Assembly (NCBI RefSeq): GCF_016820585.1
Contig: NZ_JADHDX010000001.1
Span: forward strand, 695,916 to 759,915
Direction: 5' to 3'
Source: Arthrobacter beigongshangensis
Lineage (GTDB): Bacteria; Bacillota; Bacilli; Bacillales_A; Planococcaceae
DNA length: 64,000 nucleotides
Positions 1 to 64,000 of this stretch are shown here, piece after piece. Numbering within the stretch: position 1 is the stretch's first letter; every line of letters begins with the position of its first letter. The notes under the pieces are model-generated. The model was not told the origin of the DNA, did no database searches, and was given only the letters and a program-made list of their open reading frames with translations. The translations under genes were made by a program, and so were the position numbers.

Positions 1-5
1 AGTTA

Positions 6-962
6 ATGACACTTTATAGCGATTTTCGCAAGGATATCGCTTATATAGAAAAGGAACTTGAGCGCTCCGTCAATTCATCTTCCCCAATTATTCAGAAAGC
101 TTCATTGCACTTATTACGTGCTGGTGGAAAGAGAATACGGCCAATATTTGTAATCCTCGCATCTAAATTCGGTACATATTCATTGAAGGATGTGTCAAAG
201 GTCGCTGTCTCTCTCGAACTTGTCCATATGGCTTCGCTTGTCCATGATGATGTCATTGACGATTCAGATATGCGTCGTGGCTTTGAGACTGTCAAGGCTC
301 GTTGGGATAATCGAATTGCGATGTATACGGGAGATTTCATTTTTTCTCGTGCGCTGACATCTATCGGTGAAATTGAGTTGCCAGCAGTTCATCAGCTACT
401 CGCAGAGACGATGCTTGAAATTTGCAAAGGTGAAATCATTCAGATTGATCACCAGCGCAAGACAAATCAAACTATTCGTGACTATTTACGTCGTATTAAA
501 CGGAAGACTGCATTGTTATTGTCATCTAGCTGTGAATTAGGTGCTCTTGCTTCGGGAGCAGATTCTGTAGTTGTTGGGAAAATGCGTCGTTTTGGTTATT
601 ATGCAGGAATGGCCTTTCAAATTGTAGATGATATTCTAGATATTACCTCAACGGACGAACAACTTGGAAAACCAGCTGGTAGTGATTTATTGAACGGGCA
701 TTTGACATTGCCTATTTTATACATAAAAAATGATCCTGTATTCCAACCGTATATGGAGCGCTCGTTTAACGGGACTTTAACCGAATCTGAGCGTGATGAA
801 ATGTTATCCTATATCCGGGGAACAGATGCGATTGAAAAAGCGCAAGAGGTGAGCGATTTATATTTACAGAAAGCGCTCCGCGAATTAGATGATTTGCCCA
901 AAGGTGACGCAAAAAAAGCATTTGTGCAAATCGCTGAATTCATCGGTAAACGTAAGTACTAA
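6..962 (+). CDS. hepT: Heptaprenyl diphosphate synthase component II
   Basis: Catalytic subunit of the two-component heptaprenyl diphosphate synthase, which extends farnesyl diphosphate with isopentenyl diphosphate to make the C35 side chain of menaquinone-7. It acts in the cytosol or at the membrane face. Visible family motifs are GKRIRP (41-46), the first Asp-rich motif DDVID (81-85) with the following RRG, and the second Asp-rich motif DDILD (208-212), which bind Mg-diphosphate. At 318 residues it has the usual length. The small partner subunit (hepS) and the menaquinone methyltransferase normally lie just upstream, outside the window. The following genes ndk and cheR are the usual Bacillus neighbours. 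A menaquinone role fits the qcrABC operon further on. Confidence 0.95.
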   Translation: MTLYSDFRKDIAYIEKELERSVNSSSPIIQKASLHLLRAGGKRIRPIFVILASKFGTYSLKDVSKVAVSLELVHMASLVHDDVIDDSDMRRGFETVKARWDNRIAMYTGDFIFSRALTSIGEIELPAVHQLLAETMLEICKGEIIQIDHQRKTNQTIRDYLRRIKRKTALLLSSSCELGALASGADSVVVGKMRRFGYYAGMAFQIVDDILDITSTDEQLGKPAGSDLLNGHLTLPILYIKNDPVFQPYMERSFNGTLTESERDEMLSYIRGTDAIEKAQEVSDLYLQKALRELDDLPKGDAKKAFVQIAEFIGKRKY

Positions 963-1065
963 TCAACCTTATTCAATTGATTCAGGTTTTAGTTGAAAGA
1001 TATAGCATCAGATGGTACGATCGACAAGGAGAAATCCGGATACATATAAGAGGGAGTGTTTATAA

Positions 1066-1512
1066 ATGGAAAGAACATTTTTAATGGTTAAGCCTGACGG
1101 CGTACAACGTAATCTAATCGGTGAAATCGTGGGACGTTTTGAAAGCAAAGGATTCAAACTTGTAGGTGCTAAACTTATGCAAATTACACCTGAGCTTGCT
1201 GCACAGCATTACGGTGAGCATAAGGAGCGTCCATTCTTTGGTGAGCTTGTTGAGTTCATCACTTCAGGTCCTGTATTTGCAATGGTGTGGGAAGGTGAAA
1301 ACGTTATCTCCGTTGGTCGTCTAATGACGGGAGCTACAAATCCGAAAGAATCTGCACCTGGAACAATCCGTGGTGATTTCGCAGTTACTGTCGGTAAAAA
1401 CATTATTCATGGTTCTGATGCACCAGAATCAGCAGTTCGCGAAATCGGTCTTTTCTTCAAAGAAGAAGAGCTTGTTTCTTACGATAAAACATTGAATAAC
1501 TGGATTAACTAA
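1066..1512 (+). CDS. ndk: Nucleoside diphosphate kinase
   Basis: Transfers the gamma-phosphate of ATP to nucleoside diphosphates through a phosphohistidine, balancing NTP and dNTP pools in the cytosol. The catalytic histidine is H115 in NIIHGSD, and the N-terminal KPDGVQR nucleotide-binding segment is intact. The 148-residue length is typical. The start is supported by an AGAGGGAG ribosome site about 10 bases upstream. It has its own 100-base upstream gap after hepT and is followed by two hairpins (1521-1581), so it probably forms a short transcription unit. Confidence 0.97.
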
Positions 1513-1520
1513 TCTAACTT

Positions 1521-1544
1521 TCAATTACGCTGAGTCGTAATTGA
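1521..1544 (+). repeat. Short copy of dispersed intergenic palindrome
   Basis: TCAATTACG and CGTAATTGA form a 9-bp hairpin. The motif is shared with the intergenic palindromes near 2481, 11388, 13684 and 16232 (the TACGCC/GGCGTA class) and is the shortest type of copy. It lies between ndk and cheR. Confidence 0.55.
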
Positions 1545-1545
1545 A

Positions 1546-1581
1546 GAAAAGCAGCCTTGCATTCGTGCTCGGCTGTTTTTG
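1546..1581 (+). terminator. Rho-independent terminator after ndk
   Basis: CAGCC (1552-1556) pairs with GGCTG (1571-1575), extended by A-U pairs into a run of five T. It fits as the end of the ndk transcript. Confidence 0.7.
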
Positions 1582-1628
1582 TTATTCCGTAATTGCCTCC
1601 AATCAGCTATAATGGAAAGAACGTATGA

Positions 1629-2414
<786 letters not shown>

Positions 2415-2418
2415 TAAC

Positions 2419-2504
2419 TTGAATCAGCCAATATTTTTGTACTGAAAGCGAAGTGTCAGATACAGAAGTTCACTGCTGATTCAATTACGCCTTGGCGTAA
2501 TTGA
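2419..2504 (+). repeat. Dispersed modular intergenic repeat, short copy
   Basis: The left arm TTGAATCAGC (2419-2428) pairs with GCTGATTCAA (2475-2484). Between them is the stretch TGTACTGAAAGCGAAG, also found at 14391 in the long copy upstream of the metallopeptidase gene. The end is an 11-bp stem TCAATTACGCC/GGCGTAATTGA with a 2-nt loop (2481-2504). It lacks the CCTCCGGCGGATGT core of the long copies, so it looks like an internally deleted form. Confidence 0.7.
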
Positions 2505-2507
2505 TTA

Positions 2508-2537
2508 ATATCCGGATAACTTTCCGGATATTTTTCA
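2508..2537 (+). terminator. Hairpin with T-run between cheR and aroC
   Basis: ATATCCGGA (2508-2516) pairs perfectly with TCCGGATAT (2523-2531) and is followed by TTTT. It probably ends the cheR transcript. Confidence 0.75.
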
Positions 2538-2610
2538 TATAAACATATAGTCAAACGGACTTTACTCTGGTAAAGTGCTATAAAACAGATAGTTGGAGGG
2601 GGAAAATGAA

Positions 2611-3792
2611 ATGAGGTATTTCACAGCAGGAGAATCACATGGTCCACAATTGACGGCGATTATAGAGGGCCTACCTGCCCAAATGGGATTGACGACTGAA
2701 ATGATTAATGGAGAACTGGCAAGACGGCAAGGAGGACACGGTCGGGGACGACGGATGCAAATCGAAAAAGATCAGGTTATTATTTCGTCAGGTGTGCGTC
2801 ATGGTAAGACATTAGGTTCGCCGGTGACATTGACAGTAGTCAATGACGATTGGAAGCATTGGACATCTATTATGGGCGTTGAACCATTGCCGGAGGATGT
2901 AAAGCCGGAGGATGTGAAAAGGCAGATTACAAGGCCGAGACCAGGTCATGCGGATCTTGTGGGGGGGATGAAGTACGGCCACCGCGATTTACGCAATGTG
3001 CTGGAACGGTCATCTGCTCGTGAAACGACCATGCGTGTAGCAATTGGTGCAGTGGCCAAGCAGTTTCTTCGTGAATTGGGTATCGAAACGGTTGCCCATG
3101 TAACAGACATTGGCGGTGTCACTACAAATCCAGATACATATGCAGGAAAAGGGACGCAGGAGCTCCGTAGCATCATTGAGGACGACCCTGTCTACTGTGC
3201 AGACCCTGAGGCATCCGAACGGATGGTACAGGCTATCGACGATGCGAAAGGTCGTGGAGACACGGTTGGTGGTGTCGTAGAAGTGATTATTGAAGGGTGT
3301 CCTCCGGGCATTGGAAGCTATGTTCAATTTGATCGAAAAATGGACGGTAAGCTTGCAGGAGCGATGATGAGCATCAATGCCTTTAAAGGTGTCGAGATTG
3401 GACTTGGGTTTGACATGGCGAAAATGCCAGGTAGTCAAGTGCATGATGAAATTGCTTGGAGTGAGGAACAGGGCTATACTCGTAAATCCAACCGTTTAGG
3501 TGGGCTTGAGGGCGGCATGACGACGGGTATGCCGATCGTTGTTAGAGGGGTTATGAAGCCGATTCCAACCTTGTATAAGCCACTTGAAAGTGTGGATATC
3601 GATACGAAAGAAGCGTTTGTTGCGACAATTGAGCGCTCAGATCCTTGTGCAGTGCCAGCGGCTTCGGTCGTAGCGGAGCATGTCATCGCAACTGAGATGG
3701 CAAAAGCAATTATGGAAGAGTTCCGTTCAGATACGATAGATGGACTTAAAAAGGAAATTTCAGACTACAGACGCTATGTGAAGGAGTTTTAA
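2611..3792 (+). CDS. aroC: Chorismate synthase
   Basis: Last step of the shikimate pathway: FMN-dependent anti-1,4-elimination of phosphate from 5-enolpyruvylshikimate 3-phosphate (EPSP) to chorismate. The N-terminus [12 protein letters not shown] is the family signature, and the conserved [14 protein letters not shown] and [13 protein letters not shown] segments are present. The ATG at 2611 is chosen because GGAGGGGG (2594-2601) lies 8-9 bases upstream and MRYFTAG is the usual N-terminus; an in-frame TTG at 2593 would translate the ribosome site itself. It is the first gene of an aro block and its stop overlaps the aroB start. Confidence 0.97.
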
Positions 3793-4901
3793 TGATGGGA
3801 AGGCTGACGGTCAACATTAAAAATCATGAATATGATGTCCATATCGGTCAACAGACGTATCAGCTGTTTGCCACGGAGTATGCGGAGCTTTTTGCTAGCG
3901 TAGATCGCATCGCTATTCTAGCAGATGAACAAGTTGCAGCAATCCATTTACCACTTCTTCAAGAAGCATTGGCATTTACGGGGCGTGAAATAGTCGTTAA
4001 AAAGGTTCCAGCAGGGGAAAACTGTAAAAGCCCCGCTGTTTATGTTGACTGTTTGTCGTTTCTACTACAGAAAAAATTTACACGAGATTCACTTATTATT
4101 GCATTTGGTGGCGGTGCTTGTGGTGACTTAGCGGGGTTCGTCGCAGCAACGTTTATGCGGGGAATTCGTTTCCTTCAATGCCCGACAACGATTTTGGCTC
4201 ATGATAGTGCAGTTGGAGGGAAAACGGCTATTAATATGCCAGAAGGAAAAAATATGGTCGGCTCATTTCATCAACCATCGGGTGTACTCTTTGATACGTC
4301 ACTTTTCACAACATTACCAGCGAAAGAAATGCGGTCAGGCATGGCAGAATTATTGAAGCACGCTCTCATATCGAACGAAGAGTGGGCAGATGAATTATTG
4401 TCTAATCCTACATTCGCGCAGCCTGCTATTGATTGGCTATCTTCCGAACTGTTAAAAGGCATTGAGGTTAAAGCAAAAATTGTGGCGGAAGATGAATTTG
4501 AACAATCAACAAGGAAGTACCTCAATTTTGGCCATACATTTGGCCATGCAGTGGAAGCGGCATGTGGGTTTGGAGGCTTAAGCCACGGGGAGTCCGTGAT
4601 GATTGGTATGGCATATAGCCTTATTTTGAGTGAGCAGCACGGAGCCGTTGATGAGCAATTGACGACCCGTTTCATCACATTTGCGTGCCAGCAGGGCTAT
4701 ACCTTCCAACCGGTTTATGATCATACATTCGAAATATTTATGAATTTCATGGAAAAAGATAAAAAAGTTTCTTTTGGAAAGTTAAATTTTGTGTTGCTGG
4801 ATGGTGTAGGCAATCCATTTGTTAAGGAACTGTCAAAAGAGCAGTGTGAGGAAGCTTTTGAACAATTGAGGCGACGTGTGGAAGGGGATAGGGCAAGATG
4901 A
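3792..4901 (+). CDS. aroB: 3-dehydroquinate synthase
   Basis: NAD- and zinc-dependent cyclisation of 3-deoxy-D-arabino-heptulosonate 7-phosphate (DAHP) to 3-dehydroquinate, step two of the shikimate pathway. The glycine-rich NAD segment FGGGACGDLAGF lies near 105-116, and the histidines in NFGHTFGHAVE, together with the glutamate in MAELLKH, match the metal site. The start ATG shares its A with the aroC stop; a second ATG follows directly (3795), so either could be used. It is translationally coupled to both aroC and aroH. Length 369 is normal. Confidence 0.96.
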   Translation: MMGRLTVNIKNHEYDVHIGQQTYQLFATEYAELFASVDRIAILADEQVAAIHLPLLQEALAFTGREIVVKKVPAGENCKSPAVYVDCLSFLLQKKFTRDSLIIAFGGGACGDLAGFVAATFMRGIRFLQCPTTILAHDSAVGGKTAINMPEGKNMVGSFHQPSGVLFDTSLFTTLPAKEMRSGMAELLKHALISNEEWADELLSNPTFAQPAIDWLSSELLKGIEVKAKIVAEDEFEQSTRKYLNFGHTFGHAVEAACGFGGLSHGESVMIGMAYSLILSEQHGAVDEQLTTRFITFACQQGYTFQPVYDHTFEIFMNFMEKDKKVSFGKLNFVLLDGVGNPFVKELSKEQCEEAFEQLRRRVEGDRAR

Positions 4902-5263
4902 CGGTTAGGGGATTACGAGGGGCAACGACTGTTGAACAAGATGATGAGCAAACGGTGCTTGCAGCGACGGAAGCATTGGTCGTTGAAATGGCACAAGCGA
5001 ACAGCATTTCACCCGAAGATATTATTTCGGTTCTAATTTCTACTACGAAAGATGTGACATCCGCTTTTCCAGCGAAAGCGGTTCGTACGATTGAGGGATG
5101 GACCTATGTTCCTGTAATGTGTACGCACGAGATGGACGTACCGGGTGCAATGCCACTTTGCGTCAGAGCGTTGATGCACGTGAATACGGATACCCCACAG
5201 CGCTCTGTTAAACATATTTATCAAAATGAAGCTGTAAAGTTGCGACCTGATTTACAAAAATAA
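4898..5263 (+). CDS. aroH: Chorismate mutase, AroH type
   Basis: Converts chorismate to prephenate for tyrosine and phenylalanine. This is the monofunctional trimeric alpha/beta-barrel type known from B. subtilis. Its catalytic residues sit at the same numbers: Arg7, Glu78 and Arg90 can be read directly. ATGA overlap with the aroB stop shows coupling. In B. subtilis the trpEDCFBA genes follow at this point; here hisC follows after 22 bases, so the tryptophan genes must be elsewhere or absent. Confidence 0.96.
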   Translation: MTVRGLRGATTVEQDDEQTVLAATEALVVEMAQANSISPEDIISVLISTTKDVTSAFPAKAVRTIEGWTYVPVMCTHEMDVPGAMPLCVRALMHVNTDTPQRSVKHIYQNEAVKLRPDLQK

Positions 5264-5285
5264 ATTGTGCACCGGAGGGATTAAG

Positions 5286-6386
5286 ATGAACTGGAAACCA
5301 GCACTTGAAGGGATGAACCCTTATAAACCAGGAAGATCAATTGAAGAAGTGACGCGCCTTTATGGATTGAAGGAAGTCGTCAAGCTTGCATCAAACGAAA
5401 ATCCTTATGGCTGTTCGCCATCTGTCAAAGAATTTATCGCAACGGATGCTATTTTGCATGAAATTTATCCGGATGGTTATGCAAGTTCATTGCGTAGTAA
5501 GGTTGCCGCTAAACATGGTGTCAGTGAGGATGCATTGTTATTCGGTAATGGTTCGGACGAAATCATTATGATTATTGCAAGAGCGCTACTTGGCAAGGGA
5601 ACGAACACGATTATGGCGTCAACGACCTTCCCGCAATACGCACATAATGCGAAAATTGAAGGTGCGGAGATTAGACAAATACCTTTGAAGGATGGCCAGC
5701 ATGATTTAGATGGTTTTGTCCGAGCGATTGATAGCGAAACATCTGTCATTTGGGTCTGTAATCCGAATAACCCAACAGGTAATTTGCTCCCAAGTGATCA
5801 GTTAAAGGCCTTCCTTGAAAAAGTGCCTGAAACGGTTCTTGTTGTTCTAGATGAGGCTTATTTTGAATATATTACTGCGGCTAATCATGTTGACTCGGTT
5901 ACGTGGTTAGAAAGTTTCCCGAATATTATTATTCTACGGACATTTTCCAAAGCTTATGGACTAGCCGCATTTAGAATTGGTTATGCAATTGGTCAGCCTG
6001 AGGTTATTACGAATCTTAATAAAGTGAGAAGTCCATTCAATAATAACTCAATGGGACTTGCGGTTGCAGAGAAAGCATTGGCAGATCAAGCCTTCATCGA
6101 CCATTGCCGTCAGGTCAATCATGAACAGCGGCAACGTTTTACACAATATGCGGCAGACAAAAACTTGCATATTTTTGATTCCCAAACGAATTTTGTTTTA
6201 CTAAAAGTGCCAGGTGATGCAGACCAAGCGGCAGAGCAATTATTGCAGCAAGGTTTTATCATCAGAAGTGGCAATGCGCTTGGAACACCCGGTTATGTCC
6301 GTGTGACGATTGGAACAGAGCAACAAAACAGTGATTTCTTCGCTGCGTTTGATACATTGTTAGTCGTAGAGGGTTCGGCAACATGA
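5286..6386 (+). CDS. hisC: Histidinol-phosphate / aromatic aminotransferase
   Basis: PLP-dependent class I/II aminotransferase. In Bacillus HisC serves both histidine synthesis (imidazole acetol phosphate) and aromatic amino acid transamination, which explains its place in the aro block. The PLP lysine is K222 in RTFSKAYGLAAFRIGY; NPNNPTG (159-165) and DEAY (189-192) are the cofactor motifs. The ATG at 5286 has GGAGGG six bases upstream; an in-frame GTG at 5265 lacks a site and would add an unusual MCTGGIK leader. Its end overlaps tyrA by 4 bases. Confidence 0.95.
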   Translation: MNWKPALEGMNPYKPGRSIEEVTRLYGLKEVVKLASNENPYGCSPSVKEFIATDAILHEIYPDGYASSLRSKVAAKHGVSEDALLFGNGSDEIIMIIARALLGKGTNTIMASTTFPQYAHNAKIEGAEIRQIPLKDGQHDLDGFVRAIDSETSVIWVCNPNNPTGNLLPSDQLKAFLEKVPETVLVVLDEAYFEYITAANHVDSVTWLESFPNIIILRTFSKAYGLAAFRIGYAIGQPEVITNLNKVRSPFNNNSMGLAVAEKALADQAFIDHCRQVNHEQRQRFTQYAADKNLHIFDSQTNFVLLKVPGDADQAAEQLLQQGFIIRSGNALGTPGYVRVTIGTEQQNSDFFAAFDTLLVVEGSAT

Positions 6387-7480
6387 AACTACAGGTTACA
6401 ATTATCGGGCTTGGCCTGATAGGGGGGTCTCTTGGGCTTGCTTTGAAACGAGACCCTGATGTAGAAATAACAGGCTATGACCGCTCGTTTAGCACATTAG
6501 ATCAGGCATTCCGTAGAGGGATCATTGATACGATTGCTACATCCATTGATAATGCATGTGAGCAGGCCGATGTGATTATTTTCGCTACGCCTGTCAATAC
6601 GACAGTTGAGATGATGCGGCAGGCAGTGAACTGGGCGCTAAAAGAAGATGTCATTATGACCGATACTGGTAGTACAAAAGGTCCGATCATGGAAGCTGCT
6701 AAAGCGTTGCTCGACCGTGGAATTACGTTCATTGGGGGGCATCCGATGACGGGATCTCATAAAAGTGGCGTAACGGCTGCTAAAGGACATTTGTTTGAAA
6801 ATGCGTATTACATATTAACACCAGCTACACAAACTGCTAGTAATAAGGTAGAACGTCTACGTCAATTACTGGTACCAACAAAGGGCAAGGTTGTCGTGTT
6901 GGAGGCGGAAGAACATGATCGTATGACGGCTGTTGTCAGTCATTTCCCACATCTCGTCGCATCGTCCCTTGTTGGGCGACTGTCAGCGCAACAGCAACAG
7001 CCTTTCATTAATAAATTGGCGGCGGGCGGTTTCCGTGATTTAACGCGCATCGCTTCAGCAGACCCTGTTATGTGGCGCGACATTACGACGCAAAATAGGG
7101 TAGAGCTGTTAAAGCAATTGGATGGTTGGTTGGAAGAAATGAGCAATGTACGGGATATGCTAGTATCAAATGATCCTGCTGAAATCTATGATTACTTTGC
7201 TGGAGCAAAGAAATATCGAGATGACTTGCCTATTGCTTCACAGGGTGCGTTTTACACAACATTTGATCTGCATATCGATATTCCTGACCACCCGGGTATT
7301 ATTTCAGAAATTACAAAAATACTAGCTGATGAACGAATTAGCTTGACGAATATTCGCATTGTCGAAACACGCACAGACGTCTTCGGTATTTTGGTTATTA
7401 GCTTCCAAAGTGCTGATGACCGAGAGCGTGCCAAAACTGCACTGTCTAAAGCGATGGATTATAGTATGCAAATTGTTTAA
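6383..7480 (+). CDS. tyrA: Prephenate dehydrogenase with ACT domain
   Basis: NAD-dependent oxidative decarboxylation of prephenate to 4-hydroxyphenylpyruvate, the tyrosine branch. The N-terminal Rossmann motif GLGLIGGS is at 9-16, GGHPMTGSHKSG marks the substrate pocket, and an ACT domain occupies about 293-365, normally the site of tyrosine feedback. The ATGA overlap with hisC indicates coupling. After tyrA the operon is broken by a 205-base gap holding a long dispersed repeat before aroA. Confidence 0.95.
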   Translation: MKLQVTIIGLGLIGGSLGLALKRDPDVEITGYDRSFSTLDQAFRRGIIDTIATSIDNACEQADVIIFATPVNTTVEMMRQAVNWALKEDVIMTDTGSTKGPIMEAAKALLDRGITFIGGHPMTGSHKSGVTAAKGHLFENAYYILTPATQTASNKVERLRQLLVPTKGKVVVLEAEEHDRMTAVVSHFPHLVASSLVGRLSAQQQQPFINKLAAGGFRDLTRIASADPVMWRDITTQNRVELLKQLDGWLEEMSNVRDMLVSNDPAEIYDYFAGAKKYRDDLPIASQGAFYTTFDLHIDIPDHPGIISEITKILADERISLTNIRIVETRTDVFGILVISFQSADDRERAKTALSKAMDYSMQIV

Positions 7481-7484
7481 CTTC

Positions 7485-7671
7485 ATTCAGCAATCGTCTA
7501 CAATCTTTATAGGTGGCGAGTGTTTGCAAAAAAGTGTAGTCAATTCAGTTGGGGGCAATTCCTTGCTGAATAAAGTTAAAGCCTCCGGCGGATGTCACAA
7601 ATTTTGAAAGGAGTTAATTGCGCTCGCGCAATTCAAAATTTGGACGGCAAATACGCCGAGGCGTATTTGAT
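7485..7671 (+). repeat. Dispersed modular intergenic repeat, long copy
   Basis: The left arm ATTCAGCAA (7485-7493) pairs with TTGCTGAAT (7563-7571). Then come the conserved core CCTCCGGCGGATGT (7582-7595), a nested hairpin AATTTTGAA/TTCAAAATT (7600-7640) enclosing AATTGCG/CGCAATT, and the terminal palindrome CAAATACGCC/GGCGTATTTG (7648-7669). The same modules in the same order occur at 14366-14584 and, inverted, at 16232-16418. It ends directly before the aroA ribosome site. Confidence 0.85.
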
Positions 7672-7685
7672 TAGGAGGGATCTTT

Positions 7686-8999
7686 TTGGTGGAAACGAAA
7701 AAAGTAGCGTTTGACAAACCAGTATTGCAAGGTGAAATTACAGTGCCTGGTGATAAATCGATTTCACACCGTGCTGTTATGCTTGGCTCTATTGCCAAAG
7801 GAACAACGTCCATAACAGGATTTCTAGACGGTGAAGATTGCTTGCGAACGATTGATATATTCAAACAACTAGGTGTCTCCATTGATAGAAATGGTACAGA
7901 TGTAACCGTGGAAAGCCCAGGGATGTATGGTTGGAAACAGCCAACTGGCAATTTATATGCGGGTAATTCGGGGACGACGGCGCGACTTATACTTGGTATA
8001 TTGGCTGCTTCACAAGTAACTTCCGTTCTAACGGGCGATGAATACTTGTCGAAACGCCCGATGAATCGAGTGTCATTGCCGCTAAAGTCGATGGGGGCGT
8101 CAATTGAAGGCGAATCTGAGAGTAGTAATCTGTTACCTTTAACTATTAAAGGTGGTACTTTAACTGCTATTGACTATGACATGCCTATCGCCAGTGCACA
8201 AATAAAATCAGCCATTCTTTTTGCCGGACTAACGGCAGAAGGTGAAACGTCAGTCAGCGAGCAAACTGTGTCGCGTGATCATACAGAACGGATGCTTGAG
8301 CAATTTGGAGTGCCGGTTCGTAAGGAAGGCAACAAAGTTTCGGTTAAGGGCGGCAGTATCCTTAGCGGGACGGCGGTTCGTGTACCGGGTGATATTTCGT
8401 CAGCGGCATTTTTTATGGCAGCGGCAGCGATGGTTAGAGGCAGTTCTGTCACGTTCAAGGACGTAGGGCTTAATCAAACAAGAACGGGCATTTTGGACGT
8501 TTTGCGAGCGATGGGCACGAAGATTGATATTGTTAAGCAATCGGATGGACCTGGTGAACCATACGGTACGGTAACGATTTCACATGATGGATTGCAAGGA
8601 ACAGAAATTAGCGGTGATCTCATTCCAAGACTGATTGATGAGTTACCAGTCATCGCATTACTGGCAACGCAAGCACAAGGTGTGACAGTTATTAAAGATG
8701 CAGCTGAGCTGCGTGTTAAAGAAACGGACCGCATTACAGCGGTCACGACAGAGTTAAAGAAGCTGGGTGCAAAAATCGAAGAGACGGAAGACGGTATGAT
8801 TATTCATGGGCCAACTGCGCTGTCAGGTGGCACATTGTCCTCATATGGCGATCATCGTATCGGCATGATGGCAGGGATTGCAGCACTAGTGGCATCGGGT
8901 CCCGTTAGTATTGAAGATCCTGCGTGCATTAATATTTCGTATCCTACTTTTTTCAATGACCTCGAAAAACTTGCCTTTCCTATTCACAGTCAAGGATAA
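7686..8999 (+). CDS. aroA: 3-phosphoshikimate 1-carboxyvinyltransferase (EPSP synthase)
   Basis: Adds enolpyruvyl from phosphoenolpyruvate (PEP) to shikimate 3-phosphate, penultimate step to chorismate. Family motifs: PGDKSISHRAVMLGS near the N-terminus (shikimate phosphate binding), LYAGNSGTTARL (PEP loop), DHTERML, and RVKETDRI near 350. Length 437 is normal. The start could be TTG (7686) or the adjacent GTG (7689); AGGAGGGA at 7673-7680 suits both. B. subtilis calls this gene aroE and places it directly after tyrA; here a repeat separates them. Confidence 0.96.
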   Translation: MVETKKVAFDKPVLQGEITVPGDKSISHRAVMLGSIAKGTTSITGFLDGEDCLRTIDIFKQLGVSIDRNGTDVTVESPGMYGWKQPTGNLYAGNSGTTARLILGILAASQVTSVLTGDEYLSKRPMNRVSLPLKSMGASIEGESESSNLLPLTIKGGTLTAIDYDMPIASAQIKSAILFAGLTAEGETSVSEQTVSRDHTERMLEQFGVPVRKEGNKVSVKGGSILSGTAVRVPGDISSAAFFMAAAAMVRGSSVTFKDVGLNQTRTGILDVLRAMGTKIDIVKQSDGPGEPYGTVTISHDGLQGTEISGDLIPRLIDELPVIALLATQAQGVTVIKDAAELRVKETDRITAVTTELKKLGAKIEETEDGMIIHGPTALSGGTLSSYGDHRIGMMAGIAALVASGPVSIEDPACINISYPTFFNDLEKLAFPIHSQG

Positions 9000-9036
9000 T
9001 AGCGAATGTATATAATGTGAAAGAACAGGTGAACAT

Positions 9037-10302
9037 ATGGGACAGTTACAGCAAGTTGAAAGATATATTCAGGAAGGCGATGTAGACGCTTTAGGTCGTC
9101 TCATCGATCAGTTAAGCGAGTCGACGGATTTCGATATGCTATACGAAGCGGCGGGATTGCTTGCAGATTATGGTTTCATGGGTGAGGCAGATCGCATTTA
9201 TGAGACATTGCTTCTTCATTTGCCAGATGAAGCGCAGCTTAAAATCGACCGTGCAAGTACGTTGCTTGAACTAGGTGAAGAAGATGAGGCGCTCCTTTTA
9301 CTGACAGATGTTGGTCCAGATGATGAAGAGTATGTGCAGGCACTGTTGGCACTAGCTGACTATTATCAAATGTCTGGGATGGCAGAGGCAGCATTGTCTA
9401 AAATTCAGGAAGCACATACACTTGTGCCTTATGAGCCGGTTATCCGCTTTGCTTATGCAGAGCTACTCCTCGATGCAGGTAAATATGCAGAGGCAGTCCG
9501 TTTATATTTGGATTTGCATGAGGAAACAGATGAAATCGGTGGGATAAGCATATTGGCTAGGCTCGCGGAGACTTATAGTGCAGGTGCAGCTTACGAAGAA
9601 GCAATTCCTTATTATGAGGAAATGCTAGAAGAGCAAGTGATGCCTGATACGTTGTTCGGGGCTGCATTTGCCTATTTCCAAAGTGGTAATGCAGAACGAG
9701 CCGTTATCCATTTGACCAACTTAATCGACATGGATCCGGATTACTTTTCGGCTTATATGCTAGCAGGACAGTCCTTATCAGTGATGGGGGAAGACCGAAA
9801 AGCATATGCTATGTTCAAAGATGGGATTCGAAGAGATGAGTTTGAAAAAGAGCTTCGCTTAGCCGCGGGGAAATCGGCTTTAAAACTTGGCTTGCCTGAA
9901 GAAGCGGAAGAGCATTTATTTGAAGCACTTGCCTTAGACCCTGAGTATATGGAGGCACTTATTACACTTGCTTCATTGTATAATGAAAGAGAAGAAGATA
10001 CGAAGCTGTTTGAGCTCCTTTCAGATACGAAAGAGGAGTGGGATGATCATGCTTTGCTAAATGCTTTTCTTGCTTATGCCTATGAACGTGAGGAACAATA
10101 CGAAGATGCATACGTATCCTATAGTAAGGCATATGTTGGAATGAAGGAAGATCACGGGTTTCTTGAAAGCTTCGCTAATTTCCTATTGGAAGAAGGAAAA
10201 CGGAAAGAAGCGCTTGTTGTTGTAAAGGAATTGGTCAATCTTCTTCCTGAAAATGAGTATTGGAGAGCTTATCTGGAAGCACAAAATGACGAGGAGGTGT
10301 GA
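9037..10302 (+). CDS. ypiA: Tetratricopeptide repeat protein YpiA
   Basis: Cytosolic all-helical protein of about 421 residues made of consecutive tetratricopeptide repeats; recurring A..Y..A/GxYxEA patterns run from about residue 30 to 400. No signal peptide or membrane segment is visible. TPR arrays are protein-binding scaffolds; the partner is unknown. The position between aroA and ypiB-qcrABC matches YpiA of B. subtilis. The product is strongly acidic. It is followed by ypiB after a single base, so the two are coupled. Confidence 0.85.
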   Translation: MGQLQQVERYIQEGDVDALGRLIDQLSESTDFDMLYEAAGLLADYGFMGEADRIYETLLLHLPDEAQLKIDRASTLLELGEEDEALLLLTDVGPDDEEYVQALLALADYYQMSGMAEAALSKIQEAHTLVPYEPVIRFAYAELLLDAGKYAEAVRLYLDLHEETDEIGGISILARLAETYSAGAAYEEAIPYYEEMLEEQVMPDTLFGAAFAYFQSGNAERAVIHLTNLIDMDPDYFSAYMLAGQSLSVMGEDRKAYAMFKDGIRRDEFEKELRLAAGKSALKLGLPEEAEEHLFEALALDPEYMEALITLASLYNEREEDTKLFELLSDTKEEWDDHALLNAFLAYAYEREEQYEDAYVSYSKAYVGMKEDHGFLESFANFLLEEGKRKEALVVVKELVNLLPENEYWRAYLEAQNDEEV

Positions 10303-10303
10303 C

Positions 10304-10855
10304 ATGACGGCCATGATTCCTGTTGCTGCTAAAAAGGATTTCGTTCGCTGGTTCTTAAAGCAGTACAAATTGAAGCGCCGTGAATGTGTGTGGATATTGA
10401 ATTATCTTCTTAGCCATGATCACCTTCTGCACAATGTACACTTTACAGATGAAGCACATTATTGCCCCCGTGCGATGGTGATGTCTACAACGGGGTCGGA
10501 AAGTATTCCATTCCGCTTTTATAAAGGAAATTTGATGACTGCTGATGCCGAAAAATCATTTCATGATTTGAGACTTCACCCAGAGGATAATATGTATATC
10601 CAACTTAATTTTCCAAACAGTCATGCTTGCCCGCAGTATGCGAGTGTTCGTGAAGAGAATCCATTTCTCCCCGCCTATTTGCAAGTGAGCGAAAGTGATC
10701 GGAAAATTGCCCAGCAATTGCTGGAAGAAAGTGTCGCCTTTGCAACGGTGGACACCTTGATGAAGAGAGTTGACGAAGCTTTAGATGCCAATGATCGAGA
10801 TAGATTCCTTGTACTATCTGCTATGCTGAATGATTTGAAGGTATCGAAGGATTGA
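10304..10855 (+). CDS. ypiB: UPF0302 protein YpiB with IDEAL motif
   Basis: Conserved Bacillales protein of unknown biochemical role, 183 residues. The N-terminal part (about 1-120, VAAKKDFVRWFLKQYKLKRR...) is the UPF0302 domain, and near 150-178 a short IDEAL-type segment (MKRVDEALDANDRDRF) is present. The ATG at 10304 lies one base after the ypiA stop, with GAGGAGG upstream; a longer in-frame start inside ypiA is not needed. A strong terminator follows. Confidence 0.85.
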   Translation: MTAMIPVAAKKDFVRWFLKQYKLKRRECVWILNYLLSHDHLLHNVHFTDEAHYCPRAMVMSTTGSESIPFRFYKGNLMTADAEKSFHDLRLHPEDNMYIQLNFPNSHACPQYASVREENPFLPAYLQVSESDRKIAQQLLEESVAFATVDTLMKRVDEALDANDRDRFLVLSAMLNDLKVSKD

Positions 10856-10856
10856 A

Positions 10857-10923
10857 GACTCCATCTTATTGGGGAAGGATAAAGTTCCATCCTTCCTTGA
10901 TGGAGTCCTTTAGTATTTTTTTG
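10857..10923 (+). terminator. Two-tier terminator after ypiB
   Basis: Outer stem GACTCCATC (10857-10865) / GATGGAGTC (10899-10907), inner stem GGAAGGAT (10873-10880) / ATCCTTCC (10889-10896), followed by a T-rich tail. It separates ypiAB from ypiF. Confidence 0.8.
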
Positions 10924-10936
10924 GAGGTTTTTTATC

Positions 10937-11383
10937 ATGAATTGGACAGCGAAGGATATGGATACATATTTGCAACAAAAAGAGTATATTGATACGTTAA
11001 TTGTACCGCTTTTAAAAGTGGAAACCGAGCCTGAAGCGATGAAAAATAGTACGTCATCTTCAGAGTTCCTGATGCATCTTACGACATTTATCGAAACGCA
11101 GTTTAAAGGGCGTATGATGCTAATGCCTCCATTTGCCTATACACAGTCGATGGATTTGCAAGCAATGGCAACAACAATCTCGAAAGATGTTACAGCAACC
11201 TCCTTTAAACATGTGTTTTTCTTGACAACAGATTCAGCGTGGACAAGCATTGAAACGGGTGGCGAAGTCATTTGGTTACCGTCGATTCCACTAGAGAGCA
11301 TGGACCCACAATTGCGTCAAACAATCATTGAAGATCAGCTTCGTCAAGTACTGCCAAGGTTTACTGAGAAGTGGTCTCAGTAA
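10937..11383 (+). CDS. ypiF: YpiF family protein (DUF2487)
   Basis: A 148-residue cytosolic protein of unknown function, recognised by position directly before the qcr operon and by its N-terminus MNWTAKDMDTYLQQKEYIDT, typical of the YpiF/DUF2487 family. No membrane segment, metal motif or catalytic signature is visible. Ribosome site GGAGG lies about ten bases upstream of the ATG. It follows the ypiB terminator and precedes two hairpins, so it may be transcribed alone. Confidence 0.8.
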   Translation: MNWTAKDMDTYLQQKEYIDTLIVPLLKVETEPEAMKNSTSSSEFLMHLTTFIETQFKGRMMLMPPFAYTQSMDLQAMATTISKDVTATSFKHVFFLTTDSAWTSIETGGEVIWLPSIPLESMDPQLRQTIIEDQLRQVLPRFTEKWSQ

Positions 11384-11387
11384 TAAT

Positions 11388-11409
11388 CAATTACTCTTTA
11401 GCGTAATTG
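11388..11409 (+). repeat. Short copy of dispersed intergenic palindrome
   Basis: CAATTAC (11388-11394) and GTAATTG (11403-11409) form the degenerate form of the TACGCC/GGCGTA end palindrome. GCGTCCGG follows, resembling the GCGTC flank next to the end palindrome at 16255. Confidence 0.45.
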
Positions 11410-11420
11410 CGTCCGGATTT

Positions 11421-11460
11421 TTATCTTCGTTCAGCGAGGTTTTTTGCTGAACGAAGATAA
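11421..11460 (+). terminator. Perfect 15-bp hairpin between ypiF and qcrA
   Basis: TTATCTTCGTTCAGC (11421-11435) pairs perfectly with GCTGAACGAAGATAA (11446-11460). The loop is GAGGTTTTTT and the downstream tail AATTCGATTTTTG is only moderately T-rich, so it may end ypiF transcription or protect an RNA end. Confidence 0.6.
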
Positions 11461-11605
11461 AATTCGATTTTTGTTCACAATCTTACATCTGTAGAGAAAG
11501 CATGATTGAATTTCCTTTAGTATTGATATATCATAGATATGTCCTAGTATTACAATTAGCAAACAATATGTCCGTTGGACTGACCTTTAAGTAAGAGGAG
11601 GGAAA

Positions 11606-12112
11606 ATGATGAGCAACAAAGTGTCAAGACGCCAATTCATGAGTTACACACTTATGGGAACTGGTGGATTTATGGCTTCTGCAATGCTGATGCCGATGAT
11701 TCGTTTTGCGATTGACCCAGTCTTGCAAGAATCGACAGGTGGAGATTTCATTCCAACATCGCAAAAAGTGGCCGACCTTACAGATACGCCAGTTCGTGTC
11801 GACTTCACAATTAAAGATCGAAAAGATGCTTGGTATAAATCTGACGTATCAAACGCTGCTTGGGTTTATAAAGAAGGCGATAAAGTCATTGCGCTTTCTC
11901 CTGTCTGTAAGCACCTTGGGTGTACGGTGAACTGGGCTGGTGACGAAAAGCACCCTGACTTGTTCTTCTGTCCATGTCACGCAGGACGTTACACGAAAGA
12001 TGGTAATAACGTACCAGGAACTCCACCGACAGGACCTCTTGACGAGTTTGAAGTGAGTATCGTAGATGGATTCGTGTATCTTGGATTAATAAAACCGAAC
12101 ACATTAGTTTAA
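11606..12112 (+). CDS. qcrA: Menaquinol:cytochrome c reductase Rieske iron-sulfur subunit
   Basis: Rieske [2Fe-2S] subunit of the bc-type complex that moves electrons from menaquinol to cytochrome c. The N-terminus has a twin-arginine signal, SRRQFM, followed by a hydrophobic segment (about 15-35), so export of the folded cluster protein by Tat is expected. The cluster ligands are CKHLGC and CPCHAG, two Cys-x-His pairs, near 98-130. Two ATGs in tandem (11606, 11609) follow AGGAGGG. First gene of qcrABC. Confidence 0.96.
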   Translation: MMSNKVSRRQFMSYTLMGTGGFMASAMLMPMIRFAIDPVLQESTGGDFIPTSQKVADLTDTPVRVDFTIKDRKDAWYKSDVSNAAWVYKEGDKVIALSPVCKHLGCTVNWAGDEKHPDLFFCPCHAGRYTKDGNNVPGTPPTGPLDEFEVSIVDGFVYLGLIKPNTLV

Positions 12113-12135
12113 AATTGTAAGGGGGTACGACCGAA

Positions 12136-12810
12136 GTGCTAAATAAAATTTATGATTGGGTTGACGAACGGTTGGATATCACCCCGATATGGCGTGATAT
12201 TGCCGACCACGAAGTACCTGAGCACGTAAACCCTGCACATCACTTTTCTGCATTCATCTATTGTTTCGGAGGACTGACGTTTTTCGTCACGGTTATCCAA
12301 ATTCTATCCGGTATGTTCCTTACAATGTACTATACACCGGATATTGAAAATGCATGGAAATCCGTTTATTACCTTCAAAACGAAGTAGCATTCGGTGAGA
12401 TTGTGCGTGGGATGCACCATTGGGGGGCGTCACTTGTTATCGTTATGATGTTCCTACATACGTTGCGTGTCTTCTTCACAGGTTCTTATAAGAAACCACG
12501 TGAACTAAACTGGGTTGTTGGGGTATTAATCTTTATGGTTATGCTTGGACTCGGTTTCACAGGTTATTTATTGCCATGGGATATGAAAGCTTTATTCGCT
12601 ACGAAAGTAGGAATTGAAATTGCAGCTTCTGTTCCATTCATTGGAGAATCGATTAAAATTCTGCTTGCAGGAGATTCAACGATTCTTGGTGCACAAACAT
12701 TGACTCGCTTCTTTGCGATTCATGTATTCTTCCTACCAGCTGCTTTGCTTGGGTTGCTTGCAGCACACTTTATCATGATCAGAAGACAAGGTATTTCTGG
12801 ACCTCTATAA
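12136..12810 (+). CDS. qcrB: Menaquinol:cytochrome c reductase cytochrome b subunit
   Basis: b6-type cytochrome b corresponding to the N-terminal half of mitochondrial cytochrome b, with four transmembrane helices and the quinol oxidation site. Haem-ligand histidines lie in GMHHWGASLVIVMMFLHTLRVF and in the AIHVFFLPA helix. The GTG start follows GGGGGTACGACC. Length 224 is typical for the Bacillus split form, in which the remaining helices sit on QcrC. Confidence 0.95.
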   Translation: MLNKIYDWVDERLDITPIWRDIADHEVPEHVNPAHHFSAFIYCFGGLTFFVTVIQILSGMFLTMYYTPDIENAWKSVYYLQNEVAFGEIVRGMHHWGASLVIVMMFLHTLRVFFTGSYKKPRELNWVVGVLIFMVMLGLGFTGYLLPWDMKALFATKVGIEIAASVPFIGESIKILLAGDSTILGAQTLTRFFAIHVFFLPAALLGLLAAHFIMIRRQGISGPL

Positions 12811-12852
12811 GAGGGAAGAGGATTTTAAAGAGATAGTAAAGGAGGGGACACC

Positions 12853-13620
12853 ATGCAACGCGGAAAAGGGATGAAATTTGTCGGAGATTCGCGCATTAAG
12901 GCTACGAACAAGATGCCGAACGTCCCGAAAGATTACTCGGAATATCCGGGGAAAACAGAAGCTTTTTGGCCAAACTTCCTTTTGAAGGAATGGATGATTG
13001 GTGCCGTTTTCTTAATCGGATATTTAATATTAACGGTTGCTCATCCGTCTCCGCTAGAACGTCAAGCGGACCCAACGGATACGATGTATACGCCGGTTCC
13101 AGACTGGTACTTCCTTTCCATGTATCAGTTACTGAAGTATGAATTTGCTTCCGGACCTTATAATATTATTGGAGCACTTGTTATGCCAGGACTAGCATTT
13201 GGTGCATTGATGCTTGTACCATTTATGGATACGTCGAAAGAACGTCGTCCATTCAAACGTCCACTTCCAACAGCATTTATGCTACTATCATTTGCTGCTT
13301 TGTTCTACTTAACATGGGAATCTGTTGTGAACCATGACTGGGAAAAGCAAGCAGAGCTAGGTGCGATTAGGGCAGAAGTTCAATTTGATACAGAGTCTGA
13401 AGGGTATCAAATCTATGCAGGAGCATCATGTATCCAGTGTCACGGCGATGCGTTCCAAGGTGCACTTGGTCCGACATTAATAAACACTGGTTTAACAGCT
13501 GAAGAAATTACTACAATTGTTCACGATGGTCAAGGGGATATGCCTGCTGGATCATTTGAGGGAACAGAGGAAGAACTTCAAGTGCTTGCTGAATTTATTG
13601 CAGAATTGAAAAGCGAGTAA
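12853..13620 (+). CDS. qcrC: Menaquinol:cytochrome b/c subunit QcrC
   Basis: Fusion typical of Bacillales: the N-terminal part (about 1-165) carries the three C-terminal helices of cytochrome b (subunit IV), with the PDWYFLSMYQLLKY signature, and the C-terminal part (about 170-255) is a membrane-anchored cytochrome c with one CIQCH haem site and a distal methionine in GDMPAGSF. Start ATG after AGGAGGGG. The operon ends with a strong terminator. Confidence 0.95.
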   Translation: MQRGKGMKFVGDSRIKATNKMPNVPKDYSEYPGKTEAFWPNFLLKEWMIGAVFLIGYLILTVAHPSPLERQADPTDTMYTPVPDWYFLSMYQLLKYEFASGPYNIIGALVMPGLAFGALMLVPFMDTSKERRPFKRPLPTAFMLLSFAALFYLTWESVVNHDWEKQAELGAIRAEVQFDTESEGYQIYAGASCIQCHGDAFQGALGPTLINTGLTAEEITTIVHDGQGDMPAGSFEGTEEELQVLAEFIAELKSE

Positions 13621-13631
13621 GAGAAGTATTT

Positions 13632-13660
13632 AAAAAGAGTCAGGAAACTGACTCTTTTTT
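13632..13660 (+). terminator. Terminator of the qcrABC operon
   Basis: AAAAGAGTCAG (13633-13643) pairs with CTGACTCTTTT (13648-13658) with a GAAA tetraloop and continues into T residues. A textbook intrinsic terminator. Confidence 0.92.
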
Positions 13661-13683
13661 GTATACATATAAAAGCCTCTGGA

Positions 13684-13704
13684 CGTAATTACGCCGAGGC
13701 GCAA
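13684..13704 (+). repeat. Short copy of dispersed intergenic palindrome
   Basis: CGTAATTACGCC followed by GAGGCGCAAAT is a degenerate end palindrome, preceded by AAAGCCTC. Its last bases supply an ATG (13705) in frame with the next gene, which is why that ATG is not chosen as the start. Confidence 0.55.
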
Positions 13705-13722
13705 ATGAGTGGAGAGATGTCT

Positions 13723-14328
13723 ATGGGTTTATTGTTACAGCGGGTTTGGCTTATACTTTCACATAAATCATTTCTTTGGATTTTGTTATTTGTAAACTTG
13801 CTCGGTACTGTGTATGGCTATGACTGGTATATGTGGCAATTGGAAGTGACTGAGCCAAAGTTTTGGATATTTGTTCCGGATAGTCCAACAGCGAGCTTGT
13901 TTTTTACACTTACTATTATTGGTTGGCTCATCGGACGCAATTTTAAACTAATAGAAGCGCTTGCAATCATTACGCTCGTTAAGTATGGCTTATGGGCAGT
14001 CGTTATGAATATATTGACGCTGATTGAAACAGGTGAATTGAGCTGGGTGGGCTGGATGCTTGTCGGATCGCATTTTGCGATGGCTGTTCAAGCTGTACTG
14101 TACAGCTCGCTGTATCGTTTCAGCTTTGTCCACATTATGATTGCGGCAGTTTGGACACTTCATAATGATGTCATCGATTATGTATTTGGCCAAATGCCTA
14201 TCTACGGTGATTTGATGAAATATATGAATCAAATTGGCTATTTCACGTTCTGGTTATCCATAGCTTGTATATTACTTGCTTGTTGGGTATGGAGGAAAAG
14301 AGTAGCAACTACTATATTGTCAAAGTGA
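13723..14328 (+). CDS. ypjA: YpjA family membrane protein (DUF1405)
   Basis: Integral membrane protein of about 201 residues with five to six predicted helices, for example HKSFLWILLFVNLLGTVYGY and ASLFFTLTIIGWLIG. Function unknown; conserved next to the qcr operon in Bacillales (DUF1405). The ATG at 13723 is preferred because GGAGAG (13711-13716) lies six bases upstream. In-frame ATGs at 13705 (inside a repeat) and 13717 (touching the ribosome site) are less likely. Confidence 0.8.
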   Translation: MGLLLQRVWLILSHKSFLWILLFVNLLGTVYGYDWYMWQLEVTEPKFWIFVPDSPTASLFFTLTIIGWLIGRNFKLIEALAIITLVKYGLWAVVMNILTLIETGELSWVGWMLVGSHFAMAVQAVLYSSLYRFSFVHIMIAAVWTLHNDVIDYVFGQMPIYGDLMKYMNQIGYFTFWLSIACILLACWVWRKRVATTILSK

Positions 14329-14365
14329 AATGTTTGCAGTCGTTGTTCGTCCGTTATAGAATAGG

Positions 14366-14584
14366 TTTATCTGAATTCAGCAAATTGTTTTGTACTGAAA
14401 GCGAAGCGTCAGCTACAGAAGTCCCCACGTCCTTAAGTGTCGGGATGAATGCAAAAAAATCATTCAGTGTGAGTCTAAACTCCGGCTGAATCCAGATAAA
14501 GCCTCCGGCGGATGTGACGGATTTTTAGGGGAGCTTTTCGGGCAAACTCAAAAAATGGACGCAATTATGCCAAGGCCTGCTTGA
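14366..14584 (+). repeat. Dispersed modular intergenic repeat, long copy
   Basis: Left arm TTTATCTGAATTCAGC (14366-14381) pairs with GCTGAATCCAGATAAA (14485-14500), one mismatch. Inside is TGTACTGAAAGCGAAG, shared with the copy at 2419. The core CCTCCGGCGGATGT is at 14502-14515 and a decayed end palindrome (AATTATGCC/GGCCTGCTT) at 14563-14583. It fills the whole gap between ypjA and the metallopeptidase gene and ends just before that gene's ribosome site. Confidence 0.85.
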
Positions 14585-14611
14585 TATAGAGAAAAGGGGA
14601 GGAAGTCGATT

Positions 14612-15280
14612 ATGTTTTGGATATACTTAGCGGCAATTATTATTTTGCCACTTTACGCTCAATTTAAAGTAAAAAGTACGTATAAAAAGTATTCAAAAGT
14701 CCGTTCAACATCAGGAATGACGGGAGCAGAAGTTGCTCGACGAATTTTGGATTATAATGGTTTGCAAAATGTGAAAGTTGTAGAAAGCCAAGGCTTTTTG
14801 AGTGATCACTACAACCCAATGACGAAAATTGTTGCATTATCATCTCATAACTATCACGAAGCATCTGTTGCGGGCACTGCTATCGCAGCACATGAGGTCG
14901 GCCACGCGATTCAAGATAAGGAGGCGTATTCGTATCTTCGTTTCCGTCACCGTTTAGCACCAGTGGCAAGCCTTACGTCTAATGCATCTTGGGTATTCAT
15001 TATGATTGGGATTATCTTCTCAAGCATGAACTCTTTACTTGGAATTGGGATTGCGTTGCTTGCGGTTGGGGTTGTGTTTCAACTTGTGACATTACCAGTG
15101 GAATTCAATGCATCGACTCGCGCAATGAATCAAATCGTGGAGTTAAATATTATTCGTAATGAAGAAGAACCACATGCTAAGAAAGTGCTAAGTGCAGCAG
15201 CGATGACATATGTTGCGGCGGCGGCAGTAGCCGTTCTTGAATTGGTTCGTCTGTTGATGATTTTTACAAATAGAGACTAA
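14612..15280 (+). CDS. YugP-type zinc metallopeptidase
   Basis: Membrane-bound neutral zinc metallopeptidase of the YugP family (Pfam Zn_peptidase_2). It begins with one transmembrane segment (about 2-17). The zinc-binding HEVGH motif is at 94-98, followed by two or three membrane segments (about 120-165 and 195-218). Substrate is unknown. Start ATG is preceded by GGGGAGG. It is a single-gene unit between a repeat and a terminator. Confidence 0.85.
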   Translation: MFWIYLAAIIILPLYAQFKVKSTYKKYSKVRSTSGMTGAEVARRILDYNGLQNVKVVESQGFLSDHYNPMTKIVALSSHNYHEASVAGTAIAAHEVGHAIQDKEAYSYLRFRHRLAPVASLTSNASWVFIMIGIIFSSMNSLLGIGIALLAVGVVFQLVTLPVEFNASTRAMNQIVELNIIRNEEEPHAKKVLSAAAMTYVAAAAVAVLELVRLLMIFTNRD

Positions 15281-15288
15281 ACCTACAA

Positions 15289-15325
15289 AAAATCCGTCCT
15301 CAATTGCTGAGAGACGGATTTTTTA
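15289..15325. terminator. Bidirectional terminator between convergent genes
   Basis: AAAATCCGTC (15289-15298) pairs with GACGGATTTT (15313-15322), with A- and T-runs on both sides. It serves the metallopeptidase gene and the convergent YitT-type gene. Confidence 0.9.
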
Positions 15326-15338
15326 ATACAATTTTTAG

Positions 15339-16211
15339 TTATCGTTCAAGCGGACGCTTCTGGTCATCTAGCGTAAAGCCTTCACCCATGACATCATAGG
15401 AATCGATGAGTGAGACGAATGCGTGTGGATCGATGGAAGTGATGATGTTTTTTAAGCGCATCACTTCGTTTCTGCCAACAACGCAGTATAAAACTTCTCG
15501 ATTCGCCTTTGTATAATGACCGTAGCCTCTTAAGACAGTAACGCCGCGATCCATTTCTACTGCAATTTTTGCGGCAATTTCATCTTGTGATTCAGAAATG
15601 ATAAAAGCGCCTCTTGCTGCATAAGCACCCTCCTGTACAAAGTCAATGACGCGGGCACCGACAAACAAAGCTACAAGTGTATACATCATCGAACGATGAT
15701 CCAAATAGACTGCCCAGGAAACGAGTATAACGACTGCATCAAATAAAAACATCGTCTTTCCCATGCTCCAACCCATGTATTTATGAGCAAGACGTGCGAT
15801 AATATCTACACCGCCTGTTGTGCCGCCGTATCTAAAAATAATACCGAGCCCAATTCCGATAAACACACCGGCAAACAAAGCGACAAGGAAAAGATCATCT
15901 TTTAGATGGACATCAATCTGATAAATCATAAAGATTTTGATAAAGACTGACACCGCAACTGTTCCGATAACAGTATAGATGAATACCCTTTTCCCTAGTA
16001 ATCTCCATCCGATAATGAACATCGGAATATTGAGCACAAGGTTCATAATAGCGGGGTCCCAATTGAATGCGAATAACAAAATAAGTGTAATCCCTGTAAA
16101 CCCACCTTCGGCAAGTTCGTTTTGGATATTAAAGTGGACAAGACCAAAACTGAAGATGGCAGCACCGAGTATTATGAAAAAAATATTTTTTACTTTGATT
16201 CCGTCAAGCAT
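15339..16211 (-). CDS. ypjC: YitT family membrane protein (YpjC)
   Basis: Member of the YitT/DUF161 + DUF2179 family: five to six transmembrane helices (about 1-195) followed by a soluble C-terminal DUF2179 domain (about 205-285, GVTVLRGYGHYTKANREVLYCVV). Transport function of the family is not established. The ATG at 16211 has AAAGG ten bases upstream; a GTG at 16220 lies too close to that site. Position next to ypjD-dapB matches YpjC of B. subtilis. An inverted copy of the dispersed repeat lies immediately upstream. Confidence 0.85.
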   Translation of the reverse strand: MLDGIKVKNIFFIILGAAIFSFGLVHFNIQNELAEGGFTGITLILLFAFNWDPAIMNLVLNIPMFIIGWRLLGKRVFIYTVIGTVAVSVFIKIFMIYQIDVHLKDDLFLVALFAGVFIGIGLGIIFRYGGTTGGVDIIARLAHKYMGWSMGKTMFLFDAVVILVSWAVYLDHRSMMYTLVALFVGARVIDFVQEGAYAARGAFIISESQDEIAAKIAVEMDRGVTVLRGYGHYTKANREVLYCVVGRNEVMRLKNIITSIDPHAFVSLIDSYDVMGEGFTLDDQKRPLER

Positions 16212-16231
16212 GTACTGCACACCTTTCTTAA

Positions 16232-16418
16232 TTCAAATACGCCTCGGCGTATTTGCGTCTAGATTTTGAATTGTGCGTGCACAATTGATTCCTTACAAAA
16301 TCTATGACATCCGCCGGAGGCTTAACTTAATTCAGATTTAGCCACAATAAATTATCTGCACACCCTGCATATTTCTTATTATTTTTTGAGAGATAATAAA
16401 CTCATCTGAATTAAGTTA
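16232..16418 (-). repeat. Dispersed modular intergenic repeat, long copy, inverted
   Basis: Same modules as at 7485 and 14366 but on the minus strand, matching the orientation of the minus-strand gene it precedes: end palindrome CAAATACGCC/GGCGTATTTG (16234-16255), nested hairpin with AATTGTGC/GCACAATT, core ACATCCGCCGGAGG (16307-16320), and the outer arm TAACTTAATTCAGAT (16323-16337) pairing with ATCTGAATTAAGTTA (16404-16418). Confidence 0.85.
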
Positions 16419-16500
16419 GAGCTAAGATTATTATCAGCCATATTTTATATTTTGACAATAGTGGCGTTAATTTATACGATAGGAGGGGGAGTTGAGACGA

Positions 16501-16836
16501 ATGGAGTCATCAAAATCGTTGGAAACGTTACAACAGGAAGTCGATTTGTACATAAACAGTTTTAAAGAAGGCTACTTTCCGCCAATGGAATTGCTCGCCC
16601 GCTTAACTGAGGAGCTAGGTGAATTGTCGAGGGAAGTGCAGCATGTATACGGGATGAAAAAGAAAAAGTCTAGTGAGGCAGTTCGCTCACTTGAAGAAGA
16701 AACGGGAGATTTGTTTTTTGTGCTTGTCTGTTTTGCTAATTCACAAGGGATTAGCTTAGAGAAAGCATTGACGACTGTCGTTCATAAATTCAAACAGCGC
16801 GATGCTGATCGATGGACAAAAAAGGAGGAATTATAA
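16501..16836 (+). CDS. ypjD: MazG-like nucleotide pyrophosphohydrolase YpjD
   Basis: Small all-alpha NTP pyrophosphohydrolase of the MazG superfamily (about 111 residues). The metal-binding acidic pattern is visible in RLTEELGELSREVQHVYG and in LEEETGDLFFVLVCFAN. It probably hydrolyses non-canonical or house-cleaning nucleotides. The ATG at 16501 aligns with relatives; a TTG at 16492, closer to AGGAGGGG (16481-16488), is possible. A TTGACA box lies at 16452. It is the first gene of a unit running into dapB, whose ATG overlaps its stop. Confidence 0.88.
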   Translation: MESSKSLETLQQEVDLYINSFKEGYFPPMELLARLTEELGELSREVQHVYGMKKKKSSEAVRSLEEETGDLFFVLVCFANSQGISLEKALTTVVHKFKQRDADRWTKKEEL

Positions 16837-17633
16837 TGTTAAAAGTTGCAATTGCAGGAGTACGAGGACGAATGGGAAGTGCGGCACTTCAAGCGATAAC
16901 AGCAGCACCTGATATGGAAGTAGTAGCTGCACTTGATTATAAATTTGAAGGATTGTATTTACATAATTCAATGATTACTGAAGAGCCTGTGGGGGTTCGG
17001 TTTTACACATCACTCGCCGATTTGGCAGCTGATACACAGCCGGATGTTCTGCTCGACGTGACAGATCCGGATGCTGTTTTCATAAATGTGAAAGAAGCAA
17101 TCGAACTTGGCATTCGTCCAGTTGTTGGAACATCTGGCCTAACGAAAGAACAAATTTTAATTTTAACTGAATTGTCGGCTTCAGCGCAAATCGGTGGAAT
17201 TATTGCACCGAATTTCTCTATCGGTGCGGTACTGATGATGAAATTCTCCGTCATGGCAGCACGCTATCTTGGGGATGTTGAAATACTTGAAATGCACCAT
17301 GATCGAAAACTGGATGCACCATCAGGAACGGCAGTGAAAACTGCTGAAATGATTACAGCGGTAAGGGAACCGCATCTACAAGGACATCCAGAGGAGCAGG
17401 AGCATCAGGCGGGCGCACGTGGTGCAGATGTTGAAGGAATGAAAATCCATAGCATTAGACTACCGGGATTACTTGCGCATCAGCAGGTGCTACTCGGGGG
17501 CGAAGGGGAACTGCTGACAATCCGCCATGACTCATTCGACCGTAATAGCTTTATGCCAGGTATCCTAATGGCAGTACGCGATGTAATGACAAGAAAAGAC
17601 CTTGTTTATGGGCTTGAGAATATTATTGATTGA
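16836..17633 (+). CDS. dapB: 4-hydroxy-tetrahydrodipicolinate reductase
   Basis: NAD(P)H-dependent reductase of the lysine/diaminopimelate pathway, supplying cell-wall and spore precursors. The nucleotide-binding GVRGRMG is at 8-14 and the catalytic/substrate motif HHDRKLDAPSGTA near 150. At 265 residues it has normal length. The ATG at 16836 shares its A with the ypjD stop and has AAGGAGG (16822-16828) upstream; a more upstream ATG (16812) lies within ypjD. In B. subtilis mgsA and bshB1 follow; they are missing here. Confidence 0.95.
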   Translation: MLKVAIAGVRGRMGSAALQAITAAPDMEVVAALDYKFEGLYLHNSMITEEPVGVRFYTSLADLAADTQPDVLLDVTDPDAVFINVKEAIELGIRPVVGTSGLTKEQILILTELSASAQIGGIIAPNFSIGAVLMMKFSVMAARYLGDVEILEMHHDRKLDAPSGTAVKTAEMITAVREPHLQGHPEEQEHQAGARGADVEGMKIHSIRLPGLLAHQQVLLGGEGELLTIRHDSFDRNSFMPGILMAVRDVMTRKDLVYGLENIID

Positions 17634-17696
17634 TTGAAATTGAACTTTGCTAATCAGTGTGCGTGTTCAGCCCCTGCCACAATTCGGAGGGCAAGA

Positions 17697-17744
17697 ATGG
17701 TGGTAGTAACTGGACACGATGCATGTAACGAAAGGAAATGTTGA
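17697..17744 (+). CDS. Possible 15-codon leader ORF overlapping bshA start
   Basis: A short frame starting at ATG 17697 encodes MVVVTGHDACNERKC and stops at TGA 17742-17744, overlapping the first codons of bshA. It has a better ribosome site (CGGAGGG at 17685-17691, five-base spacing) than bshA itself (AAAGGA next to the ATG), so it could couple translation into bshA. It may equally be the scar of the missing mgsA/bshB1 genes. No homology recognised. Confidence 0.3.
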   Translation: MVVVTGHDACNERKC

Positions 17745-18880
17745 AATTGAAAAAATTGAAAGTAGGTGTAATCTGCTACCCTTCACTTGGGGGGTCTGGG
17801 GTTGTGGCGACTGAACTTGGGAAAATGATGGCAGATAGAGGCCACGAAATGCATTACATTACATCAGGTAAGCCTTTCCGTTTCCTAGATGCCCATCCTA
17901 ACATCCACTTTCATGAAGTTAAAATCGACGGCTATGCAGTTTTTAAATATCCACCCTATGATATAGCACTTGCAAATCGTATTGCACAAGTGATTGAAAC
18001 GGAAAAACTAGATCTGCTACATGTGCATTATGCTGTGCCACATGCAGTATCTGCTGCACTTGGTAAAGATATGGCCAATTCAACAATAGGCGTTATTACA
18101 ACTTTACATGGGACGGATGTCACAATTCTTGGGCATGATCCTGCACTGCGCAATACCGTCCGTTATGGGATTAATAAATCGACCATTACAACAACAGTTT
18201 CTGAGTCACTACGACAAGAAACGCTTGAATTGATTGGACCGGAAAGAGATTTGCTGACGATTTACAATTTTATCGATGAAGAAAAATACCATCCAGTCGA
18301 GCCTGGAACGCTGAAAAGTGAGCTTGGTATTCGTCAGAATGAAAAAGTAATTATTCATATTTCTAATTTCAGGGACGTGAAGCGCATTCCTGATATTATT
18401 GAAAGCTTTCGACTTGTGGTACAAGAGCTGGGTGCCAAGCTGTTACTAGTTGGCGAGGGACCAAAGAAAAAAGCTATGGAAGACCTTGTTCGTAAATTAG
18501 GTCTTCAAGAACATGTCATCTTCACGGGTAAGCGAGATGATTTGCCAGAGCTTTTGGCGATTAGTGATATTATGTTTTTATTGTCGGAAAAAGAGGCATT
18601 TGGATTGGTATTACTGGAGGCATTTGCTTGCGGTGTGCCATCTGTTGCAACGGCTATTGGAGGAATTCCAGAAGTTGTCGAGGATGGTGTCAATGGTTTT
18701 CTCGTAGGACTTGGTGACGTGACAATGGCTGCAGATCGAGCACTGCAATTGCTGACGGATGATCAATTGTATGCAACATTCCAGCAAAATGGGCTAGCGA
18801 CAGTGGCGAGTAAATTCCATTCATCCACAATCGTGACCCAGTACGAAAAATTATATTATGAAGCGGCGGGAAGCCAATGA
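17738..18880 (+). CDS. bshA: N-acetyl-alpha-D-glucosaminyl L-malate synthase
   Basis: GT4-family glycosyltransferase that joins GlcNAc from UDP-GlcNAc to L-malate, first step of bacillithiol synthesis. N-terminal signature CYPSLGGSGVVATELGK (about 14-30), acceptor-domain HGTD, and the C-terminal SEKEAFGLVLLEAFACGVP donor motif (E-x7-E) are present. The start is uncertain: ATG 17738, TTG 17741 or TTG 17747 (MKKLKVGV, closest to B. subtilis). The next enzyme, deacetylase BshB1, usually sits directly upstream but is absent. ATGA overlap with cca. Confidence 0.93.
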   Translation: MLKLKKLKVGVICYPSLGGSGVVATELGKMMADRGHEMHYITSGKPFRFLDAHPNIHFHEVKIDGYAVFKYPPYDIALANRIAQVIETEKLDLLHVHYAVPHAVSAALGKDMANSTIGVITTLHGTDVTILGHDPALRNTVRYGINKSTITTTVSESLRQETLELIGPERDLLTIYNFIDEEKYHPVEPGTLKSELGIRQNEKVIIHISNFRDVKRIPDIIESFRLVVQELGAKLLLVGEGPKKKAMEDLVRKLGLQEHVIFTGKRDDLPELLAISDIMFLLSEKEAFGLVLLEAFACGVPSVATAIGGIPEVVEDGVNGFLVGLGDVTMAADRALQLLTDDQLYATFQQNGLATVASKFHSSTIVTQYEKLYYEAAGSQ

Positions 18881-20067
18881 CAGCTCATTTCGCAACAGAG
18901 TCAAGTCGTGAGGTTATTCGTTTGCTTGAACAAGCTGGCTATGAAGCTGTATTTGTCGGAGGAGCAGTCCGGGATTATGTCTTAGGAAAACCCGCAACAG
19001 ATATTGATATTGCCACTTCGGCAAAGCCCGAAGAAGTAAAAGCCTTATTTCCCATGACTGTAGACATTGGGACAGCGCATGGTACGGTTCTTGTGCTGAT
19101 TGACGGGGAACCGATTGAAGTGACGACGTACCGGACAGAAGGAACGTATAGTGACCATCGTCGTCCGGATGAAGTGCAGTTCGTTACCTCGTTGCGAGAA
19201 GATTTACTGCGTAGAGACTTTACGATGAATGCGCTTGCCATGACAAAAGATGGTGAGCTGATTGATTTATTTGGTGGGCAGAAGGATATGGCACGTCAAC
19301 TGATTCGTGCTGTCGGTCATGCCGCGGATCGTTTTAACGAAGATGCTCTACGCATGTTTCGAGCTGTACGCTTTACATCCGTTCTCGATTTTGCAATTGA
19401 AGAGGAGACATTTGAAGCAATTCGTGCCCATGCAGCACAAATTCAGTATATTTCAGTCGAGCGATTAAAAGCAGAGATGGATAAGCTGTTTAAGGGTGTC
19501 AATCCTGTAAAGGCATTTCAATTTATTGAACAAACGACACTGTCTAATCACTTGCCTTTATTTCCAAGAAGTCTTGGTAAGCTTAACAAAATGGTACCAT
19601 TTAGGACAGCTGTCGAAGGATGGGCTTGCCTGATGCTTGCAGGTGATTTTACATCTGGGGCGGTTGCCAAGGCATACAAGCTATCGAATGCTGAGAAATC
19701 ATTTTTATCGACGGTGCATCAGGCATCTGTGAGAAGATCCAACAGTTTGTTTACGATTGACGATTATTATCATTTCGATTTAGCTGTTCTTTTGTTGGCC
19801 GAAAAATGGGTTCATATAATAGGACATTCAAGTCAAGCATTGTCAGAGGATGAGATTACCTCGAGGAAACAATCATTGCCGATTCAATCGGTTGCTGACT
19901 TAGTTGTAACAGGCAAAGATTTGATGGCTTGGGCAGAACTACGTGGTGGCAGATGGACGGGGGAATGGATTGAAAAAATCACAATGGCTGTCCTTCATGG
20001 GAAATGTGAAAATAATTCAAACAACATAAAGGAATGGTTTCTCAATGAATTCAAACGTGAAAAATGA
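18877..20067 (+). CDS. cca: CCA tRNA nucleotidyltransferase
   Basis: Class II CCA-adding enzyme that builds or repairs the 3' CCA of tRNAs without a template. Nucleotidyltransferase signature VGGAVRDYVLG (27-37) with the metal aspartates in TDIDIAT (41-47), RRDFTMNALA near 110, and the nucleotide-selecting segment NEDALRMFRAVRF near 150. Length 396 is typical for the Bacillus enzyme. Start overlaps the bshA stop by four bases; its end overlaps birA by 23. Confidence 0.95.
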   Translation: MTAHFATESSREVIRLLEQAGYEAVFVGGAVRDYVLGKPATDIDIATSAKPEEVKALFPMTVDIGTAHGTVLVLIDGEPIEVTTYRTEGTYSDHRRPDEVQFVTSLREDLLRRDFTMNALAMTKDGELIDLFGGQKDMARQLIRAVGHAADRFNEDALRMFRAVRFTSVLDFAIEEETFEAIRAHAAQIQYISVERLKAEMDKLFKGVNPVKAFQFIEQTTLSNHLPLFPRSLGKLNKMVPFRTAVEGWACLMLAGDFTSGAVAKAYKLSNAEKSFLSTVHQASVRRSNSLFTIDDYYHFDLAVLLLAEKWVHIIGHSSQALSEDEITSRKQSLPIQSVADLVVTGKDLMAWAELRGGRWTGEWIEKITMAVLHGKCENNSNNIKEWFLNEFKREK

Positions 20068-21028
20068 ATTGCTGAAAAGATTGTTTGAAGCAAATGGTGG
20101 ACCGGTATCTGGACAGGAAATCGCTGATGAGTACGGATTATCTAGGACGGCGATATGGAAATATGTCAAGGAGCTTGAAAAGGAAGGGTATGAGATTGGG
20201 ACGATCCGAAAAAAGGGATATACACTTATTGGCTCGCCTGATCGAGTGAATGCAGCGAATGTCCAACAATATTTGACTACAAATAATTTTGGTCAGCATA
20301 TTCGGTATTTTGAAACCTGTGAATCTACCCAGATTATTGCACATGAAGAGGCGCAAAATGCCGCGCCAAACGGTACGGTCATTCTTTCGGAAGAACAAAC
20401 GGCGGGAAAGGGACGCATGGCGCGTCCTTGGAGTTCCAAATCAGGTAAAGGGGTTTGGATGAGTATCATTTCACGTCCGTCGTTGACGCCACAGCAGGCG
20501 CCGCAAATGACCTTGGTTGCGGCAGTTGCAGTTACGCGTGCGATTGAAGAGTTAACAGGCATTGAACCAACGATCAAATGGCCGAATGATATTTTAGTGG
20601 ATGGTAAAAAAGTGACCGGTATTTTAACGGAGTTGCAAGCAGACCCTGACCGAGTGAAGGCGATTATTCTTGGCATAGGCATAAACGTCAATCAGGAGTT
20701 AGCTGATTTCCCAGATGAATTGCTGGCTATTGCTACTTCACTGCGGATTCTAATGGGGAAGCCGGTTGACCGTGCGCAATTAATCGCGAAAATTCTTGGG
20801 TTTCTTGAATTGTACACAACTATGTATGAAAAGCATGGTTTTAGCCCCATTAAACTGTTGTGGGAAGGCTATTCCAATACGACAGGCAAACGGATTCGTG
20901 CAGTCATGTTGAATGAAACATTGATAGGCACTGCAATTGGCATATCCGATGAAGGTGTCCTAGAATTGCGGTTAGATGATGGCTCAATCCGTGGTATTTA
21001 CTCTGCAGATATTGAAGTTTCAACTTAA
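20045..21028 (+). CDS. birA: Bifunctional biotin-[acetyl-CoA carboxylase] ligase / biotin operon repressor
   Basis: Attaches biotin to the carboxylase carrier protein and, through its N-terminal DNA-binding domain, represses biotin genes. Residues about 1-60 form a winged helix-turn-helix (SGQEIADEYGLSRTAIWKYVKELEKEGY). The biotinyl-AMP loop TAGKGRMARPWSS and the WPNDILVDGKKVTGIL motif lie in the central catalytic domain; an SH3-like C-terminal domain ends the 327-residue chain. Start overlaps the cca end by 23 bases, indicating coupling. A 280-base leader to panB follows. Confidence 0.95.
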   Translation: MNSNVKNELLKRLFEANGGPVSGQEIADEYGLSRTAIWKYVKELEKEGYEIGTIRKKGYTLIGSPDRVNAANVQQYLTTNNFGQHIRYFETCESTQIIAHEEAQNAAPNGTVILSEEQTAGKGRMARPWSSKSGKGVWMSIISRPSLTPQQAPQMTLVAAVAVTRAIEELTGIEPTIKWPNDILVDGKKVTGILTELQADPDRVKAIILGIGINVNQELADFPDELLAIATSLRILMGKPVDRAQLIAKILGFLELYTTMYEKHGFSPIKLLWEGYSNTTGKRIRAVMLNETLIGTAIGISDEGVLELRLDDGSIRGIYSADIEVST

Positions 21029-21112
21029 TTCAGCACGTCTTGAAAGTGTTTGGAAAATGTGACAAAGTTTTGACCTTGATTTGTATACATGTATCTACCA
21101 ATTTGTTATAGT

Positions 21113-21275
21113 AGTGTCGAAGGGCGGTATCAGTTTGTGAACTGCACCTGTTAGAGATATTGGAAAACATAAAATTCAATAGGATCTGCCTTGATCTTAC
21201 CAAAGACAGGGACGGAGGAAACCATCACAAGATGATACAACCCTTCTGTCCATTTTTGGACAAAAGGGTTTTTTA
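21113..21275 (+). promoter_or_regulatory. Structured panB leader ending in a terminator (candidate pan-type riboswitch)
   Basis: A -10-like TATAGT at 21107-21112 precedes about 160 bases of leader. Seen stems: CAGTT/AACTG (21131-21144), TATTG/CAATA around 21156-21182, and CCTTG/CAGGG (21189-21211). The leader ends with an intrinsic terminator at 21239-21274, before the panB ribosome site. Leaders of panB in some Firmicutes carry the described pan RNA motif; assignment to that family is inference from location and general form. Confidence 0.5.
21239..21274 (+). terminator. Intrinsic terminator inside the panB leader
   Basis: AACCCTT (21239-21245) and TGTCC (21247-21251) pair with GGACA (21258-21262) and AAGGGTT (21264-21270), then TTTTTT. 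It sits about 35 bases before the start codon, so it must be conditional or it would shut off panBCD. Confidence 0.85.
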
Positions 21276-21307
21276 TAGTCGGTTTTCTCCCAGAGAAGGG
21301 AGCACAA

Positions 21308-22159
21308 GTGAAAATGAAAAGTACACTGGATTTTATTAACATGAAAAAAGAGGGCGAAAAGATTGTCATGCTGACAGCTTATGACTACCCCTCGGCAAAA
21401 ATTGCAGAAGAAGCAGGGGTAGACGTCCTGCTCGTTGGTGATTCGCTCGGTATGGTCGTTCTCGGTTACGATTCAACGGTTGCTGTGACGGTAGATGATA
21501 TGATTCACCACGGGAAAGCAGTGAAAAGAGGTGCAACGGATACGTTTATCGTCGTGGATATGCCGTTCGGCTCTTATCATGGATCGGACGATAGTACGTT
21601 GACAGCTGCAGTCCGTATGTTCCAACAGACAGGGGCGCATGCCTTGAAAGTCGAAGGAGCAGGGAAAGTGATTGATACCATTCGTTTACTGACAAGTGTT
21701 GGAATCCCTGTCGTTGGGCATCTCGGGTTGTTGCCTCAATCAGCAGCAGTGGTCGGCGGTTATAAAGTACAAGGAAAGACAGCAGCAGCGGCACAGCAGC
21801 TGATTGAAGATGCACGTGCTAGTGAAGCGGCGGGAGCTTGCATGATTGTACTGGAATGTATCCCTTATCAGTTAGCGGAGGAAGTGACAGCGGCAGTATC
21901 GATTCCAGTCATTGGAATTGGTGCAGGTGCAGGAACAGACGGACAAGTACTTGTTTTCCACGACACTGTCACGTATGGAAGTCACCGTGTTCCGAAATTT
22001 GTTGAAGCATTTGCAGATGTTGGAACAGTTATCGGGGAAGGGATTACCAAGTATGTCAAGGCAGTAAAAGAGCAATCGTTTCCTGCTGAGCATCACCGCT
22101 TCACGATGAAGGAAGAAGAGTTAGTTGCTTTGTACGGAAGTAAAAAAGGTGGCGAATGA
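21308..22159 (+). CDS. panB: 3-methyl-2-oxobutanoate hydroxymethyltransferase
   Basis: Transfers a hydroxymethyl group from methylene-tetrahydrofolate to 2-oxoisovalerate, giving ketopantoate, first committed step of pantothenate synthesis. TIM-barrel motifs: [45 protein letters not shown] and the catalytic-region [19 protein letters not shown]. Either GTG 21308 or ATG 21314 can start; AAGGGAG (21296-21302) is five bases from the GTG. First gene of panBCD. Confidence 0.95.
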
Positions 22160-22163
22160 AGTG

Positions 22164-23018
22164 ATGGACCTTACAATCGTGCATACGATTCAAGAATTAC
22201 AGCAGTTGCTGAATGAACGTCGAAAACAAGGAGTATCAGTCGGTTTCGTCCCGACAATGGGCTTTTTACATGAAGGACATTTGTCGTTAGTGGAACAGGC
22301 GCGGCAAAAAAATGATGTAATCGTCATGAGTATTTTTGTCAATCCAGCTCAGTTCGGTCCGGGTGAAGATTTTGAGGCGTATCCGCGTGATACAGAGCGT
22401 GATGCACGTCTTGCTGCTGAAGCGGGAGTGCATATTCTGTTCATGCCAACGCCAGAGGAAATGTATCCGCAAGAAGGTGGAATTCGTATATTACCCGGTC
22501 CTCAATCAGCAGAACTGTGCGGGGCATCTAGACCAGGTCATTTCGATGGTGTGTTGAAAGTTGTACTGAAGCTGTTCAATATTGTTGACCCAGACCGTTC
22601 GTATTTTGGCATGAAGGACGCACAACAACTCGCGATTATTGAGACATTTGTCCGTGATTTTAATCTCAGAACGGAGATTGTTCGCGTACCAACAGTTCGT
22701 GAGCAGGATGGCTTGGCGAAAAGCTCGCGTAATGTGCATTTGACGGAGACTGAGCGTTTGGAAGCCCCTGCTATTCAGCAAGCACTCCGACTAGGAGCAA
22801 GCTTAGTTGCGGAAGGCGTGTCGGCAAATGATATTGAGCAACAAGTGTCAAAGGCAATCGTTACAAATAGCTCGGGTAGCATTGACTATGTATCATTACT
22901 AGCATATCCTGAGTTGAAAAAGGTAGATGCCGATAGCAAAGAAATTATCATTGCGTGTGCAGTGAAATTTAGCAAAACAAGATTGATTGATAATATAATT
23001 ATTCCACTAAAAGGATGA
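22164..23018 (+). CDS. panC: Pantothenate synthetase
   Basis: ATP-dependent condensation of pantoate with beta-alanine. ATP-binding [10 protein letters not shown] (HxGH-type), [16 protein letters not shown] and the KSSRN loop are all present in order. The ATG at 22164 (four bases after the panB stop) fits the family N-terminus; GTG 22161 is also possible, while an upstream start would run through panB. Length about 284. Followed directly by panD. Confidence 0.95.
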
Positions 23019-23023
23019 GTGTT

Positions 23024-23407
23024 ATGTTCAGAATGATGATGAATAGTAAATTGCACCGTGCAACTGTCACGGAAGCCGATTTAAGTTATGTAGGAAGCAT
23101 TACGATTGACAGTGACGTGCTAGACGCCGCGGGAATGCTGCCAAATGAGAAAGTGCATGTCGTCAATAACAATAATGGAGCTCGTTTTGAAACGTATATT
23201 ATTGCAGGCGAACGTGGCAGCGGTGTCATCTGTGTAAACGGAGCAGCAGCGAGACTCGTTCAGCGTGGCGATATTGTTATTATTATCTCCTATGCCTATG
23301 TAACAAACGAAGAAGCGTTGACGCATGAACCAACCGTTCTCATTATGGACGAAAAAAATGGCGTGAAAGAAGTCATAAAAGAGAAGCAAGGGATGACGTA
23401 CGCATAA
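23024..23407 (+). CDS. panD: Aspartate 1-decarboxylase proenzyme
   Basis: Makes beta-alanine from aspartate using a pyruvoyl group formed by self-cleavage between Gly24 and Ser25. With the start at 23024 the sequence reads YVGSIT with Ser at exactly position 25, which fixes the start; AAGGA lies eight bases upstream. The segment [13 protein letters not shown] and [11 protein letters not shown] are conserved. 127 residues, normal length. Ends the pan operon with a terminator. Confidence 0.96.
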
Positions 23408-23422
23408 CATCTCGTAACAGGA

Positions 23423-23466
23423 CTCCTATGGAATCGGTAGACGATGATTTCATAGGGGCTTTTTTG
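23423..23466 (+). terminator. Terminator of panBCD
   Basis: A 13-bp stem (23423-23435 with 23446-23458, two G-T pairs; central part CCTATG/CATAGG) followed by CTTTTTTG. It separates panD from dinG, which are adjacent in B. subtilis as well. Confidence 0.85.
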
Positions 23467-23527
23467 TTTTCAAACGCTGAAATGTGATACAATTTACCGT
23501 ATACGAAGAACATGTAAGGGAAGTTCT

Positions 23528-23549
23528 GAATACGCCAAGGCTTATTCAA
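23528..23549 (+). repeat. Short copy of dispersed intergenic palindrome
   Basis: GAATACGCC (23528-23536) and GGCTTATTC (23539-23547) match the AATACGCC/GGCGTATT end palindrome with one change. It lies about 20 bases before the dinG start and is oriented with it. Confidence 0.55.
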
Positions 23550-23569
23550 TTAAGAAAGTTGATGATTGA

Positions 23570-26350
23570 GTGGACAACAAAACGTATGCAGTTGTTGATC
23601 TGGAAACGACTGGTCATTCACCGGTCAAAGGAGACCGGATCATTCAGCTAGCAATTGTGTTTATAAAAGATGGGGAAGTGGGCGACAAGTACGTCCGTTT
23701 TGTCAATCCAGGACAAAAAATTCCGGCCTTTATCCGTCAACTGACGGGGATTATAGATGAAGATGTTGCGGAGGCACCGTATTTTGAAGAAATTGCCGAG
23801 GAAGTTGCTAGTTTGTTGGAAGGGACGGTTTTCATCGCCCATAATACAGACTTTGACTTATCTTTTCTACAAAGTGAGTTTAGCAGATGTGGGATTCGAA
23901 AGTGGGTAGGCAAAAAAATTGATACCGTCGAACTGTCTAAAATTATGTATCCTTCAGCAGCTAGCTATCGATTGCAGGATATTGCAGAGGATTTAGGTAT
24001 ACCACTCGCATCTGCCCACCGTGCGGACGACGATGCAGAGGCTACGGCTAAGCTTTTTCTTGCTTGTATGGAGAACATGGAGCGTTTGCCAGAAGAAACA
24101 CTAAACCTTCTACATCGTAGATCTTTTCGCTTGAAATCGGATTTATCGACATTATTTTATGCAGCGTTAAAGCGAGCACGGACATCCAGAACGAGTAAGG
24201 ATTTTTCATCGTTTCGTGGAATTCCGTACCGTCCGATACCATTTCCAATTACTGATCATTTTGAAATGCCAACATATCCATTTGATGAGCAGCAGAAAAC
24301 GGTATTATTGAAAAAAGCATATCCAGCATTCGAGCGGAGAGAATCTCAGTTTGGTTTCATGGATGCGGTATGGGATTCCCTTTCCAATCGAACTGAAATG
24401 ATTGCAGAGGTGCCAACGGGTATCGGTAAAACGGCAGCCTATTTGCTACCGGCGGCCATCCATTCTATCGCAGCGGGGAAGCCCGTCGTTGTAAGTACTT
24501 TTACCAATCATTTGGCCGATAAAATCATGGCTGAGGAACTGAACAAAATCAGTTCAATGCTCGGGTCAACTGTTACGGCAACGGTACTAAAAGGCAGAGA
24601 GCAGTATATTTCATTGGGGAAATTTGAAGAACTGCAGCGCATTACGGATGAGTCGTATGACGAAACGTTTTCCATCATGCAGGTGCTCGTTTGGCTAACA
24701 GAAACGGTGACAGGTGATTTGGCAGAATTGAATGTATCGGGTGGGGGACAGTTGTTTGTGGATCGGATTCGCAAGCGTTCCAATATACTTGCAGCTGATG
24801 AGCAAGAAGCAGATTTTCACTATAGGCTGATGGAAACATGTGGACAGTCGAATATTATTATTACCAATCACGCCATGCTGTTGTCGGACGGAAATCGTGA
24901 CCAACCAATTTTTAATTCAATGGCAGGATTAGTCGTCGATGAAGCCCATCAATTCGTCCAAACTGCCTCTCGTTTGAATGAAACCGTATTTTCCTTTACG
25001 AATTGGAAGTATGTGATGGGGCAAATGAGCTCGGATACGACTGGACAATTATTGCATCAGATCAATGTACTTAACAAACGAACTGGTATGATAGGACGCT
25101 TACATAAAAAAGCTCATTTGGATGAAGCGTTCACCAAGTTTACAACGTTATTTGATCGTGCAGTGAGTGTACTGACGACTTTTGATCCAGCTATGAATAA
25201 TAAACAACAAGGCAACCGGATTGTGTATCCGCTTGGTAAATTAGTAGACGATCGAATTTGTTTTGCCAAAGTGGCTGAAGCGATGTCCGAATATATTAGC
25301 AAAGCGGAACAATTTACTCACGGTTTAACAGGCCAATTTGAAAATTTGACGCGAAAAGAGCAAGCGATTGTAGCAGAATGGGATTTCTGGGTTCGTGAAA
25401 TGACAATCAAGGCTGGCGAATGGGTGGAAATTTTTCTGGATAATGATTCGGAGGATTACACAGTTTGGATGGAAAAAGATCGGCGAAGTATTCCTGGAAG
25501 TTTAGTTGTTATTAAGCGTTCACTCGATAGCGCGCCCGTTATCAGAGGCCTCATTGACAGATTGAAAGAGGAGAAGACGGGGATTGTGTGGACATCAGGG
25601 ACGTTGACCGTCCAAGATAATGAGCGCTTCATAGCTCGGCAACTCGGCATTGACGACTCGATTCCACTACTCACATTTAATGCACCTTCAGATTTTTATG
25701 CTGGGGCTGAAATTGTCATCGTTGACGATATGCCTGATATTCAGCAGGTGGCGCAATCAGAGTATATTGAAGCTGTTGCCCATGCTATTGTCCAGACTGT
25801 ATTGGCAACGGGTGGACGATTATTTGTGCTCTTTACCTCACAGGATATGCTTCGAAAAACCTATGATTTGATCATAGAAAGTGAGCAATTAGAAGATTAT
25901 GCACTTTTTGCTCAGGGAATTAGTGCGGGAAGTCGCATTCGATTATTGAAGTCTTTTCGCCAATTTAATAAATCTGTCCTTTTCGGTACAAATAGTTTTT
26001 GGGAGGGCGTGGACGTTCCGGGAGAAGCATTATCTGCGGTCATCGTCGTTAGGCTGCCATTTTCATCTCCAGACGAGCCGGTCTTTAAAGCGAAGGCGGC
26101 AAAATTGACTGCTAGTGGAGTAAATCCGTTCAATGAATTTGCTCTGCCAGAAGCCGTTATGCGGTTACGGCAAGGTTTCGGTCGACTCATTCGTTCTTCG
26201 TCGGACAAAGGGTGTTTCATTATTTTAGATAGACGGATTGAAACGAAGTCTTACGGTCAACGTTTTTTAGCTTCTCTACCAGATGTACCAGTCAAAAAAG
26301 TGTCGCTCGAACATATGGTGAATGAGCTCGAAAATTGCTATACTGAGTAA
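23570..26350 (+). CDS. dinG: DinG-type helicase with N-terminal 3'-5' exonuclease domain
   Basis: Two-domain protein of 926 residues. Residues about 5-170 form a DEDDh exonuclease like the epsilon subunit (VVDLETTGH, HNTDFDLSF, HRADDDAEAT). The rest is an XPD/DinG superfamily 2 helicase: Q motif around 240, Walker A EVPTGIGKTAAYL near 280, DEAH box VDEAHQFV near 455, and the C-terminal motif RLRQGFGRLIRSS near 865. Gram-positive DinG proteins of this form are reported to act as exonucleases. The GTG start has only a weak upstream purine run. No four-cysteine iron-sulfur pattern is obvious, unlike the paralogue at 42994. Confidence 0.92.
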   Translation: MDNKTYAVVDLETTGHSPVKGDRIIQLAIVFIKDGEVGDKYVRFVNPGQKIPAFIRQLTGIIDEDVAEAPYFEEIAEEVASLLEGTVFIAHNTDFDLSFLQSEFSRCGIRKWVGKKIDTVELSKIMYPSAASYRLQDIAEDLGIPLASAHRADDDAEATAKLFLACMENMERLPEETLNLLHRRSFRLKSDLSTLFYAALKRARTSRTSKDFSSFRGIPYRPIPFPITDHFEMPTYPFDEQQKTVLLKKAYPAFERRESQFGFMDAVWDSLSNRTEMIAEVPTGIGKTAAYLLPAAIHSIAAGKPVVVSTFTNHLADKIMAEELNKISSMLGSTVTATVLKGREQYISLGKFEELQRITDESYDETFSIMQVLVWLTETVTGDLAELNVSGGGQLFVDRIRKRSNILAADEQEADFHYRLMETCGQSNIIITNHAMLLSDGNRDQPIFNSMAGLVVDEAHQFVQTASRLNETVFSFTNWKYVMGQMSSDTTGQLLHQINVLNKRTGMIGRLHKKAHLDEAFTKFTTLFDRAVSVLTTFDPAMNNKQQGNRIVYPLGKLVDDRICFAKVAEAMSEYISKAEQFTHGLTGQFENLTRKEQAIVAEWDFWVREMTIKAGEWVEIFLDNDSEDYTVWMEKDRRSIPGSLVVIKRSLDSAPVIRGLIDRLKEEKTGIVWTSGTLTVQDNERFIARQLGIDDSIPLLTFNAPSDFYAGAEIVIVDDMPDIQQVAQSEYIEAVAHAIVQTVLATGGRLFVLFTSQDMLRKTYDLIIESEQLEDYALFAQGISAGSRIRLLKSFRQFNKSVLFGTNSFWEGVDVPGEALSAVIVVRLPFSSPDEPVFKAKAAKLTASGVNPFNEFALPEAVMRLRQGFGRLIRSSSDKGCFIILDRRIETKSYGQRFLASLPDVPVKKVSLEHMVNELENCYTE

Positions 26351-26357
26351 GTGAAGT

Positions 26358-26429
26358 ATGAAAGCACTTGAAATAGAAAAAACGTCTTTTGACGTACAGG
26401 ACGTGGATCACTATGTTAGGTTGGATTAA
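26358..26429 (+). CDS. Possible 23-codon ORF overlapping ypmB start
   Basis: ATG 26358 to TAA 26429 encodes a short acidic peptide (begins MKALEIEKTSF) and overlaps the first codons of ypmB in another frame. The ribosome site is weak. It contains the inverted repeat ACGTCTTTTGACGT. It may be a leader ORF or chance; B. subtilis has small gene ypmA at this point, but no similarity was recognised. Confidence 0.2.
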   Translation: MKALEIEKTSFDVQDVDHYVRLD

Positions 26430-26892
26430 ATTCATTGTCGTTTTCCTTGTGGTGCTCACTTCTATCATAATAATTACCGTTTTTTACAATGCCGATAAGC
26501 CTTTTTCCGAGGCCGAACAGATGGCGATCGATTCTGCGCTTAGCTCGGGGCAACTTGTTTCCGCAAGTTCAGCCGAGACATTCAATGGAACAGTGCCGAT
26601 GGTTACGGTGTTTGGTGTGGATGCAGAAGGTGAGGAAACAGCGGTTTTTGTGAATCCACAATGGGTGGACGGCTTTGAGGAAGTGAAGTTGGCGGATGGC
26701 GTTACGGCGGAGAAAGCGATTGCCAACGTTAAACAAGAGTTACAAGTAAACAAGATTTTGCATGTGACACTGGGGTTAGAGGTAGAAGGACCAGTTTGGG
26801 AAGTCGCTTTCACAAGTGACACTGGTAAACTGAATTACGTCTATGTCTTTTTCGACACAGGACAATGGTGGAAACGAATTTTAAACCTATAA
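26413..26892 (+). CDS. ypmB: YpmB-like membrane-anchored PepSY/DUF5590 protein
   Basis: About 159 residues: a short cytosolic start, one transmembrane helix (about 5-27, KFIVVFLVVLTSIIIITVF) and an extracellular part with two beta-rich PepSY-like halves, ending in ITYV-type strands (KLNYVYVFFDTGQWWKRI). Such domains are thought to bind or inhibit peptidases; the role of YpmB is not known. Position between dinG and aspB matches YpmB. The ATG at 26413 is chosen over a TTG at 26389 that has no ribosome site. Confidence 0.78.
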   Translation: MLGWIKFIVVFLVVLTSIIIITVFYNADKPFSEAEQMAIDSALSSGQLVSASSAETFNGTVPMVTVFGVDAEGEETAVFVNPQWVDGFEEVKLADGVTAEKAIANVKQELQVNKILHVTLGLEVEGPVWEVAFTSDTGKLNYVYVFFDTGQWWKRILNL

Positions 26893-26905
26893 GGGAGCGA
26901 TACAG

Positions 26906-28099
26906 TTGACGAAACGATTAGCATCTAGGGTGAATACACTTTCACCTTCAACAACGCTTGCCATTACGGCGAAAGCAAAGGAAATGAAAGATTCTGGTAT
27001 CGACGTGATTGGTCTTGGCGCGGGCGAACCAGATTATAATACACCAGATAATATCATTGAAGCGGCTTATAGGTCCCTGAAGGAAGGCAGAACGAAGTAT
27101 ACACCTGCTGGTGGACTTCCTGCATTAAAAGATGCCATCATTGACAAACTGCAAAAGGATCAAAATTTAAGCTATTCTAGACAAGAAATTATGGTTGGAA
27201 TTGGCGCGAAGCATGTTCTATACACTATGTTTCAAGTCATGCTAGACCCGGGTGATGAAGTCATCATTCCAACTCCTTACTGGGTTAGTTATCCAGAACA
27301 GGTCAAGCTAGCGGGTGGAGTACCTGTACATATCGAAGGCACTGCTACAGCACAGTTTAAAGTGACAGCTGACCAAATTAGTGAAGCGATTACACCTAAA
27401 ACAAAAGCGATTATTATTAACTCTCCCGGTAATCCAACAGGGATGATTTATTCGCAAGAGGAATTGCAGCAAATCGCTACGGTTTGTCAAGAGAAGGATA
27501 TTTGGATTGTATCAGATGAAATTTATGAGAAGTTAATTTACGGAGACGAAACGCATTATTCCATTGCACAGCTGTCAGCTGATGCTAAAAAACGAACACT
27601 TATTATTAATGGCGTATCTAAATCCCATTCGATGACAGGCTGGAGGATTGGTTACGTTGCGGGAGATGCAGAGATGGTTAAGGCGATGACAGACCTTGCG
27701 AGTCATTCGACATCTAACCCAACAACGACCTCACAATATGGAGCAATCGAAGCATACAACGGACCACAAGATACAGTTGAAACGATGCGGAAGGATTTTG
27801 AATCACGCTTAAACCGTGTCTATCCGCAGCTATGTGCGATTCCTGGATTTTCAGTTATTAAGCCACAAGGTGCATTTTATTTACTACCAGAAGTATCTGA
27901 GGCTGTTGCGAAAACGGGCTTTGACAATGTGGATGAGTTTGCAACGGCCTTATTGGAGCAAGCGAATGTTGCCGTAATCCCTGGATCTGGTTTCGGTTCA
28001 CCAGGAACGATTCGTTTATCCTACGCAACATCCATTGATTTATTGGAAGAAGCGATTCGACGCATTCATACATTTGTAGAAGAAAATTGGAAAGAATAA
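26906..28099 (+). CDS. aspB: Aspartate aminotransferase
   Basis: PLP enzyme of fold type I that interconverts aspartate and oxaloacetate with glutamate/2-oxoglutarate. The PLP lysine is K239 in NGVSKSHSMTGWRIGY; NSPGNPTG (172-179) and SDEIYEKL (203-210) are family motifs (subgroup Ib). The TTG start has GGGAG eight bases upstream, 13 bases after ypmB. Downstream asnS uses aspartate, consistent with the conserved aspB-asnS pair. Confidence 0.95.
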   Translation: MTKRLASRVNTLSPSTTLAITAKAKEMKDSGIDVIGLGAGEPDYNTPDNIIEAAYRSLKEGRTKYTPAGGLPALKDAIIDKLQKDQNLSYSRQEIMVGIGAKHVLYTMFQVMLDPGDEVIIPTPYWVSYPEQVKLAGGVPVHIEGTATAQFKVTADQISEAITPKTKAIIINSPGNPTGMIYSQEELQQIATVCQEKDIWIVSDEIYEKLIYGDETHYSIAQLSADAKKRTLIINGVSKSHSMTGWRIGYVAGDAEMVKAMTDLASHSTSNPTTTSQYGAIEAYNGPQDTVETMRKDFESRLNRVYPQLCAIPGFSVIKPQGAFYLLPEVSEAVAKTGFDNVDEFATALLEQANVAVIPGSGFGSPGTIRLSYATSIDLLEEAIRRIHTFVEENWKE

Positions 28100-28127
28100 A
28101 AATAGATTTTAACATTCGGAGGTACCT

Positions 28128-29423
28128 ATGAAAACAATTATGATACACGAAATGCCGAACCATGCAGGTGAAACTGTACGTATCGGTGGTTGGCTTGCTA
28201 ATAAACGTTCAAGCGGAAAAATTGCGTTCTTGCAATTACGAGATGGTTCAGGATTTGTACAAGGTGTTGTTGTCAAAGAAGTAGTCGGCGAGGACATCTT
28301 TGCAAAAGCAAAATCGATTACACAAGAAAGCTCACTGTATATTACGGCTGAAATCACAGTTGATGAACGTTCATCATTCGGCTATGAATTACAGGTGAAA
28401 GACATTGAGGTTATCCACGAAGCAGTGGACTACCCAATTACACCAAAAGAACATGGTACTGAATTTTTAATGGATCATCGTCATTTATGGCTCCGTTCAC
28501 GGAAACAGCATGCCATTATGAAAATTCGTGATGAAGTCATTCGTGCTACTTATGAATTTTTCCATATGAATGGCTTCGTTAAAATCGATCCACCCATTTT
28601 GACAGGCTCTTCACCAGAAGGAACATCTGAGCTGTTCAAAACAAAGTATTTCGATGAAGATGCATTTTTGTCTCAATCAGGACAGCTTTACATGGAAGCG
28701 GCGGCGATGGCACTTGGAAAAGTATTTTCATTTGGTCCGACATTCCGTGCAGAAAAGTCGAAAACTCGTCGTCACTTAATTGAGTTTTGGATGATTGAGC
28801 CGGAAATGGCATTTATTGAATTTGAAGAAAGCTTAGAAGTTCAGGAGCAATATGTCACGCATGTTGTTCAATCTGTCTTGCAAAACTGCCCACTTGAATT
28901 GGAAAGATTGGGACGCGATTTATCCAAGCTTGAAAAAATTCAAGCACCATTTCCACGCATTTCATATGATGATGCGATTAAATTCCTACATGATAATGGC
29001 TTCAATGACATTACATGGGGAGATGATTTTGGGGCACCACACGAAACAGCCATTGCTGAGAGTTATGACATGCCGGTCTTCATTACACATTATCCAATAG
29101 GTATTAAACCGTTCTATATGCAGCCACATCCCGAACGCGATGATGTTGTATTATGTGCGGATATGATTGCACCAGAAGGCTATGGGGAAATCATTGGAGG
29201 CTCAGAACGTGTGCATGACTATGAGCTAATGAAACAGCGTATTAAAGAACATAATTTGGACGAGGACGCATACGCTTGGTATTTAGATTTATGTAAATAT
29301 GGGGCTGTTCCTCATTCTGGTTTTGGACTTGGACTTGAACGTACGGTTGCTTGGATATCAGGCGCAGAACATGTGCGTGAAACGATTCCATTCCCACGCT
29401 TGTTAAACAGACTATATCCTTAA
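28128..29423 (+). CDS. asnS: Asparagine--tRNA ligase
   Basis: Class IIb aminoacyl-tRNA synthetase charging tRNA-Asn. Residues about 1-100 form the OB-fold anticodon-binding domain ([26 protein letters not shown]). The class II core follows with motif 2 [24 protein letters not shown] and motif 3 [12 protein letters not shown] near 395-410. Length 431 is typical. ATG is preceded by CGGAGG. No T-box precedes it. It reads on into dnaD and nth. Confidence 0.96.
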
Positions 29424-29479
29424 TGCCTTGCGTAAATTTTGATAGTGTATAACTGATTAGATAGAGAGGAGTTCGGACA

Positions 29480-30193
29480 ATGCAATATGAAGAACGGCTC
29501 CGAATTTGGATTGAGCAGGGGAATGTAACTATTCCCCAGCTTTTTTTTCAGTACTATAAAAGCCTAGGCATCAAGGACTTAGATGCCACACTTATCATGC
29601 ATATGACTGCCTATGCAACTGCGGGGAATCACTTTCCCACACCAATGGATTTGGCGAGCCGCATGCATATGACTGACAATGAAGTTTCAATGATTTTGCA
29701 AAAGCTAATGCAGCACGGCTTTTTAAAAATTACCCAAGCTGAAGACGATAACGGTGTCTTATATGAGTCATTTTCTTTACAGCCCTTATGGAACCGTCTG
29801 CTGGATCATATTACAAATATGACCAATAAAGCTGAAAAAGAAAGTCAGAAAAATGCAGAAGGAGAAATCTTTTCGCTGTTTGAGCAAGAATTTGGACGAC
29901 TTTTATCACCAATGGAATGTGAATCTATCACGATGTGGATTGACGACGACGGTCATAGTGTAGATATTATTCGTGCGGCATTGAAAGAAGCGGTTCTCGC
30001 ACAAAAAATCAGTCTTCGCTATATTGATCGTATTCTTTTCGAGTGGAAAAAGAAGAATGTGAGGACGCTGTCTGATGTAGAACGTCAAACAAAATCGTTT
30101 AGGACTGTCGGTATTCGTCCAGCACAACAGCAGCAAAAGACCGTTTCAGTCAAACGTGTCCCTTTCTATAATTGGTTGGAAGAACGAGATTAG
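29480..30193 (+). CDS. dnaD: DNA replication initiation protein DnaD
   Basis: Primosomal protein that works with DnaA and DnaB at the origin and in restart in low-GC Firmicutes. N-terminal winged-helix DDBH1 domain (about 1-100, with MTDNEVSMILQKLMQHGFLKI) and C-terminal DDBH2 domain (about 125-200) containing the YxxxIRxxL-like segment YIDRILFEWKKKNVRT. A basic flexible tail follows. 237 residues. Ribosome site GAGAGGAG upstream. Coupled to nth at ten-base spacing. Confidence 0.93.
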   Translation: MQYEERLRIWIEQGNVTIPQLFFQYYKSLGIKDLDATLIMHMTAYATAGNHFPTPMDLASRMHMTDNEVSMILQKLMQHGFLKITQAEDDNGVLYESFSLQPLWNRLLDHITNMTNKAEKESQKNAEGEIFSLFEQEFGRLLSPMECESITMWIDDDGHSVDIIRAALKEAVLAQKISLRYIDRILFEWKKKNVRTLSDVERQTKSFRTVGIRPAQQQQKTVSVKRVPFYNWLEERD

Positions 30194-30203
30194 GAGGGAG
30201 AAT

Positions 30204-30860
30204 ATGCTTACAAAAAAACAATGGGAAGTGTGTCTTGAGCAATTTGGCATCATGTTTCCAGATGCACATTGTGAATTGGTCCATTCTAATCCTTTTGAAT
30301 TGACGATTGCTACGCTATTATCAGCACAATGTACTGATGTGCTTGTCAATCGGGTAACAGCTGATTTATTTAAAAAATATAAAACACCAGAGGATTATTT
30401 GGCGGTTGATATTGAGGAGCTACAATCAGATATTCGTTCAATCGGTTTATTCCGCAATAAAGCGAAAAATATTCAAGCGCTTAGTCAAATGCTCATTGAC
30501 CAGTTTGATGGAGAAGTTCCCGCCAATCGAGATGTCATGATGACGTTGCCTGGCGTCGGTCGAAAGACGGCGAACGTTGTCGTTTCGAATGCCTTTGGTA
30601 TCCCAGCAATCGCCATAGATACCCATTTAGAACGTGTAGCGAAGCGACTAGGCATGAATAGATGGAAGGATTCTGTGTTAGCCGTCGAAGAAAAAATTAT
30701 GCGCTGGACGCCGAAGGACAAATGGACGGATACGCATCATCAAATCATTTTTTTCGGAAGATACCATTGTAAAGCGCAAAATCCAGGGTGCAACGTCTGT
30801 CCACTTCTGCCGTTATGCAGGGAAGGAAAGAAGAGGATGAAAGCTAATGCCGATTCATAA
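30204..30860 (+). CDS. nth: Endonuclease III
   Basis: Bifunctional DNA glycosylase/AP lyase for oxidised pyrimidines. The helix-hairpin-helix LPGVGRKTANVV with its lysine, the catalytic aspartate in IDTHLERVAKRLG, and a [4Fe-4S] cluster at Cys189, 196, 199 and 205 (C-x6-C-x2-C-x5-C) are all visible. Start ATG 30204 has TAGGAGGGAG just upstream; an upstream in-frame start at 30156 lies within dnaD. 218 residues. Confidence 0.96.
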   Translation: MLTKKQWEVCLEQFGIMFPDAHCELVHSNPFELTIATLLSAQCTDVLVNRVTADLFKKYKTPEDYLAVDIEELQSDIRSIGLFRNKAKNIQALSQMLIDQFDGEVPANRDVMMTLPGVGRKTANVVVSNAFGIPAIAIDTHLERVAKRLGMNRWKDSVLAVEEKIMRWTPKDKWTDTHHQIIFFGRYHCKAQNPGCNVCPLLPLCREGKKRMKANADS

Positions 30861-31194
30861 TCAGCACTTTGATAAAGAACGATTCACGCCTTACTTCGAT
30901 TACTGGCAGCAAATGCGAGATGAGATAGAAGTGTGCTATGGGGAAAAAAATCGACGTGCTGTCGAGCTAATGCAGGCTGCGATTGCGAATTACAGTAAGT
31001 TACTGGAGCTTGGAGGAATGGTTTCTGATGAACGCAAGGGCGAAGCTGTCTTTGCCTTACTCCCATTAAATGGGGAGGAACGATTTGAGTTTGTTAAAGA
31101 TAAAATCGCGAGTCATTATGCATTTGTGCAATTAGATGCGCTGATGACAGAAACAAAAAAGAAAGTTGCAAGACTTGCCATTCAAAAAAAGTAA
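30847..31194 (+). CDS. ypoC: YpoC family protein
   Basis: Helical cytosolic protein of 115 residues with no recognised catalytic motif. Its place directly after nth and before convergent ponA is that of YpoC in B. subtilis. Start ATG lies inside the nth 3' end (14-base overlap) with AGGAAAGAAGAGG upstream, so it is coupled to nth. Function unknown. Confidence 0.78.
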   Translation: MPIHNQHFDKERFTPYFDYWQQMRDEIEVCYGEKNRRAVELMQAAIANYSKLLELGGMVSDERKGEAVFALLPLNGEERFEFVKDKIASHYAFVQLDALMTETKKKVARLAIQKK

Positions 31195-31195
31195 C

Positions 31196-31227
31196 AAAAA
31201 AAGCGCCCTAGTTGGACGCTTTTTTTG
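31196..31227. terminator. Bidirectional terminator between ypoC and ponA
   Basis: AAAAAAAGCG (31196-31205) pairs with CGCTTTTTTT (31217-31226); the loop is CCCTAGTTGGA. T-runs exist on both strands, suiting the convergent genes. Confidence 0.85.
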
Positions 31228-31234
31228 TTATTCA

Positions 31235-33844
31235 TTAAGGTGTTCCGTTATCGGACGTTGTTCCATCGCTATCGCCTGGATTGTTACCGGTTGTACCGTC
31301 AGTGACTGGTGGAACGTCATCTGCTGGTGTCTCGGTGTCAGTGTCCCCATTATTACCGTTGTTGCCATTGTTTTCATTACCGTTACCATTTGGCTGACCG
31401 TCATCCGTACCATCATCGGGATTGCCGTTATTGTCATTTGGATCCCACTCAGGAATTTCTTCGACGACATCCTCAATTTGAATTGAAGTTGTTGCTGGAG
31501 GACTTTCGAGTTCACCAAGTTTCGCAATAACAGAAAATGCATAGAGGCGACCAGGTTCAACGCCTTGGAATAAGAGAGACAAATCCTGTGTCGTTGTCAT
31601 CTCCTGCATTTCACCACCGTCTGCACTAACAAATACAGTGAATTCAATCACTTCATCGAGTGTTTCAACATCTGGTGCGTTATGCGCCCAACTTAACGTA
31701 ATGGCGTTTGTGTCAACATCATACTGAGCTGTTACATTATGGGGTGCCTCCAACTCGGTAATTTCTTCTTCAGCCATCTCCGTTGGTGCAGTTCCTTTCA
31801 CGAATAACTCTGTACGCTTTAAATTATCAGGTGTTGTACTGCTCGCTAAAAGAAGTGGTTTGGAACCAAATACAATAGTTGCTTCTTCCACAGTGCTAGG
31901 TTTTTCGAAGCGGGCTGTATTTTTCCCAGCTGAAATATCACTCATAACCATTTTGAAAAGATTTTGCGGTACATATCTACCTTTGTCATATGTTTGAATT
32001 GGCGTCGTATATTTTTCATAGCCTCCCCAAACAGCAATAGTATAATCTGATGTATAGCCTGTAAACCATGAGTCAGGAACATCTGTATTTTTCATACCAT
32101 TCTTCTGAATAATTTCGGAAGGGTAGTTAGTTGTCCCCGTTTTTCCTGCAATATCCAATCCTGAAATATTTGCTCGTTGTCCTGAACCAACGGACATAAC
32201 ATCGCGTAGGATGTCCGTCACCATATAGGCAGTGGAATCTTTCATGGCAATGTTAGATTCTGGTTTCATTTTATGCTCGGATGTACCATCTCTAAAAATA
32301 ATTTTCTGGATGGCATGTGGCTTCGTGTAAATACCTTTATTGCCAAATGCTGCGAAGGCGCCAGCCATTTGAACAGTAGAGAAATCATATTCTCCTCCAC
32401 CAATTGCATTGGAGGAGTTTAATTTATCGTACGGCAGTCCTAAATTTCTAGCAAAATCTCCTGCTTTTTGTGTGCCTACTTCTTCAAAAATTTTAATCGC
32501 AGGGATATTACGAGATTTGTATAAGGCGTCTCGTATGGATATGCTTCCTAAAAACTTCCCGTCAACGTTACGAATTGGTTGGTTCGTGCCTTTATAGTTA
32601 TATGGCTCATCTACTGTCGTATAACCGGTAGACCAGCTGAAGTTTTCAATTGCTGGCCCATAGGAAAGAATGGGCTTAATCGTAGAACCAGGTTGGCGCT
32701 TTTGGTCAGAGGCGAAGTTCCAATCGAGTCCAGAATAATTTCGACCTCCGCCAATTGCGGCAATTGCACCTGTTTCTGTATCGACAACCGTCATAGCGGC
32801 CTGCATGTCATCTGATTCAAATAGGTCGGATGTACTTAACGCATTTTCAACCGCTTGCTGCGCTGCAGGATCTAAAGACGTTTGAATTTTGACACCTTCA
32901 GAAAGTAAGTGTGATAGATTGGCTTCTTCTAGTTCAGCTAAAACAAAATCGACATAGGCTGGATATTTCGTTTTGCTCACTTGTCTTTTATCTTCAGAAA
33001 GAAGCAATGATGTGATGGGTACTAGTTTTGCTGCATCCATTTCTGCTTTTGTAATTTTTTTATGCTGATACATAAGCCCGAGAACGGTATTACGGCGTTT
33101 TTCTGCCCGTTCTGGATTTTTATAAGGATTATAACCATTTGGACTTTGTGGCATTCCGGCTAATAAAGCAATTTCGGGTAGTTCAAGCTCTTTTAAACTT
33201 TTACCGAAAATTTCTTTGGAAGCTGTTCCGATACCATACGTATTTCCTGACATAAGAATTTTGTTAAAGTACATTTCAAAAATTTCTTCTTTTTCATATT
33301 TACGTTCAAGTTGAAAGGCTAGCCAAGCTTCTTGTGCTTTCCTTTTTAATGTTTTCTCTTCTGTTAGAAAAGAGTTCTTAATAACTTGTTGGGTGAGGGT
33401 ACTCGCTCCTTGTGAGCCGAAACCACCTCTAAAGTTGGCAATGACAGCACCGCCAAGTCGCCAGAAATCCATTCCGTGGTGTTTATAAAATCGAACATCC
33501 TCAGTTGCCAAAATGGCATCCTTAACAGTTTGAGGGATTTCCGCGTAAGGAACAAATTCTCGTTTTTCCACGCCAGACTTCATAAACACATTACCTTTAA
33601 TATCGAGAAACTCAGATGATAGTGGGTCTTTCAATAGACTTTCATCGAGATCGGGAGCTGAACTGGCGTAAAAAGCAAATAATCCTGCTCCTCCGATGAG
33701 TCCAGCCAATCCAATGAGGACAAGCACAAGAAAGATTTTTTTAATAATAGATTTAACGCCTCTTGGTTTATTGCCTTTCTTCTTGCTGCGCTCGGCTTTA
33801 ACTTTTTCACGTCGTCCTGTTCTTGAATTTATATGATCACTCAT
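31235..33844 (-). CDS. ponA: Class A penicillin-binding protein 1A/1B
   Basis: Bifunctional peptidoglycan synthase of 869 residues. Basic cytosolic tail (1-30), one membrane anchor (about 33-56), GT51 glycosyltransferase domain (with TEDVRFYKHHGMD and the QGASTLTQQ motif), then the transpeptidase with SxxK in PGSTIKP (near 390), an SxN-type motif in KSRNIPAI and KTGTT (near 570). A fibronectin type III-like domain (about 700-790) is followed by an Asn/Gly/Asp/Thr-rich disordered tail of about 70 residues. recU lies just upstream on the same strand, as in B. subtilis. Confidence 0.95.
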   Translation of the reverse strand: MSDHINSRTGRREKVKAERSKKKGNKPRGVKSIIKKIFLVLVLIGLAGLIGGAGLFAFYASSAPDLDESLLKDPLSSEFLDIKGNVFMKSGVEKREFVPYAEIPQTVKDAILATEDVRFYKHHGMDFWRLGGAVIANFRGGFGSQGASTLTQQVIKNSFLTEEKTLKRKAQEAWLAFQLERKYEKEEIFEMYFNKILMSGNTYGIGTASKEIFGKSLKELELPEIALLAGMPQSPNGYNPYKNPERAEKRRNTVLGLMYQHKKITKAEMDAAKLVPITSLLLSEDKRQVSKTKYPAYVDFVLAELEEANLSHLLSEGVKIQTSLDPAAQQAVENALSTSDLFESDDMQAAMTVVDTETGAIAAIGGGRNYSGLDWNFASDQKRQPGSTIKPILSYGPAIENFSWSTGYTTVDEPYNYKGTNQPIRNVDGKFLGSISIRDALYKSRNIPAIKIFEEVGTQKAGDFARNLGLPYDKLNSSNAIGGGEYDFSTVQMAGAFAAFGNKGIYTKPHAIQKIIFRDGTSEHKMKPESNIAMKDSTAYMVTDILRDVMSVGSGQRANISGLDIAGKTGTTNYPSEIIQKNGMKNTDVPDSWFTGYTSDYTIAVWGGYEKYTTPIQTYDKGRYVPQNLFKMVMSDISAGKNTARFEKPSTVEEATIVFGSKPLLLASSTTPDNLKRTELFVKGTAPTEMAEEEITELEAPHNVTAQYDVDTNAITLSWAHNAPDVETLDEVIEFTVFVSADGGEMQEMTTTQDLSLLFQGVEPGRLYAFSVIAKLGELESPPATTSIQIEDVVEEIPEWDPNDNNGNPDDGTDDGQPNGNGNENNGNNGNNGDTDTETPADDVPPVTDGTTGNNPGDSDGTTSDNGTP

Positions 33845-33852
33845 TTTACTTC

Positions 33853-34458
33853 CTACCTTTCATTCGCAACATGCGATAGAGCTTGTAAATAATCGAGTCT
33901 TGGATTATAACCGGATAAAACTTCAATACCCACATCCTCAAACTCTGCCAATGTCATCGATTTTCTTCCGCCTGCCTTCATTCTTTCCCAATATTTCTCA
34001 AAACTATCATAATGGATGATGAAATAACGGTCAAGTACAGTAAATTTAATGATGAAAAAGACAATTCCGGCTTGTTCTGACACACTTTTCATATGATTGA
34101 CCTGATGCTCATGAATATTTTGTAATGGGAAAGACGTTACGCTTTTTGTTTCTTTTGCTTCAAAATCAATATACTTGCCCTGCCATACGCCATTAAAATC
34201 TGTTGTAGAAGGCGTTCGGAAATAGGCTTCTGTAATAACGGCTGCACTTCTAGCTGGATACTTGACGTTAACAATTTGGATAGGCACGGGCTTTTTATGG
34301 ATGACAGCTATGCCGTGGCTTACATAATATTCATTCGTGTCATTCAATTCATCCTCCAATGATTTCCCACGATTACTGAATGACAGATTGCTTTTTTTCG
34401 GCAAGCTACTTTTCTGAACGGGCACGTATTTCTTACCGTTCGGATACCGGATTGTCAT
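33853..34458 (-). CDS. recU: Holliday junction resolvase RecU
   Basis: Metal-dependent endonuclease that cuts Holliday junctions during recombination and chromosome segregation. 201 residues. Nuclease-fold motifs include DFNGVWQGKYIDFEAKETK (D and E-x-K) and the HQVNHM segment. The start MTIRYPNGKKY at 34458 has GAGGTGG four bases upstream; an earlier in-frame start at 34485 would include this site. ponA starts eight bases after its stop, so the two form an operon. Confidence 0.95.
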   Translation of the reverse strand: MTIRYPNGKKYVPVQKSSLPKKSNLSFSNRGKSLEDELNDTNEYYVSHGIAVIHKKPVPIQIVNVKYPARSAAVITEAYFRTPSTTDFNGVWQGKYIDFEAKETKSVTSFPLQNIHEHQVNHMKSVSEQAGIVFFIIKFTVLDRYFIIHYDSFEKYWERMKAGGRKSMTLAEFEDVGIEVLSGYNPRLDYLQALSHVANER

Positions 34459-34635
34459 AGTTACCACCTCGCATTTTACTATCATACCATATCAATTGGA
34501 CGAATTAAGGGAGGGAAAGTTTCAAATCGAACTACTAAGTGCTCGCTTTGTATAGTTTCTGTGTCCTTGACGAAAATTATATAGGGAATGCCAAAGTAAT
34601 ATTTCAATAGAAGGGAGTTGAATGAAATCCAGATA

Positions 34636-34672
34636 AAAAAGTGATTTGAAATAAATCCTCAAATCACTTTTT
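34636..34672 (-). terminator. Strong terminator, probably of the VOC gene before the insertion
   Basis: AAAAAGTGATTTGA (34636-34649) pairs perfectly over 14 bp with TCAAATCACTTTTT (34659-34672). Read leftward it ends in a T-run. The only minus-strand gene to its right is the VOC gene, now 730 bases away because of the element at 34691-35398. Confidence 0.85.
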
Positions 34673-34681
34673 GCTAGTTAT

Positions 34682-34709
34682 ATTAAATGCCACATCTGTT
34701 GATTAACCA
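34682..34709 (+). repeat. Left target duplication and terminal inverted repeat
   Basis: ATTAAATGC (34682-34690) is repeated exactly at 35399-35407. It is followed by CACATCTGTTGATTAACCA (34691-34709), whose reverse complement differs by one base from 35380-35398. Confidence 0.9.
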
Positions 34710-35398
34710 AAAAATAACTTAATCAAATAGTAGGGGCTCCATGCTCAATCGCTTTTGGATTACTTTAGATTGAACGACTTCTATACAATAACCGTGCTTT
34801 ATATATACAGGGATACGACTACGCCGCATCCCTATATATTTCTTCGGTCATCGTATGGTGGTCGTTCATCCGTCGCTCTCCAAAAACGTAGATACACGAA
34901 GTGCTAATGCTTTTTGGGACGAGCGAATAGAGGGCTTCTTAACTGGAGAGGGCCGCCAAAGATGAAATTTTGGCGGCCGAAGCCTTGCTCATGGTCTTTT
35001 CCATTTTTATTTTTTCTATAAAGCTTGCTAAGAGTAAAGTAGGAAAACCTTGTACAACGTGCAGAGTGCCCGAAATTGCATTTTCGGGCACTTACAATCT
35101 TTATAGAAAGCCATCCATTCTTTTCTTTCCAAGAAACTGTATTTATCACTTAAATATTGTAGATACGTGACAGGCAACTATTCATAATAAGATGACCGGA
35201 AAATGCATGGCTAGAAATGACGAAGTCATTTCTAGCCATGCTTACTCCTGAAGGAGGAATGAACCCCAATTCCTCCTTGGTAATTATGTCTTGAATAGTT
35301 GGCCGAAAGCGAACCGGAAATGAGCTAGTGAAAAATATAGTTTTCAAACCTTTGTTTATCTGCGATTTATTCAAGTAAATGGTTAATCAACAGACGTG
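34691..35398. mobile_element. 708-bp non-coding structured insertion with TIRs and 9-bp TSD
   Basis: Bounded by 19-bp terminal inverted repeats (18/19 identical) and an exact 9-bp direct repeat, the hallmarks of a DNA-transposon-type insertion. No frame inside has a ribosome site or a recognisable product; the three longest frames (82 codons or fewer) run through hairpins. Instead it contains nested hairpins: 34771-34868, 34874-34925, 34921-34990, 35013-35109 and 35175-35301, including a perfect 17-bp stem with a GAA loop (35205-35241). It resembles a large MITE, or a mobile structured-RNA element; no transposase is present, so it would be moved in trans. The family is unknown to me. Confidence 0.85.
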
Positions 35399-35407
35399 AT
35401 TAAATGC
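35380..35407 (-). repeat. Right terminal inverted repeat and target duplication
   Basis: TGGTTAATCAACAGACGTG (35380-35398) is the inverted partner of 34691-34709, followed by ATTAAATGC (35399-35407). The duplication overlaps the last codons and stop of the VOC gene, which therefore stays intact. Confidence 0.9.
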
Positions 35408-35783
35408 TTATTTCTATCTGATTACCTTCCGGATCCAAAACGCAACTCTCATAATACCCATCACCAGTCGTTCTTGGTCCACTTATTACTTCATAGCCGT
35501 CGTTTTTTAATCGTTGGGTTATTTGATCGACTAATTCTTTGGAGCCGATTGAAAAAGCAAGATGGGTAATGCCGGTTCGGAACAATGGCTTTTCTTGAAA
35601 TACCATATCCGGTCGGGTCATTAATTCGAGTCTACTTCCTTCGTCAAAAGTTAGGAAATAGGTTTCCAAGCCTGTCTTAGGATTATAGTATTTATCATTT
35701 GATTTTGCGGAAAAATAGACCTCGTAGAATTTTTTCATTGCATCTAAATCTGTAGCATAGAGCGCGATATGTTCGATTTTCAT
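35400..35783 (-). CDS. VOC (glyoxalase/bleomycin resistance) superfamily protein
   Basis: 127-residue single-domain protein with two beta-alpha-beta-beta-beta modules. The N-terminus MKIEHIALYATDLDAMKKFYEVYF and the C-terminal YYESCVLDPEGNQIEIS are typical of glyoxalase I-like VOC proteins; metal ligands expected are His5, Glu in SRLELM, His in GITHLAFS and Glu in NQIEI. Substrate unknown. The gene lies 30 bases after the degV stop on the same strand, with GGGGGGA as ribosome site. Its stop codon lies in the target duplication of the adjacent insertion. Confidence 0.85.
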   Translation of the reverse strand: MKIEHIALYATDLDAMKKFYEVYFSAKSNDKYYNPKTGLETYFLTFDEGSRLELMTRPDMVFQEKPLFRTGITHLAFSIGSKELVDQITQRLKNDGYEVISGPRTTGDGYYESCVLDPEGNQIEISI

Positions 35784-35813
35784 CTAGTATTCCCCCCAAG
35801 AGTATTGTAATAC

Positions 35814-36662
35814 TTAGTATCTCACCCAACTTAAACCAGTCGTCCCTTCGCCAGCATGGACGCCGACGCAAACACTTAAGGGAAGTACCTGAATTTTTAG
35901 GTTCGGAAATTCCTGCAATAGTTCATCCTTCCACGTACCCGCATCATCCGTGTTATTGCAGTGGATGACTGCGATTTCTGGAATGTCGCCTTTTGTCATG
36001 TCACTGCGCAATAAGTCGGTGATGTTTTTTCTAGCACGCTTATATGCCCGAACTTTTTCTTGCATCACAGGCTTGCCGTTTTTAATTGTAATAATGAGCT
36101 TGATGTTGAGTAAGCTACTTAAAAATGCTTGTGTGCCGGAGACGCGACCACTTTTATGTAGCTGATTTAGGTTAACAGGTATGAAGGCTAATTCTGCATT
36201 TTCCTTCATCTTGTTGATAGCCATTACGACTTCTTCCACGTCATGCCCTTCGTTAATCAATTCATTGCCGAATTCAATCATTTTGATCATCGGATAGGAG
36301 CCGATTTTTGAATCGATCGGATAGACCTTGAAGTCAACCATTTGTGCAGCTGATTGAGAACTATCAAACGTACCTGACATACCACTAGAAACATGCAAAG
36401 CAATGGCGCAGTCATAGCCTTGTAGCTGTAAACTTTCATAAAGAGCGACCATTTCACCAATGGCAGGCTGGGACGTTTTAGGCGGATTTTTAGCTATGTT
36501 TAATTTTTCATAAAACAGGTCTTGTGTCAAATCAATGCCTTCTTTAAAAGCGCCCTCATCAAATACAACGCTTAACGGTAAAATATGTACATTGTGTTTT
36601 TGGATAAAAGACTCCTCTAGCTGTGCTGCCGTATCCGTAATCCAAGCAACTTTCTTCGTCAT
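35814..36662 (-). CDS. DegV family fatty-acid-binding protein
   Basis: Two-domain EDD-fold protein (about 282 residues) that binds fatty acids; FakB-type relatives present fatty acids to the kinase FakA for phosphorylation and phospholipid synthesis. Signature segments: AWITDTAAQLEESF at the start, SQPAIGEMVALYE, HVSSGMSGTFDSSQSAA (ligand-contact) and VHAGEGTTGLSW near the end. Start is ATG 36662 or TTG 36668; GAGGAG at 36674-36679 is five bases from the TTG. Followed by the VOC gene, perhaps co-transcribed. Confidence 0.9.
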   Translation of the reverse strand: MTKKVAWITDTAAQLEESFIQKHNVHILPLSVVFDEGAFKEGIDLTQDLFYEKLNIAKNPPKTSQPAIGEMVALYESLQLQGYDCAIALHVSSGMSGTFDSSQSAAQMVDFKVYPIDSKIGSYPMIKMIEFGNELINEGHDVEEVVMAINKMKENAELAFIPVNLNQLHKSGRVSGTQAFLSSLLNIKLIITIKNGKPVMQEKVRAYKRARKNITDLLRSDMTKGDIPEIAVIHCNNTDDAGTWKDELLQEFPNLKIQVLPLSVCVGVHAGEGTTGLSWVRY

Positions 36663-36821
36663 GATCAAACGACTCCTCTTATGGTGCGTATTGTAAGCTA
36701 TCTATTACCGCTAATGTATCCCGCGCATGAAAGGAGTACTAGTGACAGTTGTCATATCTAGTCGAATATTTGTCGACGCTGCCATAAATTGAACATAATT
36801 CGTACGATTCGAATATAACGA

Positions 36822-36835
36822 GGAATATACGTTCT
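36822..36835 (+). promoter_or_regulatory. LexA-like box upstream of yppE-mrfAB
   Basis: GGAATATACGTTCT resembles the Firmicutes SOS box CGAAC-N4-GTTCG: the right half GTTC is intact, the left half reads GGAAT. It lies 62 bases before the yppE start, in front of genes for DNA repair. Imperfect, so tentative. Confidence 0.35.
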
Positions 36836-36896
36836 TGTTAAGATGGTACAACCCCCTCATTTCTGCTAAAATAAAAGAAACGTCCGGAAGGGGTGT

Positions 36897-37274
36897 ATGA
36901 AGTTGAATTTACAACAAAAGACTGAAAGATTACTTGCAGTTTGCAGGGAATGTTTCGAACGCCACGCACAAATGAGGGAACTCAATCGAGAGCCTGATTT
37001 TTTCATAGAAGTTAAACCATATGCCGATCAATATCATACATTGTTGGATGAATGGACAGAGGAAGTATCCGAATTCATCAAGACAGCGAAGCCGAAATAT
37101 GTCCATCCCGTTCAAATTGACTCCTTAAATGATTCGATGAAGCAGTTTATTGTCCAGTCCTTTTATCAGAAGACAGGGAAAAAACGTTTCGTCTTATCCA
37201 TTAATTCTGCCGAATATACGTTTAAAACGATTTTAGATGCAATTGAAGTTGCTAATAATGAGGATAGAGCATGA
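36897..37274 (+). CDS. yppE: YppE family protein (DUF1798)
   Basis: Small all-helical protein of 125 residues, DUF1798. Relatives form a four-helix bundle of unknown function. The central motif KPKYVHPVQIDSLNDSMKQFIVQSFYQKTGKKRF aligns in pattern with YppE. Start ATG has GGAAGGGG four bases upstream. Its stop overlaps the mrfA start (ATGATG), so it is translated together with the repair genes, an association worth noting. Confidence 0.85.
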   Translation: MKLNLQQKTERLLAVCRECFERHAQMRELNREPDFFIEVKPYADQYHTLLDEWTEEVSEFIKTAKPKYVHPVQIDSLNDSMKQFIVQSFYQKTGKKRFVLSINSAEYTFKTILDAIEVANNEDRA

Positions 37275-39553
37275 TGAAGCAACCAGCTATTCACGAAGTG
37301 CTGGAAAAGTTACGGCAGGATCCAGACTTTTCGCCGAATGTGGCTCATTATAAAACGATTGCAGGGAAAGAGGCTGTCTATGCTGAATTCCCAAGTGAGC
37401 TTCATCCATCGATTATCAAAGCATTGGCGTCCAAAGGGATTCATCGACTATACAGCCACCAACGGGAAGCGTTTGAATTGGCTTCTGCGGGGGAGTCATT
37501 TACGGCGGTTACACCGACAGCTTCGGGAAAATCACTCTGTTATCATCTACCTGTCATGCAAAGTATTTTGGAGGATGAATCTTCACGAGCAATTTATTTA
37601 TTCCCAACAAAAGCATTGGCGCAGGATCAACTAGCCGATCTTCATGAATTAATTGAAGCGAGTGAGGAAACGATTCTCAGTTATACCTATGATGGAGATA
37701 CAGCGCCAGGACTACGTTCTAAAGTAAGAAAGTCTGGCCATATCGTATTGACGAACCCAGATATGCTACATTCGGGGATTTTGCCGCATCATACGAAATG
37801 GGTATCGTTATTTGAGAACCTGAAATATATTATCATTGATGAGCTACATACGTATAAAGGTGTGTTCGGGAGTCATGTGGCCCATGTACTGCGCAGACTA
37901 CAACGAATCTGTCACTATTACGGTAGCGATCCCATGTTCATTTGTACATCGGCGACCATTGCCAATCCACGGGAGCTTTCGGAGTCATTGACGAATAAGG
38001 ACATGCAATTGATTGCCAACAACGGAGCACCTGCGGGGAAAAAGCATTTTATATTTTATAATCCACCAGTTGTTCATCCGACGTTTGGCATTCGGAGAAG
38101 TGCTGTTTTAGAGGTGCGAGACGTTGCGGCATTGTTGTATCGAGAAGGCATTCAGACGATTATTTTTGCGAAAAGTAGAGTAAGAGTTGAAATGCTTGTT
38201 ACTTATATGAAGGAACTGACGAAGAAAAAACTGTTCGATGAGACGGTGATGGGCTATCGGGGAGGTTATTTACCTTCTGAACGACGCAAGATTGAAAAAG
38301 GATTGCGTGAAGGAACGATTCGCACAGTTGTTAGTACGAATGCATTGGAGCTTGGCATTGACATCGGGCAATTGCAGGCGTGCATTATGACCGGTTACCC
38401 GGGAAATATTGCAAGTGCTTTTCAACAAGCAGGGCGCGCAGGGAGGCGACAGGAAGAAGCGTTGATTATTTATGTCGCCCAATCTGTCGCGCTCGATCAA
38501 TACATTATTGAACATCCTGATTATTTGTTAGGCCAATCACCCGAAGAGGCACGCATTCATCCAGATAATATGTTCATTTTAATGGATCATCTGAAATGTG
38601 CTTCATTTGAATTGCCTTTTTCATCGACGGAAACTTATGGAGAGTTTGAAGTACAGGAATTACTAGCTTTTCTTGAAAGTGAAGGAGTCCTCGTCAAGAC
38701 GACAGACAAATGGCATTGGATGACGGAGCGTTTTCCAGCAAGTGAAGTAAGCCTGCGTTCTGCCTCTCAAGAAAACGTCGTCATTATCGACAAAACCCAT
38801 CCGAAAGCTACAAGAGTTATCGGCGAGATGGATCGCTTTAGTGCGATGACGCTTCTTCACGAAGAAGCTATCTATATTCATCAAGGAACGCAATTCCAGG
38901 TCGAGATCCTCGATTGGGAAGAAAAGAAAGCGTACGTCACTGAAATCGATGTCGATTACTTCACTGATGCTAATCTAGCAGTAGAATTAAAAGTGATGAA
39001 TGAAGATCAAGTGCAGTCATTTGGACAACGTGAGGCGGCATACGGTGATATTGCCGTGCTCGCGATTCCGACTATTTTCAAAAAAATCCGATTCGATTCT
39101 CACGATAATATCGGCTCTGGGCAGATTTCATTGCCAGCAGAAGAGTTACATACATCGTCTACTTGGTATACCTTCGATATTCCGGAAGGGTGGACGGGTG
39201 CCGGCTTAACGGATGCGATGACAGGTGCGGCTTATGCCATTCAGTCATTCATCCCACTCTTTGTGCGCTGTGATAAAACGGATATTCACGTCGTGCCACA
39301 AGTGAAAGCTATCCATTCTGGCAAGCCAACCTTCTTTATCTACGATAGTTATCCGGGCGGTATTGGGCTGAGTGAGAAAATATTTGATCGTTGGGATGAA
39401 TTATTACGCCGGGCAGCTGATCATGTATCGTCATGTCGTTGTGCATCGGGATGTCCTGTGTGTATCGGTGCGCAAGAGGCGGGAATAGGCATGAAGCAAG
39501 ATGTCCGTTCTTTGTTGCAAGAACTAGCAGGAGGATCCCACTATGTCCTATGA
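37271..39553 (+). CDS. mrfA: DEAD/DEAH-box helicase MrfA (YprA)
   Basis: Superfamily 2 helicase of 760 residues. Walker A is TPTASGKSLCYHLP near 83-96, DELH box near 190 (IIDELHTYKGVFGSH), SAT motif TSATIANP near 225, and the C-terminal motif VI QQAGRAGRRQE near 388. A C-terminal DUF1998 domain carries four cysteines, CRCASGCPVC, a metal site. In B. subtilis MrfA and MrfB act together against mitomycin C lesions independently of nucleotide excision repair by UvrABC. Start 37271 or the next ATG 37274; it overlaps yppE and ends 11 bases inside mrfB. Confidence 0.94.
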   Translation: MMKQPAIHEVLEKLRQDPDFSPNVAHYKTIAGKEAVYAEFPSELHPSIIKALASKGIHRLYSHQREAFELASAGESFTAVTPTASGKSLCYHLPVMQSILEDESSRAIYLFPTKALAQDQLADLHELIEASEETILSYTYDGDTAPGLRSKVRKSGHIVLTNPDMLHSGILPHHTKWVSLFENLKYIIIDELHTYKGVFGSHVAHVLRRLQRICHYYGSDPMFICTSATIANPRELSESLTNKDMQLIANNGAPAGKKHFIFYNPPVVHPTFGIRRSAVLEVRDVAALLYREGIQTIIFAKSRVRVEMLVTYMKELTKKKLFDETVMGYRGGYLPSERRKIEKGLREGTIRTVVSTNALELGIDIGQLQACIMTGYPGNIASAFQQAGRAGRRQEEALIIYVAQSVALDQYIIEHPDYLLGQSPEEARIHPDNMFILMDHLKCASFELPFSSTETYGEFEVQELLAFLESEGVLVKTTDKWHWMTERFPASEVSLRSASQENVVIIDKTHPKATRVIGEMDRFSAMTLLHEEAIYIHQGTQFQVEILDWEEKKAYVTEIDVDYFTDANLAVELKVMNEDQVQSFGQREAAYGDIAVLAIPTIFKKIRFDSHDNIGSGQISLPAEELHTSSTWYTFDIPEGWTGAGLTDAMTGAAYAIQSFIPLFVRCDKTDIHVVPQVKAIHSGKPTFFIYDSYPGGIGLSEKIFDRWDELLRRAADHVSSCRCASGCPVCIGAQEAGIGMKQDVRSLLQELAGGSHYVL

Positions 39554-40817
39554 ACAAAAGCTGATGCAGATGAAGAAAATGCTGAAAAAGACGGATAGTA
39601 AAGTCGCGCCCGAAGTTGTCAAAGTGGTTGCACAAGCTCCTACTTATGAGCAAGCATGGCTTGACGCAGGACTGACTAAAGAAGTGAACAAGCATGGCAT
39701 TGTTTATAAGCGCATTGTGGAATATGCCAAAGACTATCAGCATGGCGATATTGTTCTTTCAGGATTGAAGTCGACATTGGAAGAGTGGAAGAAATCAGGT
39801 GAAGCGCATCCTTTGTCACCGGATTTTTCGAAGCCACTCGTTTTTTTCGATACAGAAACGACAGGTTTAAAAGGAGCTGGAACGCTCATTTTTCTCCTCG
39901 GTTTTATCGTTGAGACAGCCAGCTCTTTTAAACTAACACAATATGTTTTACCAGGGCCGGACCATGAAGCTGCCTTCTTATATGCATCGAAATTATGGGA
40001 AACATCGACGACACTTGTGACGTATAACGGTAAAAGTTTCGATGTTCCCCAGCTAGAAACGCGTTGGACGATGAATCGCAAAGAAATTCCACCGTTGCTC
40101 GAACATACACAGATTGATTTGTTACATGGCTCTAGGCGCATTTGGAAAGATGAAATGGGGACGTTTAGACTGCCGGCGATTGAGGAAGAGAAATTAGGCT
40201 TCCTGCGCGATGGAGATATTCCAGGTCATATGGCGCCCATTATATATCAGGATGCGGTGAAAAATGGTCGTGCGGAACTTCTGATGAAGGTACTCGTCCA
40301 TAATGAATGGGATATTCTTTCGCTTGTTGCGCTGTATATTCGTTCGACGGATCTACTGTTGAAGACGGAAACCCCTGAATCGGCGATTTCGCATACGAAT
40401 ATCGGGAAATGGTTCGCAGATTTGAAGTCACATGAGCGGAGCAAGCAAGTTTTTGAAAGTACCATCGCAACTTATGGTGTTGATCATCCCGCAACGCATT
40501 TCCACTTTGGTTTTATCCTAAAAAGGGAGCAGCAATACGAGGATGCTGTTGCTTCCTTTACGATTGCCGCAAATGGCCTGACTGGACGTGAACGGATCAT
40601 TGCGCTTGAGGAATTAACGAAGTTGTATGAGCATAGATTAAAAGAGTTGAACAAAGCATTGGAGATAACACAAGAGGCAATTTGGTTGTTGCAAGTAGCC
40701 ACTGATTTAACAGAAGCGTTCCAGCACCGTCTAGGAAATGATTTTGCGAAACGGGAAATAAGGATTAAAAGAAAATTATTTCCCGGGCAAGCGCATAAAA
40801 TGACAAGTGGAGATTAA
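39543..40817 (+). CDS. mrfB: DEDD-family exonuclease MrfB (YprB)
   Basis: RNase H-like exonuclease paired with MrfA in mitomycin repair. The exonuclease domain (about 95-260) has DEDD motifs: FFDTETTGLKGAG, TYNGKSFDVP, and NEWDILSLVALY. A TPR-like helical C-terminus (about 285-400) follows. Length 424. ATG after AGGAGG and overlap of 11 bases with mrfA show coupling. Confidence 0.93.
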   Translation: MSYEQKLMQMKKMLKKTDSKVAPEVVKVVAQAPTYEQAWLDAGLTKEVNKHGIVYKRIVEYAKDYQHGDIVLSGLKSTLEEWKKSGEAHPLSPDFSKPLVFFDTETTGLKGAGTLIFLLGFIVETASSFKLTQYVLPGPDHEAAFLYASKLWETSTTLVTYNGKSFDVPQLETRWTMNRKEIPPLLEHTQIDLLHGSRRIWKDEMGTFRLPAIEEEKLGFLRDGDIPGHMAPIIYQDAVKNGRAELLMKVLVHNEWDILSLVALYIRSTDLLLKTETPESAISHTNIGKWFADLKSHERSKQVFESTIATYGVDHPATHFHFGFILKREQQYEDAVASFTIAANGLTGRERIIALEELTKLYEHRLKELNKALEITQEAIWLLQVATDLTEAFQHRLGNDFAKREIRIKRKLFPGQAHKMTSGD

Positions 40818-40886
40818 TTAAGACAAAAGCAGACAAATCATGGTATACTGAGTGATATGTAAACAGAGATGGAAGGGCGATTTTTC

Positions 40887-41183
40887 ATGGATACTAAACT
40901 GGATTCAAAAACAATTCTTGAAAAGGAATTTAAGGTAGGGCTTCGAGGCTATCAGCAGGAAGAAGTCGATCTATTCCTTGATGATGTCATTCAAGATTAT
41001 GAAGCTTTTAAAAAGACCATTGTAGAATTGCGTACTGAAAATGCGCGTATGAAAGAAGAGTTAGCAGAAGCACAAAAACGTCCGTCGGCAGGAAGCGCGG
41101 GCACAACAAATTTCGATCTTCTAAAACGTATTTCCAATTTGGAGAAGCACGTATTTGGTAGCAAGCTGTTCGATCAAGAATAA
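40887..41183 (+). CDS. gpsB: Cell division/growth regulator GpsB
   Basis: DivIVA-family coiled-coil adaptor that shuttles PBP1 between septum and side wall. 98 residues: N-terminal DivIVA domain ([31 protein letters not shown]), coiled coil to about residue 60, linker, and the C-terminal trimer motif [19 protein letters not shown]. The ATG at 40887 has GGAAGGG nine bases upstream; the in-frame ATG at 40869 precedes this site. Position before rnpB is conserved. Confidence 0.95.
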
Positions 41184-41203
41184 AAAAATGCAGTGCAACT
41201 ATG

Positions 41204-41232
41204 TTGTAAATGTACTAAAAGTACTGTATACT
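41204..41232 (+). promoter_or_regulatory. Sigma-A promoter of rnpB
   Basis: -35 TTGTAA (41204-41209), 17-bp spacer, -10 TATACT (41227-41232). The predicted start near 41240 coincides with the 5' end of the RNase P RNA. Confidence 0.85.
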
Positions 41233-41240
41233 AATTTTAT

Positions 41241-41640
41241 CATAGTGTAATTTAGGTAATCGCTGCAACGCCTAAGTTGTAGAGGAAAGTCCATGCTCAC
41301 ACGGCTCTGAGATGACCGTAGTGTTCGTGCTCGGCGAAAGAATAAGCCGTGGCTTCACGCATCGCGTGTTGACGGCGGGAATAAATCCTAAGTCTTCGGA
41401 TATGGATGAGGTTCCCTGAACAGTGCCACAGTGACGTAGCTGATTCGGAAACGGGTCAGATGGAACGCGGTAAACCCCACGAGTGAGAAACCCAAATTAT
41501 GGTAGGGGCACTCTTCTGAAGGAAATGAACTGATGAAGGGACAGACAGCTGTCTGTAGATAGATGATTACCACCCTAAGTACGAGGCGTGAGCCGTTTGA
41601 GTACGCGGGAACAAAACATGGCTTATCGAATTTCCTATGG
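41241..41640 (+). ncRNA. rnpB: RNase P RNA, type B
   Basis: Catalytic RNA of RNase P, matures tRNA 5' ends. Recognised by conserved blocks: GTAATCGCTGC, GAGGAAAGTCCATGCTC, AGTGCCACAGTGACG, GGAACGCGGTAAACCCC, GAGAAACCCAAAT, TCTGTAGATAGATGATT and the 3' GGAACAAAACATGGCTTA. P1 is CATAG (41241-41245) with CTATG (41635-41639), plus AATT/AATT. About 400 nt, the same as B. subtilis. gpsB-rnpB-ypsC order is conserved. Ends are accurate to a few bases. Confidence 0.95.
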
Positions 41641-41659
41641 TATTATGGTTACATCGAAT

Positions 41660-41692
41660 GCTCTCCTATATAATATGGAGAGCTTTTCTTTT
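41660..41692 (+). terminator. Terminator of rnpB
   Basis: GCTCTCC (41660-41666) pairs with GGAGAGC (41677-41683), followed by TTTTCTTTTT. Confidence 0.88.
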
Positions 41693-41794
41693 TGATTTTA
41701 GATGACTTTAGCGAATAGAGTCCCTTTAGCATAGACAATAATAATGAAAACGATAGTGAAATAGTTGATGGAATAGGATTGGAGCTGGATAGGC

Positions 41795-42922
41795 ATGAGT
41801 GAATTTAAATTGGTGGCTACGTCTGCAATGGGGTTAGAATCCATTGTTGCGGATGAGGTGAAAGCATTAGGTTTTCAAACGACTTCGGAAAATGGCAAAA
41901 TTTATTTCCAAGGTGATGCATTAGCGATTGCGAAAACAAATATGTGGCTGCGCGTAGCAGATCGGGTGCGCATTGTAGCAGGCGAGTTCCATGCAACAAC
42001 GTTTGATGATTTGTTCGAGCAGACAAAAGCGATTCCGTGGGAACGTTTTTTACCGGTAGATGCAGCATTTCCGGTTGCAGGAAAATCTGTGAAATCAACA
42101 TTATACAGCGTGCCGGATTGTCAGGCGATTGTTAAAAAGGCAATTGTTGAACGTCTAAAGATTGCTTATAAACGAATTGGTTTCTTGGATGAATCTGGAC
42201 CTTTGTTCAAATTGGAAGTGTCCATTTTGAAAGATAAAGTGACGCTGACGATTGACTCGAGTGGCACAGGGCTTCACAAACGCGGCTATCGCGTTGGACA
42301 AGGTGATGCACCGTTGAAAGAAACAATGGCGGCAGCACTTGTCAAATTGACACGTTGGAATCCGGACCGTCCTTTCGTTGATCCGTTTTGCGGTTCTGGT
42401 ACGATTGCGATTGAAGCAGCGATGATTGGGCAAAACATTGCTCCTGGCTATAATCGTGACTTCTCGGCAGAACAATGGCCCTGGATTAACAAAAGTATTT
42501 GGCATCAAGTGCGTGAAGAAGCAGAGGATATTGCAAAATACGACCAACCTGTTGATATTACAGGTTCTGATTACGACCCTCGAATGGTTAAAATCGCACA
42601 GGAAAACGCAGCAGAAGCTGGTTTCATGGATTTGATTAATTTCAGACAGTGTGATGTAAGGGATTTGACTGTCGATGGTTTGAATGGTGTTATGGTGGGC
42701 AATCCTCCATATGGTGAGCGTCTCGGTGAAGTAGAGGAAGCGGAAGATATTACACAGGAGCTGGGTCGTATTATGAAGAATTATCCGTCTTGGTCCGTTT
42801 ATATGCTGTCTTCATTGGAAAACTTTGAGACAATGTATGGAAAAAAAGCAACGAAAAAGAGAAAATTATTCAATGGCTTTATCCGCACTGATTTGTATCA
42901 GTTCTGGGGACAACGCCAATAA
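41795..42922 (+). CDS. ypsC: THUMP-domain class I RNA methyltransferase (RlmL/YpsC type)
   Basis: SAM-dependent methyltransferase with an N-terminal ferredoxin-like/THUMP RNA-binding region (about 1-155) and a Rossmann methyltransferase domain (about 160-375). FVDPFCGSGTIAIEAA is the SAM loop and NPPYGERL the NPPY catalytic motif for base N-methylation. By family it corresponds to the RlmL N-terminal half, which makes m2G2445 in 23S rRNA; exact site here is inference. Conserved neighbour of rnpB. A terminator follows. Confidence 0.9.
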   Translation: MSEFKLVATSAMGLESIVADEVKALGFQTTSENGKIYFQGDALAIAKTNMWLRVADRVRIVAGEFHATTFDDLFEQTKAIPWERFLPVDAAFPVAGKSVKSTLYSVPDCQAIVKKAIVERLKIAYKRIGFLDESGPLFKLEVSILKDKVTLTIDSSGTGLHKRGYRVGQGDAPLKETMAAALVKLTRWNPDRPFVDPFCGSGTIAIEAAMIGQNIAPGYNRDFSAEQWPWINKSIWHQVREEAEDIAKYDQPVDITGSDYDPRMVKIAQENAAEAGFMDLINFRQCDVRDLTVDGLNGVMVGNPPYGERLGEVEEAEDITQELGRIMKNYPSWSVYMLSSLENFETMYGKKATKKRKLFNGFIRTDLYQFWGQRQ

Positions 42923-42940
42923 TCAATAGATTAAGGTATG

Positions 42941-42968
42941 TGGAAGAGGACAAGCCCTCTTCCTTTTG
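42941..42968 (+). terminator. Terminator after ypsC
   Basis: GGAAGAGG (42942-42949) pairs with CCTCTTCC (42956-42963), then TTTTG. Confidence 0.8.
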
Positions 42969-42993
42969 CATGTAAATTAGGAAGGGGTTTCAT

Positions 42994-44904
42994 ATGAAAA
43001 GTAAGATGCCATTCCCATTATCTAAAGAAAAATCATTTTATGAGTCATTGAATGATTGGATAGGGGACACGTTGTACGATGATTTAACCGAAAAAGGATT
43101 TGAATGCCGTGATGAACAAATCTATATGGCGTTTCAAATTGAACAGGCGCTGAAGGAGAAGAAAGTGCTGTTTGCAGAGGCGGGTGTAGGAACGGGGAAG
43201 ACAATTGCTTATTTACTACCTGCGATTGCCTATGCGCGATATACGGGGAAACCAGCCCTCATTTCATGTGCGGATGAGACGCTCATTGACCAGCTCGTCA
43301 AAGAAGACGGAGATATCCGCAAAGTGGGTGAGGCGCTTGGGCTAGATATTGACGTGCGTTTGGCTAAGTCACGCGACCAATATTTATGCTTGAAACGCTT
43401 GGAGGAAACGGGCAATACGTCGACAGAAGAGTATATTGAGTGGATTGAAGATAGTCTTCCAGAATTCGTGCATGGCAATGCTTCCTTGCAATCTATTCAT
43501 CCTTATGGAGAGCGTTCTGATTATCCAGCTTTGAGTGATGAACAGTGGAAAACAGTGAATTTCCACCCGATTCAGCAATGTGCAGCATGTGATATTCGTA
43601 ATCGCTGTGGGCAAACGATTCACCGTAACCATTATCGTGAAGCAGTTGAACTAGTTATTTGTTCGCATGACTTCTATATGGAGCATATTTGGACGAAGGA
43701 ATCGCGAAAGCGCCAAGGACAATTGCCGTTACTGCCAGAAGCTTCGATGATTGTTTTTGATGAAGGGCATCTTTTGGAGTATTCAGCACAACGTGCATTG
43801 ACGTATGAGGTGCAAAATAGCACATTACTGAATTTGCTAGAGCGTATCATGGTGGACGGCATTCGTGAGAACACGTTGCAGCTTATGGAGCGTCTAATTG
43901 ATACACATGAAGCCTTTTTCACACTGCTTGATAAGCTAGCAGATGATTCGGATAATGAACGTAAAGCGATTGAGAAAACAGCTGAATTACTGGCGATTGG
44001 TAAGGAATCCGTTCAAATCTCGACGGCACTTCTTGAAGAGTTCGTATTTGATGGAGAATTGTTTATCATTCCAGAGTATGATTTGAAAATGGTTGAAGAA
44101 TATTTGGATCAATACATCTATTCGATGGAGCTGTTTACGTCACAAAATGATGCAGTCGATTGGTTGGAAGAACGTGAAGGCGAGTCGACGCTTGTTATCA
44201 TGCCGCGCCTTGTGACAGATATTTTAAGAGAAAAATTGTTTTCATCGAAAACACCGATTGTCTTTTCATCTGCAACATTGTCAGTAGGAGAACAGTTTAC
44301 CTATTTGGCAGACGGCTTAGGTATCCAAGACTTCCTATCATTTTCAGTGGAATCGCCATTTGACTATGATGAAGTGATGAAAGTTTTTGCGACGGATGTT
44401 GAGGTTGGAGGCAAAGCACAGCGTGCGCTTGAGCTATTGGAAGACGGGGAGCAAACACTCATCTTGTTCAAGTCAGAACGGGCGATGCAACAGTTTAAAG
44501 ATCAAGTTCCTGCTAACTGGCAAGACCGCATTGCTTTTGAAGGGGAACGGGAATTATCTTCGATTGTCCGTGAGTTCCAGCAAAAGCAAGTCCCTGTTCT
44601 TTGTTCGTATCACTTATGGGAAGGCTTAGACATTCCGCAAGATGCATTGACGCGCGTCATTATTTATGACTTGCCGTTACCACCTTCGGATCCATTGTTC
44701 GATGCAAGACGTCAGCATGCGAAAGATCCTTTCCGTGAAGTGGATTTACCTTTCATGCTGCTCAGATTGCGCCAAGGTGCAGGACGTCTGATCCGAACGT
44801 CTGCCGATTCTGGAACGGTTCATTTGCTACTTGAAGGCGAAGAACAGCGTATGAAGGCTGAAATTGAGGGGATTTTCCCTGTTCAGATGAAAATGACGAA
44901 TTAA
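42994..44904 (+). CDS. ypvA: XPD/DinG-type ATP-dependent helicase YpvA
   Basis: Superfamily 2 DNA helicase of 636 residues, similar to E. coli YoaA/DinG. Walker A is EAGVGTGKTIAYLLPA near 62-77, DEGH box VFDEGHLLEYSA near 253, and motif VI RLRQGAGRLIRTS near 598. Four cysteines between Walker A and DEGH (C in YLCLKR, then CAAC and NRC) fit the iron-sulfur cluster of the XPD family. It is the second DinG-like helicase in the window and has no exonuclease domain. ATG after AGGAAGGGG. Confidence 0.92.
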   Translation: MKSKMPFPLSKEKSFYESLNDWIGDTLYDDLTEKGFECRDEQIYMAFQIEQALKEKKVLFAEAGVGTGKTIAYLLPAIAYARYTGKPALISCADETLIDQLVKEDGDIRKVGEALGLDIDVRLAKSRDQYLCLKRLEETGNTSTEEYIEWIEDSLPEFVHGNASLQSIHPYGERSDYPALSDEQWKTVNFHPIQQCAACDIRNRCGQTIHRNHYREAVELVICSHDFYMEHIWTKESRKRQGQLPLLPEASMIVFDEGHLLEYSAQRALTYEVQNSTLLNLLERIMVDGIRENTLQLMERLIDTHEAFFTLLDKLADDSDNERKAIEKTAELLAIGKESVQISTALLEEFVFDGELFIIPEYDLKMVEEYLDQYIYSMELFTSQNDAVDWLEEREGESTLVIMPRLVTDILREKLFSSKTPIVFSSATLSVGEQFTYLADGLGIQDFLSFSVESPFDYDEVMKVFATDVEVGGKAQRALELLEDGEQTLILFKSERAMQQFKDQVPANWQDRIAFEGERELSSIVREFQQKQVPVLCSYHLWEGLDIPQDALTRVIIYDLPLPPSDPLFDARRQHAKDPFREVDLPFMLLRLRQGAGRLIRTSADSGTVHLLLEGEEQRMKAEIEGIFPVQMKMTN

Positions 44905-44916
44905 TAACAGATATAC

Positions 44917-44947
44917 GGCTCTCCTGGTACAATGGGAGGGCCTTTTC
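44917..44947 (+). terminator. Terminator after ypvA
   Basis: GGCTCTCC (44917-44924) pairs with GGGAGGGCC (44934-44942) allowing one G-T, then TTTT. The remaining bases to 45145 show no gene or clear signal. Confidence 0.75.
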
Positions 44948-45145
44948 TTATATATGTTGGGTAGATGTCCAAATTTAACTGAGCGTAGTCGCCTTAAAAG
45001 GGAAAATGCAAAGGAGTAACTAACTAGGCTGGAGGCATCCCCAAGCGCCGAAGCGGAATTCTGTAAAATCACTCATTCTCCAAACTATAGGACAGTAAAG
45101 AATTATGTTAAAATAAAGACAGGGTATTACGAGGGAGGAATTAAT

Positions 45146-46645
45146 TTGACGACTGAAGCGAACTTTTTAGCGTTGCTGAAAAAAATGAGTGCTTATTCTG
45201 AGGCACTGAACATTATGTACTGGGATATGCGGACGGGGGCACCGAAAAAGGGTATTGCGGCGCGGTCTGAGGCAGTCGGTACATTGTCATCTGAATTGTT
45301 TAAAATGAGTGTCTCTGAAGAAATGGGCGGCTATCTAGATGAGTTAGGGAAAAAGATGGATTCGCTCGATCCGATTATCGCTAAAACGGTTGAAGCAGTA
45401 AAAGAAGAGTATGATCGAAGTGAAAAAATTCCAGCAGAAGAACATCGGGAATTCGTTGTGTTGGCCTCGCAAGCGGAATCCGCATGGGAAGAAGCGAAAG
45501 ACCAAGCAGATTTCGAAAAGTTCCTGCCTTATCTCGAAAAAATTGTTGCAACGAAGAAAAAATTTATCGGCTATTGGGGTGTGAAGGATGGCAATCCTTA
45601 CAATACATTACTCGACCAATACGAGCCGGGCATGACAACGGATATTATCGACAAGGTATTTAACCAGTTAAAGGAAACGATTGTGCCGTTAGTGAAGAGA
45701 ATTTCGGAATCTGGTAAACAGCCGGACACTTCTTTTTTATTCAAGAAGTTTCCAAAAGACGGTCAAAAAACATTTAGCCATGATATTTTGCAACAACTTG
45801 GTTATGACTTCGAGGCAGGACGTTTAGATGAAACCGTCCATCCCTTTGAAATGGGCATCAATCTTGGCGACGTGCGTATCACAACCAAATACGATGAGCA
45901 TGATTTCCGTTCAGCTATATTTGGAACAATACACGAGTGTGGTCATGCATTGTATGATCAAAATATTGATAAGGCGCTTGATGGATTACCGATTGCGCAA
46001 GGAACGTCGATGGGCATTCACGAATCACAATCATTATTTTTTGAGCAATTTATTGGCCATAACGAAAATTTTTGGACGTATAACTTCGACCTATTAAAGA
46101 GCCGATCACCTGAACAATTTGAAGGTGTATCATTGGAGGAGTTCTTGCGCGCTATTAATTATTCCAAGCCGTCCTTAATTCGAATTGAAGCAGATGAATT
46201 AACGTATCCACTTCATATTATGATTCGTTATGAAATTGAAAAAGGCTTATTTAACGGAGATTACGAAGTGAAGGATTTGCCGCAAATATGGAATGACAAG
46301 TATGAAGAGTACCTTGGGGTCCGTCCAGAAAATGATGGAGAAGGTGTTCTGCAGGATGTTCACTGGGCAGGTGGTGACTTCGGTTATTTCCCTTCCTATG
46401 CGCTAGGTTATATGTACGCGGCACAGTTGAAGGTAGCGATGCTAAAAGACATTCCGAACTTTGATGAGCTATGTGGACAAGGGGAATTCACTCCTATTTT
46501 AGGCTGGTTAACCGAGCATGTACATCAATACGGCAAAATGAAAAAGCCGTTGGAGATCATTCAAGATACAACAGGTGAAGGACTAAATGCTAATTATTTG
46601 GCTAATTATTTGTCCGAAAAATATACAAAATTATATAATCTATAA
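45146..46645 (+). CDS. ypwA: M32 family metallocarboxypeptidase YpwA
   Basis: Thermostable-type carboxypeptidase Taq family (M32), 499 residues, removes C-terminal amino acids. The zinc site HECGH is at 263-267, with the downstream glutamate expected in GIHESQSLFFEQ; DXRXT (DVRITT) and the GQ motif near the active site are also present. Mostly helical, cytosolic. TTG start with GAGGGAGG upstream. Stands alone between terminators. Confidence 0.93.
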   Translation: MTTEANFLALLKKMSAYSEALNIMYWDMRTGAPKKGIAARSEAVGTLSSELFKMSVSEEMGGYLDELGKKMDSLDPIIAKTVEAVKEEYDRSEKIPAEEHREFVVLASQAESAWEEAKDQADFEKFLPYLEKIVATKKKFIGYWGVKDGNPYNTLLDQYEPGMTTDIIDKVFNQLKETIVPLVKRISESGKQPDTSFLFKKFPKDGQKTFSHDILQQLGYDFEAGRLDETVHPFEMGINLGDVRITTKYDEHDFRSAIFGTIHECGHALYDQNIDKALDGLPIAQGTSMGIHESQSLFFEQFIGHNENFWTYNFDLLKSRSPEQFEGVSLEEFLRAINYSKPSLIRIEADELTYPLHIMIRYEIEKGLFNGDYEVKDLPQIWNDKYEEYLGVRPENDGEGVLQDVHWAGGDFGYFPSYALGYMYAAQLKVAMLKDIPNFDELCGQGEFTPILGWLTEHVHQYGKMKKPLEIIQDTTGEGLNANYLANYLSEKYTKLYNL

Positions 46646-46650
46646 ATAAA

Positions 46651-46689
46651 AAAGTGCTGTATCATTCATCGGTGAATGGACAGCACTTT
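46651..46689. terminator. Bidirectional terminator between ypwA and cheX-like gene
   Basis: AAAGTGCTGT (46651-46660) pairs with ACAGCACTTT (46680-46689); an inner stem CATTC/GAATG tops it. A-run and T-tract suit both convergent genes. Confidence 0.88.
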
Positions 46690-46693
46690 CTGT

Positions 46694-47149
46694 TTAGGCT
46701 TCGTCAATTGTCAGTAGAACATTCAGCATTGAACCATCTTCAAGTCTCACGGGAAGCTTGAATGCTTGTTTGAAACCAAAGAACTTCATTGTCCCAGTCA
46801 TAACAGTTGGGGGAGAAATATCAAGAATAAGGCCATCTTTTTCAAGCAACGTACATAAATTTCCGGCAACCATATTGCCAAGTTCACCGGTAAAGGACTC
46901 AACCATTTCGCCTTCAATGGACATACCAAACATGGCCTGTCCAATCTGACCAATCACTTCGGTAGTTGTCTCAAGAATTAAACGCCCTTTTATCCCGCCA
47001 ACAAGTCCGATTAGTACACTAATTTCTTTTTGTTCATAAGGCTGTACGGTCATTGATGGAGATAAAACATCTAATTTAACTGGGATGACAGTTGTTAGAG
47101 AGGCAATAGTACCATTTAAAATCATTTGAACATGTTTAGAAGTGCTCAC
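46694..47149 (-). CDS. CheX-type chemotaxis phosphatase
   Basis: 151-residue protein of the CheC/CheX/FliY phosphatase family, which dephosphorylates CheY-P. The active-site helix SFTGELGNMVAGN (S-x3-E-x2-N pattern) is present once, followed about 20 residues later by a proline pair, as in CheX. It stands alone between ypwA and dynA, away from flagellar genes. B. subtilis is better known for CheC and FliY, so a lone CheX type is a lineage feature. Role in chemotaxis is inferred from family only. Confidence 0.82.
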   Translation of the reverse strand: MSTSKHVQMILNGTIASLTTVIPVKLDVLSPSMTVQPYEQKEISVLIGLVGGIKGRLILETTTEVIGQIGQAMFGMSIEGEMVESFTGELGNMVAGNLCTLLEKDGLILDISPPTVMTGTMKFFGFKQAFKLPVRLEDGSMLNVLLTIDEA

Positions 47150-47311
47150 TTAGCTTCCCACCTTTTAAAATTTATAATAGTCCAATCATACCATAGTAAA
47201 CTATTGATAATGCAATATTCGACAAAATTCCTCGATTTATTTTTTTCCATTAGTTGAGTTAAGAAAAATGGTATGATAGGAACAGCAATTGATGAAGGGA
47301 CCGAGTGAACA

Positions 47312-50300
47312 ATGCAAGAACTACCACAGTTAATTAAACAAGCAGCTACCTATGGTCAGCTCTTTATAGCACATGACGATGAAGAACGATTTAAGAAAAC
47401 AGAACTATTTGCGGCGAAATTAATCGATAAAGAATATACAATCGGATTTGCGGGCCATTTCTCTGCGGGTAAATCATCTATGATTAACGCATTGACGGGG
47501 GATGATTTGCTGCCATCCAGTCCAATCCCTACGAGTGCCAATATCGTGAAGGTGCGAAAGACTGATACAGATTACGCTGTTATTTACAGGACAGATGGCA
47601 CAGCTGTGAAGTACGGTGGACATGGCTTCCCAGCAGCCATCAAATCATTTAGTAAAGATGGCGTGGCCGTTTCGCTAGTTGAAATTGGACATACGGGATC
47701 TCAATTACCAGAAGGCATTACGGTGATGGATACGCCCGGTGTCGATTCAACGGATGATGCGCATCGTTTATCAACAGAATCTGCACTCCATTTGGCAGAC
47801 CTTGTTTTTTATACGATGGATTATAACCATGTACAATCGGAATTGAATTTCCGTTTTACGAAGGAATTGATGCGTTATAACGATAACGTTTATTTAATCA
47901 TCAACCAGATTGACAAACACCGTGACAGTGAACTGTCATTTGAAGATTTCAAACAATCGGTTGAAGATTCATTTAAAATGTGGGGCGTCGTACCGAAAGG
48001 AATCTTTTATACATCATTGAAGGATGTGGACCATCCACATAATGATTTCAGTGCTGTGAAAGCGATTGTCGATGGCTCGATGGAAAATTGGCAGCAACGC
48101 TTTGTCGAAAATGCGAAGCAAACGCTTATCAAATTGAAAGATGAGCATAGCCAATTTTTAGCTGATGAAATCGAGGAACGAAAAAATACCTATTCCACAG
48201 TTGTTGCGGAAAGTGAATGGCAAAGCCAAGATGAATTACAAGAAGAAGTGACAGAATCTAAAAAAATGTTAACTCTTTTGTCGGGCGATGAATTTGCTAC
48301 AACATTTGAAAATGAGCGCAATAGTCTGATGCAAAGTGCGGCGATCACACCTTATGAAACCCGTGAACTGTTAAAGGCTTATTTGGAGTCATTGTCCTCT
48401 CGTTTCAAAGTCGGTTTACTTTTCGGTGCAAAAAAGACAGCAGAAGAAAAAGAGCGTCGTAAACAAGCATTAGCCAATAACATGGGGGAACTCGTCCACG
48501 CTCAAATAGAAGTTCATTTAAAAACGCTTATGAAAAAGTCATTGAAAGAGGCCGGTATTTTAACGGATGAACGGTCGCTTACGATTGACGGAATGGACTT
48601 GTCCATTCCTTTTGCGGATATTGAAAAAGAATTCAACGTGTCAGATGTTATTACAGGTGACACCGTGCTGAACTATTCTGAACGGATGAAAACGGCTATT
48701 CACGCTACATTCCGTCGACTAACAGACGAATGGAAACATGATATGGCGCTAATTGCATCGACAGCAGGCGACGACAATGCCGGTATGCTTGAGCAGAAGG
48801 TACGTCGGTTGGATGAAAAATTACAAGCGATAAGGAAAGTTGAAGAGGTAGAAGTCCAATTAGCTACCCTCGAAACAAGTATGGAAAGTCCATCGAAGTC
48901 GATAATTACAGGGCGAGATACACTCCTTCAAAAATGGGAGACTCGTGAAACGCTTCAAACGATGGAATTCACTGAAGAGCAAGTAACGAGTATTCCAGAA
49001 GAAATAATAGAGAATAATGAAAACGTTGAGCAGCCAGAGCTGACAAAAATGACTTCTGATTCGGAAAAAGTCGTTGCACAAGCGATTCAAGTCGCACATT
49101 CAGTTGAAAGTATTCCTGGTTTTCTGGAAACAGCTGACTATTTACGTAAGAAAGCGGATCGGTTGGATGGGCAAGAATTTACCATCGCATTATTTGGTGC
49201 ATTTAGTGCAGGAAAATCTTCATTTTCCAATGCGCTTATCGGTGAAAAAGTATTGCCGGTTTCACCGAATCCTACAACCGCGGCGATTAACCGTATCCGC
49301 CCTGTTTCTGCCGGTAAAGAAGACGGAACAGCGGATGTTCTGTTAAAAACGGAGGAACGTATGCTAGAGGATGTAAGCCGCTCATTTGAAGCATTAGGTG
49401 TTGATGTTTCAGAATTGAATGAGGCCTACCAAAAGGTAGATGAAGCCCTTCATACGGAGTTGCAGGATGAAAACCTCCATATCCATAAAGCATTTGTCTC
49501 TGCTTTCCAGAAAGGCTATCCGATTTATAAAAATGAATTGGGTGCAATTATTAAAGCTGAGCGGGATGAATTCGTTAAATTTGTTGCGCAAGAAGATCGT
49601 AGCTGTTTTGTTGAATCTATCGATTTTTATTATGACTGCGAGTTAACGCGAAAAGGAATTACACTTGTTGATACCCCCGGGGCTGATTCGATAAACGCGC
49701 GTCATACAGATGTAGCATTCGAATATATTCGAAATGCCGATGCGATTTTGTTCGTCACGTATTATAATCATGCCTTTGCCAGAGCGGATCGGGAATTCCT
49801 TGTCCAACTAGGACGGGTGAAAGATGCGTTTGAGCTCGATAAGATGTTCTTCATCGTCAACGCGATTGACTTGGCTTCCAATGAGGAGGATGCGGAGGCA
49901 GTCAAAACCTTCGTTTCAGATGAACTGCAGAAGTTCGGTATTCGCAATCCGAGGGTCCATGGCATTTCAAGTTTACAAGCACTTGAGGCCAAAGTGGAAA
50001 ATCGACTGGATCCATTTATGTCACCATTCGAAGAGGAGTTTCATCATTTCCTTGAAAATGATTTAAAAGGACTCGCTGTGCAGGCGTTGGAAGAGGAAAC
50101 AGTGAAAACGATTGAGCGCCTGTCGTCACTGATTTCACGGACGGAAACAAATATGACGCGCAAAGCAGAGCGGCTAGAAGAGTTAAACAAAATTGAGGGG
50201 GAAGTGCGTCAGCATTTTGCTTATAATTTTGCAGAAGTGTTAAGGAAAGCGACGAATAACGAGCTAAGTGAGCTTGTCTATTATATTTTACAGCGAGTAT

Positions 50301-50914
50301 TTCTACGCTACGGTGATTTTTTCAAAGAGGCATACAGTCCATCTATCTTCGTCAATAACACGGCAGATCGGGCACTGAAGGCGGCACTTGCTGAAACGGT
50401 TCAAATGATTGGCTTTGATTTGACGCAGGAGCTGAAAGTGACCAATTTACGGATGCTTAATTTCATGAAAAAACAATTGAATGAACGTCAACGCATTGAA
50501 GTAGCTCATTTACATGACAAAGATAGCTCCATTGTACCTTCTCCATACGAGGCGCAGGATGCGGATATGCTGTCATTTGATGCACCGTACACAGACCCAA
50601 GTGTTTACGCCCGTGTCAATAAGTTATTCAAAAATCAAAAAGCGTTCTTTGAAAAAGGAGAACGAGATCTATTGAAGGACCAGCTGGAGGAATTGCTCAA
50701 GCAAGACGCCTCTACTTATCTCGGACATGAAAAAGAATTGCTTGAAAAGTGGACGGATAGTTGGATTGACAGCGAAGCAGAAGGGCTTAGACAGCATTTG
50801 TTAAAGGAAAGTTTGACACAAATTGCTTCGGAACGAACCCTTTTACAAGGGACTGACCAGCTTAATGAATGGCGTGCTGTTTATGAAAAACTACTAGTGA
50901 AGGAGCTGGTTTAA
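47312..50914 (+). CDS. dynA: Bacterial dynamin-like GTPase DynA
   Basis: 1200-residue fusion of two dynamin-like proteins, as in B. subtilis DynA (YpbR), which tethers and fuses membranes and helps survive pore-forming stress. First half: P-loop GHFSAGKSS (48-56), switch and DTPGVDST (about 146), NQID (about 196). Second half: P-loop GAFSAGKSS (629-637), DTPGADS (about 788), NAIDLAS (about 850). Long helical stalks follow each G domain; no classical membrane helix. The stop is immediately followed by the TTG of a sulfurtransferase gene. Confidence 0.95.
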   Translation: MQELPQLIKQAATYGQLFIAHDDEERFKKTELFAAKLIDKEYTIGFAGHFSAGKSSMINALTGDDLLPSSPIPTSANIVKVRKTDTDYAVIYRTDGTAVKYGGHGFPAAIKSFSKDGVAVSLVEIGHTGSQLPEGITVMDTPGVDSTDDAHRLSTESALHLADLVFYTMDYNHVQSELNFRFTKELMRYNDNVYLIINQIDKHRDSELSFEDFKQSVEDSFKMWGVVPKGIFYTSLKDVDHPHNDFSAVKAIVDGSMENWQQRFVENAKQTLIKLKDEHSQFLADEIEERKNTYSTVVAESEWQSQDELQEEVTESKKMLTLLSGDEFATTFENERNSLMQSAAITPYETRELLKAYLESLSSRFKVGLLFGAKKTAEEKERRKQALANNMGELVHAQIEVHLKTLMKKSLKEAGILTDERSLTIDGMDLSIPFADIEKEFNVSDVITGDTVLNYSERMKTAIHATFRRLTDEWKHDMALIASTAGDDNAGMLEQKVRRLDEKLQAIRKVEEVEVQLATLETSMESPSKSIITGRDTLLQKWETRETLQTMEFTEEQVTSIPEEIIENNENVEQPELTKMTSDSEKVVAQAIQVAHSVESIPGFLETADYLRKKADRLDGQEFTIALFGAFSAGKSSFSNALIGEKVLPVSPNPTTAAINRIRPVSAGKEDGTADVLLKTEERMLEDVSRSFEALGVDVSELNEAYQKVDEALHTELQDENLHIHKAFVSAFQKGYPIYKNELGAIIKAERDEFVKFVAQEDRSCFVESIDFYYDCELTRKGITLVDTPGADSINARHTDVAFEYIRNADAILFVTYYNHAFARADREFLVQLGRVKDAFELDKMFFIVNAIDLASNEEDAEAVKTFVSDELQKFGIRNPRVHGISSLQALEAKVENRLDPFMSPFEEEFHHFLENDLKGLAVQALEEETVKTIERLSSLISRTETNMTRKAERLEELNKIEGEVRQHFAYNFAEVLRKATNNELSELVYYILQRVFLRYGDFFKEAYSPSIFVNNTADRALKAALAETVQMIGFDLTQELKVTNLRMLNFMKKQLNERQRIEVAHLHDKDSSIVPSPYEAQDADMLSFDAPYTDPSVYARVNKLFKNQKAFFEKGERDLLKDQLEELLKQDASTYLGHEKELLEKWTDSWIDSEAEGLRQHLLKESLTQIASERTLLQGTDQLNEWRAVYEKLLVKELV

Positions 50915-51736
50915 TTGACGAAGGTATTTGTTTCCGTAAAAGATGTGGACTCTCGTGTTGCGAAATGGATTGACACTCGGTTTTCCTTGCAGGATGTGCA
51001 GGAAGGTCAGCGGAAGTATGCGCAAAGTCATGTATCAGGAGCAGTGTATTGGGACTTAGAGCGTGATATGTCTGATATGACAAAAACAGCTGGACGTCAT
51101 CCAATGCCGGAGAAGGAAGCCTTAACGGATCTTTTCCGTAAAAGTGGACTGTCGTTAGATGACCTTATCGTCATTTATGATGATGGAGGTAGCCCATTTG
51201 CCGCTCGTGCTTGGTGGCTGTTGCAATATGCAGGATTCAGTCATGCTGTTATCGCGCTCGAAGGATTTGAAGCGATTAAGCAGGCTGGTATTTCGGTTGA
51301 CAGTACACAACCAGAGCCTATCGAAACTTTAGTTTCTCCTACTTGGAATGAAGGGATTTATGCATCTCGCCAGTTCGTCGAGGAGACAGTTGCCGGTGAA
51401 ACATCGAGTGTTTTATTAGATGCTCGCTCTGCCGAACGCTATCGTGGTGAAAAAGAGCCGATAGATCCGATTGCGGGACGAATTCCGGGTGCGCTGAACT
51501 TTGACTGGGAACTGCTGAAAAAAGAGGGCATCTATAATATGGATGAGGCGGTCAAAGCACAGCTGTCCCAAGTAGTGGCTCCAGCACAACAAGTAACCGT
51601 TTATTGCGGGAGCGGTGTGACTGCGGCGCCATTATACGCCATGCTTAAGCATAATGGCTTTGACAATGTTCGTTTATATGTCGGTAGCTATAGTGACTGG
51701 ATTTCACAAGAAGCCGCCAACATTGAGAAAGATTGA
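50915..51736 (+). CDS. Sulfurtransferase with two rhodanese domains
   Basis: 273-residue thiosulfate/3-mercaptopyruvate sulfurtransferase. The N-terminal rhodanese domain (about 5-120) is inactive-type; the C-terminal one (about 145-270) has the catalytic loop CGSGVTAA with Cys231, the CGSGV form typical of mercaptopyruvate sulfurtransferases. DARSAERYRGEKEPIDPIAGRIPGA is a family signature. TTG start right after the dynA stop, AAGGAG upstream, so it is co-translated with dynA. Physiological donor not known. Confidence 0.9.
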   Translation: MTKVFVSVKDVDSRVAKWIDTRFSLQDVQEGQRKYAQSHVSGAVYWDLERDMSDMTKTAGRHPMPEKEALTDLFRKSGLSLDDLIVIYDDGGSPFAARAWWLLQYAGFSHAVIALEGFEAIKQAGISVDSTQPEPIETLVSPTWNEGIYASRQFVEETVAGETSSVLLDARSAERYRGEKEPIDPIAGRIPGALNFDWELLKKEGIYNMDEAVKAQLSQVVAPAQQVTVYCGSGVTAAPLYAMLKHNGFDNVRLYVGSYSDWISQEAANIEKD

Positions 51737-51749
51737 GGGGACTATACTT

Positions 51750-52340
51750 ATGCGCTATGCATTACTAGGTGACATTCATTCATCCAAACAGGACTTAGAA
51801 AAAGTTTTAGCTGATATTTTGGCCAAAGCACCGGGAGCGGAGCTGATGGGAACGGGTGACTTGTTTGAATGCATCATTAGTAAAAAGAATATTACGGATA
51901 ATAAATTTACAAATCTTGAAGAGGTTATGCTAATTCCTGAAGGTTTTCCGGAGTTATTAAGATTTCCTTCAGTAAGTGGCAATCAAGAGGATCGTATTTT
52001 ATGGATTACAGAAACGGATAATCCACTACGGGCAAAATTAGCAGCGTTGCCAGAAACAATAGAAATGGGTCACGCTAAAGTGATGCACGGCCATCAGTGG
52101 CGTTGGGGAGGCGAACCATGGGCATTAGTTCATGAAAGCGTTGAGCAATCATTTGTTTTTTATGGGCATAGCCATCAATCAGGTTTGTCAATCAACGGAG
52201 TTCAACAAGAAATCGAATACGGCATTCCGTACAGTGTTGAAGGCGAGAAAGTACTCGTTAATGTCGGGGTGGTTATCGGGGATTGTGAATGGCTATTGTA
52301 CGATGTGGAGGAACAAACAGTTACTTTTATGAAAGTATAA
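51750..52340 (+). CDS. Calcineurin-like metallophosphoesterase
   Basis: 196-residue phosphoesterase of the YfcE/MJ0936 type with a two-metal centre. Motifs LGDIHSS, GTGDLFE (GD-x-F), MHGHQWRWG and YGHSHQSG are present in order, though the usual GNH(D/E) reads SGNQEDR, a change at a normally conserved histidine. Start ATG 51750 follows GAGGGG at 51735-51740; longer in-frame starts lie inside the sulfurtransferase gene. Substrate unknown. Confidence 0.82.
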   Translation: MRYALLGDIHSSKQDLEKVLADILAKAPGAELMGTGDLFECIISKKNITDNKFTNLEEVMLIPEGFPELLRFPSVSGNQEDRILWITETDNPLRAKLAALPETIEMGHAKVMHGHQWRWGGEPWALVHESVEQSFVFYGHSHQSGLSINGVQQEIEYGIPYSVEGEKVLVNVGVVIGDCEWLLYDVEEQTVTFMKV

Positions 52341-52344
52341 TGAA

Positions 52345-52377
52345 AAAAGACTGAAGCAAGTTTGGCTTCAGTCTTTT
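52345..52377. terminator. Bidirectional terminator
   Basis: AAAAGACTGAAGC (52345-52357) pairs perfectly over 13 bp with GCTTCAGTCTTTT (52365-52377). It overlaps the last codons of the convergent RNase HI-like gene. Confidence 0.9.
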
Positions 52378-52757
52378 CTATGAATCGCTTCTCTCGCTAG
52401 CGCATCCGCCGCACGATTGTCAGCGTCTGAAATCCATTTGATGAAAAAGAAATCAAATGTTGTGGCGATGGCAAGAATTTGTGCCAAAATATGTTTATGG
52501 GCTTCATTCTTCACAAATTCTTTTTCTACAGCCATAACAACAATTTGGGAATCGGAACGCACGGATACAATACCTGTCGTTAGCTTGGCGGCTTCTTCCA
52601 TGCCGCGAAGTAAGGCTTGGAATTCAGCAGAGTGATTATCTGTCGGTGCAATCGGTTCAGAAAATCTTAGCTGATGACCTTCACCTTTAATGTAGATGCC
52701 AATGCCACTTTTTCCCGGATTGCCAGCGCTGGCACCATCGACGTATACTTCAAGCAT
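52368..52757 (-). CDS. RNase HI-like protein
   Basis: 129-residue RNase H fold protein of the short Bacillus type (YpeP/YpdQ-like). All four acidic catalytic positions can be read: Asp in VYVDGAS, Glu in HSAEFQAL, Asp in VRSDSQIV and Asp in DADNRAADALA. Expected to cut RNA in RNA/DNA hybrids, though some Bacillus paralogues are reported inactive. ATG 52757 lies five bases after GAGGTGG; a GTG at 52766 overlaps that site. Confidence 0.87.
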   Translation of the reverse strand: MLEVYVDGASAGNPGKSGIGIYIKGEGHQLRFSEPIAPTDNHSAEFQALLRGMEEAAKLTTGIVSVRSDSQIVVMAVEKEFVKNEAHKHILAQILAIATTFDFFFIKWISDADNRAADALAREAIHRKD

Positions 52758-52841
52758 ATTTGCCACCTCAATTTAATTGAATAGTTGTGTCTTCGGAGAA
52801 TGCGTATTAGAATAGAGGAATCATGTTTGTGGAGGAAGGTT

Positions 52842-53030
52842 ATGAATAAAACAATAATTATGAGTGAAATAGATGGTATTTTAACTAGTTATTGTGAAGG
52901 CTGTTTCTTGAAAAAGCAGCTGTCCAAAGAGCGGGGAAAGACAGGTGCACATCAGTTTTGTATTAAGACCTGCACGATCGGCGAGCAGCTTCAGTTTTTG
53001 GGGCGAGAGATTAATAAAATCGGAAAATAA
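52842..53030 (+). CDS. Small zinc-finger domain protein
   Basis: 62-residue protein with cysteines in CEGC (18-21) and C-x3-C further on (FCIKTC), the pattern of the short zf-C2HCIx2C (DUF2602) family of Firmicutes. Probably binds one zinc; function unknown. The start ATG 52842 is preceded by GGAGGAAGG; a longer frame starting upstream would translate this site. Followed by a terminator. Confidence 0.82.
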   Translation: MNKTIIMSEIDGILTSYCEGCFLKKQLSKERGKTGAHQFCIKTCTIGEQLQFLGREINKIGK

Positions 53031-53031
53031 T

Positions 53032-53063
53032 ATCCCGCTGGAACTTGCATCAGCGGGATTTTG
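53032..53063. terminator. Terminator between zinc-finger and cold shock genes
   Basis: ATCCCGCTG (53032-53040) pairs perfectly with CAGCGGGAT (53051-53059), followed by TTTTG on the plus strand. Confidence 0.82.
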
Positions 53064-53070
53064 TGTTCAA

Positions 53071-53280
53071 TCATTCATCTCCAGATTTTAAGACATTCGC
53101 CGCCTGAGGACCTCGATTTCCTTCGATAATTTCGAAAGATACAGTTTGCCCTTCGTCAAGCGTTTTAAAGCCTTCTGATACAATACCGGTAAAGTGGACG
53201 AACACATCTTCCCCGTCATCCGCTTCGATGAAACCATAGCCTTTTTCATTGCTGAACCATTTCACTTTTCCCTGGTACAT
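53071..53280 (-). CDS. cspD: Cold shock protein (CspD-like)
   Basis: 69-residue single OB-fold nucleic-acid chaperone. RNP1 KGYGFIE and RNP2 VFVHFTG motifs are intact, with the N-terminus [17 protein letters not shown] and ending [10 protein letters not shown]. The start MYQG at 53280 follows GAGGAGGA; an upstream in-frame ATG lies before this site. Which Csp paralogue it is (B, C or D) cannot be fixed from sequence alone. Confidence 0.92.
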
Positions 53281-53427
53281 GTAGACTCCTCCTCGGCGTT
53301 TCAATGTCCAATCCATCATAACATGGATGATTTAACTATACATGAATCGACAATTTGCGTCAATGATATGCCTGAACTTTCTGAATGGGTTGTACAATAT
53401 TTTATTAATTAAAAATGGGGTGAATTT

Positions 53428-54060
53428 ATGGAAGTACTATTAGATAAATGTCAGCAAATTGTTGAAGGAATTTACAATCAGTTTGATGCAAGTCATGATT
53501 TTGCGCATATTGAACGCGTATTGAAAAATGCGGAAGAAATTTTACAAAAAGAAGCAACTGCGAATGAGGAGGTCGTTCGTCTAGCCGTTTTGTTGCACGA
53601 TATTGATGATGCAAAATATCAAACGGAGGGGCAGTTAACGGCTACAGATATTTTACAGACAATCGGTGCATCAGAAGATTTGGCGCTGCAAGTCTTAGCG
53701 TGTGTAGAAAGTGTGTCATTCAGCGGTGGTAATGCTAAGGAGCTTACCTCGATTGAAGGGGCAATTGTTCGCGATGCAGATCGTTTGGATGCGATTGGAG
53801 CAATTGGTATTGCGAGAACGTTTGCATTCGGTGGGGCAAGAGGTAGAAAGCTTTATGACAAAAGTGAAACGGCACGTGGCAGTATGTCTGAAACGGAATA
53901 CCGTGGGAAGGAAACCGCGTCGGTCACGCATTTTTATGAAAAATTGCTGTTGTTGAAAGAATTGATGGTGACAGAAGAGGGCAAGTGCTTAGCAGAGCAA
54001 CGGCATGATTATATGGTAGGTTTTTTGAAGCAGTTGGAGCGGGAAATCGGATTGGAATAG
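53428..54060 (+). CDS. ypgQ: HD-domain phosphohydrolase YpgQ
   Basis: 210-residue HD-superfamily protein. Metal ligands: His in DFAHIERV, the HD pair in LLHDIDDAK (about 52-56), and Asp in VRDADRLDAIGAIG. Relatives hydrolyse nucleotides (dNTP pyrophosphohydrolase activity is reported for YpgQ). ATG after GGGGTG. A short open frame (29 codons, 53323-53412) precedes it without a ribosome site. Confidence 0.87.
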   Translation: MEVLLDKCQQIVEGIYNQFDASHDFAHIERVLKNAEEILQKEATANEEVVRLAVLLHDIDDAKYQTEGQLTATDILQTIGASEDLALQVLACVESVSFSGGNAKELTSIEGAIVRDADRLDAIGAIGIARTFAFGGARGRKLYDKSETARGSMSETEYRGKETASVTHFYEKLLLLKELMVTEEGKCLAEQRHDYMVGFLKQLEREIGLE

Positions 54061-54087
54061 AAGGTTGAATCGGACACTATTACAAGC

Positions 54088-54127
54088 AACAAGCGCCACA
54101 GCGACTGGATTTGCTATGGCGCTTGTT
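54088..54127. terminator. Bidirectional terminator between ypgQ and DUF2500 gene
   Basis: AACAAGCGCCA (54088-54098) pairs perfectly with TGGCGCTTGTT (54117-54127), then TGTTTTATTG. Confidence 0.85.
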
Positions 54128-54141
54128 TGTTTTATTGTATT

Positions 54142-54513
54142 TTAATCATTCACTACGCGTTTAAATTCGAGATAGCGCGTGCCTTGGAATGTCAGCATTC
54201 CCACATCTCCTTCGGCAAGCATACCGTATTCAGAGCCTTTCATGCCTAACTCCATGCGGTCGCCACTTTCGACTTGAAAGGTGACATAATACCATGTGCT
54301 AGCAGAAGAGTCACCCGATCCGCCGGATGTATTGGTGCGCTTGGTAACCACTTCAGCAGGTACGGTTAGCTTTGGTGAGTTGTTGTTTTTACTCCACTTA
54401 CTAATACTACCTATGATTGCGACTAAAATAAATCCAAACACAATAATAAATACGATGCCGATGAAGATTGGAACAGCCGAAAACATGAAATCACCAAATG
54501 GATCAAATCCCAT
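54142..54513 (-). CDS. DUF2500 domain membrane protein
   Basis: 123-residue protein with one or two closely spaced N-terminal membrane segments (about 10-37, SAVPIFIGIVFIIVFGFILVA) and a soluble C-terminal beta-rich domain (TVPAEVVTKRTN... WYYVTFQVESGDRMELGM... GDVGMLTFQGTRYLEF), the DUF2500 pattern. Function unknown. Start after AAGGGGTG. Stands alone between a terminator and the divergent lrgA-like gene. Confidence 0.85.
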   Translation of the reverse strand: MGFDPFGDFMFSAVPIFIGIVFIIVFGFILVAIIGSISKWSKNNNSPKLTVPAEVVTKRTNTSGGSGDSSASTWYYVTFQVESGDRMELGMKGSEYGMLAEGDVGMLTFQGTRYLEFKRVVND

Positions 54514-54696
54514 TTACAATCACCCCTTACATTTAAGTAGAATAGTTTTTATACGTTCTAGGTTAACTAATAGTTTCAAAACTTTCATACTATCAAAAAA
54601 ATCCCTCTTTGATATTTACAACCTACTTCTCTATACTAATATAAATAGTCGGGAGATCCATCTATATATTTAGACAAAATGGGAGGGGGAATAATA

Positions 54697-55080
54697 ATGA
54701 AATATGTGAAAATCATTGCACAAGTCATTTTATTATATAGTTTTGTACTTGTAGGCAACTGGCTACAAAGTTTTTTTCACATACCTCTTCCAGGTAGTAT
54801 TATTGGGCTGCTATTACTATGGGCGGCTCTGTCGTTGAAAATTTTCCGACTACACTGGATTGAAACGGGCTCTTATTTTCTTTTATCCTTTATCCCGCTT
54901 TTTCTTTTACCTGCGACAGTCGGGGGGATGGACTATGGACATATTTTCAAAGGCAAAGGCTTTCTGTTAATCCCGATTACAATAATTAGTACATTTTTGA
55001 CGATGTGGATTTCGGGCTATACAAGTCAATTCATTGCTCGGAAAGCGGCTAAAAGGAGGGGGGAAGTACCATGCGAATAA
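54697..55080 (+). CDS. CidA/LrgA family holin-like protein
   Basis: 127-residue membrane protein with four helices and the LrgA/CidA signature FFHIPLPGSIIGLLLLWAAL. The family works with LrgB/CidB partners in cell death, lysis control and, in Bacillus, pyruvate transport. The ATG at 54697 has GGGAGGGGG (54680-54688) upstream; an earlier in-frame start lies on that site. Overlaps the following lrgB-type gene by ten bases. Confidence 0.88.
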   Translation: MKYVKIIAQVILLYSFVLVGNWLQSFFHIPLPGSIIGLLLLWAALSLKIFRLHWIETGSYFLLSFIPLFLLPATVGGMDYGHIFKGKGFLLIPITIISTFLTMWISGYTSQFIARKAAKRRGEVPCE

Positions 55081-55760
55081 TGATGCTGACCGTCCTTTTT
55101 TTCTTCATGACAATCTCCACGTATATGGTGATGAATTTCTTCTATGTAAAATATCGTCGTTCTTTTTTAATTCCCATCCTGACATCGACAGTTACTGTAA
55201 TTGTAATCCTTCTGTTGTTCAAAGTCCCTTATTCAACGTATATGATTGGGGGCAAGTGGCTGGATGTATTGTTAGGTCCAGCAATCGTTGCATTGGCCAT
55301 TCCGTTATATAAACAGCAGGATTTGCTTAAAAGGAATGTACTCCCGATTATTGGAGGAGTGTTAATGGGGGTACTTGCTGGAATGGTGAGTGGCGTGTTG
55401 TTTGCCAAGTTATTCGGTTTTTCACAAGATGTAATTTTATCATTATTACCGAAATCCATTACAACGCCTATTGCAATCCAAATTACAGCGGCAGTAGGAG
55501 GTATTTCTTCATTAGCAACTGTATTTGTCATGATTGCAGGTTTTTCGGGAGTCATTTTCGGACCGATGTTGTTTAAATGGACTCGAATCGATACGGCGAT
55601 GGGGCGGGGCATAGGTTTAGGAGCTGGGGCACATGCACTTGGTACATCCAAAGCGTTGGAACTTGGTGAGCAGGAAGCGTCGATGAGCTCGGTTTCCATG
55701 ACATTATGTGCTATCATCGGTTCTATTCTAGGTCCAGTTTTCGTGTGGCTGTTTTATTGA
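55071..55760 (+). CDS. LrgB/CidB family membrane protein
   Basis: 229-residue integral membrane protein with about six to seven helices. LPKSITTPIAIQITAAVGG and GIGLGAGAHALGTSKALE are the LrgB signature. Partner of the preceding CidA/LrgA-type protein; the pair is translationally coupled. Neither the two-component regulator LytSR nor the LysR-type CidR is next to it, so control cannot be read here. Confidence 0.9.
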   Translation: MRIMMLTVLFFFMTISTYMVMNFFYVKYRRSFLIPILTSTVTVIVILLLFKVPYSTYMIGGKWLDVLLGPAIVALAIPLYKQQDLLKRNVLPIIGGVLMGVLAGMVSGVLFAKLFGFSQDVILSLLPKSITTPIAIQITAAVGGISSLATVFVMIAGFSGVIFGPMLFKWTRIDTAMGRGIGLGAGAHALGTSKALELGEQEASMSSVSMTLCAIIGSILGPVFVWLFY

Positions 55761-55774
55761 TATCCGCAGGCGAG

Positions 55775-55822
55775 CGAAATTGAGCGAGCAGGGAGTCTAA
55801 ATGCTCTGCTCGCTCAATTTCG
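55775..55822. terminator. Long hairpin between convergent lrgB-type and niaR genes
   Basis: A 17-bp perfect stem, CGAAATTGAGCGAGCAG (55775-55791) with 55806-55822, extended by an imperfect GATATCCG/CGGGTATC. There is no clear T-run, so it may act as a mutual barrier or RNA end rather than a classic terminator. Confidence 0.65.
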
Positions 55823-55830
55823 GGTATCTG

Positions 55831-56370
55831 TCATTCGACGAGGATACCCGCTTTTCGTAATGCATCTTCGGCATTTTTTATTTGCTCTTCATTGTCTGCG
55901 ACGATGGTGTGAAGGTGGATACCTTCTTCCGTCAATTTCGATAAGTAAACCGCACTCGACTCACTAATTCTTTTAATAAATTGTTGCACCTCATTGCGAT
56001 TAGCTACCATGATTGAGGCGCTAAGATCCCCGTAAACAGGATGTTCGATTTTTACGTCTTTAACAGTAACACCATTGTCGACAAGAATATTCAATTCCTC
56101 TTCGGTCTGCTCCGGTTTGTGTTGACAGACGATTACTTTTTCGATTTTACTCGGTGTTGTTTGTGTATGCATATAAATGTAGCCTTGACTTGTCGCAATG
56201 ATTGGCTCATTTTTTGCTTTAAGCAATGTAATATCCCCGACAATAACTTGGCGACTGACATTGGTCATTTCTCCAAGCTCTTTCCCTGTCATTGGTTGAA
56301 CAGATGCTTGCAATGTGTCAATAATCAATTGACGGCGTTCATGTCCAGGCATTTTTTTATTTTCACTCAT
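55831..56370 (-). CDS. niaR: Niacin-responsive transcriptional repressor NiaR (3H domain)
   Basis: 179-residue regulator: N-terminal HTH_11 domain (about 10-60, MTGKELGEMTNVSRQVIVGDITLLKAK) and the C-terminal 3H domain (about 75-170) named for three histidines that bind nickel and niacin. In B. subtilis it represses nadBCA and niaP in response to nicotinate. No NAD or niacin gene is nearby, so it acts in trans here. Confidence 0.9.
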   Translation of the reverse strand: MSENKKMPGHERRQLIIDTLQASVQPMTGKELGEMTNVSRQVIVGDITLLKAKNEPIIATSQGYIYMHTQTTPSKIEKVIVCQHKPEQTEEELNILVDNGVTVKDVKIEHPVYGDLSASIMVANRNEVQQFIKRISESSAVYLSKLTEEGIHLHTIVADNEEQIKNAEDALRKAGILVE

Positions 56371-56511
56371 GCTAATCCCTCCAGCACTTTCATTTTAACA
56401 TAATTGGCAAGAAGGCACGCTGTTCGGCGAATAAATCTGAGCCACTGATACAAATATCAGAAAATAGTTTGAATTCTGCTAACGTTTGTGGTAAGTTAAT
56501 TTATAATAAAT

Positions 56512-56529
56512 ATGAAGTTTAAACTTCAT
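56512..56529. promoter_or_regulatory. 18-bp perfect palindrome, likely operator of the RpiR regulator
   Basis: ATGAAGTTTAAACTTCAT is perfectly self-complementary. It lies five bases after a -10-like TATAAT (56502-56507) and 45 bases before the start of the RpiR-type gene, a position where a bound repressor would block initiation. Confidence 0.6.
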
Positions 56530-56574
56530 TGTATAAAATAAAAAAGGTATCACTTCAAAAAAGGAAGTTAGAAA

Positions 56575-57435
56575 ATGACATTAAAAACACGTATTCATGA
56601 ACAGTACAACCAACTGTCGAAAAGTCAGAAAAAAGTTGCGCTCTATGTCATTGATCATCCGAAAAGAGTTGCGATGGCTTCAGCGCAAGAGGTTGGGGTG
56701 ACCATTGGCGTCAGTGAAACGACAGTTATCCGCTTTTGCTATAGCCTGGCTCTTTCGGGTTATGCAGAATTGCAGAAGATGACACGTGAACAATTGTTTT
56801 CGCAGGAAAGCAGTCTGACAACCTATCAAGAATCCAAGCTTGCACTGGAGCAAGAACCTCATTTTTTTGAAAAAGTGATGGAGCAGGATCAGAGATATAT
56901 TATGGAGACAATGAAACAAATAAAAGAAGCAGATTATGAAACGGCCATTGAACGCCTTTCTACAGCTGAGACGGTCTATGTTCTTGGCCTTCGTTCATCG
57001 TATACCGCAGCCAATTGGCTTTCTTATACACTTGGTTTAGTGAGGGAAAATGTCCAGTTGTTGCGACCAGAAACGGAAGATGTCGTTCAAACGCTGAGTC
57101 AAATGAATGATCACTCCGTTGTCATTGTCATTTCATTTCATCGCTATTTAAAAGAAACGATACAAATAGCGCAATTGGCTCATAAGCAAGGTGCATTCAT
57201 GATTGGCATCACGGATTCTTTGTTGGCACCGATTCATGCGTTTAGCGATGTGCTATTCCCGATGTATTCTCCAAATAAGTCGACGCTTGATGCAACAGCT
57301 TCTTTGTTTTCATTTATGAATGCGATTGTTGCCGGGTTGTCTGTAAAAGAAAAAGAAAGTTTCGAAAAACGACAGCAAACGTATCAATCAATATCGAGTG
57401 ATTTCTTATTTGTTGAAGGAGTAGAAGGAAATTGA
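56575..57435 (+). CDS. MurR/RpiR family transcriptional regulator
   Basis: 286-residue regulator with an N-terminal HTH_6 domain (about 1-77, SAQEVGVTIGVSETTVIRFCYSLALSGYAELQ) and a SIS domain (about 125-255, VYVLGLRSSYTAANWL...VVIVISFHRYLKETIQIA). SIS domains usually sense sugar phosphates, but here the gene heads an operon for N-acyl amino acid metabolism, so the ligand may differ. Ribosome site AAAAAAGGAAG. Its end overlaps the next gene by four bases. The upstream palindrome suggests autoregulation. Confidence 0.9.
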   Translation: MTLKTRIHEQYNQLSKSQKKVALYVIDHPKRVAMASAQEVGVTIGVSETTVIRFCYSLALSGYAELQKMTREQLFSQESSLTTYQESKLALEQEPHFFEKVMEQDQRYIMETMKQIKEADYETAIERLSTAETVYVLGLRSSYTAANWLSYTLGLVRENVQLLRPETEDVVQTLSQMNDHSVVIVISFHRYLKETIQIAQLAHKQGAFMIGITDSLLAPIHAFSDVLFPMYSPNKSTLDATASLFSFMNAIVAGLSVKEKESFEKRQQTYQSISSDFLFVEGVEGN

Positions 57436-58568
57436 AAACTGTATTACAAGAAGTGAAACCAACAGTCGAAGAGTTGTTCAATCATTTGCATGCACACCCT
57501 GAAATCAGTTGGCAAGAAGTTGAAACGACGAAGTATCTAAAACAATTGATGGAGAATGAAGGACTTCAAGTGACGACATTCGATGATTCTACGGGACTAG
57601 TTGCGACAATGGGGACTGGAGAGTATTGTGTAGGGCTTCGTACGGATATCGATGCACTCTGGCAAGAAGTCGATGGGGTTTTCCAAGCGAATCATTCATG
57701 TGGTCATGACGCGCATATGACCATCACGGTGGGTGCGTTGCTTGTACTGAAAAAACTCGGCTACCCGAAAACAGGTCGATTGAAAGTGATTTTTCAACCT
57801 GCCGAAGAAAAAGGGACAGGTGCATTGTCGTTCGTGGAAAAAGGTGTCGTTAACGATGTCGATTATTTGTATGGCATTCATTTGCGCCCGATTCAGGAAA
57901 TCAGTCATGGTTACTCAGCACCTGCCATTTTGCACGGTTCAGCAAAAATGATAAAAGGGTCAATTATTGGAACAGATACGCATGGAGCAAGACCGCATCT
58001 CGGTCAAAATGCCATTGAAGTGATGGCTCGTCTTGTTCAGGCGATTCAGTCCATCCATGTCGATCCGACGGTGCCGCACTCCGCGAAAATGACGATGTTT
58101 CAAGCGGGGGGAGAGTCGGCGAACATTATCCCGGGAAATGCAAGTTTCAGCCTGGACCTCCGCGCGCAAACAAACGAAGTCATGGATCAGCTGATGAGCC
58201 AGGTGGCAAAAGCCATTCATGCGGTTGCGGCGATGTCTGATGTTACCATTGATTATGAAGTGCAAGCTGAAATTGTGGCAGCTCAAGTGGATGAGATTGC
58301 GGTAGAACTGATGGCAAATGCGATAAGGGAAACAGTCGGTGAAGCGTTTCTAGCACCGTCCATCGTTACGCCAGGTGGCGAGGATTTTCATTATTACACG
58401 TTAAAAAGGCCGACTGTCAAAACGACGATGCTCGGTCTTGGATGCGACTTGTCGCCAGGGCTTCATCATCCGAACATGACATTCAATCACGACAGTATAC
58501 AAACGGGTATTGAAATACTCGCACGAACAGTTATGCATACGTTTGAGCTGTTAGAGAAGGGGCAGTGA
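57432..58568 (+). CDS. M20 family amidohydrolase (AmhX/N-succinyl-amino acid desuccinylase type)
   Basis: 378-residue zinc amidohydrolase of the M20D type. Metal-site motifs: LHAHPEISWQE, SCGHDAHMT (near 94-102), PAEEKGTGA (near 123) and the C-terminal TPGGEDFHYY. Dimerisation domain about 175-290. In the Geobacillus pathway the matching enzyme removes the succinyl group from N-succinyl-L-amino acids. The TTG start overlaps the regulator stop. GNAT and racemase genes follow in order. Confidence 0.85.
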   Translation: MKTVLQEVKPTVEELFNHLHAHPEISWQEVETTKYLKQLMENEGLQVTTFDDSTGLVATMGTGEYCVGLRTDIDALWQEVDGVFQANHSCGHDAHMTITVGALLVLKKLGYPKTGRLKVIFQPAEEKGTGALSFVEKGVVNDVDYLYGIHLRPIQEISHGYSAPAILHGSAKMIKGSIIGTDTHGARPHLGQNAIEVMARLVQAIQSIHVDPTVPHSAKMTMFQAGGESANIIPGNASFSLDLRAQTNEVMDQLMSQVAKAIHAVAAMSDVTIDYEVQAEIVAAQVDEIAVELMANAIRETVGEAFLAPSIVTPGGEDFHYYTLKRPTVKTTMLGLGCDLSPGLHHPNMTFNHDSIQTGIEILARTVMHTFELLEKGQ

Positions 58569-58572
58569 GTTT

Positions 58573-59397
58573 ATGGAAGCGAATCTATCCATACGCAAAT
58601 TAGAAACGAATGAAGAAATGAGCTGGGTCCAAACGCTCGAGCAAAAAGTCTGGGGAATTCACCCCATTCCAACACACCAAACCTTTACAGCAGTGAAAAA
58701 TGGTGGATTAATGTTAGGGGCATTTTCTGGTGAAGACATTGTCGGTTTTTCTTATGCTTTCCCTGGATTCAGTAAAGGGAAAACGTATTTATGCTCACAT
58801 ATGCTTGGTATTCATCCGGATTATCGGTCAATCGGAATTGGCAAGCTTTTGAAAGAGGAACAGCGAAGACTTGCCTTGGAGATGGGCTATGATTTAATGA
58901 TTTGGACATTTGACCCGCTGGAAAGTCGCAATGCGTATTTAAATATGTCGAAATTATATGGGATTTGTGATACGTATTTAGAAAATTGTTATGGTGAAAT
59001 GGAAGACGGCTTGAATAAAGGACTTCCGTCTGATCGACTGCAAATCGAGTGGTGGATTTCAAGTGAACGAGTGAATGAGAAATGGACGCCGAAAATTACT
59101 GGATATGTTCAACCGTTTGCAGTAGGCTATTCTGCTCAAGGAAATCCAACGATTGAAGTGGAGCCGGCGAAGATTCCGACAAATAGTGAAGGTATTGAAG
59201 TTCCTGTGCCAGAAGATTTTCAGTTCATCAAAAAAACAGAGCCAAGCCTTGCGCTAGATTGGCGACTGAAAATCAGGACTGTTTTTCAAACATTGTTCGG
59301 CGCTGGTTATGTAGCGGTAAGCGTTAAAAAAACCGACGAGGGCGTTCATTACTACCAATTTGTAAAAAGAAGCACTGTTCCATTACAAGTTAAATAG
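58573..59397 (+). CDS. GNAT family N-acyltransferase (probable N-succinyltransferase)
   Basis: 274-residue protein with an N-terminal GNAT fold; the acetyl-CoA loop motif HPDYRSIGIGKLLKEEQRR lies near 85-103. The C-terminal extension (about 160-274) is of the kind found in proteins next to N-succinylamino acid racemases. In Geobacillus kaustophilus the equivalent enzyme succinylates D-amino acids from succinyl-CoA. Assignment rests on operon context. Ribosome site AAGGGG; four-base gap after the hydrolase gene. Confidence 0.78.
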   Translation: MEANLSIRKLETNEEMSWVQTLEQKVWGIHPIPTHQTFTAVKNGGLMLGAFSGEDIVGFSYAFPGFSKGKTYLCSHMLGIHPDYRSIGIGKLLKEEQRRLALEMGYDLMIWTFDPLESRNAYLNMSKLYGICDTYLENCYGEMEDGLNKGLPSDRLQIEWWISSERVNEKWTPKITGYVQPFAVGYSAQGNPTIEVEPAKIPTNSEGIEVPVPEDFQFIKKTEPSLALDWRLKIRTVFQTLFGAGYVAVSVKKTDEGVHYYQFVKRSTVPLQVK

Positions 59398-59409
59398 GAG
59401 GAAATCTAA

Positions 59410-60522
59410 ATGATTATTAAAGAAATTAATATTCGTAAAATGAAAATGACGATGAAAAACCCGTTTACAACAAGCTTTGGTACGTTTCAGGATAAGGATT
59501 TTCTCTTGCTCGAAGTGAAGGATGAGCTTGGCAATACAGGGTGGGGGGAGTCGGTTGCCTTTCATTCACCTTGGTATAACGAAGAAACACTCGAAACGAA
59601 TGTGCATATGATTAAAGATTTTTTAATTCCACTCGTACTGGGGAATGAAATTAATCACCCGGATGAGGTGAGTGAATTGTTCAGTGCCATTCGTAAAAAT
59701 AATATGGCGAAGTCGACTGTTGAAGGTGCGATTTGGGACCTGTATGCCAAGCGCAATGAACTGACTTTGGCACAAGCTTTAGGTGGAAAGCATGAAAGAA
59801 TAGAAGTTGGCATAAGTATTGGTATCCAGAAGAATGTTGCTGAATTAGTCGCGACTGTCGGAGGCTTTATTGAGGAAGGTTATAAACGTATTAAAGTGAA
59901 AATTAAACCAGGCTATGACGTAGAGATTATACGCGAGCTTCGTAAAAATTTCCCAGACGTTCCGCTTATGGCGGATGCCAACTCGGCTTATACACTTGAA
60001 GATGTGGAGCTGTTAAAACAGTTAGACGAATTTAATTTGACAATGATTGAACAACCGCTTGCTTCAGATGACATCATCGATCATGCCACACTTCAAAAAC
60101 AGTTGAAGACACCCATTTGTTTGGATGAAAGTATTCATTCTCTGGAAGATACGCGAAAAGCGATTGAACTGGGGAGCACAAAAATCATTAACATTAAAAT
60201 TGGTCGTGTCGGCGGCTTGACTGAAGCGAAAAAAATTCATGATTATTGCATGGAACGCAACATTCCGGTTTGGTGTGGCGGCATGCTCGAGTCAGGTATC
60301 GGGCGCGCTCATAACGTTGCGCTAACTACACTACCAAACTTTATTCTACCTGGCGATACAGCAGGCTCATCTCGTTATTGGGAACAAGATGTCATTTCAC
60401 CAGAGGTTGTTGTTGAACAAGGCTATATTACAGTTCCAACGGCATATGGGATTGGCTATGAGCCAAATCTTGAAGCGATGGATAATTTCACAGTGGAAGA
60501 AATGCATTTTAAAGCGGAATAA
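59410..60522 (+). CDS. menC: N-succinylamino acid racemase / o-succinylbenzoate synthase family enzyme
   Basis: Enolase-superfamily (MLE subgroup) enzyme of 370 residues. Catalytic residues can be read: Lys162-Val-Lys164, metal ligands Asp189, Glu214 and Asp239, and Lys263, at numbers close to those of the characterised Amycolatopsis racemase. Members act as o-succinylbenzoate synthase (menaquinone), as N-succinylamino acid racemase, or both. The operon with M20 hydrolase and GNAT argues for the racemase role; a menaquinone role as well cannot be excluded, since no other menC is visible here. GGAGGAAAT precedes the ATG. Confidence 0.88.
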
Positions 60523-60639
60523 GTAGATTGGGTGAGCATGTTCACCCACTGCGCTTATAGTATTCAGAATATATATTTTATTATGGGGTAATTGAATCAA
60601 TTTTATAATAGAACGAACAATTCTAAAATGCGAACAAGG

Positions 60640-60765
60640 TTGATTTTCGCTTCAGTCGGACGCTTTCCGCGGGCATGGCTTGAGCCTCCTCGTCCGCTTC
60701 GCTCCCTGCGGGGTCTCAAGGCTCATGCTATTCCCGCAGGAGTCGCCGACTTGCGCTCCAATCAA
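60640..60765. repeat. Bacillales dispersed hairpin repeat
   Basis: A GC-rich 126-bp repeat-like unit bounded by TTGATT/AATCAA, with stems GTCGG/CCGAC, CTTGAG/CTCAAG, and the blocks CTTTCCGCGGGC, GAGCCTCCTCG, TGCGGGGTCTCAAG and CCCGCAGGAGTCG. I know this arrangement as a recurrent intergenic repeat in Bacillaceae and Planococcaceae. The 60-codon frame across it is not a gene. The rest of the 60523-60924 gap is AT-rich with no further clear signal. Confidence 0.75.
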
Positions 60766-60924
60766 CGAAAGTAGAGTGTCATAATGACGAATTTTTAAAT
60801 AAGTAAACATATAATTATTTGTTTTTTTATTAAAACAAGTAGTTGTGAAATTGATTCATTAGTGTAAAACACTATTCTCGTAATAAAAACATAGGTGAAA
60901 GACACCGATAATGGAGGGAAAGGT

Positions 60925-61995
60925 ATGAGAAAAAGTTTTCAAATCGGAGCGGCTTTCATCGGAGTGATTGTCGGGGCGGGCTTTGCATCCGGACAAGAAA
61001 TATTGCAATTTTTTACTAGCTTTGGTGTAATCGGCATCGCTGGATCGCTTGTTGCAACGGCATTATTTGCTTTTCTAGGCATGAACTTAACGCAGCTCGG
61101 AAGCCGTTTACAGACAACATCTCATCAAAATGTGATCTATCATATTTGTGGACGTTATTTAGGAGTGATTGTTGACTTCATTATTACGTTTTTCTTGTTT
61201 GGAGTCACCGTTGTGATGTTTTCAGGTGCAGGTGCCATTTTTGAGCAGCAATTTAACATTCCTGCTTATATCGGAAGTATTGTTATGGCCGTTTTGACAA
61301 TTGCCTCTGTCATGTTGAGTGTTCGGAAAGTGATTACACTTATTAGCGCATTTACACCGTTTTTGTTATTGCTCGTCATCGTGATTACGGTTTACTCCGT
61401 TGCCAATTTTGATTTTTCGTCAGCTGATATTCAAGCAGCTGTTACGAAGAGCAATCAAGGTGCCTCTCATTGGCTATTAGGTGCAGTTCTATATGTTTCC
61501 TATAATATTGCTGCTGGAGCGGCGATGCTGACAGTTATGGGGGGAACGGTTAAGAACGAAAAAGTAGCTGCATGGGGTGGAATCATCGGTGGTCTAGGTC
61601 TTGGACTCCTTATCCTGCTTATCAATATCTCAATGCTGACACAGCTAAAAGAAATTGCTAGTATACCGATGCCGATGCTATTTTTAGCAAACAATATAAA
61701 TCCGATGATGGGTGCAATCATGTCCATTATCTTATTAGGTATGATCTATAACACCGCAGTTGGCATGTTGTATGCATTCTCAGCACGCCTGGTCAAACCG
61801 GAAACGATGCGCTTTAAAGGTGCTGTTGTCGTATTTGGACTAGCTGCATATGGTGCGAGTTTCGTCGGTTTTATTACGCTTGTTGGTACAGTGTACCCGG
61901 CAATGGGCTATTTGGGCTTCACTTTGATTGCCGCAATCGTATTCGCGTGGATTAGAAAAAAAAGACAGCCTGGTAGTGCTGGTTTGATTAAATAA
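60925..61995 (+). CDS. YkvI-type membrane transporter
   Basis: 356-residue integral membrane protein with about ten helices, in the APC-like superfamily of the B. subtilis YkvI family. The first helix has IGAAFIGVIVGAGFASGQEILQFF, matching the unwound substrate-binding helix of LeuT-fold carriers (GAGFASG). Substrate unknown. The ATG at 60925 has GGAGGGAAAGG just upstream; an in-frame earlier start lies before this site. Neighbouring racemase operon and proBA raise the idea of an amino acid or derivative as substrate, but that is only context. Confidence 0.82.
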   Translation: MRKSFQIGAAFIGVIVGAGFASGQEILQFFTSFGVIGIAGSLVATALFAFLGMNLTQLGSRLQTTSHQNVIYHICGRYLGVIVDFIITFFLFGVTVVMFSGAGAIFEQQFNIPAYIGSIVMAVLTIASVMLSVRKVITLISAFTPFLLLLVIVITVYSVANFDFSSADIQAAVTKSNQGASHWLLGAVLYVSYNIAAGAAMLTVMGGTVKNEKVAAWGGIIGGLGLGLLILLINISMLTQLKEIASIPMPMLFLANNINPMMGAIMSIILLGMIYNTAVGMLYAFSARLVKPETMRFKGAVVVFGLAAYGASFVGFITLVGTVYPAMGYLGFTLIAAIVFAWIRKKRQPGSAGLIK

Positions 61996-62062
61996 AAGAA
62001 AGTAATGGCTGTATTTTGGCAACGCCAGTATTGCTTTAGGAGAAAAAATTGTAAGTTGGTGC

Positions 62063-62090
62063 TTGACAATTCCTTTTTGTATTGTATGAT
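62063..62090 (+). promoter_or_regulatory. Sigma-A promoter of the proBA T-box transcript
   Basis: -35 TTGACA (62063-62068), 16-bp spacer, -10 TATGAT (62085-62090). The start near 62097 gives a leader of about 280 bases. Confidence 0.82.
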
Positions 62091-62099
62091 TATTTACAA

Positions 62100-62348
62100 T
62101 CTTAGAAAATTGAACAGTGATGAAGGATTAGTATGTGCTAACTTGTTGTGACAGAGAGCGAAATTTATTAGCTGAAAGATTTCGCCATAAACAAGCCACA
62201 GAACCTGCCTTTGGAGTCCTATGTAAAATATAGGCGCGAACCTCGGCGTTATGAGGAAAGCGGGGTGCGTTCAAACGCATCCAATTTTGGTGGTACCGCG
62301 GAAGTAAAGCTCTTTCGTCCTTAATATTAAGGATGACTGGGCTTTTTT
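62100..62348 (+). promoter_or_regulatory. T-box riboswitch, proline specific
   Basis: Leader that binds uncharged tRNA and antiterminates. Stem I runs about 62110-62220; the specifier is CCT (62204-62206) in GAACCTGCC, a proline codon, in line with proB downstream. The T-box sequence TGGTGGTACCGCGG is at 62288-62301. The terminator hairpin uses GTCCTT/AAGGAT and AAAGCTC/GGGCTTTTTT (about 62315-62348). Induction on proline tRNA starvation is expected, as for B. subtilis proBA. Confidence 0.92.
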
Positions 62349-62374
62349 GTGTTTACTTATAGGGGGATATTGAT

Positions 62375-63463
62375 ATGAAAAAACAACGAATTGTTGTCAA
62401 AATAGGAAGCAGCTCCTTAACGAATGATAAAGGAGAAATCGATCAGGAGAAATTCGACGATCATATTGAGGCATTTTCAGCACTACGAAAAGCAGGGCAT
62501 GAGGTGATTGTTGTCTCTTCCGGCGCAGTGGCGGCGGGATTTGCGGGTTTAGGCTATCCGTCAAGACCACTTACAATTAAAGGAAAGCAAGCGGCAGCCG
62601 CGGTGGGGCAAGGTTTATTAATGCAATCTTATATTGAGAAATTGCGTAAGCACCATCTTGTGCCTGCACAAATTTTATTGACACGCAGTGACTTTTCCAA
62701 CCGTGAGCGTTATAGAAATGCCTTTGCGACATTGACAGAGTTATTGGAACGAGGTGTTTTACCAATTATTAACGAAAATGATACTGTCTCTGTAGATGAA
62801 TTGACGTTTGGAGATAATGATATGCTATCTGCACTTGTAAGTGGATTGCTTCATGCAGATCGACTCATTATATTGACGGATATTAACGGACTATATGATG
62901 CGAATCCGCATAGTAATCCAGCGGCTCAGCGCTTTGATTATTTGGAGGAAATTACGGATACTCTTTTGAACGGTGCTGAAGATACGGGTTCAAAAGTCGG
63001 TACAGGGGGTATGAAATCGAAGTTGCTAGCGGCTAAAACGGCCTATTCTCTTGGGGTTCCTATTTTTATAGGGACCGGAAAAGGCTCGCGAAAGTTGCTT
63101 GAAATTTTAGAGGGTACAGGGGATGGAACGTATATTGCCAATCCCGATTATACAAAAATCAATACAAGCAGACAATGGATTGTCTTGCATTCCGAATCGA
63201 CAGGTAAACTATATGTCGATCAAGGCGCGGAAGAAGCGATTTTATATAATGGGAGAAGCTTATTGCCAGCGGGCGTGTTCAAAGTGACAGGGACTTTTGG
63301 CAAAGGAGATGTCGTAGAAGTGTATGGAATGAATGGTTTGTTAGGCAGAGGGGAAGTCAGTTATTCATCTGATGAGCTAGACGGTGCGATTGAAAATTAC
63401 CAGTTGAAAAAGCAGACGACGACAACGGAAGTGATTCATCGGGATCGCTGGGTACAGCTATAG
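62375..63463 (+). CDS. proB: Glutamate 5-kinase
   Basis: First step of proline synthesis: ATP-dependent phosphorylation of glutamate. Amino acid kinase domain about 1-255 (VKIGSSSLTNDKG, SSGAVAAGF, INENDTVSVDEL, TDINGLYDANP, GTGGMKSKLLAA) and a C-terminal PUA domain (about 275-350). 362 residues. In Bacillus the T-box-controlled ProBA serves anabolic proline, whereas osmostress proline uses ProHJ. Stop codon lies inside an 18-bp hairpin. Confidence 0.95.
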   Translation: MKKQRIVVKIGSSSLTNDKGEIDQEKFDDHIEAFSALRKAGHEVIVVSSGAVAAGFAGLGYPSRPLTIKGKQAAAAVGQGLLMQSYIEKLRKHHLVPAQILLTRSDFSNRERYRNAFATLTELLERGVLPIINENDTVSVDELTFGDNDMLSALVSGLLHADRLIILTDINGLYDANPHSNPAAQRFDYLEEITDTLLNGAEDTGSKVGTGGMKSKLLAAKTAYSLGVPIFIGTGKGSRKLLEILEGTGDGTYIANPDYTKINTSRQWIVLHSESTGKLYVDQGAEEAILYNGRSLLPAGVFKVTGTFGKGDVVEVYGMNGLLGRGEVSYSSDELDGAIENYQLKKQTTTTEVIHRDRWVQL

Positions 63464-63506
63464 CATGCGTCAGATACAACGGTTCCAGCTGATGCATGCT
63501 ATAGCT
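63456..63506 (+). other. Intercistronic hairpin covering the proB stop codon
   Basis: 63456-63473 (AGCTATAGCATGCGTCAG) pairs with 63489-63506 over 18 bp with a single G-U. The loop is 15 bases. No T-run follows, so it is more likely an RNA-stability or processing element than a terminator. Confidence 0.7.
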
Positions 63507-63576
63507 ACTGCTGGAGAATGTCGTGAAAATTGGACGGTATTGATTAAAGCGAACTTGAATATGAGGGGGAATTGGG

Positions 63577-64000
63577 ATGAGTGAAGTAACGAGAAAAGGT
63601 CAAATGGCAAAACAAGCAAGCTATTCATTGGTCAATGTAACAACAGAGCAAAAAAATGAGGCGTTGGCATTGATTGCTGAACAACTATTGGTCGATCAAT
63701 CATCTATTCTTGCTGAAAACCAAAAGGACTTGGAGGAAGGGCGAGCAAACGGGCTGACGGAAGCTGTTTTGGATCGGATTATGTTAACGGAGAAACGCAT
63801 TCGAGATATAGCTGAGGCTGTGAAGCTGCTAATCGCATTGGCAGATCCAATTGGTGAAACACTGGAGACGATCGAAAAAGAAAATGGTTTGCATATTGAA
63901 GTGAAGCGTGTGTCAATTGGCGTGATTGGCATGATTTATGAAGCGAGACCGAATGTCACTGTAGATGCGGCGACATTAGCTATCAAAACAGGCAATGCTG
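63577..64000 (+). CDS. proA: Glutamate-5-semialdehyde dehydrogenase (partial, runs off the window)
   Basis: Reduces gamma-glutamyl phosphate to glutamate semialdehyde in proline synthesis. The first 141 codons are present and open to the window edge; they include the NAD(P)-aldehyde dehydrogenase segment VKRVSIGVIGMIYEARPNVT and DAATLAIKTGNA typical of ProA. The catalytic cysteine lies beyond the end. Start ATG after AGGGGGA. Separated from proB by 113 bases that contain the 18-bp hairpin. Confidence 0.94.
   Translation, partial: MSEVTRKGQMAKQASYSLVNVTTEQKNEALALIAEQLLVDQSSILAENQKDLEEGRANGLTEAVLDRIMLTEKRIRDIAEAVKLLIALADPIGETLETIEKENGLHIEVKRVSIGVIGMIYEARPNVTVDAATLAIKTGNA

Follow-up and report, generated by a model that had tools for sequence, protein, structure and literature searches.

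The locus considered here raises a simple question: what is a 708-bp insertion that carries no gene, and does any part of it matter once it has been inserted? In the window, i.e. the whole 64,000-nucleotide stretch of DNA that was analysed, direct reading and a repeat finder place this non-autonomous element at 34691-35398 (no strand assigned), which leaves 708 bp between its outer ends. It begins with a 19-bp terminal inverted repeat (TIR) at 34691-34709, CACATCTGTTGATTAACCA on the plus strand, and ends with a second 19-bp TIR at 35380-35398, which reads CACGTCTGTTGATTAACCA on the minus strand; 18 of the 19 bases are identical. The 9-bp target duplication ATTAAATGC is found at 34682-34690 and, as a perfect match, at 35399-35407 (both strandless). 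Just left of the insertion, as a neighbour outside the element, lies a hairpin with a perfect 14-bp stem and tracts of A and T (34636-34672, no strand), which by eye resembles a host terminator.

Four ORFs of 50-81 aa are present inside the element. None of them has a Pfam match over the curated cut-off and one has a single sub-threshold match (E 0.086). Across the 92 copies described below, the median length of the longest stop-free frame is 84.5 codons versus 71 in shuffled copies (95th percentile 109): open frames are slightly longer than in shuffled copies, yet a convincing gene is absent. A gene inside the element is therefore ruled out by the Pfam results and by frame lengths close to those of shuffled copies. 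An Rfam search returned nine matches up to E 1, none at the gathering score (the best reached 32 bits versus 50), which rules out a known large structured Rfam RNA. Carriage on a plasmid or a phage was ruled out by zero matches in the plasmid and phage collections, and a tRNA search found none. The initial annotation had given the boundaries, the 18/19 match of the TIRs and the flanking ATTAAATGC exactly, and its reading that neither a credible gene nor a transposase lies inside holds. It had also called the element long for a miniature inverted-repeat transposable element (MITE), which is accurate since MITEs are customarily under about 0.6 kb, although this is not a strict limit.

As the initial annotation had advised, copies were searched for in the source genome and its relatives. 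The source genome (a draft of 49 contigs) contains 49 pieces matching the element, the nearest copy found being 90% identical. Among the loci retrieved from it, 12 copies have paired ends and 8 of these have 8 or 9 of the 9 duplication bases. Matches were found in 8 of 61 genomes (the source genome and 60 relatives), all in one genus. When the query was taken from another subgroup, matches appeared in 9 of 14 chosen genomes, four of which harbor 84-89 pieces each. We collected 92 distinct full-length copies of 639-819 bp, 91 from this genus, taken to be Sporosarcina since it shares identical elements with named Sporosarcina records, and one from Psychrobacillus soli. Copies were admitted on 7 or more of the 9 duplication bases or on no more than 7 mismatches across both ends. 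At least 8 of the 9 duplication bases are present at the correct offset in 61 of the 92 copies, a figure that this entry rule somewhat favours, versus 0-3 of 92 at eleven other offsets. These shifted-offset counts exclude chance as the origin of the duplications.

Furthermore, an empty site was found for another copy (L068), carried by Sporosarcina sp. E16_8 (G002) at 54 bp from a gene that we take to be hemL-like and 132 bp from one that we take to be spoVID-like (both named by eye from translations). The same place in genome G031 (L147) has a single TATTAAAAC and no element. A third genome, G070, has a copy at this place, only 78% alike and closer to other G070 copies. At the window locus itself, the right flank is matched in 11 of 68 genomes of the genus and, the source genome aside, the neighbouring VOC-type gene is found only in G085, where the gene is similar and the left flank is not shared. 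Comparison of copies thus confirms the mobility of the family, and the cut-and-paste insertion proposed by the initial annotation is supported both by copies with their own 9-bp duplications and by the empty allele at another site. Its suggestion of recent activity, drawn from the near-identity of the ends, does not follow, because matching ends are insufficient when the nearest copy in the same genome is only 90% identical. In addition, Sporosarcina sp. E16_8 harbors four short versions of 321-484 bp (L079:2419-2754, L094:4912-5395, L099:1878-2198 and L065:1990-2418) that share these ends and keep 8-9 of 9 duplication bases, possibly internal deletions that still moved.

The context of the insertions was also considered. 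The flanking frames, judged by length alone, are convergent at 33 of 79 classifiable copies versus 69 of 319 classifiable random intergenic points. With a strict terminator finder, 8 of 92 insertions lie within 25 bp of a terminator versus 27 of 500 intergenic and 8 of 365 shifted points, i.e. not in clear excess. A looser finder, whose rule was set after the strict result was known, places 34 of 92 insertions within 30 bp of a terminator-like hairpin versus 49 of 400 intergenic and 7 of 400 shuffled points; within 5 bp it gives no excess (7 of 92 versus 25 of 400 intergenic points). Moreover, two copies (L193:1501 and L273:578) occupy the same chromosomal place in two species, in opposite orientation and a few bases apart. 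Each is closer to other copies than to the other one. They are very likely independent insertions, and their placement suggests insertion hot spots.

An element devoid of transposase must be compared with elements sharing its ends. An exact scan of the named genome collection with the right-end 19-mer gave 56 stretches, in Sporosarcina, Paenibacillus, Alkalicoccus, Lysinibacillus, Viridibacillus, Filibacter and Psychrobacillus. The autonomous relative predicted by the initial annotation, sharing these ends and making a 9-bp duplication, does exist in Sporosarcina limicola, Paenibacillus brasilensis and Lysinibacillus macroides, as insertion sequences (ISs) of 1.25-1.3 kb belonging to the IS4 family. 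It was not found in the source genome: relatives of the S. limicola transposase are absent from this draft at E <= 1e-20, and a scan at E <= 1e-70 finds none there either. Three ISs of 1248-1301 bp (L057, L070 and L080) have 9/9 duplications and transposases of 373-382 aa. All three transposases score above the cut-off of NCBIfam NF033592 (IS4 family transposase), contain DDE_Tnp_1 and show the Y-2-R-3-E-6-K spacing of the IS4 family, read directly from their translations. These three and L073, within the same 1248-1301 bp, have CA ends, a T at position 9 and a 9-bp duplication. The IS4Sa row in Table 1 of PMC2266710 gives 1150-1750 bp, CA------T ends and an 8-10 bp duplication; the autonomous relatives fit this subgroup by the features of that table, not by a tree.

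Twelve end-paired elements have a transposase sequence. Eight of them (L057, L070, L073, L080, L107, L114, L115 and L116) have 9/9 duplication bases and the other four (L091, L101, L103 and L113) only 2-3 of 9. By blastn, 0-46 bases of the window element can be aligned with these 12 ISs. By this measure, the similarity of the window element to IS4-family ISs does not extend past its ends. One of the ISs, from Paenibacillus terrae (L091:4537-5465), has a masked stretch within the transposase gene. Other elements from Alkalicoccus chagannorensis (L060:1846-2732, 887 bp; L064:4084-4471, 388 bp; L102:4704-5993, 1290 bp) have the same 19-bp ends, 9/9 duplications and interiors unlike that of the window element. 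Inspection by eye revealed no transposase-like frame in L060 or L102; L060 is, moreover, strongly structured (z -8.5 to -9.6).

The unusual part of the element is its set of internal hairpins, which were absent from the first reading. On either strand, the window element folds far better than its shuffles (z -16.5 and -14.6). In a comparison of 17 sequences, z was -9.7 to -14.4 for five family copies from the genus and -16.3 for the Psychrobacillus homologue, versus -1.3 to -6.0 for four ISs, -2.7 to -8.5 for four Alkalicoccus elements sharing these ends and 0.3 to -3.2 for three controls from the window. From both strands of 31 aligned copies, 152 pairs were predicted. Mapped on the tree, these pairs account for 57 double compensatory changes, versus 1-5 when the partners are slid by eight offsets, and 40 of the 57 fall in the inner stems of the outer hairpins, H1 and H4. 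Plus-strand mispairs are about equally G-U (108) and A-C (133), which gives no sign of selection acting on a single RNA strand; that reading was set aside as unsupported. When the consensus left half is aligned with the reverse complement of the right half, the score is 118, versus a mean of 31 and a maximum of 53 in 500 shuffles. The interior consists of two diverged inverted halves full of hairpins. Since this score is above those of all shuffles, an old inverted duplication seems to have produced the interior, H1 being the counterpart of H4 and H2 that of H3.

H1 (34804-34838, plus strand) and H4 (35205-35241, minus strand) are inward-facing and terminator-like; in the window copy, 13 of 16 positions of H1 are paired and all 17 pairs of H4 are intact. 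At least five T are found in the eight bases following the H1 stem on the plus strand in 69 of 92 copies and on the minus strand in 0 of 92. The same is true of H4 on the minus strand in 63 of 92 copies and on the plus strand in 0 of 92. H1 and H4 therefore look like inward-facing terminators, because their T-rich tails lie on opposite, inward-reading strands only. Both keep their pairing through paired changes while carrying these tails. A generic terminator scan detected three sites in each of two copies, L044 and L098, versus 0.6 and 0.4 expected: at H1, at H4 and, in each, one at H2. The same scan gave no call in the window copy, including at H1.

The inner hairpins H2 (34951-34978) and H3 (35065-35092) share the loop AAATTGYATCTT, read on the minus strand in H2 and on the plus strand in H3. 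In the window copy all 10 stem pairs are intact in both and each loop is one base off AAATTGYATCTT. Read outward, the loop has two main forms, found in 54 and 22 of the 92 copies for H2 and in 44 and 30 for H3. On terminal branches of the copy tree, for which 4 of the 92 rows (two ragged, two near-identical) were left out, changes affect 1.8% of H2 and 2.4% of H3, versus 7.6% of the TIRs and 7.4% of the unpaired rest. For the outer hairpins, the values are 4.5% (H1) and 6.1% (H4) in the inner stems and 5.5% (H1) and 6.5% (H4) in the outer stems. With the inner TIR bases alone as control, H2 and H3 change at 2.1% versus 5.75% (p 3e-13); in columns without internal-branch change only, at 1.4% versus 4.1% (p 1e-18). 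Moreover, the 30 slowest 14-column segments of the alignment are all at H2 or H3. On terminal branches, the two inner hairpins thus accumulate 3-4 times fewer changes than the ends, and they seem constrained after insertion. This is suggested because the TIRs, which are needed for movement, decay like the rest and yet H2 and H3 are slower. They are rather the extreme of a range, since the inner and outer stems of H1 are also below the TIRs, and terminal branches of this tree include time before insertion too.

Constraint after insertion was also considered with copies at the same site in two genomes. In four secure orthologue pairs, the count for H2 and H3 is 2 of 224 versus 102 of 2554 (p 0.015), and one secure pair taken alone shows little contrast (1/56 versus 38/581). 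These pairs provide modest evidence that H2 and H3 are protected. A singleton count, which is under-powered and from which 5 of the 92 rows were left out, puts H2 below the TIRs (p 0.05) and H3 not. A larger set of same-site "orthologous" pairs (11 counted, 9 in the profile) was dropped as a basis for this constraint. Among 13 same-site pairs examined, most of the diverged ones do not consist of mutual best matches, and of 12 such pairs seven have no shared rare state and an eighth has one. Pairs without shared rare states may result from an insertion shortly before the species split or from repeated insertion at one site.

Slow change in H2 and H3 could mean that the host uses them as a chromosomal or regulatory site and keeps the copies for that purpose. 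The terminal-branch rates far below those of the TIRs speak for such domestication. The 20-base hairpin core is found in 26 of 261 genomes of the family (3 of 19 genera), and its reversed pattern has no match among the matches listed. The consensus H3 is unchanged in the Psychrobacillus soli element, which is only 59-69% alike overall. Furthermore, a transposase is detected at E <= 1e-70, a threshold that could miss a more distant one, in 24 of the 261 genomes; G002 alone carries both it and the core, and the other 25 of the 26 carriers have zero match. In one genus (g38, probably Psychrobacillus, judging by L098), 13 of 19 genomes have the core, with 1 to 19 matches each, and none of these carriers has a transposase at this threshold. 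However, the copy number of the core varies widely: the 11 Sporosarcina carriers have from 2 to 63 matches, whereas the core is absent from 57 of 68 genomes of this genus; no factor or phenotype is known, and the terminal branches also hold pre-insertion time. We therefore regard full domestication as possible, if rather doubtful.

The family could also be a neutral MITE whose hairpins are by-products of the inverted duplication, H1 and H4 being kept paired not by selection but by strand-switch copying at replication, and H2 and H3 having been needed for movement only. This would account for the similar decay of the unpaired body and the TIRs and for the double changes of H1 and H4, which have few single-change intermediates. 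It is unlikely, as H2 and H3 are protected beyond the TIRs although movement needs the TIRs too, and as the T tails lie on one strand only, in 69 (H1) and 63 (H4) of 92 copies. Finally, a cargo RNA, i.e. a large structured non-coding RNA whose transcription would cross the element and which would be its selected product, comparable to the large bacterial RNAs GOLLD, ROOL and OLE, is most improbable: despite the very strong fold on both strands, the paired changes and the complementarity of the H2 and H3 consensus loops on one strand, G-U is not preferred over A-C, the paired changes are mainly in H1 and H4 with T tails in opposite directions, promoter-like sites in the three copies scanned do not clearly exceed those of shuffles, all Rfam families stay below their gathering scores, and the H2 and H3 loop variants combine freely, which rules out covariation between the loops.

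The reading that we prefer, and consider likely, is that of a high-copy, non-autonomous MITE-like element of Sporosarcina moved in trans by an IS4-type transposase, with probable inward-facing terminators and, in H2 and H3, perhaps a site for a host factor. An IS4-family DDE transposase would excise the element and paste it at a staggered 9-bp cut. Because no such enzyme was found in most carriers, the source genome included, copies there are probably stranded and decaying. H1 and H4 would act as terminators blocking outside transcription from running through the element. With less certainty, H2 and H3 and their common loop may form a sequence-specific site for a host factor, needed during the spread of the element and still constrained in inserted copies. 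Several observations weigh against this reading: transposition was inferred from sequence rather than observed; the source genome has no match to this type of transposase, and only 1 of the 26 hairpin-carrying genomes has one at the stricter threshold; four of the 12 end-paired transposase elements lack a full duplication; the window copy has no terminator call; G-U and A-C changes give no sign of one-strand RNA selection; H1, including its outer stem, is also slower than the TIRs; and the secure-pair evidence for H2 and H3 is modest, one pair alone showing little contrast.

A bolder version, which we put forward tentatively and which may well be wrong, would make the family a self-insulated mobile carrier: the two inward terminators would shield the element, an undescribed factor of Sporosarcina and Psychrobacillus would read the twin H2/H3 hairpins and their loop AAATTGYATCTT as DNA or RNA, and host selection would persist after insertion and after loss of the transposase. 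Mobile repeats without genes are commonly regarded as scrap that decays after insertion. Here, the ends decay like the unpaired body and two 28-bp hairpins change far less, in copies from many genomes, nearly all devoid of the tested transposase. Should this contrast hold, a working site is being spread around chromosomes by the family, and its loop sequence is a direct handle on whatever reads it. Otherwise, the family would still offer a clean and large example of IS4-type trans-mobilisation, with hairpins resembling terminators, that can serve the annotation of Sporosarcina genomes.

Among the open-licence papers listed, titles and the beginnings of abstracts gave no description of this element family. 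Among known systems, Tn3-derived TIMEs, which have 38-bp TIRs and a 5-bp duplication, are ruled out by the 19-bp TIRs and the 9-bp duplication. REP/BIME palindromes and bcr-type repeats are conserved extragenic hairpins present in many copies; they differ in that the hairpins of this family lie within an element that has TIRs and makes 9-bp duplications. In the Bacillus cereus group, mobile insertion cassettes of the MIC231 type have the ends of IS231 (IS4 family), are moved in trans and carry passenger genes. The window element resembles them as a transposase-less cassette between IS4-family ends and differs in carrying hairpins only, no passenger gene being found between its ends. It has in common with bacterial MITEs TIRs, a fixed-length duplication, a gene-free interior devoid of transposase, many copies per genome and ends common to an autonomous element, found in other genomes and not in its own. 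However, this family is longer, structured throughout, made of two inverted halves and endowed with an inner hairpin pair that outlasts the ends. As 708 bp exceeds the customary length, we file the element as MITE-like rather than as a typical MITE. Its autonomous relatives share with the IS4Sa subgroup, as tabulated in PMC2266710, the YREK spacing, the length, the CA ends with T at position 9 and the 9-bp duplications, whereas the window element has neither a transposase nor an IS-derived interior. Hence, the mover is of a known kind, an IS4-type non-autonomous element that would be moved in trans and is longer than a customary MITE. The interior, which combines terminator-like outer hairpins with a seemingly constrained inner pair of putative function, is unusual.
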